Virus record (IMG/VR): IMGVR_UViG_3300048836_000349
Location: 1-33,190 of that record
Source of the DNA: a virus
Reading direction: 5' to 3' (one strand)
DNA length: 33,190 bases
The position numbers and the translations under genes were made by a program. The notes under the pieces were generated by a model. The model did no database searches, was not told the DNA's origin, and saw only the letters and a list, made by a program, of their open reading frames with translations. Positions 1 through 33,190 of this stretch are shown here, in pieces. The stretch's first letter is position 1. The number at the start of each line of letters is the position of its first letter.

Positions 1-127
1 GTATCGAGCTGAAAGGTTACTTCTTTGTTCATACTTATAGTATAGCGCACGCGTATAGGTACTCCCCTACTCCGCCCCTACTCTTGCAAAAAAAGCGAGT
101 TTATAGGGGTCGTTGCTTTTTTATTTT
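1..127. repeat. Direct terminal repeat, left copy
   Basis: Bases 1-127 are identical to 33064-33190. It carries the first codons of the small tail gene (ATG at 30-32, reverse strand), its -10 box (39-44) and the start of an inverted repeat. An exact 127-base overlap is what an assembler leaves on a circular contig, so the non-redundant genome is 33,063 bp. A real physical terminal repeat cannot be excluded from sequence alone. Confidence 0.95.
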
Positions 128-151
128 CAGTAGGGGAGTAGGGTAGGGGAC
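61..151. repeat. Inverted array of CCCCTACTC-type repeats
   Basis: The left arm (about 61-83) carries two copies of CCCCTACTC and the right arm (about 131-151) carries the complementary GTAGGGGAGTAGGG pattern. The arms flank an A/T-flanked hairpin. It sits between the tail chaperone genes and the next tail gene. It could be a long hairpin, a binding site or a G-rich structure. Function unknown. Confidence 0.6.
88..122 (-). terminator. Probable terminator after tail chaperone genes
   Basis: An A-run followed by GCGA (88-98) pairs imperfectly with TCGTTGC plus a T-run (110-122). On the minus strand the hairpin ends in seven Ts. It lies downstream of the chaperone extension ORF. Because both flanks are A/T runs it may work in both directions. 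The stem is bulged, so confidence is moderate. Confidence 0.5.
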
Positions 152-185
152 TTTTGTTCGCTTTTTGTGCTATTGAATACATTAT

Positions 186-551
186 TTAATGTCGGGGTCG
201 GGCGAGTATAGCCTTAATATCGTCTACGGTATGCTTCTCGGCATCGGGTGTATTGTCTACTCCGCGCATAAATTCGGGCTTAAATGGCTCTGGTTTAGCG
301 GTTTGCTTATGCTTTTTAACGCCCATATTAGAGTTTTGCCAGATGATAGTATCGAGCAAATAATTTGTTCGGTTGGCTAATACCTCACGCCATCCCCACT
401 GGACCGCAGGATTTATGATCGTGAATAGCCGACACTTCTTAGGTAGCTGATACATAAGCCTTGCCGCGCGTGCTGGCTTCACAAATGCGACATCTAGACC
501 GTAGTATTGCTGAAAGTCTGCCTCTAGCTCGTCAAAGTGCTGCCAGCGCAC
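186..551 (-). CDS. Tail assembly chaperone, frameshift extension (gpGT-like)
   Basis: The 121-residue frame follows the chaperone gene at 563-889. The frame is open upstream of its GTG at 551 as far as the slippery sequence CCCAAAA at 569-575, and it lies in the -1 frame relative to the upstream gene. I therefore read it mainly as the T part of a fusion of about 234 residues, made by ribosomal frameshifting. In siphoviruses the G and GT proteins coat the tape measure during tail assembly. The sequence itself shows no diagnostic motif, so the assignment rests on position, size and the slip site. Independent initiation at GTG 551 is possible but no good ribosome site is seen. Confidence 0.75.
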   Translation of the reverse strand: MRWQHFDELEADFQQYYGLDVAFVKPARAARLMYQLPKKCRLFTIINPAVQWGWREVLANRTNYLLDTIIWQNSNMGVKKHKQTAKPEPFKPEFMRGVDNTPDAEKHTVDDIKAILARPRH

Positions 552-562
552 TTGGAGTAAGG

Positions 563-889
563 CTACCCTTTTGGGTCGAACTTCTCAAAGATAGCTTGGT
601 ATACTTCAAACAATTTTGACAGTTTGAACTTGCCGTCTTTCTTTACAAAGTAGTCTTTCAGGCTATTATAGCCGTCCTTGCCGATCAGGAATTCTAGGAA
701 GGTAATAATCTCTTTGAGCTTTTTCTGGTTCTCAATGGCATCAATAGTATCTAGTATCTCTACATCATCGATACGGTCGGTGTCGATCTTAAACGAGTAG
801 CCGTCAATGTTTACCTCTTGAATAGTGCTTTTTGCTGGCTCAGTTACGCCCTCTGCAGGGGTAGTTTGCTGTTGTGCTTGGTCAGTCAT
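563..889 (-). CDS. Tail assembly chaperone (gpG-like)
   Basis: This 108-residue acidic, mainly helical protein is encoded directly after the major tail protein and before the tape measure (across the circular junction). That is the standard place for the tail assembly chaperone of long-tailed phages. The N-terminal 20 residues are low complexity (Gln/Thr/Pro). The start at 889 has a GGAG site 8 nt upstream and an extended -10 promoter at 924-932 just after the terminator of the major tail gene. The last sense codons contain the slippery heptamer CCCAAAA followed by a stop, so a fraction of ribosomes should continue into the next frame. Confidence 0.8.
   Translation of the reverse strand: MTDQAQQQTTPAEGVTEPAKSTIQEVNIDGYSFKIDTDRIDDVEILDTIDAIENQKKLKEIITFLEFLIGKDGYNSLKDYFVKKDGKFKLSKLFEVYQAIFEKFDPKG
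569..575 (-). promoter_or_regulatory. -1 ribosomal frameshift site CCCAAAA
   Basis: In the chaperone reading frame the heptamer reads C CCA AAA, matching X XXY YYZ, and is followed by GGG and TAG. A -1 slip gives CCC AAA AGG and enters the downstream frame. About 15 nt further on, AAGTGC and GCACTT (535-553 region) can form a 6-bp stem, a plausible stimulator. Conserved -1 frameshifting at this point is known from lambda and most siphoviruses. Confidence 0.85.
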
Positions 890-923
890 ACTAATATCTC
901 CATTCCTTACTTTATATTGCTAG

Positions 924-932
924 ATTATAACA
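924..932 (-). promoter_or_regulatory. Extended -10 promoter for chaperone genes
   Basis: Reverse strand reads TGTTATAAT, a consensus extended -10 (TGnTATAAT). It lies between the terminator at 942-961 and the chaperone start at 889. A -35 element is not evident because that space is taken by the terminator. Confidence 0.65.
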
Positions 933-941
933 TAACAAAAA

Positions 942-961
942 CGCCCAGCATACACTGGGCG
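942..961 (-). terminator. Terminator after major tail protein
   Basis: Reverse strand: CGCCCAG, 6-nt loop, CTGGGCG, then TTTTTGTT. A 7-bp GC-rich stem with a T-tract lies just after the stop of the major tail gene. This is a clear intrinsic terminator, and it isolates the very abundant tail tube transcript. Confidence 0.9.
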
Positions 962-981
962 CTCCTGCGGTATTACGCTGA

Positions 982-1536
982 TTAAGAACCAACGACTGCA
1001 ATGTACTCGGTGTGAGTATTACCGTTGCTGTCAGGGAATGCCTGAAACAGTGCTGGGTAAGCAATCGGGTCACCATCAGTGTAAGTGATGTCGCCGCTAC
1101 GGTCAGCAATGGCTGCGTATGGCACAACGATACGCTTTACGCGTCCGCCGGTCATAACCAGCTCAAATACTACCACTACACGAGGCAGTGGGGTGCTGCT
1201 TTGAACAACAGTGATGTTGTCTCCAGCAACCGTAACATTGTCCTCACCGTAATATACCTTGAGTGCGTCTTCGTTGGTTTCGAGAAGATTGACCATGAAA
1301 GTTTCGCCAAACTTAGTTTGACCGTTCAGCACGAGGTCGCCACCCCATGCGTTTACTTCCGATGTATCAGTCTTGACCGAGTTAACCAAGCCATCTTCGC
1401 TAACATACCCTAGACCTTTAAAGGCTGCATCTAGAGCATCTGTTGCGTTGGTTGGCAGTGTAGTACCGGCAGGTGCTACAAATACTGCGCCAGTGGCTTT
1501 AGGTTTACCAAACGAGACATTTTCGGCATCGTTCAT
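982..1536 (-). CDS. Major tail (tube) protein
   Basis: The 184-residue protein fits a siphoviral tail tube subunit in size and composition (beta-rich, acidic, with short N-terminal GKPKATG and APAGTTLP segments). It sits directly upstream of the chaperone pair and downstream of the neck genes, the usual place. It has its own extended -10 promoter (1601-1609), an AGG-type ribosome site and its own terminator (942-961), as expected for a highly expressed structural gene. No membrane segment or enzymatic motif is present. It should polymerise as rings around the tape measure. Confidence 0.85.
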   Translation of the reverse strand: MNDAENVSFGKPKATGAVFVAPAGTTLPTNATDALDAAFKGLGYVSEDGLVNSVKTDTSEVNAWGGDLVLNGQTKFGETFMVNLLETNEDALKVYYGEDNVTVAGDNITVVQSSTPLPRVVVVFELVMTGGRVKRIVVPYAAIADRSGDITYTDGDPIAYPALFQAFPDSNGNTHTEYIAVVGS

Positions 1537-1600
1537 GATGATATTACCTGTTTAGACTGTCGGCACAGCTACTCGCAAGGGGCGCTCTGCTTATATACGA

Positions 1601-1609
1601 ATTATAACA
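1601..1609 (-). promoter_or_regulatory. Extended -10 promoter for major tail gene
   Basis: Reverse strand TGTTATAAT, the same element as at 924-932 and 32784-32792. It starts about 65 nt upstream of the major tail protein ATG and just after the stop of the membrane protein gene. Confidence 0.65.
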
Positions 1610-1617
1610 CAACCGTA

Positions 1618-2472
1618 TTAGTTTACTTCAACCTGTCGGCAGTTTATTTTCACTATGAAGTCTACCGAGCATCGCTCTACATAGCGCGGAGCTGGTGGCT
1701 GGACCGTAGTAGTGTTGGTTGTATTGTTCGTAGTGTTATTGGTGGTAGTAGAGCTATTTGTGTTGCTGGGAGCTACAGTTTGCGGAGTTTCTGGTGAGGA
1801 CTGCTGAATTTGACCGCTTGTCGGCTCGTCTGTGCCGTTTTCTGCAGTAGGGTTGATATAGTTACAGTCTTTACGCCCAGAAGCCTCACACTCTAGCTGT
1901 TCGCGCCTCTCCTTGGTCACTATGGCAAAGTTCTGCGTGTAGTACTGGTACTCTATGTGCCTAATACCGAATATGGTCTGCACTTGGTACACATTAGTAA
2001 ACTGAAGCACACAGTTTGAGCCTACTGGTATATCGCTCGGCAGGTAACCTACATTGACGGTTGTACCCTCAAGGTGGCGCGGTACGGACTGGGTACTAAA
2101 GAACTTACCGTCTGCGCTCTGTGCTGGCGGTTTAATAAAGCCCTTGTAATCCTTACAGAACACCTCGCGTAATACACGCACCTCTCCCTTGTAGTATGTA
2201 TCTCCAAAGAATATGCCGCTTATATCTTCGCCGGGGTAGTAGCTGGCTTGATCAGTAGCAACTGGGACTTTTATATTGGCTGTTTTAATTGGCATTATGT
2301 ATAGCCAAATAAGCGCCAACAGCGCTATAAATGCGAATACTGGTATAGCCGTTAGTAAGACATCTCCGATGCGGACAGCGATATGCTTTATATTTGTATC
2401 CTTAAGCCACCTCTGGCGAGTTGCGAGTGGTTTCTTGAATATATTAGTGAGTCTGTATTTTAACTTGTGCAT
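1618..2472 (-). CDS. Membrane-anchored protein with Cys-containing ectodomain and Ser/Thr/Asn-rich tail
   Basis: This is a 284-residue protein I do not recognise. A basic N-terminus (about residues 1-35) precedes one hydrophobic segment (about 36-62), predicting N-in topology with the rest outside the cell. The outer part holds six or more cysteines (for example FCKDY, SNCVL, LECEA, KDCNY and two near the C-terminus), so disulfides are plausible. Residues about 205-260 form a low-complexity linker rich in Ser, Thr, Asn and Pro. It follows two other small membrane genes and precedes the major tail gene. Such a protein inside a virion operon is unusual. It may act at the host surface (superinfection exclusion or adhesion) or be a virion membrane-contact protein. 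Both are guesses. Confidence 0.6.
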   Translation of the reverse strand: MHKLKYRLTNIFKKPLATRQRWLKDTNIKHIAVRIGDVLLTAIPVFAFIALLALIWLYIMPIKTANIKVPVATDQASYYPGEDISGIFFGDTYYKGEVRVLREVFCKDYKGFIKPPAQSADGKFFSTQSVPRHLEGTTVNVGYLPSDIPVGSNCVLQFTNVYQVQTIFGIRHIEYQYYTQNFAIVTKERREQLECEASGRKDCNYINPTAENGTDEPTSGQIQQSSPETPQTVAPSNTNSSTTTNNTTNNTTNTTTVQPPAPRYVERCSVDFIVKINCRQVEVN

Positions 2473-2617
2473 TTTTAATGCTCGCCCTTTCTAACGCGTC
2501 TAGGTGTGGTTTGAGCCTCTTATGAAAACGCCGTCTGATATATATACGGCTACCGCTGCTCAATAATATTATAACAATTATGGTAAGGGCTGTGACCATA
2601 CTAAATACCTCGCTCAT
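2444..2617 (-). CDS. Small single-pass membrane protein (57 aa)
   Basis: The short frame starts at ATG 2617, 17 bases inside the end of the preceding gene, and overlaps the start of the next gene by 29 bases, so the three are probably translationally coupled. The protein begins MSEVFSMVTA, has a hydrophobic helix (about residues 7-22) and a strongly basic remainder (RIYIRRRFHKRLK). Size and layout recall small phage holin-like or spanin-like membrane proteins, but no family was recognised. Confidence 0.6.
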   Translation of the reverse strand: MSEVFSMVTALTIIVIILLSSGSRIYIRRRFHKRLKPHLDALERASIKNAQVKIQTH

Positions 2618-2822
2618 TGTCTAGCCTCTTCTCTAATCGCTCTACAACGCCTAACATCTTAGTATCTACCTCTGTGCTTTTATTAATGGCATCTACGGTT
2701 TTCTGTGTGATGTCCTTAATGTAACTATTATACTCCGAACTAATCTTGTAGTTCTGGTAAATAAAATACACTAATAAGCCGACAGGCAGACCGAAGTTTT
2801 GAACGAGTTGGTCAATCGGCAT
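2601..2822 (-). CDS. Small membrane protein, holin-like (BhlA/UviB type layout)
   Basis: The 73-residue protein has an N-terminal membrane segment (about residues 9-26, GLPVGLLVYFIYQN) followed by a charged helical or coiled-coil region to the end. This layout resembles the BhlA/UviB holin-like peptides, but the match is by architecture only. It lies between the head-tail connector and two further membrane proteins, far from the main endolysin/holin genes at 24-26 kb. A four-base gap from the upstream gene suggests coupling. Confidence 0.55.
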   Translation of the reverse strand: MPIDQLVQNFGLPVGLLVYFIYQNYKISSEYNSYIKDITQKTVDAINKSTEVDTKMLGVVERLEKRLDNERGI

Positions 2823-2825
2823 AAG

Positions 2826-3272
2826 CTATGACCCATATATATCTGCCGTAGTCGTCTTTATACTACTGAGCTTTTGGTTACCATATAATCCTAGATCGTG
2901 TAGTTCCGACTTTTTGAACCACAGATCGCCAGATGGGTTGGTATATTTGATATTTTCAGAGTATGGACCGGCTGTTTGCTGGTATGTATCTACAGGTGGC
3001 AGGTCGGTTGGAGTAAGCATTGCGCGCTTTGTAGCCTCCATAACTACCCATTGGACAGTTACGAAGTATGCAGGGTCGCCATTAACAAGCTCGTCCATGT
3101 CGCCATGACCTTGCTGGGTGCTAATGGTGCGGAGTCGGTTACTAGCGAGCTTAAGCAGGCTATTTGCTCGAGCCTTTTCATCATCAGCAGTTATAGGCTT
3201 CCAGAATGCGCTTAGATCTTCGTCATTAGCGTATGCGTTGGGTGATTCAACTGGTGTTGTAACGCCTGCCAT
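2826..3272 (-). CDS. Head-tail connector / adaptor protein
   Basis: The 148-residue protein starts at the last base of the portal gene (1-nt overlap). Its central part (ANSLLKLASNRLRT, then VQWVVMEATKRAM) is a helical bundle, and the C-terminal half ends SSIKTTTADIYGS. This pattern matches the Gp19/Gp15/HK97 gp6-like adaptors that sit under the portal in actinobacteriophages. It should dock the neck to the portal ring. The assignment is from family recollection plus position directly after the portal. Confidence 0.7.
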   Translation of the reverse strand: MAGVTTPVESPNAYANDEDLSAFWKPITADDEKARANSLLKLASNRLRTISTQQGHGDMDELVNGDPAYFVTVQWVVMEATKRAMLTPTDLPPVDTYQQTAGPYSENIKYTNPSGDLWFKKSELHDLGLYGNQKLSSIKTTTADIYGS

Positions 3273-4615
3273 TATTTTGCTCCTCCGTTATTCATAAAAG
3301 TACTGCTCGAAGCCGCCAAACGGCGCGCCTGCAGTTCTTCTGCTTCTCTAACACCAACACCGAGCATTCGGTAGCCAGCAATAGTACCTGCTAATTCTGG
3401 CATAACGGTAAACAACTTGTACAGAGCATCGCCAGCCGCGCCAACATCAACCTGAAATATTGGCTTCCAAGCTGGCTCTATTTTATCTAGACCCTCTGGG
3501 ATGGTGTTGTTGCCATCAAGGGCAAGGCGCAGGGTAATAGCTATCTCTTTAATTTGTCGCCCCATTTCATACTGGCTATTAGTAGCCTCTAGTCGCAAAT
3601 CGTCCGACATAGCCTCTAGGCTCTCGGCGCTAGATGGGTTACCAGTTTCATAGCCTAGGTTACGGAGCGTAAGGGCAGTCTCGGCACAGAAGTCGCGAGC
3701 CTTGTCTTTTTTGGCAGTCTCAAACTGGTTAATGCTCATCTGAGCAAGCTGACCGATTTCTGGTTTCTCGCCGTCCTCGTCCTTATTGATCGTCCACACT
3801 AAGCCAATTGCAGAGTCTAGGTTTGGATCTTTCTCTACGCCCTCGGCTAGACCGTTAATGTAGCGCTGTGGCAGTGCATAGAACTCCTCGGCGATCTCTT
3901 CGCGGCGCTTGAGCCGTCCGACTTCCTGAATAATACGGCGAGCAGTATTTGTAAGGCGTGATTTACCAAGCGGACGATCTGCGCTAGCTCGGTGGGTCAA
4001 TGGGTGCAATAAACAGCGCCCTGTTGGGTTATCAACTATCTCTGATATTGTGCGACTCTTGAATATCGCAGTGAATTCGGGTGTGAATACCACATAGTCG
4101 CAAGGCGCGAAGCGCACACCACGCGTTTTCTTGGCAGGAGGCGACCATTTTGTTACGGCTAGACCATAACGCAGTAGACCAGTCGTTTGATTTACCTTAC
4201 CAGTAGCCTCAACTGCAGTGAATGGTACTAGCACCTTTTTGCCGGTAGTTGGATCGTCTGCGACCATAACAAAAGCACAGCCTGCGATAAATGCATCGTG
4301 CTTGTCTTTGTTTATTGTATTTATACCGTTAATGCTGTCTAGGTAATCATTGATGCCAAACTTATCATTGGCAAAGCCGTCAAATACAACGCGGTCAGAT
4401 AGGGTGTTTACTGCGCGACTAGCCCAGCCGATGCCGGGGCGAGAATTACGCATTTTTTGAGGAGTAGATATACCAAAGTCGCGGATGTCGTTATCCGCAT
4501 TGTAGTAGAGGTATTTGTCAGTAGCATTCGGAGCTTTTTCAGCGAGGCACTTGAGCTGATCTGCTGCTAGTGCTTCTGCGAGTGCTATTCTTGGGTCTAC
4601 CGGCTTTGTTTCCAT
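3272..4615 (-). CDS. Portal protein (SPP1 gp6-like)
   Basis: The 447-residue protein has the typical size and features of SPP1 gp6-type portals. These include an N-terminal region with RPGIGWASRAVNTLSDRVVF, a central part with an RRIIQEVGRLKRREEIAEEF helix, and a C-terminal section with many helices. Twelve copies would form the DNA channel at one capsid vertex. It has an AAGGA ribosome site and its own promoter (4673-4681). It is placed after the capsid and RusA genes rather than next to terminase, which is unusual. The next gene overlaps by one base. Confidence 0.85.
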   Translation of the reverse strand: METKPVDPRIALAEALAADQLKCLAEKAPNATDKYLYYNADNDIRDFGISTPQKMRNSRPGIGWASRAVNTLSDRVVFDGFANDKFGINDYLDSINGINTINKDKHDAFIAGCAFVMVADDPTTGKKVLVPFTAVEATGKVNQTTGLLRYGLAVTKWSPPAKKTRGVRFAPCDYVVFTPEFTAIFKSRTISEIVDNPTGRCLLHPLTHRASADRPLGKSRLTNTARRIIQEVGRLKRREEIAEEFYALPQRYINGLAEGVEKDPNLDSAIGLVWTINKDEDGEKPEIGQLAQMSINQFETAKKDKARDFCAETALTLRNLGYETGNPSSAESLEAMSDDLRLEATNSQYEMGRQIKEIAITLRLALDGNNTIPEGLDKIEPAWKPIFQVDVGAAGDALYKLFTVMPELAGTIAGYRMLGVGVREAEELQARRLAASSSTFMNNGGAK

Positions 4616-4672
4616 CTCTGTCCTTCTTAAGCCGGGTTTGCCGCTCCGTAAGCGTAGTTATTATTGGTTATT

Positions 4673-4681
4673 ATTATACCA
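4673..4681 (-). promoter_or_regulatory. Extended -10 promoter for portal operon
   Basis: Reverse strand TGGTATAAT in an AT-rich 95-base gap between RusA and portal. It matches the extended -10 consensus exactly. The predicted leader is about 45-50 nt and contains the AAGGA site of the portal gene. Confidence 0.65.
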
Positions 4682-4710
4682 GATATTGTAATTGTAACAT
4701 AAGTAGTTCG

Positions 4711-5085
4711 CTAATCTGGCAATACCTCTGTTATTCTGACGAACGCGCCGGGATTGCCTTTGCGGTACTCTGCCTGAGCCTGTAGCATTGGCACATCTTG
4801 CCACTTATCATCGCGCAAAACTAAAGCCTCCACGAGCATATCTAGAATGCTAGTAAGTCGGTTATCTAGATCGGCTCTGGTCATTGTTCCAAAGTAAATA
4901 ATTACCTCTATGGCTACTGGATTAAAAAAGCGCTCTCTGGTCTGCAGGCGGACTTGATCTAAGGCGGAGTCTTGCCAGTCTTTATATCGTTTACTGACAA
5001 ACGACATGCCATCGCCCCTGTTTATTCTAGAGTTCTTTTTGCTTGGTACATTGCCATCTAGAGTAAGGCTAATTGTCTTTGACAT
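4711..5085 (-). CDS. rusA: RusA-family Holliday junction resolvase
   Basis: The 124-residue protein carries the RusA signature. There is an N-terminal PSKKN (residues 14-18) and the acidic cluster ADLDN (71-75), followed by a further acidic pair in VLRDDK (89-94). These match the metal-binding aspartates that cleave four-way DNA junctions. Phages use such enzymes to trim branched DNA before packaging. It overlaps the MuF-like gene by 17 bases and lies inside the head gene cluster rather than with replication genes, which is an odd location. Full family length. Confidence 0.9.
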   Translation of the reverse strand: MSKTISLTLDGNVPSKKNSRINRGDGMSFVSKRYKDWQDSALDQVRLQTRERFFNPVAIEVIIYFGTMTRADLDNRLTSILDMLVEALVLRDDKWQDVPMLQAQAEYRKGNPGAFVRITEVLPD

Positions 5086-5608
5086 AGTTTTTTAATAAGC
5101 CGTTTCGACTTCGGTAGCCACTAGTTATAATCCTGCAGTCACAACCTCGGTGGCGCTGAAAGACCTCTGGGTCTGGGTTTATAAAAGTACCTGCCTTGCT
5201 ATCACACCATTCGCAGGTTTCGCCGACTATCTCTCGTACTACGGTCGGGTGCTTGCCAGACTGCTTTGCGAGGTTCATAGCATCGTATTGTGCCTTAGAT
5301 GCCATTGTATCTAGGTAATTACGAACTAGCTCGTATACATTTATGCCTGCCCCTGTAGATATACTGCCAGAGGTTACCTTTGCTAGCCCATAGTAGCGAT
5401 CATCAATGCCCGGACCAGTAATATGCTGTATCTCCATATCAAAGGCGTTCATATCAAATACCTTTGCATAAACAGCACTGCCTACCTCACGGAATAGTAT
5501 CTCTTGGTTAAGCTGGCGCACCTCTGGGTCTATTTCGGGGTTATTTATGATAGCCACCGCCTCCATGACCTTTTCTATAATGCTGTCGTTTAATCCTGCG
5601 TAATTCAT
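5069..5608 (-). CDS. Minor capsid / MuF-like head morphogenesis protein
   Basis: I choose the ATG at 5608, which overlaps the upstream stop (ATGA) and has GGAA 7 nt before it. A TTG at 5620 is the alternative. The protein has about 179 residues. A helical N-terminal two-thirds precedes a C-terminal cluster, TCEWCDSKAGTF followed by HRGCDCRI. Cys-x2-Cys plus His and CxC near the C-terminus resembles the metal-binding end of MuF-type head proteins that bind the portal inside the capsid. It is shorter than typical MuF proteins, so it could be only the C-terminal domain of that family. Confidence 0.6.
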   Translation of the reverse strand: MNYAGLNDSIIEKVMEAVAIINNPEIDPEVRQLNQEILFREVGSAVYAKVFDMNAFDMEIQHITGPGIDDRYYGLAKVTSGSISTGAGINVYELVRNYLDTMASKAQYDAMNLAKQSGKHPTVVREIVGETCEWCDSKAGTFINPDPEVFQRHRGCDCRIITSGYRSRNGLLKNYVKDN

Positions 5609-5916
5609 GAGAAGTTCCAATCTGAAATAGTGGCTTTGACATCATCTAGGATGCCTATGGTAGTCTCTACGCGCCGCGAGGAATACACACGACCGCGTGT
5701 AGGCTCTTTTGTAGCAATAAGGGCATCTATTAGCTTTGAGGCTTGTAAATCGGTCAGAGCGCCCGTTATTTCGGCTATGCTGGTGGCTTTGCCGACCGTT
5801 TCAGCATCAACGCCGACAATTTGGTTAGCTAATAGGAGTTCTTTTACCTCTTTGAACTCTTTGGTCTTTAATACCGCTAGATCGGCGATATAACTACTCT
5901 GCGCTTCCGTTGCCAT
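5605..5916 (-). CDS. Hypothetical helical protein in head operon
   Basis: The protein has 103 residues and no recognised family. The first 75 residues are helical (YIADLAVLKTKEF, then LTDLQASKLIDALIA), and the end (TIGILDDVKATISDWNFS) overlaps the start of the MuF-like gene by four bases. It overlaps the preceding gene by 23 bases. Position between capsid and MuF-like genes suggests a head accessory role such as decoration or neck factor, but the sequence does not show it. Confidence 0.6.
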   Translation of the reverse strand: MATEAQSSYIADLAVLKTKEFKEVKELLLANQIVGVDAETVGKATSIAEITGALTDLQASKLIDALIATKEPTRGRVYSSRRVETTIGILDDVKATISDWNFS

Positions 5917-6154
5917 CGTCTACCTCCGTTGTTTCTACCTCTGATATATCAACAACTGCCACGCCCTGATGGGTTTTACCATTTGCATCAACAACAGGGG
6001 TAGCTATATGAAAGCGATAGACACTCTCCCCCTTTTCGTTTTTTGCCATTTTGCCCTGACCCCAGTCCTCGCTGAGTTTCTTGCCCTCACTCTTGGTAAG
6101 CATCTTAATATCGCCAGTGAACTTGTTTATATACGCAAATAACTTTTTACTCAT
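5894..6154 (-). CDS. Hypothetical protein with leaderless start
   Basis: The frame can begin at ATG 6160 or ATG 6154. I prefer 6154 because the -10 box TAAACT ends exactly 6 nt upstream, so transcription should begin on or next to this ATG. The 86-residue product begins MSKKLFAYINKFTGD, looks beta-rich and ends in an acidic tail. It may be a small head accessory protein, since the capsid gene is just upstream and the MuF-like gene follows, but no family was recognised. Confidence 0.6.
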   Translation of the reverse strand: MSKKLFAYINKFTGDIKMLTKSEGKKLSEDWGQGKMAKNEKGESVYRFHIATPVVDANGKTHQGVAVVDISEVETTEVDDGNGSAE

Positions 6155-6169
6155 ACACATAGTTTACCA
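6155..6169 (-). promoter_or_regulatory. Promoter directly abutting ATG (leaderless)
   Basis: Reverse strand TGGTAAACT (-10 TAAACT at 6161-6166, extended TG) is followed by 6 nt and ATG at 6154. It lies just after the capsid terminator. One of five promoters in this genome with this spacing. Confidence 0.55.
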
Positions 6170-6178
6170 CAACAAAAA

Positions 6179-6196
6179 CGCCCCATTGCTGGGGCG
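6179..6196 (-). terminator. Terminator after major capsid gene
   Basis: Reverse strand: CGCCCC, 6-nt loop, GGGGCG, then TTTTTGTTG. It lies 23 bases after the capsid stop. It resembles the terminator after the major tail gene, so the two most abundant structural genes are each closed by a strong hairpin. Confidence 0.9.
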
Positions 6197-6218
6197 CTTC
6201 TGCTAGTTGCGACTAGGA

Positions 6219-7130
6219 TCAGGCGCTAGGTGCTACACCGTCAAGCAGTGCAAATGCATCGTAGTCCATGAAACCGAAGCCGATCACGCTCTCGGCGCGG
6301 ATAGCAACTTCGTTGGTGCGCTTAAGGTCACCGTTGCCATCTGGATCACCGAACTCGATCAGTTCGAGAGGCATGTCGCGAGCGACACCCCACTTGAATG
6401 CTTCAAAGTCGCCCATGATAGCATCAAGAGTTGCATCCTCTTCAGCGAGTTCCTGACGACCGCTAACGGTATCGCTAGAAGCTGCTGCCAAACCTTGGAA
6501 ACTGTCGAATGCGAAGCCAAGACCAAGCTCTGGGTATCGCTTAACACCCTGTTCAGTCTCGGAGCGAGCCAATGCACCAGCGTAAACTGGGTCAAATGCG
6601 ACACCAGTGGCTGAGTAGCCGTTGCCCTGCAGAGCTGCTGCTAGAGCTTCGATGTCAACATTGGCATCTGCGGTACGAGTAACGACTGCAACACCGTTAC
6701 CACTCTTACGGAGGTATTCCGTAACAGCACCAGTAGTACCGTCTACTGGGTTCACGCCATGAATGGCAAGCAAGTCAAGCGCGCGGCTGATTGCTGTGGC
6801 GGCGTTGGCTACCAAGTTCTCAATAAGCTGAGTCTGGTAGTCTTCGTCTTCCCACTGAACTTCGTTGCTAAAGCGGTAAGTGATCTGGACTTTGTAGGTC
6901 TTAACAGTTTTCTTACCGGGAGTACCACTCTGTGAGCCTTTGTTACCAGACTCGCCGACAAGCTCCGCCTTTGGAGTGCCGGTAAAGGTAAAGTGGTCAG
7001 TGCTGCCGACCTTTAGGTCTGGCTCACCGGGTGTAAGCTTTGCAAGTACACCACCTTTAATGTTTTTACGCCAAGTTTTACCTTGGTGGTTTGCTAGGTT
7101 TAGGACTGATGTCCTTAAGGGAGTAGCCAT
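6219..7130 (-). CDS. Major capsid protein (HK97-fold type)
   Basis: The 303-residue protein has the size and layout of HK97-fold capsid proteins without a long delta domain. The N-terminal arm begins MATPLRTSVLN, and an E-loop-like segment follows (about residues 55-90, GNKGSQSGTPGKKTVK). Helical parts include NLVANAATAISRALDLLAIHG, and the C-terminus runs AESVIGFGFMDYDAFALLDG. A separate scaffold-like gene lies just upstream, so scaffold is not fused. The gene has an AAAGG ribosome site and its own terminator at 6179-6196. No protease gene was recognised nearby. Confidence 0.9.
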   Translation of the reverse strand: MATPLRTSVLNLANHQGKTWRKNIKGGVLAKLTPGEPDLKVGSTDHFTFTGTPKAELVGESGNKGSQSGTPGKKTVKTYKVQITYRFSNEVQWEDEDYQTQLIENLVANAATAISRALDLLAIHGVNPVDGTTGAVTEYLRKSGNGVAVVTRTADANVDIEALAAALQGNGYSATGVAFDPVYAGALARSETEQGVKRYPELGLGFAFDSFQGLAAASSDTVSGRQELAEEDATLDAIMGDFEAFKWGVARDMPLELIEFGDPDGNGDLKRTNEVAIRAESVIGFGFMDYDAFALLDGVAPSA

Positions 7131-7165
7131 AATATGGTTACCTTTCTATACGATTAAAGTTTTAA

Positions 7166-7639
7166 CTAATCGTCAGACTTTTTGCCGAATAAACCTTGGG
7201 CGACCTTTTTGGTATCAGATGTTTTTTCATCTGGTTTACCGTCTTTTGTAACAACGACACTACCGCCGGGGATTCCCTTTGATAGTTTTTCAGCTTGAGT
7301 GCGGATAGTATCCTCATCAGCGCCATTTAAGAACTCAGATAGATCGTCCGATAGCTTGAATTCGTGAATAGCTTTGACCTTTACAGTCTCTAGCTTGGCT
7401 GTACCCAGTTCGCCTTTTACGGTTTCGATCTCGGTGTCCTTGCCTTTGAGCTTTTCTTCAAATTCTTTAGATATAGTATCAACTTTGCCAGCTTTCTCTT
7501 TCAGATCGTCATAATCAGCATACTGCTTCTTTTGGCGCTCCAATCGAGTCTCTACAACTTTGTCTACATCCGCTTGAGTGAGTAGATTTTCGTCTACTTT
7601 TTTATACTCATCGCCATCTTTTGTAAAATATTCAGCCAT
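7166..7639 (-). CDS. Capsid scaffolding protein
   Basis: The 157-residue, highly charged protein has a long coiled coil (about residues 25-90, with KVVETRLERQKKQ and FEEKLKGKDTEIETVKGEL) and a basic end (GLFGKKSDD). It stands directly before the major capsid gene. Composition, size and position fit phage scaffold proteins of the DUF4355-like group, which guide procapsid assembly and then leave. Strong ribosome site (AGGAAAGAGGG) and a promoter at 7686-7694. Confidence 0.8.
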   Translation of the reverse strand: MAEYFTKDGDEYKKVDENLLTQADVDKVVETRLERQKKQYADYDDLKEKAGKVDTISKEFEEKLKGKDTEIETVKGELGTAKLETVKVKAIHEFKLSDDLSEFLNGADEDTIRTQAEKLSKGIPGGSVVVTKDGKPDEKTSDTKKVAQGLFGKKSDD

Positions 7640-7685
7640 TCCCTCTTTCCTTTCCGGTGAGTAACCGTTTTTCTGACTTATTTGT

Positions 7686-7694
7686 ACTATATCA
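7686..7694 (-). promoter_or_regulatory. Extended -10 promoter for scaffold/capsid
   Basis: Reverse strand TGATATAGT with a possible TTGTTG -35 about 18 nt upstream. It lies in the 81-base gap before the scaffold gene and probably drives scaffold and capsid. Confidence 0.6.
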
Positions 7695-7720
7695 TAACCG
7701 CATTAAATGCAACAAGTTTT

Positions 7721-8086
7721 TTAACGCCGACAAAAAACATCGCAATAAACTTGGTATCGGTGGTACTGCGCGATTACATCATCTAGGTTCACGACTGAGT
7801 TTACCGCTGCATGGGTAAGGTTATCTGATACTGACTCCAGCTCCCTAATGCGGTCTGCAATAGTATTAGCTTGGTTTTTTGCTTCTACGCGACTAGTTTT
7901 ATGGTAAACCTCTATCAATATCTCGGCGCGATCCAATACCATAGCCTCGCGTGGGCCGCCGGTACGATCTACTAGTACATATTTTTCTGGCAGTTGTTTT
8001 GGCTTGTCTCCGTAGGCTGCCCAGCCTGTAGGCAATATAGAATTAAGCCATGCTACTGTTGCCTCTTCTGCATCTAACTTAGCCAT
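7721..8086 (-). CDS. Tail completion / tail terminator protein (putative)
   Basis: The 121-residue protein shows the alpha-beta pattern of phage tail terminator or neck proteins. It starts with a helix and the WLNSILPTGWAAYGDKP segment, then strands (KYVLVDRTGG, AEILIEVYHK), a helix (ANTIADRIRELES) and closing strands. It overlaps the preceding head-closure-like gene by 8 bases. Proteins of this type cap the tail tube and join it to the head. Unusually it is upstream of scaffold and capsid. Confidence 0.6.
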   Translation of the reverse strand: MAKLDAEEATVAWLNSILPTGWAAYGDKPKQLPEKYVLVDRTGGPREAMVLDRAEILIEVYHKTSRVEAKNQANTIADRIRELESVSDNLTHAAVNSVVNLDDVIAQYHRYQVYCDVFCRR

Positions 8087-8414
8087 TTATGCACTCCCCT
8101 CTAAAGTAGCGATTCCAGCGCGTTGGGGTATTCTCGTCCATAAAGACTACACTATCACTATCAATATGAAAGACTTTGCCGTTCCAAGTAACATCCGAGT
8201 CGCTAACATCCTCGCTTGATGCCTTTGGCATGTGAATACGAACCTGATCCCTGCTCTGTTCCATTGCCTGTTGCTCTCTTGCGGTAGCTGGCTCAATAAT
8301 AGGGGCAATTAGGCAGTCGTCTACATCTACGCTCTCTGTCGTATAGGTTGGATTATTGAGTGCATCGACTCCTGATTCCACCTGCTTGACGAATGTTAGT
8401 GTTATACCCTTCAT
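8079..8414 (-). CDS. Head closure / head-tail stopper protein (putative)
   Basis: I place the start at ATG 8414 (MKGITLTFVKQVES) rather than an in-frame ATG 33 codons upstream. The extension lacks beta character, and an extended -10 box (TGGTAGAAT) ends 7 nt before 8414. The 111-residue protein is beta-rich, with VDDCLIAPI, VRIHMP and VTWNGKVFHID segments, like small head-closure proteins of siphoviruses. It is coupled to the tail-terminator-like gene. The family call is by pattern and neighbour. Confidence 0.55.
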   Translation of the reverse strand: MKGITLTFVKQVESGVDALNNPTYTTESVDVDDCLIAPIIEPATAREQQAMEQSRDQVRIHMPKASSEDVSDSDVTWNGKVFHIDSDSVVFMDENTPTRWNRYFRGECING

Positions 8415-8430
8415 ATTGCTTATTCTACCA
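8415..8430 (-). promoter_or_regulatory. Promoter abutting ATG 8414 (leaderless)
   Basis: Reverse strand TGGTAGAAT (-10 TAGAAT at 8422-8427) followed by 7 nt and ATG. No GGAG-like site is present between them. It would start the leftward head operon. Confidence 0.55.
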
Positions 8431-8514
8431 TATTTATTACGCCACAATACCGCCCACAAAAAACGCTTGGCAAATTCAGCGCCAGAAATTAGGCATTTAT
8501 ACGGCGGAGTCATT

Positions 8515-8700
8515 CCGCTAGAAAGGAAGGGCGACCTCCCCCCCTGTTAGTTTGCAAGTAAAAAAATAAATTATTAAATATTAAATTATTAAAAGTTTTA
8601 TTATTTGTTTGCTGCTACCGGCTGGCTGGCGGAGCGATAGCACCAAGGCAAGGGCAAGCCTCGCTCATGTTATACTAACAACAGCTAAGGAATGGAGTGG
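8515..8700. other. Divergent intergenic region with extreme AT block
   Basis: There is no gene here. About 8558-8612 is almost pure A/T (TAAATTATTAAATATTAAATT-like). A run of seven Cs precedes it (around 8537-8543). GAGCGA and TCGCTC arms (about 8632-8666) enclose a GC-rich hairpin. The region separates the leftward head operon from the rightward glycosylation cassette. It could be a DNA-unwinding element, an insulator or the scar of cassette acquisition. Confidence 0.5.
8668..8676 (+). promoter_or_regulatory. Extended -10 promoter for glycosylation cassette
   Basis: TGTTATACT on the plus strand, about 25 nt upstream of the GGAG site and ATG at 8702. It gives a short leader and supports 8702 as the true start. 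Confidence 0.65.
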
Positions 8701-8701
8701 T

Positions 8702-10087
8702 ATGGACGTAGTCATAGACGGCGAGCGGTACATAAAGCAAGCCGATACTAAAAACAAATCGATTGGTATTGGTGTTACTACACACAACCGCAACGTACTG
8801 GTAGCCAGTACTGTAGCCAAGCTCCTAGAGCTTACACCAGAGGCTAGGCTAGTGGTGGTAGACGATGCCAGTAGTAAGCCTGTATCCATAGACGGAGTAG
8901 AGGTCTACCGCTTCGACACCAACGTAGGCATCGCACGTGCCAAGAACAAGTGCCTAGAGCTACTGGCTGACTGCGACCACATCTTCCTATTCGATGACGA
9001 TACATACCCACTGCAGGCAGGCTGGTACAAGCCTTACATAGCCAGCCCAGAGCATCACCTGATGTACCTGTTCAGTGACTGGGCTAGTGGTAAACCTGTG
9101 GGTGACGACCGGGTGCTATACCAAGACAACCACCACAGGGCGCACCACCATGCAAGGGGTTGTATGATGTACGTTGATAGCATTGCGCTTGCTACTGCAG
9201 GCGGTATGGACGTGCGCTATGGTATGGCTATGAACGAACACCTAGACTGGAGTATACGCATACACAATGCCGGGCTTACCAGCTTCAGGTATATGGATGT
9301 CGTTGGTAGTGAACAACTTATATACTCAATGGATCAGCACCAAGAGGTACGCACTAGCATAGACAACCGGCTCACACACAAGGAAGGTAACGACCATCTG
9401 CTGCAGGATGCCGAGGTTTCGTCTGCCTATATGCCTTATGGCAAGGATGTGGTTATAGCCTGCTACTTTGCCAATGTATTAGACCCACAGAGGGGTGTTA
9501 AGTGGGATGCCGACTATAAGAACATTGAAAAGCTACAGCGCTCTGTGGAGGCGCAGGGTATCGAGTTTGTGCTAATCCACAACTGTTTTGACCTCCCTAA
9601 TAGGGTAACTATCTCCACAACCCCTTATTTCGAGCGTTGGCTTAAGGAATGGCAGTATTTACGCGATAGGCGCGATATAAGCAACGTTTTTGTAGTAGAT
9701 GCCACTGATGTCGATATGGCAAACAATCCATTCCCTCATTTAGAGGATGGCAAGCTCTATATTGGCGATGAGCCAACTGAGCGGCTTAATAATCGCTGGA
9801 TGTTGACAAAACACCTCGAGCCAAGCGTAAATCGCTACTTACGCGAGAATGGCGACCTTCCATTGCTGAATTGCGGCGTTGTTGGCGGTAATCGCAAGCT
9901 AGTAATGGCTTTGTGCCGAGATATGTACCTTTATCACGTTAATGCGCCTCAAGACCTTACTGAAATGGGTATTTTTAATAAATTGATGCATACAAAGTAC
10001 GCTCCGCTGATTGAATACGGCAGATTGGTGACTTCCCTGTTTAAGAAATATGAAAGGCAAACAAATGCTTGGTTCAGACACAAATAA
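8702..10087 (+). CDS. Two-domain glycosyltransferase (GT2-type N-terminus)
   Basis: The start at ATG 8702 is chosen because GGAG lies just before it and the promoter lies between it and the further upstream GTG/TTG codons. The product has 461 residues. The N-terminal half is a GT-A fold of family 2 type, with TTHNR (26-30), VVVDDAS (51-57), NVGIARAKN (74-82) and the metal-binding FDDD (97-100). The second half has another glycosyltransferase-like core, with DATDVDM (333-339) and LLNCGVVGG (388-396). It probably transfers sugars from nucleotide-sugars. Similar proteins are known in mycobacteriophages, where they decorate virions. First gene of a three-gene plus-strand unit; the next overlaps its end. 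Confidence 0.85.
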   Translation: MDVVIDGERYIKQADTKNKSIGIGVTTHNRNVLVASTVAKLLELTPEARLVVVDDASSKPVSIDGVEVYRFDTNVGIARAKNKCLELLADCDHIFLFDDDTYPLQAGWYKPYIASPEHHLMYLFSDWASGKPVGDDRVLYQDNHHRAHHHARGCMMYVDSIALATAGGMDVRYGMAMNEHLDWSIRIHNAGLTSFRYMDVVGSEQLIYSMDQHQEVRTSIDNRLTHKEGNDHLLQDAEVSSAYMPYGKDVVIACYFANVLDPQRGVKWDADYKNIEKLQRSVEAQGIEFVLIHNCFDLPNRVTISTTPYFERWLKEWQYLRDRRDISNVFVVDATDVDMANNPFPHLEDGKLYIGDEPTERLNNRWMLTKHLEPSVNRYLRENGDLPLLNCGVVGGNRKLVMALCRDMYLYHVNAPQDLTEMGIFNKLMHTKYAPLIEYGRLVTSLFKKYERQTNAWFRHK

Positions 10088-10727
10088 GCACATTTACGCA
10101 TACTGGTGGCGACCACGCACTGGACCGCACAACTTTGGAGATGAATTAGGGGCTATTATCTTGCGAAAGCTCGGTTATAAGGTACATCGGACCGCTTTTG
10201 CAAAAGCCGATGTGTTACTGACAGGCACAATGCTAGACCCAGCCGAGATTAAGAACCCTAACGCTACTGTTATCGGTACTGGCTCGGGCTATACCCACGA
10301 TGCAGAGCATAATTTCAATGTACTAGCTGTTAGAGGGCGACTTACTGCAGAAGCGTTAAAAGTAGATGTTCCACTTGGCGATTTGGGGCTTTTGGCTTCT
10401 CGTATCTGGTTAAAACAGCCTGCCAAGTACAATATTGGTGTTGTGCGACACTATGTAGACCAAGACGAGTACCCTTTTGCGGACATAGTCATAGATGCTA
10501 CCGAGCCTGCAGAGGAAGTCATAAAGAAAATATCAAGTTGCCGCGTAATACTCTCTAGCTCGTTGCATGGCATGATCGTAGCTGACAGTTATGGCATACC
10601 AAGTGGCCGCATAGCTCGCGATGATGTTATTACTGGTAATTGGAAGTGGATGGATCATAAAACAGCTCTTGGTAAGCCTATGAGCGATATACAAGATGCA
10701 TTATTGGAGGCAATAGCAAAACTATGA
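10065..10727 (+). CDS. Polysaccharide pyruvyl transferase family protein
   Basis: The product has 220 residues, starting at ATG 10065 with AAAGG 7 nt upstream (ATG 10050 is an alternative). NFGDELGAIIL (23-33) and the C-terminal ISSCRVILSSSLHG (156-169) followed by ADSYGIP are hallmarks of this family, which has a GT-B-like fold and usually adds pyruvyl ketals to sugars. It is shorter than the usual 300 residues or more, so the N-terminal domain is reduced. Phage members may act as glycosyltransferases instead. It overlaps the previous gene by 23 bases and the next by 4, so the three are expressed together. Confidence 0.85.
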   Translation: MLGSDTNKHIYAYWWRPRTGPHNFGDELGAIILRKLGYKVHRTAFAKADVLLTGTMLDPAEIKNPNATVIGTGSGYTHDAEHNFNVLAVRGRLTAEALKVDVPLGDLGLLASRIWLKQPAKYNIGVVRHYVDQDEYPFADIVIDATEPAEEVIKKISSCRVILSSSLHGMIVADSYGIPSGRIARDDVITGNWKWMDHKTALGKPMSDIQDALLEAIAKL

Positions 10728-11365
10728 GAATTACTATTACTGTAATGGCACATCCGAAGCGCAAGGCACAAGCAGAGGCTCTGGCACTCCAGCTAAAGCA
10801 ATACCCTTTCATGGACGTTTCTATTACTTGGGACGAGGTAAACGAAGAGTGGGATACTGGCAAGCACGCTATGTGGCGTGGGACTGGTCGGGGCGACTGG
10901 CACGTTATTATTCAGGACGATGCTATATTGACTCCTCACTTCTATGAGAATGTGCTAGGGGCTATTAATGCTATGCCAGAGAGGTCGCTTATTTCGCTCT
11001 ATACTGGCACAGCTCGCCCGATACCCGATAGGGTCAAGTCTGCAGTAGACAAAGCGCCTGACGGCTCGTGGTTGCGCTTCCACCAGCTACTTTGGGGAGT
11101 GGGTATTGCTATACCAACAGACCAGATAGAGCCTATGCTGGAGTTCGTGGATGATGTAAACCTGCCTTATGATAATCGGATCGGCGAGTTCTACTGCCGT
11201 AACGGAGTAACCGTTTACTATACTGTACCGAGCCTAGTAGACCATGACGATGATTTAGATACTTTACTAGAGGGGCATGGTAGGCACGTCAGCCCAGAGC
11301 CACGTAGAGCGCACCGGCTTGCTAGTAAGCTAATACACTGGACCAACCAAAAAGCGCCCATTTAG
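10724..11365 (+). CDS. Actinophage-type glycosyltransferase
   Basis: The 213-residue protein begins RITITVMAHP and has WDTGKHAMW (43-51), VIIQDDAIL (61-69), SLYTG (91-95), LLWGVGIAIPT (122-132) and YTVPSLVDH (166-174). QDD resembles the metal-binding motif of GT-A enzymes. The whole pattern closely recalls a glycosyltransferase family annotated in many mycobacteriophages and other actinophages (recollection, not a search). It ends inside the hairpin at 11351-11373. It probably modifies the same glycan as the two upstream proteins. Confidence 0.8.
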   Translation: MRITITVMAHPKRKAQAEALALQLKQYPFMDVSITWDEVNEEWDTGKHAMWRGTGRGDWHVIIQDDAILTPHFYENVLGAINAMPERSLISLYTGTARPIPDRVKSAVDKAPDGSWLRFHQLLWGVGIAIPTDQIEPMLEFVDDVNLPYDNRIGEFYCRNGVTVYYTVPSLVDHDDDLDTLLEGHGRHVSPEPRRAHRLASKLIHWTNQKAPI

Positions 11366-11373
11366 AGCGCTTT
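11351..11373 (-). terminator. Terminator at the meeting point of early operon and glycosylation cassette
   Basis: AAAGCGC and GCGCTTT form a 7-bp stem with a 9-base loop. On the minus strand it is followed by TTTTTGG, so it ends the leftward early operon. On the plus strand the hairpin contains the stop codon of the last glycosyltransferase and has only a weak T-tract. Probably usable in both directions. Confidence 0.75.
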
Positions 11374-11404
11374 CGGGCTATAACTACACCTCACGAGTGG
11401 TTAT

Positions 11405-11492
11405 GGCGCTGGCGACAGCATACGCTTTACATTAGGATTGCTCCCATTGAACGCCTGTGCAGGTCATAAGCCTGCGCGTTACCGCCAGCTTT
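11405..11492 (-). ncRNA. Candidate structured RNA, tRNA-like
   Basis: On the reverse strand a perfect 7-bp closing stem is formed by GCTGGCG (read from 11489 down) and CGCCAGC (ending at 11408). Inside are a possible ACGC/GCGT pair and a hairpin GCAGG-CTTATGA-CCTGC (11475-11459) that looks like an anticodon arm. A GGTA element precedes it, like a D-loop. There is no TTCGAAT-type T-arm adjoining the acceptor, so it is not a normal tRNA. A TAGAAT box lies just upstream and the terminator 11351-11373 downstream. Possible small RNA or decayed tRNA. Confidence 0.35.
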
Positions 11493-11512
11493 ACTATTCT
11501 ACTACGCATTAA

Positions 11513-12130
11513 CTAGTAGTTACTGTTTGCGAGCTTTGGCTCATATAGAGCAGGGGCTACTATCTTCGTATTTTCGCTGGCTAGTACGTTGCAGGCAAAT
11601 GCCACCCAGTCAAACCACGTTCCCTCTACACAACAGCTCTCGTCCTTGCCATGAAGTCGGAACATATCATCGGAGTTACTTACTACTGGAGCTTGAGAAA
11701 TATCTTTGTCTGGGTTCATTAGACCGGCAAGTCCTGTATATGCAGAGTAGTCGGTGTAATCGCCAGACACAGCGTTTACCCTTTTAGCGCCGCTAACGTA
11801 CTTTGACTTTAGCTTCGGGTCTGGGTGTATGTCGTAGTTTGGTAAATGGTTTAGATGCAGGTTGTGAACCAGCAGTTTTGTAGCTCGACAGTGGAGTATG
11901 CCGAGGGATAAGCGTATAAGGTCGTGCCAGCTTAATATTGGATTGCCATTTGGCTCAAAGACCCACCAGTCCCCAAGAGTGCCTCGCTCTAGCCCTGTAG
12001 CCTCTCTAATATCTTCATCTAGCTTAAGCTCATCAAATACATTCTCGTCCAATGCGTACTGGTGTACATCAGGCTTGTATTCAAATAGCGAGTACATTGC
12101 CTTGTAATTTTCGTTTGTAAAGTCGCTCAC
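11513..12130 (-). CDS. Hypothetical protein, last gene of early operon
   Basis: This 205-residue acidic soluble protein was not recognised. It contains many Asp, Tyr and Trp (for example TLGDWWVFEPNG and TWFDWVAFACN) and two adjacent cysteines in DESCCVEG. No membrane segment or nucleotide-binding motif is visible. It follows the HTH gene after three bases and is the last gene before the terminator. It could be a host-takeover or counter-defence protein, judged only by its place in the early accessory cluster. Confidence 0.6.
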   Translation of the reverse strand: MSDFTNENYKAMYSLFEYKPDVHQYALDENVFDELKLDEDIREATGLERGTLGDWWVFEPNGNPILSWHDLIRLSLGILHCRATKLLVHNLHLNHLPNYDIHPDPKLKSKYVSGAKRVNAVSGDYTDYSAYTGLAGLMNPDKDISQAPVVSNSDDMFRLHGKDESCCVEGTWFDWVAFACNVLASENTKIVAPALYEPKLANSNY

Positions 12131-12133
12131 GAT

Positions 12134-12391
12134 CTAATCCTCCTCCGTCAAGTAGTAAATCCATACGCCAGTAGCTCGACCGTTTATACGCTGGCGCTCG
12201 CAGTAGATATTGTAACCGTCCTGCCGTAGCTCGGTAATCCGACCACGATAGCCTAGGTTATAGTTTGCTAGTGTGTAGTTTGGTACTCCCTTACTGCCTG
12301 CATCGCGCAGTTGTTTGATTATTTTCTCGGCTTGTGATAGCCCTTTGGTCTTTTTGACCGGCTCTGGTGGCGGTGGTATTACCTGTGGCAT
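12134..12391 (-). CDS. Helix-turn-helix DNA-binding protein
   Basis: The 85-residue protein has a Pro-rich start (PQVIPPPPEPVKK) and then a winged-helix-like core, AEKIIKQLRDAGSKG, NYTLANYNLGYRG, RITELRQDGYNIYCER. This resembles the small phage HTH family often annotated as helix-turn-helix domain (HTH_39 type). It likely binds DNA as a regulator or accessory factor. It shares one base with the upstream gene, so it is cotranslated. Confidence 0.7.
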   Translation of the reverse strand: MPQVIPPPPEPVKKTKGLSQAEKIIKQLRDAGSKGVPNYTLANYNLGYRGRITELRQDGYNIYCERQRINGRATGVWIYYLTEED

Positions 12392-12804
12392 TAGAACTTA
12401 CCCTCCTTGATTATTAGCGGTATCTGCTCTGCCCAGCCGTTTGTCTGGGTGTGTAGGCCGCTACTATTTATTACTATCCCCTCGGTTGGCTTCTCTCTAG
12501 CCAGCTCTTGGAGTCGTGGTATCCATTCGGGTATCAATTCCAGTAATCTAATGCACCGTCCCCGATCTGATGCATCGCTAGGTGGGCTACTGAAGCCACT
12601 GTGTGGCTCGCCAGTCATGTGTCGCGCTAATGTTTCACTTGATACGCCGGTATCGCCTGAGAGCGCCCAGAATAGCGCACGTTGCTCTATAGACTTGCCA
12701 TGACAGCCTGTTGGCTTTTCGCAGTTGGGGCAGGTTGGTACTCCCTTTATTAGCTTGGCAGTAAGCATACTGCCCTCGGAGTAGTCGCGGTTGCAGAGTT
12801 TCAT
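12391..12804 (-). CDS. Conserved phage protein with Cys cluster
   Basis: The product has 137 residues. The N-terminal part carries CPNCEKPTGC (residues 25-34), a probable zinc site. The middle, FWALSGDTGVSSETLARHMTG and DASDRGRCIRLLELIPEW, follows a pattern I recall from uncharacterised proteins of many enterobacterial and other phages (GDTGxSS and DPxDxGRCxRLL). Function is unknown; a regulatory or antirepressor-like role has no support here. It overlaps both neighbours by a few bases. Confidence 0.65.
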   Translation of the reverse strand: MKLCNRDYSEGSMLTAKLIKGVPTCPNCEKPTGCHGKSIEQRALFWALSGDTGVSSETLARHMTGEPHSGFSSPPSDASDRGRCIRLLELIPEWIPRLQELAREKPTEGIVINSSGLHTQTNGWAEQIPLIIKEGKF

Positions 12805-13046
12805 GTTACTAACTCCATCGTCCTGTAAGCTATACGAACCTCATCGGCGTTAGTGTCTAGGAAGTTTTTAAGCGTTTCGTCAGCGTAGTTATCTACCATC
12901 ATGAACCTGCTTTGCATTGGAGTGTTATAGCACACTATCGGGGCGCTGGTGCGTTGCGCTAGTCGCAAGGTAACAACCGCTATATCTAGGCTCGGGGCTT
13001 CAATAACCCACTTACTGCTCATAATGCCTACTTCGTATTTACTCAT
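12801..13046 (-). CDS. Hypothetical protein
   Basis: The start is ATG 13046 (MSKYEVGIMSS), preceded by GGGAGG; an upstream in-frame ATG at 13085 lacks such a site. The 81-residue protein is alpha-beta with VIEAPSLDIAVVTLRLAQRT and a C-terminal helix. It overlaps the preceding gene by 8 bases and the following by 4. No family recognised. Confidence 0.65.
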   Translation of the reverse strand: MSKYEVGIMSSKWVIEAPSLDIAVVTLRLAQRTSAPIVCYNTPMQSRFMMVDNYADETLKNFLDTNADEVRIAYRTMELVT

Positions 13047-13269
13047 TGTCGCCTCCCCATAAATTACGCTCTTTATCTTCGCCACGCTCTTCGCGCCCTC
13101 GAGCCATAGTAGCCATATTTGTATATAGTAAGCTCTCTCGGTGGTCGCACCAGTGCTTGCCCATGCAGTTGTAGCCTAGTATTACCCTTGGGCAGTCCTC
13201 CTCTTCAGGGCGTAAGAAGCGTCCAGTAAACATACCAGCTATCCAACAAAGTGCTGCTATTACTATCAT
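13039..13269 (-). CDS. Small membrane-anchored protein with Cys/His pairs
   Basis: The 76-residue protein begins with a hydrophobic helix (residues 2-17, IVIAALCWIAGMFTG) and continues with an acidic then Cys/His-containing segment (DCPRVILGYNCMGKHWCDH) and a charged tail. The Cys and His residues could bind metal. It is cotranscribed in the early cluster. Function unknown. Confidence 0.6.
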   Translation of the reverse strand: MIVIAALCWIAGMFTGRFLRPEEEDCPRVILGYNCMGKHWCDHRESLLYTNMATMARGREERGEDKERNLWGGDNE

Positions 13270-13271
13270 GA

Positions 13272-13886
13272 TCAGCCCTCGAATACAAAGGCATCTACTG
13301 CCTTGGGGTTACGTTTAGTATCTTTTGCGGACCAGCTAAACATATGGGTATGCTCGCCGTCCTCTTCGCCTGCTTTGCGCCATACTAGCTTTGTTTGTAC
13401 TATATCGCGGTCTTGGGCTAGCAATTCCTCGTCCAGCCAATCACGCTCGTACCGGCGCATCATGCGGAGGGCTTTGGCTCGGTCTTTTGTGCCTATAACT
13501 ACCATGCTAGTAGCATCCTCGCCTAGTGGTATAAGTTTAGCGCTCCCCTCGGTTACTTCTGACTCGTGGGGCTGTAGCGGTGGGCAGTCCCAGTCTACCA
13601 AGCTCCCCATAGGGTATTTGAGCATAGCTTCGCGGCGCTTTTTCTCTAACTCGGTTTCTAGCCTAGGCAAGCCCAGTATCTCGCGTATTTCGTTTTTAAT
13701 ATGGTTGATGCCAGAGCGGTAGTAATAATCGGCTACCATGTTCTGCAGTTCTAGATAGCCCTGCTCGTTTAGGCATCGGCTGGCGTTTCTGATACTGTTC
13801 TCGGCATCATCCAGCTCAAGCTCGGCTATAAGCTCGGTAATTGCCTCCTTTTGACCCTCGGTAATGTTATCCCATATTTTAGACAT
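13272..13886 (-). CDS. Hypothetical early protein
   Basis: The start at ATG 13886 is set by the GGAGGAGAG directly upstream; the frame is open further back but overlaps the preceding gene. The protein has 204 residues. The N-terminal half is helical (KIWDNITEGQKEAITELIAELELD and IKNEIREILGLP), with a basic patch ELEKKRREAMLKYP around residue 80. The C-terminal half has TSMVVIGTKDRAKALRMMRRYERDWL. No family was recognised. Confidence 0.65.
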   Translation of the reverse strand: MSKIWDNITEGQKEAITELIAELELDDAENSIRNASRCLNEQGYLELQNMVADYYYRSGINHIKNEIREILGLPRLETELEKKRREAMLKYPMGSLVDWDCPPLQPHESEVTEGSAKLIPLGEDATSMVVIGTKDRAKALRMMRRYERDWLDEELLAQDRDIVQTKLVWRKAGEEDGEHTHMFSWSAKDTKRNPKAVDAFVFEG

Positions 13887-14136
13887 TCTCTCCTCCATTT
13901 CTATATATCTTACTGAGCCATAGCGCCTGCTTTGTAGGGCGCTCAATACGGCTAATGATGCCACGCTTGGCCGCGCGCTTGAATACACCGCCGAGCGCCG
14001 AGTAGTCGTCTAGACCGTAGCCTGCAGACTCTAGGAATATCTGCACCATGTCGGCTACTACATATTTATTCTCTCGGGCTAGAGCTTCGAGTAGCTTGTC
14101 GGCTGCATCGCGCCACGCTTGGCTTTTACCGTCCAT
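13879..14136 (-). CDS. Small winged-helix-like protein
   Basis: The product has 85 residues. Two helices (DAADKLLEALARENKY and VVADMVQIFLESAGYG) are followed by a recognition-helix-like segment ALGGVFKRAAKRGII and a basic wing (SRIERPTKQALWLSK). This is the pattern of a short winged-helix DNA-binding domain. It overlaps both neighbours. It could act in replication initiation or regulation; neither is shown. Confidence 0.6.
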   Translation of the reverse strand: MDGKSQAWRDAADKLLEALARENKYVVADMVQIFLESAGYGLDDYSALGGVFKRAAKRGIISRIERPTKQALWLSKIYRNGGENV

Positions 14137-14356
14137 GCTCTAGCTCCTTTTGCATTTCTTTAATGCCATGTTGTAACTGTTTAATATACATCGCAACACC
14201 TGTTGATATTGGAGCAATGAGGTATGCCGCCTGCATATCGCCAGAAGTAACCGCTACCTGCATTGCTTTGTCTAGGTAATGGTGGGCTTTCATAAGGTCG
14301 CTATCTACTATCTGTAGTACCTCTGGCAGTAGCTCTTTGGCTGTTTTACCAGACAC
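14126..14356 (-). CDS. Hypothetical helical protein
   Basis: The 76-residue, mostly helical protein (LLPEVLQIVDSDLMKAHHYL and IKQLQHGIKEMQKELEHG) includes a weakly hydrophobic central stretch (AAYLIAPISTGVAMYI). It shares one base with the preceding gene and overlaps the next by 11 bases, typical of coupled early phage genes. No family recognised. Confidence 0.6.
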   Translation of the reverse strand: MSGKTAKELLPEVLQIVDSDLMKAHHYLDKAMQVAVTSGDMQAAYLIAPISTGVAMYIKQLQHGIKEMQKELEHGR

Positions 14357-14667
14357 TACTTTTTACCCTTCTTGAGCGCCTGATCGAGCGCGTAGTACAT
14401 CTCTACGAATGCTTTATGCTCTTTCTCGGACCGCGCGTCTAACTCTTTTTTAGCCTCTTGAGCGGCGTATTTCATAGCATCTAATATTGCTATCCAGCCA
14501 TGCATATACTCTGGGGTTCGCTCGGCAAATATCCAGTTCTTTTTAGAGCCGTCCTTTTCGGTAAATGATATGGTTTTCTTTACGAAGTCAAGCTCTACGG
14601 TTATGCCAATGCCTGCTTTGGTATATACCCTGCGAATAAATAGGTCGGTTGTTTTACCTTCAGCCAT
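14356..14667 (-). CDS. Hypothetical protein
   Basis: This 103-residue protein has beta strands in the first half (FIRRVYTKAGIGITVELDF) and a long helical Lys/Glu-rich second half ending ALDQALKKGKK. A WIFAERTPEYMHGW segment stands between. One-base overlaps on both sides indicate an operon. Function unknown. Confidence 0.6.
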   Translation of the reverse strand: MAEGKTTDLFIRRVYTKAGIGITVELDFVKKTISFTEKDGSKKNWIFAERTPEYMHGWIAILDAMKYAAQEAKKELDARSEKEHKAFVEMYYALDQALKKGKK

Positions 14668-14864
14668 TACGCGTTCTCCTTGTAGGTATACTCAGTCCAA
14701 GAGCCGTCTTCTACAGTGCCGCTTTTAATGATATGGTTGCCGTTTGACTCTAGAGCCTCGAAGTCTACTATTGAGCCACTTGCTTGCATGGCGCGCTTCC
14801 AGAGTAAGTAGCTGGCAGTATCTTTGAATACGTTAGTGGTTTCGATAGTTACAACAATGTTCAT
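14667..14864 (-). CDS. Hypothetical small protein
   Basis: The 65-residue protein begins NIVVTIETTNVF and is rich in beta strands. Its ATG overlaps the stop of the preceding 57-residue gene by four bases (ATGA). No family recognised; soluble and mildly acidic. Confidence 0.55.
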   Translation of the reverse strand: MNIVVTIETTNVFKDTASYLLWKRAMQASGSIVDFEALESNGNHIIKSGTVEDGSWTEYTYKENA

Positions 14865-15034
14865 GACTTTGCCTCCACCATGTCGCTGTACTGCTTCCAG
14901 TACTCCGCGAATGTATCTTTAATTTTAGCTAGGTTGGTGGCATCGGCTCGGCGTGCTGCGCCTGCTAGGGCTACTACAAAGCTACCTCCGTACTTCTCCA
15001 TCATCTCTATTACGTCTAGATCGTGGTCGTTCAT
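14861..15034 (-). CDS. Small conserved phage protein (57 aa)
   Basis: The start ATG at 15034 overlaps the upstream stop (ATGA) and has GAGG nearby. The protein has MEKYGGSFVVALAGAARRAD followed by FAEYWKQYSDM. I recall this pattern (YGGSFVxAL, RRAD, F..Y...Y) from uncharacterised proteins of many unrelated phages. Helical, soluble. Function unknown. Confidence 0.7.
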   Translation of the reverse strand: MNDHDLDVIEMMEKYGGSFVVALAGAARRADATNLAKIKDTFAEYWKQYSDMVEAKS

Positions 15035-15276
15035 TCTGTTGCCTCCTCATGAACGGTAGGCATAATTATTAAATCTGAACTGTCGCACCTATGCAGATCG
15101 TCCTTTGAGCCATAGAAAGCCGCAGTTAGTATGCCGACAACGCTCTCTACTTTATCTATATCTTTAACAATATACTGTCGAATTGGGAGCGGATTTAGTA
15201 TCCACTTTTTAGCAACAATTATGCCGGGCTTTATGGAGTCGCCATAGCCTCGGTAAACCTTATCATTAATCTGCAT
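15031..15276 (-). CDS. Hypothetical protein
   Basis: The 81-residue, beta-rich protein starts MQINDKVYRGYGDSIKPG, two bases after the HAD gene stop. It has IIVAKKWILNPLPIRQYIV in the middle and an acidic end. The layout resembles small SH3-like barrels, but that is only an impression from the strand pattern. Confidence 0.55.
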   Translation of the reverse strand: MQINDKVYRGYGDSIKPGIIVAKKWILNPLPIRQYIVKDIDKVESVVGILTAAFYGSKDDLHRCDSSDLIIMPTVHEEATE

Positions 15277-15277
15277 A

Positions 15278-15637
15278 CTACTTTTCTCTCACGATTATAT
15301 TTGCATCGCCGAGGGCTGTAGCCTGTATATCGTCAAACGCTATCAGGTAGTCGCACTGGGCTTTCAGTTCTTGATACTCGAGCTTACTGCAGTAGCGCCA
15401 GACGTATTGGTCTAGCCCGAGGCGGTGTCCCCATGTGGTGGCGTATTCTTTACCGCCACCGGACCATACTACTATTTTTACGTTCTTGGTTCGCGCTGCG
15501 AGTACCTGCAGGGTGTTTATCCAATGTACTAGTGGTACATCGTCATTGTTGGGCGTGCCATGTGTGCGGTCGCCGGGTTCTGCAGTATTGCGGATCAGCG
15601 TGCCGTCTACATCAAAGGCTATAATAATCTTTTTCAT
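15278..15637 (-). CDS. HAD-superfamily phosphatase/hydrolase
   Basis: The start is ATG 15637, which overlaps the stop of the preceding gene; an upstream GTG/ATG extension is in the frame of another gene and is rejected. The 119-residue protein opens with IIIAFDVDGTLI (catalytic DxDGT, residues 9-13). It has VVWSGGG (about 56-62) as motif II and YLIAFDDIQ near the C-terminus as the acidic motif. It is a minimal HAD without a cap. Substrate unknown; nucleotide or polynucleotide phosphate is plausible. It is one of two HAD genes in the early cluster. Confidence 0.85.
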   Translation of the reverse strand: MKKIIIAFDVDGTLIRNTAEPGDRTHGTPNNDDVPLVHWINTLQVLAARTKNVKIVVWSGGGKEYATTWGHRLGLDQYVWRYCSKLEYQELKAQCDYLIAFDDIQATALGDANIIVREK

Positions 15638-15771
15638 TTTGCCGTCTGCTGTCCTTGGCAAATTCGGTCTAGAAGTGTCGGGTCGGTCAGGGCTTCCAGC
15701 TTTAGGTTCAGCTCCTTTTGACGTTGCCTCTCTAGTTTGTAGTCCGACCATATTTGCTTAAGCCTTTCCAT
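15634..15771 (-). CDS. Small hypothetical protein (45 aa)
   Basis: The frame begins MERLKQIWSDYKLERQRQ at 15771, inside the end of the preceding gene, and its stop overlaps the HAD start (ATGA). It is a charged single helix. The exact fit between two genes, with overlaps on both sides, supports it as real. Function unknown. Confidence 0.6.
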   Translation of the reverse strand: MERLKQIWSDYKLERQRQKELNLKLEALTDPTLLDRICQGQQTAK

Positions 15772-16066
15772 TTTTAGTAACCTTTTTACGCTTCGGTTCA
15801 TCTTCTAGGAATGGTATCTCAAGCTCTGGCTCTTCGGGCTGAACAATAAATGTACTCGGTGCGAATTCTACGTTTAGTATTTTGCAGGCTTCGTATTCGG
15901 ACTGTCGGTATACTGCAGAAACTTGCATTACTTTGGTGTAATCCTCTGGGCTTAAGCCAGTGAGGTACTCCATTACCGAGTTGTAATCTACTACAGGCTC
16001 TGGCTCTACAGCCCATATTGAGCCGGGCGCTAGATCGTGTTGCTTCTTACGTTTGAATAAATCCAC
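15758..16066 (-). CDS. Hypothetical acidic protein
   Basis: The start is GTG 16066, with GGAGGGA a few bases upstream. The 102-residue protein has basic ends (DLFKRKKQH and KRKKVTKNGKA) and an acidic core with YLTGLSPEDYTKVMQV and PEEPELEIPFLEDE. First gene after the TTGACA promoter at 16099-16127. No family recognised. Confidence 0.65.
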   Translation of the reverse strand: MDLFKRKKQHDLAPGSIWAVEPEPVVDYNSVMEYLTGLSPEDYTKVMQVSAVYRQSEYEACKILNVEFAPSTFIVQPEEPELEIPFLEDEPKRKKVTKNGKA

Positions 16067-16098
16067 TGAGTCCCTCCATTTCGTTCTCTGTACCCTCT

Positions 16099-16127
16099 AC
16101 TGTATAGAACGGTATACCCTTTGTCAA
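16099..16127 (-). promoter_or_regulatory. Sigma70-type promoter inside early operon
   Basis: Reverse strand TTGACA (16127-16122), a 17-base spacer, then TACAGT (16104-16099). The consensus -35 with optimal spacing makes it one of the two best -35 promoters in the genome. It would boost the early genes from 16066 leftward. Confidence 0.7.
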
Positions 16128-16134
16128 TAGGTAT

Positions 16135-16233
16135 TTACCAGATTACTTTGCCGGTCTCAAAGTCGATCGTGCCGACTCGTATTTCGTTACGGTTTGTGAT
16201 GGCTCGTACTAGTGCTTTTAGTAGTGTTTTCAT
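16135..16233 (-). CDS. Micro-protein (32 aa)
   Basis: ATG 16233 is preceded by GGAGGGG at ideal spacing. The product begins MKTLLKALVRAITNRNEIR and ends GKVIW. It is basic and amphipathic. The strong ribosome site is the main evidence for translation. Function unknown. Confidence 0.55.
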   Translation of the reverse strand: MKTLLKALVRAITNRNEIRVGTIDFETGKVIW

Positions 16234-16290
16234 GTTTTGCCCCTCCATAAGGCTTGTGTTTACCTCTGTAATGTACCCCTTACCGTTTAA

Positions 16291-16749
16291 TTAAGCAATA
16301 GCGTTTAGGTGCGAAGTTACAGCCTCCGCTATTTCTGGAGTTATTCCCTGCTCAAAGGTCGTCTTGAATAGCCATTGATACGGTAAAAAGTCGCTATCAT
16401 CGTCTAGTATGGCGTATTGAGTTACCTGCGGATGCCGGTCGAGCCAGTCCTGTACCTCCACACCGCGCTCTACTACGCCTCGCTTCGCTCCAGCCTGCAA
16501 ATCCTTGGTAGTATCGATAAAGTGGCACACGTGCCTCCGTACCGTCTCACGCGCTTCAGGATAGAGCCTCCACGTACTTGAAAGCACTACAGCGCAGTCA
16601 GTAGCCTTTATGATCTGCTTTATGAGCTTGGCCGCCTGCGGATCAATGTCTAGCCACATACGGTACTTACCGCCTTTAGTAGCGCGCATCCTGTATAGGA
16701 ACGCCCGAGAGTTACAAACACCATCAATATCTAGGAATAGAACTTTCAT
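16291..16749 (-). CDS. HAD-family protein (Swiss Army Knife RNA-repair HAD type)
   Basis: The 152-residue protein begins VLFLDIDGVCNSRAF with catalytic DxD at residues 7 and 9. VVLSSTWR (54-61) is motif II, and YAILDDDSDF (112-121) supplies the metal-binding acids. The DIDGV and SSTWR pair with ILDDD near the end is characteristic of HAD proteins associated with RNA repair (HAD_SAK type). It may remove terminal phosphates from nucleic acids, for example after tRNA cleavage by host defence. That role is inferred. Confidence 0.8.
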   Translation of the reverse strand: MKVLFLDIDGVCNSRAFLYRMRATKGGKYRMWLDIDPQAAKLIKQIIKATDCAVVLSSTWRLYPEARETVRRHVCHFIDTTKDLQAGAKRGVVERGVEVQDWLDRHPQVTQYAILDDDSDFLPYQWLFKTTFEQGITPEIAEAVTSHLNAIA

Positions 16750-16767
16750 TAAGCTATTTTATCACTG

Positions 16768-17499
16768 TTATGGGTTGGCTTTTTTGAATGCGTGAGCATA
16801 CTTCTGCGAGCATAGCGATCGGAACTCCATATCGTCTGCTATATCTTCTGCAGGGAATACGTCAAACTCTGGTATAAAGCGGATGTGACCTTTATGCATA
16901 AAAGCTAGTGATGGCTTGCTGCGCCCCGGGCGAGTATATAGACCCTCTAGCTTTGGAACATCAGCCCAGTCGTTATATACGCGTGGTGGGATATTAAACT
17001 CTCCCCACAGAGCCGTTCGCTTGCTCCAAGGGCTACCATACCACCAAGGCTCGTACTGATATGTTGCCGGACCAAGATAGTCTTTAAGCCTGCCCTTGGC
17101 TGGGTTTTCTATTACCCACCATTTTAGATGCCCGGCTTCCTTGGCTTCAGCAATGACACGCTGGCACTCTTTTACTAGATACATCCCATCGTCTGGGTTT
17201 CGCGCTTTGCCGCTACTACGAGCAGTCGAGAATTCTAGGCATGGAGGATTGGCTATAATTCCATGCACCTCTAGTCTGCTGCCATGATATGCCTGCCAGC
17301 GCTTAAATGAGAAGTTCTCGACACCAACGCCGATGCCGACACGAATTACTGTGTAGTCGCTATCCTCTTCGTAAGGCATGGTGTCTGAGCCAGTATCGGC
17401 ACACAGGTGCAGTATTACTTTTGTAGGTAGTGCTTGATCGCCGGGTTCATAGTCCAATACGATCGGCTGTATTTCTTTCTTGCCCCAGAAAAACCTCAT
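16768..17499 (-). CDS. DNA cytosine-C5 methyltransferase-like protein
   Basis: The 243-residue protein has a class I methyltransferase layout. A SAM-site-like LHLCADTGSD lies at 30-39, a catalytic ANPPC at 83-87 and WVIENPAKGRL at 128-138 (the ENP motif of C5 enzymes). A C-terminal region with WWYGSPWSKRTALW follows. The target-recognition domain is shorter than in full C5 methylases (usually 320 residues or more). It could modify phage DNA against restriction, perhaps acting without a cognate nuclease. It starts at ATG 17499, overlapping the upstream stop (ATGA). Confidence 0.8.
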   Translation of the reverse strand: MRFFWGKKEIQPIVLDYEPGDQALPTKVILHLCADTGSDTMPYEEDSDYTVIRVGIGVGVENFSFKRWQAYHGSRLEVHGIIANPPCLEFSTARSSGKARNPDDGMYLVKECQRVIAEAKEAGHLKWWVIENPAKGRLKDYLGPATYQYEPWWYGSPWSKRTALWGEFNIPPRVYNDWADVPKLEGLYTRPGRSKPSLAFMHKGHIRFIPEFDVFPAEDIADDMEFRSLCSQKYAHAFKKANP

Positions 17500-17675
17500 A
17501 GCTTCCAGCCCTTGGCGCTAGTACGCTCCCAGCGATCTATAATCATTTGCTGTTGGTCTAGCTTGGCGCGCTCATCATCGGTTAGCTTACGCCCCTTGGC
17601 TTTTTTGTATATATTAGCCTGTGTTCGCTTCGCCTGCTTGATGCCGATGGTCTTTTGTTTGGCAAGGTCTATCAT
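17496..17675 (-). CDS. Small basic protein (59 aa)
   Basis: ATG 17675 overlaps the stop of the 170-residue gene and its own TGA overlaps the methyltransferase ATG, so three genes are chained by ATGA junctions. The product is Lys/Arg-rich and helical (KQKTIGIKQAKRTQANIYKK). It might bind nucleic acid. No family recognised. Confidence 0.65.
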   Translation of the reverse strand: MIDLAKQKTIGIKQAKRTQANIYKKAKGRKLTDDERAKLDQQQMIIDRWERTSAKGWKL

Positions 17676-18184
17676 CTTGCTGCGCCTAGTACGTTCTCTT
17701 TATAGAATTTGTCGGGCGATTTGCAGTTTTTGAGTGCGGTGGCTACATATTTTTGCGATAAGTTCTTACGCTCCGCCAGCTCCAGCAAGTGTGTGAAGCC
17801 TGCCATCCCGTTTACGTTTACGAATTCGTGGGCTTTTCGCACCCAGTATTTCTGGTATTTACCGAATTGGAACTTTACGAGCTTGTCCTGCAGGTACATG
17901 GCCGCTTCGCCTGCTACCTCTTTTACAGCCTCGGTAGCCTTGGTAAATATGTACTTGCCTATTTTTACTAGTTTGCATAGGGTAGCAAAGTACTTTTTAG
18001 GGTCGGTTTTACTCTTGGCTAGCTCTATCATTTTAGCCCACTCCTCGGGGTGTCCAGCCTTTTCTAGCCTGATCTGAATACTACGGTAAAAGGGTAAGAA
18101 CCTCATATCATCTATGAGTTCGGAAGCCTCCCCGATACGCTTAAGCATTGTTTGTTTTCTTTGGTCTGTAACCGTATAAGACAT
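17672..18184 (-). CDS. Basic helical protein, unknown (possible replication accessory)
   Basis: The 170-residue protein is strongly basic and helical. It has DDMRFLPFYRSIQIRLEKAGH, WAKMIELAKSKTDPKKYF, and a C-terminal LSQKYVATALKNCKSPDKFYK. GGAGGG precedes the ATG. It is the first full-length gene after the candidate origin/operator region, the place where phages often carry an initiator or helicase loader. No replication motif is visible, so this is positional inference only. Confidence 0.6.
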   Translation of the reverse strand: MSYTVTDQRKQTMLKRIGEASELIDDMRFLPFYRSIQIRLEKAGHPEEWAKMIELAKSKTDPKKYFATLCKLVKIGKYIFTKATEAVKEVAGEAAMYLQDKLVKFQFGKYQKYWVRKAHEFVNVNGMAGFTHLLELAERKNLSQKYVATALKNCKSPDKFYKENVLGAAR

Positions 18185-18310
18185 TTATCCCTCCATTCCG
18201 TCTTCGTGTTTTTAAATATACCATCGCAATATGTTACAAAGCAACTGCGCTTACGGTTGGAGTGGATAAGTCCTGTGGATTGTGTGTAAAACTAGGGGTT
18301 AATGCCTACG
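18185..18310. other. Gene-free candidate origin segment with DnaA-box-like sites
   Basis: It holds AGTGGATAA (18261-18269; reverse TTATCCACT, one mismatch from the DnaA box) and TGTGGATTG (18274-18282), same orientation, 13 bp apart. Next to it are the AT-rich direct repeats at 18311-18365. No gene is seen between 18184 and 18350. The match to an origin is suggestive only. Confidence 0.4.
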
Positions 18311-18365
18311 TTTCTATATAGTATATAAATTTGTTCTAAAAGAACATTTCTATATAGTATGTAAA
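18311..18365. promoter_or_regulatory. Operator-like element: palindrome between two direct repeats
   Basis: A 15-bp palindrome TGTTCT-AAA-AGAACA (18332-18346) sits exactly between two 19-bp direct repeats, TTTCTATATAGTATRTAAA (18311-18329 and 18347-18365, one mismatch). The right repeat contains the stop codon of the 52-residue leaderless gene. Such symmetry suggests protein binding. It is not a LexA box, whose half sites would be in the opposite order (GAAC-N4-GTTC). Confidence 0.6.
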
Positions 18366-18508
18366 AGCCGAGCAACAACAGGGGTCAGAGCCTTTTTAAT
18401 CTTGTACTTATGGTAGTCGGACATATTGATTACCTTGCCACCTTCTCGGATGGCTAAGAATTCGCCTGCTGGGTATGTGTAGTATTTGTCTTTGATTGCG
18501 TTAATCAT
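18350..18508 (-). CDS. Small leaderless early protein (52 aa)
   Basis: ATG 18508 lies 6 nt after the -10 box of the best promoter in the genome (TTGACA-17-TATAGT), so the mRNA should start on the AUG. The frame is open for another 135 codons upstream, but that stretch would overlap the promoter and the oppositely coded signal peptide of the CHAP gene, and I reject it. The product is basic at its C-terminus (YHKYKIKKALTPVVARLL). First gene of the early operon; a regulator binding the adjacent operator is possible. Confidence 0.6.
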   Translation of the reverse strand: MINAIKDKYYTYPAGEFLAIREGGKVINMSDYHKYKIKKALTPVVARLLHTI

Positions 18509-18543
18509 ACCTACACTATAGCTTACTTTGCTTGTTTTGTCAA
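18509..18543 (-). promoter_or_regulatory. Main early promoter (consensus sigma70, leaderless)
   Basis: Reverse strand TTGACA (18543-18538), 17-base spacer, TATAGT (18520-18515), 6 bases, ATG. The spacing places the transcript start at or beside the A of the start codon. It lies divergent to the CHAP promoter, 45-75 bases away. Confidence 0.8.
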
Positions 18544-18584
18544 TACCTCTACCCCTGTAGACTTGACTTGTTTTACTATACGTC

Positions 18585-18593
18585 TGGTATACT
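18585..18593 (+). promoter_or_regulatory. Extended -10 promoter for secreted CHAP gene
   Basis: TGGTATACT on the plus strand, with TTGACT about 19 bp upstream as a weakly spaced -35. The leader to the ATG at 18663 would be about 60 nt, without a clear GGAG site. Confidence 0.6.
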
Positions 18594-18662
18594 CTAGTGG
18601 TAACTTTAATAAGGATACCAAAACGAGCCACGCGCCTGACTGCCACCTGCAAGCTCCTGATT

Positions 18663-19427
18663 ATGAAACCATTACTTACATCTGCGCTTACGGTCGCCAT
18701 ATTAGCAACTCCAACGACCGCTTTAGCACAGCCACTATCTTTCAATAGTGATATAAACTCTATATTCAGTTTTAAGTACCCTACTACGAGCCAGCCTCTA
18801 GTAATCCAGCCAGATAAAAAAGAAGAGCCGAAACAAAAGGCAGTTACTCCTGCAGAGCCAGTAAAACCTGCGCCTGTTGTGTATACGGTTGTTGATGGCG
18901 ACAATCTAAGCAAGATCGGGACCGCTTACAATGTGGAGTGGCAAAGGCTCTGGGCTAAGAATACCCAGCTTACAAACCCAGACTTAATACATGTTGGCGA
19001 TCAAATAACGATACCAACGCCAGACGAGGTGCTACAACGTGATTTGCCTGCAGTAGTAAACCTCCCTGCAAATACGCCCGATGTAACTCCTCTGCAGAAC
19101 TACAGTGCTTCTAGCGGAGCAGGTAATACTTACGATTACGGTTATTGTACTTGGTATGTAAAAAATAGGCGTGGCGCATCATTACCTAACGGACTTGGTA
19201 ATGCTAATACTTGGTATGCCAGAGCGCAAGCAATGGGTATGGCGGTTGGATCAGCTCCTCGACCGGGTGCAGTTGGTACTACAACTCGTGGATCGCTTGG
19301 GCATGTCGTATACGTTGAGTCAGTAAATGGCGATTCTATAACCATATCTGAAATGAATGCAAGCGCAGGCTGGGGCGCTGTTAATACTAGAACTGCCAGC
19401 GCTGGCGAGTTTCAGTACATCTACTAA
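18663..19427 (+). CDS. Secreted LysM-CHAP peptidoglycan hydrolase
   Basis: The product has 254 residues. I choose ATG 18663 because it opens a clear signal peptide (MKPLLTSALTVAILATPTTALAQ, cleavage after about residue 22). A Pro/Lys-rich linker follows, then a LysM domain (74-118, YTVVDGDNLSKIGTAYNVEW) and a CHAP domain with catalytic Cys162 (GYCTWYVKNRRG), His214 (LGHVVYVESV) and a Glu/Asn near 230. CHAP enzymes cut peptide or amide bonds of peptidoglycan. A Sec-exported enzyme with its own promoter and terminator, separate from the lysis cassette and on the opposite strand, is unusual for a phage. It may loosen the wall from outside, help adhesion, or be an acquired host gene. Confidence 0.9.
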   Translation: MKPLLTSALTVAILATPTTALAQPLSFNSDINSIFSFKYPTTSQPLVIQPDKKEEPKQKAVTPAEPVKPAPVVYTVVDGDNLSKIGTAYNVEWQRLWAKNTQLTNPDLIHVGDQITIPTPDEVLQRDLPAVVNLPANTPDVTPLQNYSASSGAGNTYDYGYCTWYVKNRRGASLPNGLGNANTWYARAQAMGMAVGSAPRPGAVGTTTRGSLGHVVYVESVNGDSITISEMNASAGWGAVNTRTASAGEFQYIY

Positions 19428-19588
19428 CGAGCTATACGAGGGGCGAGTGGCATATACTCGCCCTTTAAGTCATACATTAGCTTGAGTACTCGGTATACTT
19501 TACCGTCTATTATCACCGTTTTGTCTGTAGGTATGCATACTAAGGCTGGTAAGCCATGATTTACTGGTTGTTTACTGGATCGCCTCAC
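19424..19588 (-). CDS. Small basic protein (54 aa)
   Basis: The start is GTG 19588, overlapping the stop of the preceding small gene (GTGA). The frame fills the gap to the CHAP gene and overlaps its stop by four bases. It begins RRSSKQPVNHGLPALV and has VIIDGKVYRVLKLMYDLKG, a beta-rich stretch. It passes through the CHAP terminator hairpin, so it is less certain than the gene before it. Confidence 0.45.
   Translation of the reverse strand: MRRSSKQPVNHGLPALVCIPTDKTVIIDGKVYRVLKLMYDLKGEYMPLAPRIAR
19441..19463 (+). terminator. Terminator of CHAP gene
   Basis: GGGCGAGT (19441-19448) and ACTCGCCC (19456-19463) form an 8-bp stem with a 7-base loop, followed by TTTAAG, 14 bases after the CHAP stop. 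The T-tract is short, so efficiency may be modest. Confidence 0.75.
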
Positions 19589-19755
19589 GCTGCACCATCC
19601 GGTGGTTCTGGGCGCTCAAATATGAGTAGGTTACGCATATCGTGCAATGCTGCTCTTACTGCTGGTCTAGCTAATCTCTGCAGGCGCAGTTTCTCCTCAA
19701 GGTGTGGGTATTCATCCATATAGGCGATGTTGTCAGTGTCTGGCTCTGCTTCCAT
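19585..19755 (-). CDS. Small leaderless protein (56 aa)
   Basis: ATG 19755 follows the -10 box TAGAAT by 6 nt, again a leaderless arrangement, right after the terminator hairpin at 19781-19800. The product begins MEAEPDTDNIAYMDEYPHL, then has a helical basic part (EKLRLQRLARPAVRAALHDM) and ends Pro-rich. It fills the otherwise empty gap between terminase and CHAP genes. Function unknown. Confidence 0.6.
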   Translation of the reverse strand: MEAEPDTDNIAYMDEYPHLEEKLRLQRLARPAVRAALHDMRNLLIFERPEPPDGAA

Positions 19756-19770
19756 GTGTAAATTCTATCA
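19756..19770 (-). promoter_or_regulatory. Promoter abutting ATG 19755 (leaderless)
   Basis: Reverse strand TGATAGAAT (extended -10, TAGAAT at 19767-19762), 6 bases, ATG. Confidence 0.55.
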
Positions 19771-19780
19771 TAAAGCAAAA

Positions 19781-19800
19781 CGCCCCCATAAATGGGAGCG
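19781..19800 (-). terminator. Terminator after terminase/structured RNA
   Basis: Reverse strand CGCTCCC, 6-base loop, GGGGGCG (one G-U pair), then TTTTGCTTT. It ends the transcript from the terminase genes and any RNA starting near 19865. Confidence 0.85.
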
Positions 19801-19865
19801 CCCTGCCGAAATGGAGTTTCTCGCAACGCAGGCTGTCTTAAGACCTGAGTGCTACCCTGTATTTT
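19801..19865 (-). ncRNA. Candidate structured RNA, second tRNA-like element
   Basis: Just after the terminase stop the reverse strand shows a GATAAAAT -10-like box (about 19868-19861), then GGGTAGCAC and a hairpin in which CAGG (or CAGGTC) pairs with GAC or CCTG around CTTAAGA. The terminator follows. It shares the order GGTA-x-C-x-C, CAGG, CTTA, GAC, CCTGC with the element at 11405-11492. It resembles the D-loop and anticodon arm of a leucine tRNA, but no T-arm is present. It could be a 3'-UTR structure rather than an RNA gene. Confidence 0.3.
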
Positions 19866-19884
19866 ATCACAGCACCTCTAGTAT

Positions 19885-21363
19885 TTAAACCATTATGCGC
19901 TGGGTGCTTCCAGTAGATCCGCTTTGTTTTTTAAAGCGGACCGCACCGTAATATGCAAAAGCCGCCGCTTCGGTTGGATCGGATTGTATATCTGTATTCA
20001 TACTGGCATAACCGAACATGCCGTCTCTACCAATATCACGCTTTTTTACTGTCCTGATCGATACGTTAAGTGCGGGCTGGTCGTAATGGGTTAGGAGCTG
20101 TTGTTCTATACCCTCCATGAACGATCCATAGGCTGCGCCTGCCTCTTTTACGTTGGGAGTTAATATCCGTTTGCTTATTTTACGTTCGGACCGTACAAGC
20201 TCCTCTACGAGTAGCTGTGTGCCTGCTGCGCCGTCAATAATTATCTTGTTAGCCTTACGCCAGCGGTTCTCCGACAATAACCAAGCCGTCAGCCAGTGTG
20301 TGCCTGCGCTCATGGGCTTGCGCTCTATTAACTCGATATGCACCTTACCATTAGGCATTAAAACGCCCACAGCAAGCGATACAGCGCTTCTATCGGGTGC
20401 AAACTTGATCGCATAGACTAGGTTCGGGTTTTCAGGCAGTACAACCTCTTTGACGGCTAGAGGTAGCCACTGATCGTCTGATATAGCTCGCATGTTCTCT
20501 ACGCCTGCTATCCAGCCGAGGCGCATCTTGTTAAAGCTATCGACCGCCATTTGCCCTGCCTCTTTTTTAACTGCAGACGGCATTAGGAAGTAACCAAGGC
20601 TAGGGTTGGCTTGATACCACGCATCTTGGTCGTCAGGCTCTGTAATAGTTTCTACGGACCACTCCTGCCAGCATACATCGGTGGTCTTGCCGTCTAGTAC
20701 CTTACGGCGCATGCGTACAAAGACTGTACCATTACCGCCACCGCTTGGAGGTGTACCAGCGCGAATAGTTTGGTGGTTATGGTTTTTACCTGCAGAGATA
20801 GTAGGCAATAGCGCCTCCTGCTGGGCATCGGTCTCTTCCTGTGCCTCGTCCAGTAGCAATGTATCGTTGGTACTACCCAGACCGTTAGTACGAGTACGCG
20901 TTCGGAATACACAGCGCCCTCTATTGCGAAGCTCCACATAGTCTAGGCTCTTAGGGTCTTTATCAAACTCCTCTGTAAGCATGTCGCGGATCTCCTCCTC
21001 GGCATCGTAAAAGAAGCGCTGAATACGGCGTTTAATTTCTGTAACGGTAGTTTCACTCTGGGCTGTATAAATAATAGCCTCGCCCAGAAATACCATGCCA
21101 CCGACAATGCGAGCTATTAGAAGCTCCGATTTACCGTTCTGTCGTGGCACTAGCAAGCCACAGTCGGGGTTTACCCATACCCAGCCGTCTCCTGCTTCGT
21201 TTGGCTCTACTGCCATCCAGCGGTACAGAATAGATCGTTGCCAAGGTAAAAGCTTAACTCCGTAATGCTCTAGGAGTTGGACGGTTTTGTCGGCTAGCCA
21301 TATATCGCCATTACGGTATATATCAACGCGTGGTTTCTGATTGCCTTTTCGTGTCTCTGCCAT
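19885..21363 (-). CDS. terL: Terminase large subunit
   Basis: The 492-residue protein has the ATPase Walker A-like PRQNGKSE (73-80), and Walker B LLLDEAQE (169-176) with the catalytic Glu. A C-terminal nuclease region with acidic residues follows (AIKFAPDRSAVSLAVGV, KIIIDGAAGTQLLVEEL). PRQNGKSE with LLLDEAQE is typical of actinophage and related siphoviral enzymes. It pumps DNA into the procapsid at the portal. It starts two bases after the small subunit. Placement next to Dam and ParB, and far from the portal gene, is unusual. Confidence 0.95.
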   Translation of the reverse strand: MAETRKGNQKPRVDIYRNGDIWLADKTVQLLEHYGVKLLPWQRSILYRWMAVEPNEAGDGWVWVNPDCGLLVPRQNGKSELLIARIVGGMVFLGEAIIYTAQSETTVTEIKRRIQRFFYDAEEEIRDMLTEEFDKDPKSLDYVELRNRGRCVFRTRTRTNGLGSTNDTLLLDEAQEETDAQQEALLPTISAGKNHNHQTIRAGTPPSGGGNGTVFVRMRRKVLDGKTTDVCWQEWSVETITEPDDQDAWYQANPSLGYFLMPSAVKKEAGQMAVDSFNKMRLGWIAGVENMRAISDDQWLPLAVKEVVLPENPNLVYAIKFAPDRSAVSLAVGVLMPNGKVHIELIERKPMSAGTHWLTAWLLSENRWRKANKIIIDGAAGTQLLVEELVRSERKISKRILTPNVKEAGAAYGSFMEGIEQQLLTHYDQPALNVSIRTVKKRDIGRDGMFGYASMNTDIQSDPTEAAAFAYYGAVRFKKQSGSTGSTQRIMV

Positions 21364-21364
21364 A

Positions 21365-22153
21365 TTAACCCTCTACATCCTCTATGGTTACTCTTGATCT
21401 GAAGCTCATGTGATCCGCACCTTTGCCGTTTTCACTTGGGCGCTTACGCTTAACATCTGGCATATCGCCCATTAGCTGACCGAGCTTAGTTTCTTTTTTT
21501 GGACCGAGTCGCTTTTCATAATCTGCAATTTGAGTCATGATCTCGGTCATTTCACGCGTCAGGAGCGCCGTATCTCGGCTACCAGCGCCTTTGTCGAGTT
21601 TCTCGGCTATTTTATCGCGTGTAGCCATTAGAACGCCCAGACGGTCGTTTTCTAGCGCGAGCTGGGCTATTGTTTTCTTTTTCTTGTCGCCCGATGCGTT
21701 AGTAAGCCCTGCTTGGTGGATCTTGTCTATACGGTGTGGGTTGGCAATGATGTCGCGCCAGCGGAGTAGGGCAGAGTATGCTTCAGCATCCAATATATCC
21801 ATGCCAGTAGTAGAGAGTATCTGCAGTTTGCGCGCCGGTACGGTTTTAAAGTAGTTAAGCCAGCTATCATAGTCCTGCTGCTTGGTAAGTTTAATCTTGA
21901 GGTTCTTTTCATTCCACATAGCCGCTAGAGCTTGGAATTGGCTCGCCGACTGCTTTAGGAAGTACGCCTCGAACATAGCATCGGTAATGACTGGTTTTTT
22001 GGGCTTCGTAAGATTTTTCGTCCTTTTTTGAGCCGTTTTTTGTGATTTTTTTGCAAATTTAGGCACTAATTCAGATTTTTCGTCCTTTTTTGGCTTGGTA
22101 GCTTTAACAGTACCCTTGGTCTTGGGAGTGGTTGTTTTACTCTTAGCGACCAT
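21365..22153 (-). CDS. Terminase small subunit (putative)
   Basis: The product has about 262 residues (ATG 22153 preferred over ATG 22165; both lie inside the end of the Dam gene). The first 55 residues are a Lys/Thr-rich disordered tail (TTTPKTKGTVKATKPKK). The core has TDAMFEAYFLKQSASQFQALAAMWNE, and a long helical part has LALENDRLGVLMATRDKIAEKLDKG and SRDTALLTREMTEIMTQI. This last pattern is typical of actinophage small terminases, which recognise the packaging site. It is directly upstream of terL. Confidence 0.75.
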   Translation of the reverse strand: MVAKSKTTTPKTKGTVKATKPKKDEKSELVPKFAKKSQKTAQKRTKNLTKPKKPVITDAMFEAYFLKQSASQFQALAAMWNEKNLKIKLTKQQDYDSWLNYFKTVPARKLQILSTTGMDILDAEAYSALLRWRDIIANPHRIDKIHQAGLTNASGDKKKKTIAQLALENDRLGVLMATRDKIAEKLDKGAGSRDTALLTREMTEIMTQIADYEKRLGPKKETKLGQLMGDMPDVKRKRPSENGKGADHMSFRSRVTIEDVEG

Positions 22154-23069
22154 TCCAGTACACATTCTCGTAGTTATAGGTTGCCTTGTCGCTATAAGCG
22201 CTGGCTAACAGGCTTCGGGTATTTACTGCCTTTACCAGTTTAAAGCGAGGATCGCTTACCTTATAACTACTGATGTATACAGGGTAGTCCCTAGTCATGC
22301 ACCATTCATAAAATGCTTTATGGTCAAAGCCTCCCTCGCGGTACTCCGCAGTGCCTTCGTATGGTGGGTCGCAGTAGACTATGGGGCGCTCGCCGATAAT
22401 TGGTACTGCATCATAGCTCAAGCCCTTTGTAATGCCTAGACAGCTAATGCCGGGCATGTTCTCTATTTGTTTTAAGCGCTCAAGCCTTGCTAGGTGCTGC
22501 AATGCTCCGAGGTACTGTATCTGGCGCGCCAGTACAATCCTGCGCTGATAAGGCGTATGGTAGCGCTTGGGGTCTAGAAATATGCGTGTTTGAATAACTT
22601 TTTTATACTCTTTGAGTGCGTATTCGTCTGCAAACTCCTCTAGGTACTTTATGTCGCCCTCTCCAGTAGTAGCCAGCTTTGCAAGCTCCTGTTTGAAGTC
22701 CTGTATTGGTAATCCGTATAAATAGCTCTTCTGGTTGTTACCGAATGTCCAGCATGTCTGCAGTAGCCCTGCATACCAATCATCGCCTGTGTAGCCTTTC
22801 TCAAACTCTGCGCGCGTTACAAAGTCCATAGGTATTTCGCCACCGTCTTTTAAGTGCTGCATAAGGTTGCTTATGGCTAATGAAAGCTCGTTATAGCACA
22901 CATCAAGGTGCGGATACTTACGGACCACATACAAAGCCACGCTACCACCACCGCCGAACAGATCAAAGAAAGAGTCCGCATCGGGGTGTCGGTTGATTAT
23001 AAAGGGTATAATTTTATCTACTAGTTTTTGCTTTGACCCCATGTAAGGGATGCCATAGTGTCGTGCCAT
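22143..23069 (-). CDS. DNA N6-adenine methyltransferase (Dam/D12 class)
   Basis: The 308-residue protein shows PYMGSKQKL near the N-terminus (8-16), the SAM-binding FDLFGGGGS (35-43) and the catalytic DPPY (234-237). This order and size match D12-class (Dam-type) adenine methylases. No partner restriction enzyme is nearby, so it is an orphan methylase, likely for self-protection or for regulating packaging. The C-terminus overlaps the small terminase. It lies 15 bases after the ParB-like gene, a common pairing in phages. Confidence 0.9.
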   Translation of the reverse strand: MARHYGIPYMGSKQKLVDKIIPFIINRHPDADSFFDLFGGGGSVALYVVRKYPHLDVCYNELSLAISNLMQHLKDGGEIPMDFVTRAEFEKGYTGDDWYAGLLQTCWTFGNNQKSYLYGLPIQDFKQELAKLATTGEGDIKYLEEFADEYALKEYKKVIQTRIFLDPKRYHTPYQRRIVLARQIQYLGALQHLARLERLKQIENMPGISCLGITKGLSYDAVPIIGERPIVYCDPPYEGTAEYREGGFDHKAFYEWCMTRDYPVYISSYKVSDPRFKLVKAVNTRSLLASAYSDKATYNYENVYWNGR

Positions 23070-23084
23070 AATTAAACTCCATTT

Positions 23085-23576
23085 CTAATCCTCAAACTCT
23101 AGACCACAGCCGGGGCATGTATGTACATTACCCTGACTATCCTTAGAGGCTGGCTCATCGCCTTCCTCTTTGATGTCTCCGAAGTTAAAGTTTGGCACGC
23201 CCCATGCTTCCAGCTCGGCAATATCCCACTGGTTAGCAATAATATCAGTATCCCACTCACCAGAGGCGGTGTTGTCTTTGATTATAAATTCACGTTTTTG
23301 TTTTTCGCTTAAGCCTATAACCTGCTTTACGGTTACATCAGAGTATCCGAGGTCTTTAAGCGCGTATATGCGCTGGTGGCCGCCGAGGATTGTTAGGTTT
23401 TCATCTACCACTATCTCTCGGAGCTGTTTCATCTCTGGGAAGTCACGCAGGGACTTCTTGAGCGCCTCGTATGCCTTTTTATTGATCTTGCGAGGGTTTA
23501 AGTCGTTAGCTATGAGCTTATCGACTTTCTCTACATAGACCTTTACTTGTACCTCTGTTGGTTGTGCTTTTGCCAT
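23085..23576 (-). CDS. ParB-like nuclease-domain protein
   Basis: The 163-residue protein holds a ParB/Srx N-terminal domain. It has a VEKVDKLIANDLNPRKINK strand-helix, the nucleotide-binding GGHQR (65-69), then VIGLSEKQKREFIIKDN. A short acidic C-terminus ends with a half zinc finger, TCPGCGLEFED. It lacks the long HTH and dimerisation parts of chromosomal ParB. Such proteins often accompany phage adenine methylases and may regulate or guide them. No parS-like palindrome was noticed. Confidence 0.8.
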   Translation of the reverse strand: MAKAQPTEVQVKVYVEKVDKLIANDLNPRKINKKAYEALKKSLRDFPEMKQLREIVVDENLTILGGHQRIYALKDLGYSDVTVKQVIGLSEKQKREFIIKDNTASGEWDTDIIANQWDIAELEAWGVPNFNFGDIKEEGDEPASKDSQGNVHTCPGCGLEFED

Positions 23577-23652
23577 TTTCGCCTTCTCCTTTATTACCGG
23601 GTAGTTCCCGTATGCGTTATGGTTTATGGTTTAATTGTATCACAAGCGTAGA

Positions 23653-23661
23653 TGTTACAAT
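23653..23661 (+). promoter_or_regulatory. Extended -10 promoter for zinc-knuckle HNH gene
   Basis: TGTTACAAT on the plus strand, about 32 bases before the preferred ATG at 23694. It is divergent to the ParB gene. Confidence 0.5.
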
Positions 23662-23693
23662 GGTTGCATAGTAAATGGAGGTATTGGCGGTAC

Positions 23694-24074
23694 ATGGATA
23701 GGTTTCCAAAAAAGCCCTGTAAGCATTGCGGTTTGATGGGTCACTTCCCATACCAATGTCGCACAAACCCCAGAAAAGCACTGAAGCGTGTGCCTATTAA
23801 GAAAGTAGGCAAGACTACAAAACAGTGGTTTATTACTCGAGCAACGTGGATTAGAAAGAACCCACCGACAGTAGAGGGCAAATATTGGATATGCTACCTC
23901 CAAATACACCCTTGGTGTCCTGTAAAACTTACTCTAGAAACGCTAACGCTTGACCATGTAGTTAGCAGAAGTCGTGATCCAAGTCTCCGATTCAACCTTG
24001 ATAATATAAAACCTGCTTGCCAGTACTGTAATACAGAGAAAGGTAGCAAGTCGCTTGACCAAGTAAAGCCATAA
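23694..24074 (+). CDS. HNH endonuclease with CCHC zinc knuckle
   Basis: I choose ATG 23694 (MDRFPKKPCKHCG), with GGAGG about 12 nt upstream. The 126-residue protein starts with a perfect CX2CX4HX4C zinc knuckle (C9, C12, H17, C22), then a basic linker and an HNH core (LTLDHVVSRS with D87/H88, N104, and CQYC at 109-112). HNH enzymes cut DNA in homing or packaging. The plus orientation, own promoter and own terminator between lysis and ParB genes suggest a mobile, independently expressed nuclease. The zinc knuckle could bind single-stranded nucleic acid. Confidence 0.85.
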   Translation: MDRFPKKPCKHCGLMGHFPYQCRTNPRKALKRVPIKKVGKTTKQWFITRATWIRKNPPTVEGKYWICYLQIHPWCPVKLTLETLTLDHVVSRSRDPSLRFNLDNIKPACQYCNTEKGSKSLDQVKP

Positions 24075-24078
24075 ACGG

Positions 24079-24155
24079 TATACTGTTAGTATTCAGTTGA
24101 GTAGACAAACACTGACCAAAACAAAAGGAGCGCTATTGCGAGGGCGCTCCTTTTT
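24079..24155 (+). terminator. Bidirectional terminator (with possible short RNA upstream)
   Basis: AGGAGCGC (24126-24133) and GCGCTCCT (24144-24151) form an 8-bp stem flanked by A4 and T5, so it can stop both the HNH transcript and the leftward lysis transcript. A TATACT box at 24079-24084 just after the HNH stop could start an RNA of about 65 nt ending at this hairpin; no -35 is evident. Confidence 0.8.
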
Positions 24156-24167
24156 GGTTGTCGGTCG

Positions 24168-24446
24168 TTACTTCTGTAAGAAGCTCGGCGCGATACCGTT
24201 TGATTTGAGTGTGTCGTTTTTATGTATGTATGTGTCGATGGTCTTGGCTAGAAAGCCCACCACAGCCACAATGACTACGGCTAGATTAACAGTCAAACCA
24301 CCGACAGTAACCGTTACGTCTGCTACAGCGCCGCTACTAGCCAAGGCAGTTAATGCGACTACTACTAAGCCGAGAATACCGAACCACAGACCACGCCCGA
24401 TAGACTTTAGAGTTTCAATTAGTGCTTTACGCTTTGCATCATCCAT
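24168..24446 (-). CDS. Holin (two membrane segments)
   Basis: The 92-residue protein has a basic helical start (DDAKRKALIETLKS) and two hydrophobic segments (about 20-40 GLWFGILGLVVVALTAL and 49-67 LTVNLAVVIVAVVGFLA). The polar end contains TYIHKNDTLKSNG. Size, topology and position after the endolysin fit a class II holin, which would form holes that let the endolysin reach the wall. Its ATG overlaps the stop of the 29-residue gene. Confidence 0.75.
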   Translation of the reverse strand: MDDAKRKALIETLKSIGRGLWFGILGLVVVALTALASSGAVADVTVTVGGLTVNLAVVIVAVVGFLAKTIDTYIHKNDTLKSNGIAPSFLQK

Positions 24447-24535
24447 TACAAGTCCTCCAATACATCCTCGATAGCATCTTCTATACCACCGACAATTTTA
24501 CCGGGAATCTGCAGTATCTCGCCGAAGAGTCCCAT
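24446..24535 (-). CDS. 29-residue amphipathic peptide between endolysin and holin
   Basis: ATG 24535 overlaps the endolysin stop (TAATG) and its own stop overlaps the holin ATG (TAATG). AAGGG lies 7 nt upstream. The peptide starts MGLFGEILQIPGKIVGG and ends EDAIEDVLEDL, so a hydrophobic front and an acidic amphipathic helix. The position suggests a role in lysis timing or membrane association. No family known to me. Confidence 0.6.
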   Translation of the reverse strand: MGLFGEILQIPGKIVGGIEDAIEDVLEDL

Positions 24536-25632
24536 TATTTTACCCTTATTACCCAGCCAGCTTGTACATAGTTAGCCGACATACTTGGGTACTTTCCTTT
24601 ATTCCAATCAACAAGTGTCTGAATAGGTGTGCCAAAACGAGCAGATACGTTGCCTAGGTAGCCTGCTGGACCACTAGGAATAGTAAAGTACTGTGCCACG
24701 CTTTGTGCTGGAGCGCCGACTTTCTGGTTAACTAATGCCTGTATAGCGTTTGGATCGTAACCTGCTTGCTGTAAGCGGTTAATACGCTCTTGACCATTAC
24801 CCCAGAGTCCACCGATTACTTCGTTTGCAATCTGGTCGTTTGACTTCTTAGCTGGTGCGCCACCGAGCTTTTGGTTTACGATAGCCTGTACTGCAGTAGG
24901 ATCATATCCAGCCGCACTCAGCTTGTTTTTTCGATCCTCGCCATTACCCCATGCACCAGCAATAACCTCATCGGCGATTTGCTCGTTAGTTTTCTTAGCT
25001 GGTGGAGGAGTTGGTGCTGGGCTACTGCCATCACGACCGCCCTTTGCATAAGCTCGCCACTGGTCAGGAGTTAATATGGATCGGTTAAGGTCTAGGTTAC
25101 CATTGTAGTCTGCCAAGCGCCCTGTGCTGGCGTATTGGCGTATTACTGAGCCTAGGAGCTGTGGTTCATCACGATAGCCTGTAGGGGCGCTAGATGGGTA
25201 TGCTGCTACCCACAAGCCACAATTCTCTTGCTGGGCTACTGCAGGTATGCCTTGAGCTGCTAGAGGGCTTGCAGAGCCGTAGATAATAGGTGGCACGTTA
25301 GTACGAGCCTTTACCTGCTTAACAAACGAGCGAACCCAATCAGGACCGCGCGATATAGCGTTAGCCTCCCAGTCGAGTACCAGAATAGCCTCGCCGACAT
25401 AGCCTTGTACGTTATCAATGAAGTAATTAGCCTCTGCAACAGGGTCTAGACCGCTTGCGAAGTGGTAAACACCGACAAGCTTGCCACGAGCCTTGGCTTT
25501 TTGGTACTGGGAGTCACAGAACGGCGATACAAAACTTGTGCCTTCGGTTGCTTTAATGATTACAAAGTCGTAATCCTTTACTAGCTCGGTTACGTTTGCT
25601 GGTTGCCAACCACTGATGTCTATACCGTTCAT
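24535..25632 (-). CDS. GH25 muramidase endolysin with two Cpl-7 repeats and LysM-like end
   Basis: The product has 365 residues. The N-terminal GH25 domain (1-195) shows GIDISGWQ with Asp5, KATEG with Glu30 and VLDWEA with the DxE pair (87-89). A Pro-rich linker leads to two Cpl-7 (CW_7) wall-binding repeats (217-255 and 267-304, each IA-EVI-G-WGNG ... AGYDP-A-QA-VNQK). A LysM-like end follows (313-365, YFTIPSGPAG, VDWNKGKYPS). It cleaves the glycan strand of peptidoglycan at lysis. There is no signal peptide, so it depends on the holin. GGAGGGG precedes the ATG. Confidence 0.95.
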   Translation of the reverse strand: MNGIDISGWQPANVTELVKDYDFVIIKATEGTSFVSPFCDSQYQKAKARGKLVGVYHFASGLDPVAEANYFIDNVQGYVGEAILVLDWEANAISRGPDWVRSFVKQVKARTNVPPIIYGSASPLAAQGIPAVAQQENCGLWVAAYPSSAPTGYRDEPQLLGSVIRQYASTGRLADYNGNLDLNRSILTPDQWRAYAKGGRDGSSPAPTPPPAKKTNEQIADEVIAGAWGNGEDRKNKLSAAGYDPTAVQAIVNQKLGGAPAKKSNDQIANEVIGGLWGNGQERINRLQQAGYDPNAIQALVNQKVGAPAQSVAQYFTIPSGPAGYLGNVSARFGTPIQTLVDWNKGKYPSMSANYVQAGWVIRVK

Positions 25633-25671
25633 GAGTTCCCCTCCATTTAGTTATTTATATTGTAACACGCA

Positions 25672-25986
25672 CTACCAGTTGTTTGATAGTGGTACAGGGT
25701 TCTCTACTTTAAGTCCAGCGTAGTCAGAGTCCATTTTAGCGCCCTTTTTACGGTTACATCGGCTGTGGGTGAGCTGCAGGTTATCTAGTTCGTAAAGCGA
25801 GCCACCACGAGCTATAGGCACTATGTGATCTACCTCTACCGCATTAGCCGAGAACGCTGGTGCATCTAGATCTATCCAACCATGACAAATAGCGCAGTAA
25901 GGCTCTTTGCTAGCTATAGCACGTTTACGAGCTATACCCCACTCAGTACCACCGCGAATGCGCTTTTTAGGTACTAGATTATCCAC
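25672..25986 (-). CDS. HNH endonuclease
   Basis: The start is GTG 25986, with AAGGA about 9 nt upstream. The 104-residue protein has YCAIC (30-34), EVDHIVPIARGG (51-62) with the catalytic Asp-His, LDNLQ (67-71) with Asn69, and HSRCNRKKG. This is a complete small HNH domain with a zinc site. In siphoviruses such enzymes assist terminase at packaging or act as free-standing homing nucleases. It is unrelated in layout to the plus-strand HNH protein. Confidence 0.85.
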   Translation of the reverse strand: MDNLVPKKRIRGGTEWGIARKRAIASKEPYCAICHGWIDLDAPAFSANAVEVDHIVPIARGGSLYELDNLQLTHSRCNRKKGAKMDSDYAGLKVENPVPLSNNW

Positions 25987-25991
25987 AGAAC

Positions 25992-26228
25992 TTATCCTTG
26001 TCGTTTTGGATCGGCAATTATACCCTCTGGGAGCATATGTTCTGGTACACGATTAAGGTGTGCGATAGTTTTAGCAATTGCATCTTTTTTGCTGTCGGCT
26101 TCTACGTCAACGCTGAATGCAGGCTTTTCGCAACTTACGCTATATATAGTAGAAGTACGCTTATCGTCGTAAGGAACGATTACTGCTTTAGCGTTTTCTA
26201 GAGCTTCTGATACGGTTACTTTTTTCAT
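25992..26228 (-). CDS. Hypothetical protein
   Basis: The 78-residue soluble protein begins KKVTVSEALENAKAVIV. It has alternating strands and one helix (KKDAIAKTIAHLNRVP). It lies between the last tail gene and the HNH gene. It looks like a small alpha-beta domain with a WD-free double-psi or dsRBD-like pattern, but no family can be named. Confidence 0.6.
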   Translation of the reverse strand: MKKVTVSEALENAKAVIVPYDDKRTSTIYSVSCEKPAFSVDVEADSKKDAIAKTIAHLNRVPEHMLPEGIIADPKRQG

Positions 26229-26237
26229 GTAGTACTC

Positions 26238-27467
26238 CTATAGGTATGCACACACTGCTTGTAAGTAGCAGTTTACCACCTCGTTACGGTTATATATAGT
26301 GGTCACGGTCGCACCAGTAAAGGCGCGTGATATTAGATAGAATGGCGTATTGGAAGTTAAGCTCACAATATCGTCAGCAAACTGGTTAGATGAGGTACTA
26401 CCAACACTACCAGACGCTTCTTGATATGCCATCAACTTAGGGTGTGATGGTGTGCTTGTAGAAGTAGACAACGCCCCTTGTATAAGAGGTGTAGATCCGT
26501 TAGCCTGTAGTTGAACTTTCATTGACAACTTCCATAAACCAATAGGCACTGCAATTTGTTGAGAAGCAAGGTTATACCAAGTGCCTACAACAGGCGAACC
26601 TTGGCTACGCTGGGTACTATCAGTAAAAGTAACAGTCCAGATAGTAGGGTCAATAGGAAAGCCATCGGGTGATTTTTCTCTACTATATGCTGGCAGATAT
26701 ATACGCTCGTTGTTTAGAGTGTAGCCTCCTACGTGACCTTGATATATAACTATCGTGGTGGCGTTAGTAAGTTTAACTATAAATCCGTATTTCCAGCCAC
26801 CTGTAAGCTGCCAGTAACGCACCTTTTGTCCGAGTGTAAATATTGTGCTATCTGGGACTGTAACTGTCGCAAGTTTGTTAGTGTTATCCCAAGCAGAGTA
26901 TGCCCAGAAGTCCCACGCTGCGCTCTGGCTCTTCCAGCCACCATTTGTAATTGCATGAGCGAATGTTCGGAGATCGTCAATAACAGAGTTACCGATACTT
27001 GTTACACCTGCGCCAACTCGCACACGCGCTAGCTTGATGTATGGGTTACCGCTACCAGCTGCGCTTTGCAATGAGGCATCGCTAGGGTCTGCAGGCGATC
27101 CTGCAGGAGTGCCTGCTACAACCTTAGTTGCTACAACGCCGTTTGTGTTATTACTTACACCTGTGCTTGGGGCTTGGTTATAGTCAATGTACATAATGAC
27201 TATATCTCGGCGAGGGTTGCTAGGGTCTGCAGTTGTAATAGCCTTGTTTAATGTCGCATCATTAAAACTCGGATGTCCATAAGTACCATCCGAGCGAGGA
27301 ATTACAGCATCGCCAACAGCGATGTCTACGCTCATGTTCGCACCAGCACCACGCTGGCTAACAGCTAGCCCAGATAATACCTCTCCAGCATATCCTTTAT
27401 AGATAGCTCGAAGGTGTCCGCTTTCGCTTGTTTTGCCGCCGTCTCTGTTGGTTGTGCCTAAACTCAT
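26238..27467 (-). CDS. Minor tail / receptor-binding protein
   Basis: The product has 409 residues. The N-terminal region (1-165) resembles minor tail or baseplate proteins of actinophages (AVSQRGAGANMSVDIAVGDAVIPR, RDIVIMYIDYNQAP, IKLARVRVGAGVTSI). The rest is beta-rich, Ser/Thr-rich and lacks enzyme motifs, fitting a receptor-binding or fibre tip domain. It has its own extended -10 promoter (27489-27497) and AGAAGGA ribosome site. It is the last gene of the tail module and the likeliest host-range determinant together with the three small proteins upstream. Confidence 0.75.
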   Translation of the reverse strand: MSLGTTNRDGGKTSESGHLRAIYKGYAGEVLSGLAVSQRGAGANMSVDIAVGDAVIPRSDGTYGHPSFNDATLNKAITTADPSNPRRDIVIMYIDYNQAPSTGVSNNTNGVVATKVVAGTPAGSPADPSDASLQSAAGSGNPYIKLARVRVGAGVTSIGNSVIDDLRTFAHAITNGGWKSQSAAWDFWAYSAWDNTNKLATVTVPDSTIFTLGQKVRYWQLTGGWKYGFIVKLTNATTIVIYQGHVGGYTLNNERIYLPAYSREKSPDGFPIDPTIWTVTFTDSTQRSQGSPVVGTWYNLASQQIAVPIGLWKLSMKVQLQANGSTPLIQGALSTSTSTPSHPKLMAYQEASGSVGSTSSNQFADDIVSLTSNTPFYLISRAFTGATVTTIYNRNEVVNCYLQAVCAYL

Positions 27468-27488
27468 AATATTATCCTTCTGTTTATT

Positions 27489-27497
27489 ATTTTACCA
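27489..27497 (-). promoter_or_regulatory. Extended -10 promoter for minor tail gene
   Basis: Reverse strand TGGTAAAAT in the 36-base gap between two tail genes, about 20 bases before the ATG. It overlaps the region also needed for the ribosome site, leaving a very short leader. Confidence 0.5.
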
Positions 27498-27503
27498 TAA
27501 ATA

Positions 27504-27926
27504 TCAAGGCGCACTATTAGTTATATTCAAAGTACCCTTTTTGGGAGAGAATACAAAAAACTTGGCTCTAAACTTACTGCCTGCGCCACCAGCTCCATAG
27601 ATACGAACATACCAACTATATGGGTCGGCTGCATCCTTGTATACAGAGCCGTAAGTGAGGTTATTCATGGTTGCATAGTCGAACTGTCCGTAAAATAGAG
27701 CGAAGCCATCCGAAGTGTCGCCATCATCTGGCACGTGTGTAATTCTAAAGAGCCGATCATAGCTAGCAGATACGTTATTAAGATCTATATCCCACACTCC
27801 TACACCAGTAGTACTTCTATATACTACCCAGCCATCGCCTGCAGTAGGTTGCTTAGTTTTAAGCTCCTCCAGTGCCTTTTGAGCTGCCATAAAGCGCTCT
27901 TGTAGTGATGCAATATCCTGTCTCAT
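27504..27926 (-). CDS. Small baseplate protein, paralogue 3
   Basis: The product has 140 residues. The N-terminal helix (IASLQERFMAAQKALEELKTKQ) is followed by GDGWVVYRS and beta strands, ending GTLNITNSAP. It shares layout with the two genes upstream: about 20-25 residues of coiled coil ending in (L/I)K-x-x-Q-x-x-G-x-D, then a beta domain with a GT(L/I) strand at the C-terminus. ATGA overlap with its neighbour. Probably a tail tip or receptor-binding protein. Confidence 0.65.
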   Translation of the reverse strand: MRQDIASLQERFMAAQKALEELKTKQPTAGDGWVVYRSTTGVGVWDIDLNNVSASYDRLFRITHVPDDGDTSDGFALFYGQFDYATMNNLTYGSVYKDAADPYSWYVRIYGAGGAGSKFRAKFFVFSPKKGTLNITNSAP

Positions 27927-28411
27927 ATTGGTATTACCTGTATAGTGCCAGTGTCGTTGGCATCTACCTGTATTCTAATCTGAATGCGCCGAGCCGCACC
28001 ATAGGCATAAAAAGCAAAATACCATCCCATGCGACCGCCGCTAGCAGGTGCAAGTGGTGCGTATGATCCAAAGGAGTCAGTTACAAACGAGTTAAAGAAA
28101 GCAGGTGCAGTATTAATCTGCATTACCTGCGCTGGGTTTACTCGCACTCCATCTATATAGGCATCCATGCTCACGTTACAAAAAGGGGCTATTTGGTTAT
28201 CTGCAGTGAACACTACAGCATAGTTGTGTATGGCTGTATCCGTTTTATCAATATCGAATCCGCCTGCTGCGCCTGTTGGCGTGAGGTTTTTGTATAGCCT
28301 AATACTGTCAGTACCGATAAACTGCTTATTTTTAATAGCGACTATATCGTCCTCTATAGCCTTAAGCTCTCTAGCTAGAGCGTTATAAATTATGTCGGTT
28401 CTATCGCTCAT
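27923..28411 (-). CDS. Small baseplate protein, paralogue 2
   Basis: The product has 162 residues. The N-terminal helix ELKAIEDDIVAIKNKQFIGTD is followed by a beta domain with YAVVFTADNQIAPF and the end DTGTIQVIPI. The TADNQ strand is also found in paralogue 1 (LATLTADNQ), direct evidence that the two are related. Four-base overlaps with both neighbours show tight coupling. No enzymatic motif. Confidence 0.65.
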   Translation of the reverse strand: MSDRTDIIYNALARELKAIEDDIVAIKNKQFIGTDSIRLYKNLTPTGAAGGFDIDKTDTAIHNYAVVFTADNQIAPFCNVSMDAYIDGVRVNPAQVMQINTAPAFFNSFVTDSFGSYAPLAPASGGRMGWYFAFYAYGAARRIQIRIQVDANDTGTIQVIPI

Positions 28412-28887
28412 GTCGCTACCACCTGTAATGTGCCTGAATCGGTCGAGTAAAAGTAGACCTTTAAGTAAGTAACGTGATTAAATGGGTAAACGTTATCGCC
28501 AAAGTGTCCGTTATAAGCTATTTTTTTAATTTCATTGACGGTAAACTCTAAGTAACTGAAGCCTGCCACATCGCTAGTATTAGTCGGTAATGTACCGGGC
28601 GTATTGTAGTAGACACGATATACAGGTATGGCAAACACCTCATCTTGGTTATCTGCAGTCAGTGTTGCTAAGAAGTTCTGTAGCTGGTAGCCACCGAAGC
28701 CATCAGGAGTATTTGCAACCAGATCATATACAGTAGGATTACCGAATCCATCCAAGCATTCAACAATGTGCGGCTTCCATATATCTTTACCACTGCGCTG
28801 GGCAGTCTTAATTTGCTCAATGTCGGACCGTAACTTTTTAAATTGAGTTACAAAGTCGTTTTCTGGTAGTAAGTCTATTCTTGTCAT
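28408..28887 (-). CDS. Small baseplate protein, paralogue 1
   Basis: The product has 159 residues. The N-terminal helix KKLRSDIEQIKTAQRSGKD is followed by a beta domain with FLATLTADNQDEVFAIPVYRVYY and the end DSGTLQVVAT. It is the first of three tandem related genes after the Tal-like gene. Short coiled coil plus beta domain is the usual plan of trimeric receptor-binding or baseplate side proteins. Overlaps both neighbours by four bases. Confidence 0.65.
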   Translation of the reverse strand: MTRIDLLPENDFVTQFKKLRSDIEQIKTAQRSGKDIWKPHIVECLDGFGNPTVYDLVANTPDGFGGYQLQNFLATLTADNQDEVFAIPVYRVYYNTPGTLPTNTSDVAGFSYLEFTVNEIKKIAYNGHFGDNVYPFNHVTYLKVYFYSTDSGTLQVVAT

Positions 28888-29951
28888 AAGCCATAATTGT
28901 CTACCGTTATATTAATATCCTCGGCATCGTTTTCATCTAGGCTAACGTCTATTTGCTCTATACGGTAGTTGCCACTGAGTGGTAGGCTAGTATGCCCAAG
29001 AACTTCCACAGGCACTCGGTCGCCAACACCAATTATACTAAGGTCTGCTTGCGCTCCTGATACGCTGAACTTTGGTAGCTCTAGTATATCCTTTACCTTC
29101 TGCAGGTAAGCATAGCTGTTCTCGTCTAGGGTCTGCTGTACGCTAACGCTGTTAAAGCTAACTATCTTTTGCCTAGTACCATAATTACCTCGGCTAACAG
29201 CATCTGCAGTTTCAGTACGCAGTGTCTCCTCTCCAAAGCCCGATCCAAGTCCGATAATGTAGTTGTATAGGTTCTGTGCGGTGTGCGGCACTGTACCGCC
29301 CTTAATATTATAAGGGTATGTAAATTTACTGCCGGGACGGTCGCTACCAATCTGACCAAACGTTTCAAACGATCGATCGTAGTTAAATCTAAAGTCAAAG
29401 TTGCCGTCTGCTAGGTTGGTAAGGTTTACTATTGCATCACGCACGTTCTGGTCAACGTAGTTGCGCTCTGTATCGGTTATGCCTGTGCTGTACTGGCTTG
29501 GACCGAGAATAACGCCGAAATCATTAGTCGGATCGCCTGACTGGGTAGTAGCTAATAGATCTTGTGCTATCTCCACACGCTCATAGCCATCGTATACCTT
29601 AGTAACATACCTATCTTTGAACAAGTCTAAGAAGCCACTAGCTTTTACCTCTACGTTTACTCCGCCTTGGTTGAGATTGTACTGCATATCGCCAACCTGA
29701 ACACCAAAGTAATACTCTCCATTCCGCTTTACGCGTATGTCAGTAACGTATGCTTCTAGCATAGCCTGCGGAGAGCGCCCTGCTCGCTCGCAATACTCCT
29801 CAAAGGCGGTTAAGTCCATTAAGAAGCTTAATTGCTCGCTGGCGTTGCGTGTGAGGGTAAAACGGCGGTTCTGGGCTAGTCGGGTTATATCTCCCACCTG
29901 TACATCGTTAATCCAAAGCTCTAGTTCGTATTTTGGTACTGGTGTTGACAT
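28884..29951 (-). CDS. Tail-associated / baseplate protein (Gp37-like, Tal N-terminal type)
   Basis: The 355-residue protein starts YELELWINDVQVGDITRLAQNRRFTL and has many strands. It contains EVKASGFLDLFKDRYVTK, a long domain with DGNFDFRFNYDRSFETFG, and LSIIGVGDRVPVEV near the end. This is the pattern of Siphoviridae ReqiPepy6 Gp37-like proteins, which form the tail tip hub under Dit. It follows the Dit gene by one base. No peptidoglycan hydrolase domain is fused, unlike many Tal proteins. Confidence 0.75.
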   Translation of the reverse strand: MSTPVPKYELELWINDVQVGDITRLAQNRRFTLTRNASEQLSFLMDLTAFEEYCERAGRSPQAMLEAYVTDIRVKRNGEYYFGVQVGDMQYNLNQGGVNVEVKASGFLDLFKDRYVTKVYDGYERVEIAQDLLATTQSGDPTNDFGVILGPSQYSTGITDTERNYVDQNVRDAIVNLTNLADGNFDFRFNYDRSFETFGQIGSDRPGSKFTYPYNIKGGTVPHTAQNLYNYIIGLGSGFGEETLRTETADAVSRGNYGTRQKIVSFNSVSVQQTLDENSYAYLQKVKDILELPKFSVSGAQADLSIIGVGDRVPVEVLGHTSLPLSGNYRIEQIDVSLDENDAEDINITVDNYGL

Positions 29952-29952
29952 G

Positions 29953-30789
29953 CTAAATACCCCTTACGCCATTGCGCCAATCAATATCTGCGCTAACGGT
30001 GTCGCCACTGCTATCACTATCAAGCACAATGCCATTGTCGCCAACTACCAAGCCCCACCAGATACTATCGTCAGTCTTGTTGCCTATAATATCTGAGCCG
30101 TTGAGTGTAACCGTATGATTGAGCATATCGATTATGACCTCGTCTCCGTCTACCGTAGTAATGTCTAAGCTGAATGACTCGCCTGTAGCTTGGTTAGTTA
30201 TAGATGGGTTAATCGCTGCATCGTTGAGCGTTATCACTGGGTAATATAGTGCGCTACCTGTGTTTGTAACGATTGTAGGCGAGCTACCGCTATCCCATGA
30301 CACTGGCAAGATGTAAGGAGTAACGTAACCACCTTGTGCGACTCGAGTAATGTGGGCTGTGTGCGTGTCTCCACCATCTGTACTGTAAAATAGTGGATCG
30401 CCTGCAGTGAGCTGTATTAGGAAGTCGCTCATGTATCCACCGGGGTTAAAGTCGATGGTTAAGTTTGCAAGGCTACAGTCGATAGTGTATTGCGATCCAT
30501 CAAATAGGGTAAAGACAACTGGGAATTTTGTGCCTACAGGTAGTGAATTGACCATTGTTTCTCGGTCGCTCTGGTGCTGTGGGCGCTCTTCGCTGCCTAT
30601 TTTGCCGCTAATGCTAATGTTTCTAAAGCCTAAGAATTGGTCTGTTACCAGTCCGCCATCACGCCCAGAGTATAAGAAGCTAGAGGTGCGAATATCAGCA
30701 ACGCCCAGTCCTGTAACATTCGTAATATAGAAGTTACCCTCTTGGGCTTGTGCGCTGAGTGTTAGTAGCTCGTTTAATAGTATGTTCAT
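29953..30789 (-). CDS. Distal tail protein (Dit)
   Basis: The 278-residue protein is beta-rich, with IRTSSFLYSGRDGGLVTDQFLGFRNISISGKIG near the N-terminus, a common Dit/phage tail family signature. It also has FPVVFTLFDGSQYTIDCSLAN, GYMSDFLIQLTAGDPLFYS and a C-terminal galectin-like half. It sits between tape measure and Tal-like genes. It forms the ring at the tail end that anchors the baseplate. Confidence 0.85.
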   Translation of the reverse strand: MNILLNELLTLSAQAQEGNFYITNVTGLGVADIRTSSFLYSGRDGGLVTDQFLGFRNISISGKIGSEERPQHQSDRETMVNSLPVGTKFPVVFTLFDGSQYTIDCSLANLTIDFNPGGYMSDFLIQLTAGDPLFYSTDGGDTHTAHITRVAQGGYVTPYILPVSWDSGSSPTIVTNTGSALYYPVITLNDAAINPSITNQATGESFSLDITTVDGDEVIIDMLNHTVTLNGSDIIGNKTDDSIWWGLVVGDNGIVLDSDSSGDTVSADIDWRNGVRGI

Positions 30790-30790
30790 A

Positions 30791-32716
30791 TTAGCGCCTT
30801 ATCTGCCAAGCCAGCTCTCTAGTAACTGTATTAAGATCTACTTGGTTATAGATATTATTATTTTGTACTATACCAGCTCCGCCTGCAACCTGACCGCTTG
30901 GATCGCCTCCAGCGCCAGCGTTGCTTGTAGCAAATGCCATCTGTGGGTTAATACCCCCAGTAATAGGCGCTAGAACACTATCGGTTATATTGCTTACTGC
31001 GCCAGAAACCATGCTCTGCCCTTTATTAAGCCCCTGCACCAGTCCCTCGGTTATGTTACCACCGAAGCCTGCAAATACCGTTGATGGCGAGTGGATGCCT
31101 AGAGCCGACTTAAATGGACCTTGTATCCAGCCGGGGAGCTTGTCTATAAAGAACTGCCCGATCTTAGATAGTAGTGAGCCTGCACCGTCCAGCAATCCCT
31201 GAATAAGGTTTTTACCTGCGTTAAAGAGTGTACTGCCTAGGTTGCCAACTACGTTTAGTATTCTGCCGGGTAATTGAGTAAAGAAGTTTACCACGTTGCT
31301 GAACATATTGCTTACGCCATTTATAATGCCGTTCCACAGTCCGCTAAAGAAACCACCTATTGCGCTTACAACGCCTCCAATAAAGTCTTTTATTTGCTGG
31401 AAGTGGGTTGTAATGAGCAATACGGCTATGCCAATTGGACCAGTAATAATAGCCAGCAAGAGCGGCCAGTTTGTTTTTATCCAGTCTATAACGCCAGATA
31501 CTACCGCTTGTATGCCGTTCCACACAGTACTAAAGAAGTTGCCGACAGCCTGAACGCCTGCCATAATTGCATTAAATACGGTACTTAGCACCTGTCCGAA
31601 TGCTTGGAATATCTGCTTACCAAGCTCTGTCTGCGTAAAGAAGTAGGTTAGACCGGCTACTAGACCGACAATGGCTAGAATAATAAGGCTGATCGGGTTT
31701 GCTGCTAGTACCGCGTTAAATATAGCCTGTGCGATAGCCATAGCCTTTGTTACGGCTGCCCAGAGGGTCATGGCTGTAACAATAGCGCCAATGCCTACTG
31801 CAATCGGTGCAAATATGTCTTTGTGGTCGATCATAAACTTAATGCCCGATGCCACGATCTTGAATACATCCTCAAAGGCTTTGCCTATATTGGCTAGTGC
31901 GCCAGATATGTTAGTCTGCCCGATAGAGTTGATAATGTCTGCCATACCTCGGCTAATTGCCGTCTGCATGTTTGCAAAGCCAGTGTTTATACCGCCAGTA
32001 GCCTCACGAGCCTGTGCATCCAGCGATGCCAAGCCACCGCCACCGTTTTTATTAAGGTTTACTAGATCATCGGCTAATTGCTGTGGGTTTGCTGCATAGA
32101 GCTTGTATAGCTCGTCCGCACTCTTGCCTGTTTCTTTCTGAAGACCCTGTAATGCGGTAGGCATGCGACTTAGGGCCGCCTGAATTGTAGTAGCCTCAGT
32201 GCTACCGCCAGACAGCGCACGCGTAAGGCTATCCATAACGATACCTGTATCCTGTGCGTTGCCTCCTGCTGCTAGCAGAGCGTTATTCATGGCTAGGAAT
32301 GTATCTGTAGCCTTGTTAGCTGGTAAACCAGCCGCTATAAACTGCTGAACACCACTAGCGCCGTCCTGCAGGCGAGTAGGCAATCCCTGCAGTGATTTGT
32401 TTAGCTTGTCGGTGGCTGCTTTTGCCTCATCTGAACCAACACCCATAGCCTTTAAGACCTTAGGGAAGGCATTTAATGTATCCACACGAGCAACAGCATC
32501 GCCAATAGACTGCGATACGATGTCCATAGCTCGGTTGGCTACTGAGGCGACTGCACCAGCGATAGCGCCAGTAATTACTGCAGACTTACTACTTACCTCG
32601 CCTCCGAATTGGTCAGCAAATGACGATCCAGAGCCTTTGAGACCCCCTGCGATCTTGCCTTGAATGCCCGTCATGTTTGGGGCTATTCGTATGTATGCTG
32701 TTCCGATGTCTGCCAT
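30791..32716 (-). CDS. Tape measure protein
   Basis: The 641-residue protein has an N-terminal AYIRIAPNMTGIQGKIAGGL, the Ala/Gly-rich tape measure region (about 30-260) with LPTRLQDGASGVQQFIAAGLPA, and several hydrophobic segments (about 290-440, for example ISLIILAIVGLVAGLTYFF and ITGPIGIAVLLITTHF). It ends with the GLWNGIINGVSNMFSNVVNFF type repeats and the FKSALGIHSPSTVFAGFGGN motif common in tape measures. Length sets tail length; roughly 95-100 nm at 1.5 angstrom per residue. Own promoter at 32784-32792. Confidence 0.95.
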   Translation of the reverse strand: MADIGTAYIRIAPNMTGIQGKIAGGLKGSGSSFADQFGGEVSSKSAVITGAIAGAVASVANRAMDIVSQSIGDAVARVDTLNAFPKVLKAMGVGSDEAKAATDKLNKSLQGLPTRLQDGASGVQQFIAAGLPANKATDTFLAMNNALLAAGGNAQDTGIVMDSLTRALSGGSTEATTIQAALSRMPTALQGLQKETGKSADELYKLYAANPQQLADDLVNLNKNGGGGLASLDAQAREATGGINTGFANMQTAISRGMADIINSIGQTNISGALANIGKAFEDVFKIVASGIKFMIDHKDIFAPIAVGIGAIVTAMTLWAAVTKAMAIAQAIFNAVLAANPISLIILAIVGLVAGLTYFFTQTELGKQIFQAFGQVLSTVFNAIMAGVQAVGNFFSTVWNGIQAVVSGVIDWIKTNWPLLLAIITGPIGIAVLLITTHFQQIKDFIGGVVSAIGGFFSGLWNGIINGVSNMFSNVVNFFTQLPGRILNVVGNLGSTLFNAGKNLIQGLLDGAGSLLSKIGQFFIDKLPGWIQGPFKSALGIHSPSTVFAGFGGNITEGLVQGLNKGQSMVSGAVSNITDSVLAPITGGINPQMAFATSNAGAGGDPSGQVAGGAGIVQNNNIYNQVDLNTVTRELAWQIRR

Positions 32717-32783
32717 ACTGGGTGCGTTTTGCCTTTCTTAATCCAGTTTTACCGCAACCGTTGGCGTGTTTCTTATATTGTAA

Positions 32784-32792
32784 ATTATAACA
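32784..32792 (-). promoter_or_regulatory. Extended -10 promoter for tape measure gene
   Basis: Reverse strand TGTTATAAT, identical to the elements before the major tail and chaperone genes. It lies in the 85-base gap before the tape measure start, with AAAGG near the ATG. Confidence 0.65.
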
Positions 32793-32801
32793 TAATCGGG
32801 T

Positions 32802-33095
32802 TTAGATACGCCCAGCATCTTTTGACTTAACAAGTATCTCTAGTAGCTGTCCTTTTTTGATACGCGAGCTACTTGCTACCACTAATCCAATGGCTCGTTT
32901 ACCGCGCCCTCTAGGTACTGTGCCTACTGATGTGGTAGTGGTTACCTTTACTGGGTCTTTTGATACACTGGCGAGCATAGATGAGGCTCTTCCGGCGACT
33001 GCACCAGCACTATTTGCGATGGTTTGCTTTGCCATGTCAGTCAGTATCACTGAGGCTGCATTAGTATCGAGCTGAAAGGTTACTTCTTTGTTCAT
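32802..33095 (-). CDS. Small tail/neck protein with leaderless start
   Basis: The start is ATG 33095 (MNKEVTFQLDTN), because the -10 box TATACT ends 6 nt upstream; the in-frame ATG at 33113 lies upstream of that box. The 97-residue protein has a helix (ASVILTDMAKQTIANSAGAVAGRA) and a basic beta C-terminus with PRGRGKRAIGLVVASS. It resembles HK97 gp10-type neck proteins by pattern, but its place between chaperones and tape measure is unusual for these. It crosses into the terminal repeat. Confidence 0.6.
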   Translation of the reverse strand: MNKEVTFQLDTNAASVILTDMAKQTIANSAGAVAGRASSMLASVSKDPVKVTTTTSVGTVPRGRGKRAIGLVVASSSRIKKGQLLEILVKSKDAGRI

Positions 33096-33190
33096 ACTTA
33101 TAGTATAGCGCACGCGTATAGGTACTCCCCTACTCCGCCCCTACTCTTGCAAAAAAAGCGAGTTTATAGGGGTCGTTGCTTTTTTATTTT
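33064..33190. repeat. Direct terminal repeat, right copy
   Basis: Exact copy of 1-127. See the left copy: this marks circular closure of the genome, so the genes at both ends are neighbours. Confidence 0.95.
33096..33107 (-). promoter_or_regulatory. Promoter abutting ATG 33095 (leaderless)
   Basis: Reverse strand TATACT (33107-33102), 6 bases, ATG. Preceded by the G-rich inverted repeat region. The -35 is not convincing. Confidence 0.55.

Follow-up and report, generated by a model that had tools for sequence, protein, structure and literature searches.

Virion glycosylation in phages has been reported recently, mainly in mycobacteriophages. Several of the described loci provide close points of reference for the sequence analysed here. 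The mycobacteriophage glycans are reported to be located at the C-termini of the capsid and tail-tube subunits (PMC12619734). A 2025 survey names Che8 gp110 and Corndog gp38 as the two glycosyltransferases without which the capsid is not glycosylated, and it finds them structurally grouped with each other (PMC12363180). Che8 has three glycosyltransferases, gp108–gp110, the last of which belongs to the family termed GT3 below. In Corndog (cluster O), gp35–gp38 comprise an O-methyltransferase, two glycosyltransferases and the GlcNAc-transferase-like gp38 (PMC4351075; PMC12363180).

The window, i.e. the whole 33,190-nucleotide stretch of DNA that was analysed (IMG/VR record IMGVR_UViG_3300048836_000349), carries a cassette of three genes, termed GT1, PYR and GT3 (Table 1). 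The original prediction held that their products could build and cap a sugar on virion proteins, and this is well borne out: GT3 is in the Che8 gp110 family, and the cassette tracks serine ends in exactly three virion proteins. We consider the cassette to be a virion-glycosylation locus with a probability of about 0.8; it would direct phage-encoded O-glycosylation of virion C-termini with a glycan capped by a pyruvate ketal.

Genome and gene organization

An exact direct repeat of 127 bases, the size of an assembler k-mer, is present at both ends of the contig (1–127 and 33064–33190). Because of this repeat the window very probably represents a complete genome, circularly closed and about 33,063 bases long, though it is classed as linear. 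The − strand has a siphovirus-like set of genes (portal, HK97-type capsid, tail tube, tape measure and terminase), and the phage is very probably a complete uncultured siphovirus of about 33 kb. No DNA polymerase or integrase was recognised among the scanned products. Also present are two DNA methyltransferase-like genes on the − strand (16768–17499 and 22143–23069), a ParB-like/methyltransferase-associated gene (23085–23576) and an HNH-endonuclease-like open reading frame on the + strand (23652–24074).

The nearest matches to the phage proteins are in phages of Actinobacteria and Firmicutes, with identities of only 33–42%. The endolysin (24535–25632), with GH25, CW_7 and LysM domains, points to a Gram-positive-type wall in the host without settling the matter. 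The product of the second + strand gene (18642–19427) is predicted to be secreted and combines a LysM domain with a C-terminal part that is CHAP-like; for this reason a Saccharibacteria host was considered.

Table 1. Positions of the cassette, its predicted signals and the predicted acceptor proteins in the window
Feature	Position	Strand	Remarks
Predicted cos site	8497..8508		12-nt cohesive overhang TTATACGGCGGA; from contig breakpoints of relatives
Predicted −10 element	8671..8676	+	TATACT, preceded by TGT; cassette promoter; 25 nt ahead of start codon
Ribosome site	8689–8697	+	GGAATGGAG; 5′ of GT1
GT1, glycosyltransferase	8702..10087	+	461 aa; phrog_1579; GT2-type N-terminal part, second acidic-motif part C-terminal
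PYR, compact polysaccharide pyruvyl transferase family protein	10065..10727 (alternative start 10050)	+	220/225 aa; PF04230
GT3, constant distal glycosyltransferase	10724..11365	+	213 aa; phrog_854; GT-A fold; kept in all cassette types
Major tail (tube) protein, predicted acceptor	982..1536	−	phrog_117; end ..AVVGS, Ser codon 985–987
Ad1-like head-tail adaptor, predicted third acceptor	2826..3272	−	phrog_137; end ..DIYGS, Ser codon 2829–2831
Major capsid protein, predicted acceptor	6219..7130	−	phrog_10, PF05065; end ..DGVAPSA, Ser codon 6225–6227

The three overlapping genes predicted on the strand opposite to their neighbours, at 8702–11365, are found as open reading frames, all on the + strand. 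GT1 and PYR overlap by 23–38 nt, and PYR and GT3 by 4 nt (ATGA). The flanking operons are both on the − strand, which agrees with the predicted arrangement: the head operon, whose first gene is Hc1 (ORF 8079–8513, likely start 8414), lies to the left and is divergent, and an operon of small genes to the right, ending at 11513, is convergent.

One promoter common to the three genes, as originally proposed, is plausible. The motif TGnTATAnT, followed by a GAATTGGAG-like ribosome site, is found by eye upstream of the first gene in 15/16 relatives with all types of cassette, but a scan with the sigma-70 consensus makes no call at this motif.

The contigs of many relatives end with ..CAT on the head side and begin with GT.. 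on the cassette side, with 12 nt missing between them. These contig ends suggest a cos site, and they fit end repair of a cohesive end, presumably of the 3′-overhang type. The predicted site is between the head operon and the cassette and is far from the terminase genes (19885–22165). With a cos site at this position, the virion DNA would have the cassette at one physical terminus and the head operon at the opposite one.

The cassette enzymes

HMM searches, which had been suggested as a check, place each product in a family (Table 1). GT1 matches phrog_1579 over its full length (E 1.7e-137), and its N-terminal part matches PF00535 (E 3e-7). Acidic motifs are found at residues 98–100 (DDD) and near residue 333 (DATDVDM). 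Since no Pfam family matched the C-terminal half, the two-domain character ascribed to GT1 derives only from the full-length PHROG match and the two acidic motifs. Homologues of GT1 with about 43% identity over the full length are present in cluster F1 mycobacteriophages.

GT3 matches phrog_854 (E 1.4e-43), and one profile matches both the window GT3 and nucleotides 58056–58664 of Che8, which is gp110. Identity to actinophage members of the family is 30–37%. Structure prediction, also suggested as a check, is informative for GT3, with an AlphaFold2 model of pLDDT 89 that has a GT-A fold, but not for PYR, whose model from seven sequences has a pLDDT of 40. Foldseek matches of the GT3 model include the GT-A enzymes Mimivirus R655, POMGNT1, KfiA and a PBCV-1 capsid glycosyltransferase, at TM-scores of about 0.4–0.6. 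A search of PDB sequences with profiles of PYR, GT1 and GT3 gave nothing useful.

PYR scores 39.4 bits against PF04230, for which the curated cut-off is 25.3. The start at 10065 is preferred over that at 10050 because one relative has a stop codon just upstream. PYR is 72–83% identical over seven phages. The motifs NFGD, GSG, VRG, GD and SSLHG and the lysine of WKW/FKF are common to PYR and other phage relatives, and R90, H168 and K194 are kept in the phage relatives. In CsaB, R148, H308 and K328 matter in PEP binding (PMC10435577). We infer that R90, H168 and K194 of PYR are probably the counterparts of these residues. PYR is likely to be a ketal-forming pyruvyl transferase, although this assignment is less sure than that of virion glycosylation.

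The question is whether the locus might glycosylate virions with a PYR that forms no ketal, i.e. one with altered catalysis, with a different donor or with the role of a partner protein. This is possible but on balance unlikely. PYR is compact, being shorter than both the 280-position PF04230 profile and the characterised pyruvyl transferases, and the profile match covers residues 109–191 only, in the C-terminal part. In addition, the arginine two residues ahead of the catalytic histidine in CsaB (R306) is a serine in PYR, and the low pLDDT of the model points the same way. The strong conservation over seven phages and the motifs shared with distant relatives, among them NFGD, VRG, SSLHG and the WKW/FKF lysine, argue for a working enzyme, as does the fact that sugar-tailoring enzymes hold the PYR slot in other cassettes.

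A pyruvyl transferase had been described as an unusual partner in such a set, and no relative of PYR was found in mycobacteriophages; a tailoring enzyme as such does have a precedent, the O-methyltransferase of Corndog (PMC4351075). Other phage relatives of PYR are located in large phages. A relative is present in 6/296 Actinomycetota genomes. The PYR profile found no relative in a search of genome contigs, and the GT3 profile found only a Cellulosimicrobium locus.

Serine ends of virion proteins

Long S/T-rich C-terminal tails, which were looked for first, were not found; a short serine end came out of the comparison instead. A protein was scored as Ser-ended if its last residue is Ser or its last two are Ser-Ala. 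All − strand protein families of the window with at least four orthologues, 29 in number, were scanned in 14 cassette-bearing and two cassette-free genomes. Only three of these families, the major capsid protein, the tail tube and the Ad1-like adaptor, have the Ser or Ser-Ala end in 14/14 cassette-bearing and 0/2 cassette-free genomes (Fisher p 0.008). The other 26 families show 15 Ser ends among 283 proteins. As the criterion was built on the capsid and tail tube, the adaptor represents an independent prediction.

In the 14 cassette-bearing genomes the capsid ends are APSA, TPSA, GTAS, GASS, VASS, SPSS or TPAS, and the tube ends are GS, SS, AS or SA. The cassette-free genomes have capsid ends ..SVIADA and ..YKDAA and tube ends ..EYIAVV and ..EYIATAG. 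The location of mycobacteriophage glycans at the C-termini of the same two proteins makes it likely that the terminal serines of capsid, tube and adaptor are the glycan acceptors.

One of the cassette-free genomes, G015, is complete from cos to cos and has an empty site in place of the cassette. In the terminase tree it falls within the cassette-bearing clade (100/99) and adjoins the window (91/88). A smaller terminase tree retains the clade but leaves the branch joining G015 to the window unresolved, and the resolution of a portal tree is too poor to place G015. The simplest reading is that in this phage the cassette and the three Ser ends were lost jointly. The more distant cassette-free relative may never have had a cassette.

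The serine ends and GT3 are also found together outside this group. GT3 is present in 29/30 records with a Che8-like capsid, and the remaining one is a 19-kb fragment. Capsid and tube proteins of F1 phages end in GS (NKTGS/SDGS in Che8). Jabbawokkie, which has GT3, shows DES ends on both proteins, and Gordonia phage Phendrix, which has GT3 and is unrelated to the window, has the ends SGS/TGS. One of the phages with GT3, whose capsid is TM4-like (57% identity), has the end PASGS, whereas TM4, without GT3, has APAA. Among 21 capsid lineages with GT3, seven have no Ser or Ser-Ala end, and these mostly resemble Actinoplanes phage phiAsp2. When the 21 are compared with GT3-free lineages (0/7 Ser-ended), the Fisher p is 0.006, for lineages that are not fully independent. 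As a separate observation, four successive virion genes of Phendrix (gp74–gp77; L381 26573–30389) all have Gly-Ser ends.

The association could be an accident of shared ancestry, with the Ser ends serving virion assembly. The association within the group does rest on few independent events, because only two close cassette-free genomes were found, and the phiAsp2-like lineages are exceptions. An accident is nevertheless improbable: G015, nested among cassette bearers, has neither the cassette nor any of the three Ser ends; three unlinked proteins change jointly while 26 others do not; and the Ser end recurs in unrelated capsid lineages that carry GT3.

Exchange of cassette modules

The order GT1-PYR-GT3 is kept in six other IMG/VR phages at about 51–82% identity, so that the cassette is not a chance arrangement. 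About 19 related phages are known when further members found by GT3 search are included; in these GT3 and the promoter are constant and the genes between them are exchanged. The arrangement of the window is termed type A. Type B (L098) has a distant GT1, about 37% identical, and a Methyltransf_24/TylF-like methyltransferase. Type C (L101) has GT1, another methyltransferase and an HNH endonuclease. Type D has an unrelated GT2-type glycosyltransferase and a methyltransferase, often with an NAD-dependent epimerase; its members are L102, L103, L106, L107, L109, L110 and L114, together with L105, which is cut off upstream, and L108, which has no methyltransferase.

A terminase tree of 16 members of the group does not sort the phages by cassette type. 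Four changes are required by the PYR type on this tree, at least three of them forced by well-supported branches, and shuffled types need 5.0 on average. Thus the module moves between phage backbones, and there is direct support for exchange within the 33-kb group itself. As to the exchange with phages of Actinobacteria that the original prediction suggested, GT1 homologues and GT3-family members are found in cluster F1 with their order preserved and a small hypothetical gene between them, and the identities of about 43% (GT1) and 30–37% (GT3) denote common ancestry or old exchange; its direction is not shown.

HNH genes are found in or beside several cassettes (L101 2120–2563, Che8 gp112, Maravista gp102/gp104 and Guppsters gp99), and homing endonucleases could be drivers of module exchange. 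In L002, nucleotides 3–743 carry an inverted fragment of a type D glycosyltransferase (residues 109–355, 74% identical) head-to-head with an intact type A cassette; this arrangement arose either by recombination or through chimeric assembly of two alleles. L007 has an extra 65-aa open reading frame between PYR and GT3 (8026–8223), the slot where F1 mycobacteriophages have a small hypothetical gene.

Proposed function

In the proposed pathway GT3, as the constant enzyme, would probably place the first sugar onto the serine at the extreme C-terminus of the capsid, tail-tube and Ad1-like adaptor proteins. GT1 would then extend the glycan, and PYR would add a pyruvate ketal cap from PEP, which gives the glycan a negatively charged end. 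The upstream genes would represent an exchangeable module (GT1 with PYR, a glycosyltransferase with a methyltransferase, or these two with an epimerase) that recombines between the constant promoter and the constant GT3. Such swapping would result in related phages with different surface sugars, presumably to the benefit of the phage.

The suggestion that the cassette alters the host surface finds no support here. A role of this kind, e.g. exclusion of other phages in the manner of a gtr operon, is very unlikely, even though pyruvyl transferases and epimerases are typical members of cell-surface polysaccharide loci and such a role was put forward in the past for the glycosyltransferase of an F1 phage (PMC2884959). 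Neither a flippase nor a lipid-carrier transferase is found among the cassette proteins or the further products scanned, it is with the C-termini of three virion proteins that the cassette is associated, and the capsid is the target of GT3 relatives in the 2025 survey (PMC12363180). Glycosylation of phage DNA is the least probable of all, for although GT1 has a match to the TET-associated glycosyltransferase family TAGT (20.7 bits, below the 27.5 threshold) and DNA methyltransferases are encoded by the phage, the scanned products (about a dozen small genes are outside the scan) include neither a hydroxymethylase nor a TET-like enzyme, and the tracking of virion C-termini would have no explanation. 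Both readings are set aside because the partner genes were not found among the scanned products.

Virion glycosylation is thereby extended to an unrelated group of uncultured phages, and the serine ends offer a simple means to predict which proteins, and which residue in them, are modified. What is new here is a pyruvyl transferase as cassette partner, tailoring modules that relatives exchange, a third protein that is likely to be an acceptor, and the apparent joint loss by which the cassette is linked to its substrates. A broader proposal, for which the chances seem evenly balanced, is that of a glycan-type locus, where a constant promoter and a GT3 acting on Ser C-termini bracket a swappable module, so that relatives would carry different coats (pyruvate ketal, methyl or epimerised sugars) on capsid, tube and adaptor. 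If it holds, the joint occurrence of GT3 and Ser-ended virion proteins would be a general sequence rule for which phages are glycosylated and where. Tests become possible of which phages carry glycans, of the task of the constant glycosyltransferase, and of the reasons why coat sugars vary in nature, where antibodies do not act.

Comparison with known systems

The F1 phages, Che8 and, e.g., Maravista (gp99/gp101), are like the window in having a GT3-family enzyme last, with a GT1 homologue upstream in many of them. Their cassettes are also near a genome end, and the Che8/F1 capsid and tube have the Gly-Ser end. The middle position of F1 cassettes, however, has a small hypothetical gene or other glycosyltransferases and no pyruvyl transferase, and the window differs further in its third Ser-ended protein and its phage backbone. 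Corndog, as judged by its published description, resembles the window in combining a tailoring enzyme, glycosyltransferases and an enzyme that falls with Che8 gp110 in a structural grouping, but the tailoring enzyme is a methyltransferase instead of a pyruvyl transferase and the set is inside the head operon.

In phiAsp2, pas33–pas35 encode a glycosyltransferase, a putative O-methyltransferase and a GT3 homologue in one coupled operon, and the tail tube has a Ser end (LSS); unlike the window, this phage has no pyruvyl transferase and its capsid is without a Ser end. With CsaB and Pvg1p, both of PF04230, PYR shares a family match above the cut-off and, probably, the histidine and arginine thought to bind PEP. 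It differs from them in falling short of the 280-position profile and in its location in a phage glycosylation operon. The swapping of modules by these phages can itself be likened to the exchange of surface-sugar types among bacteria.
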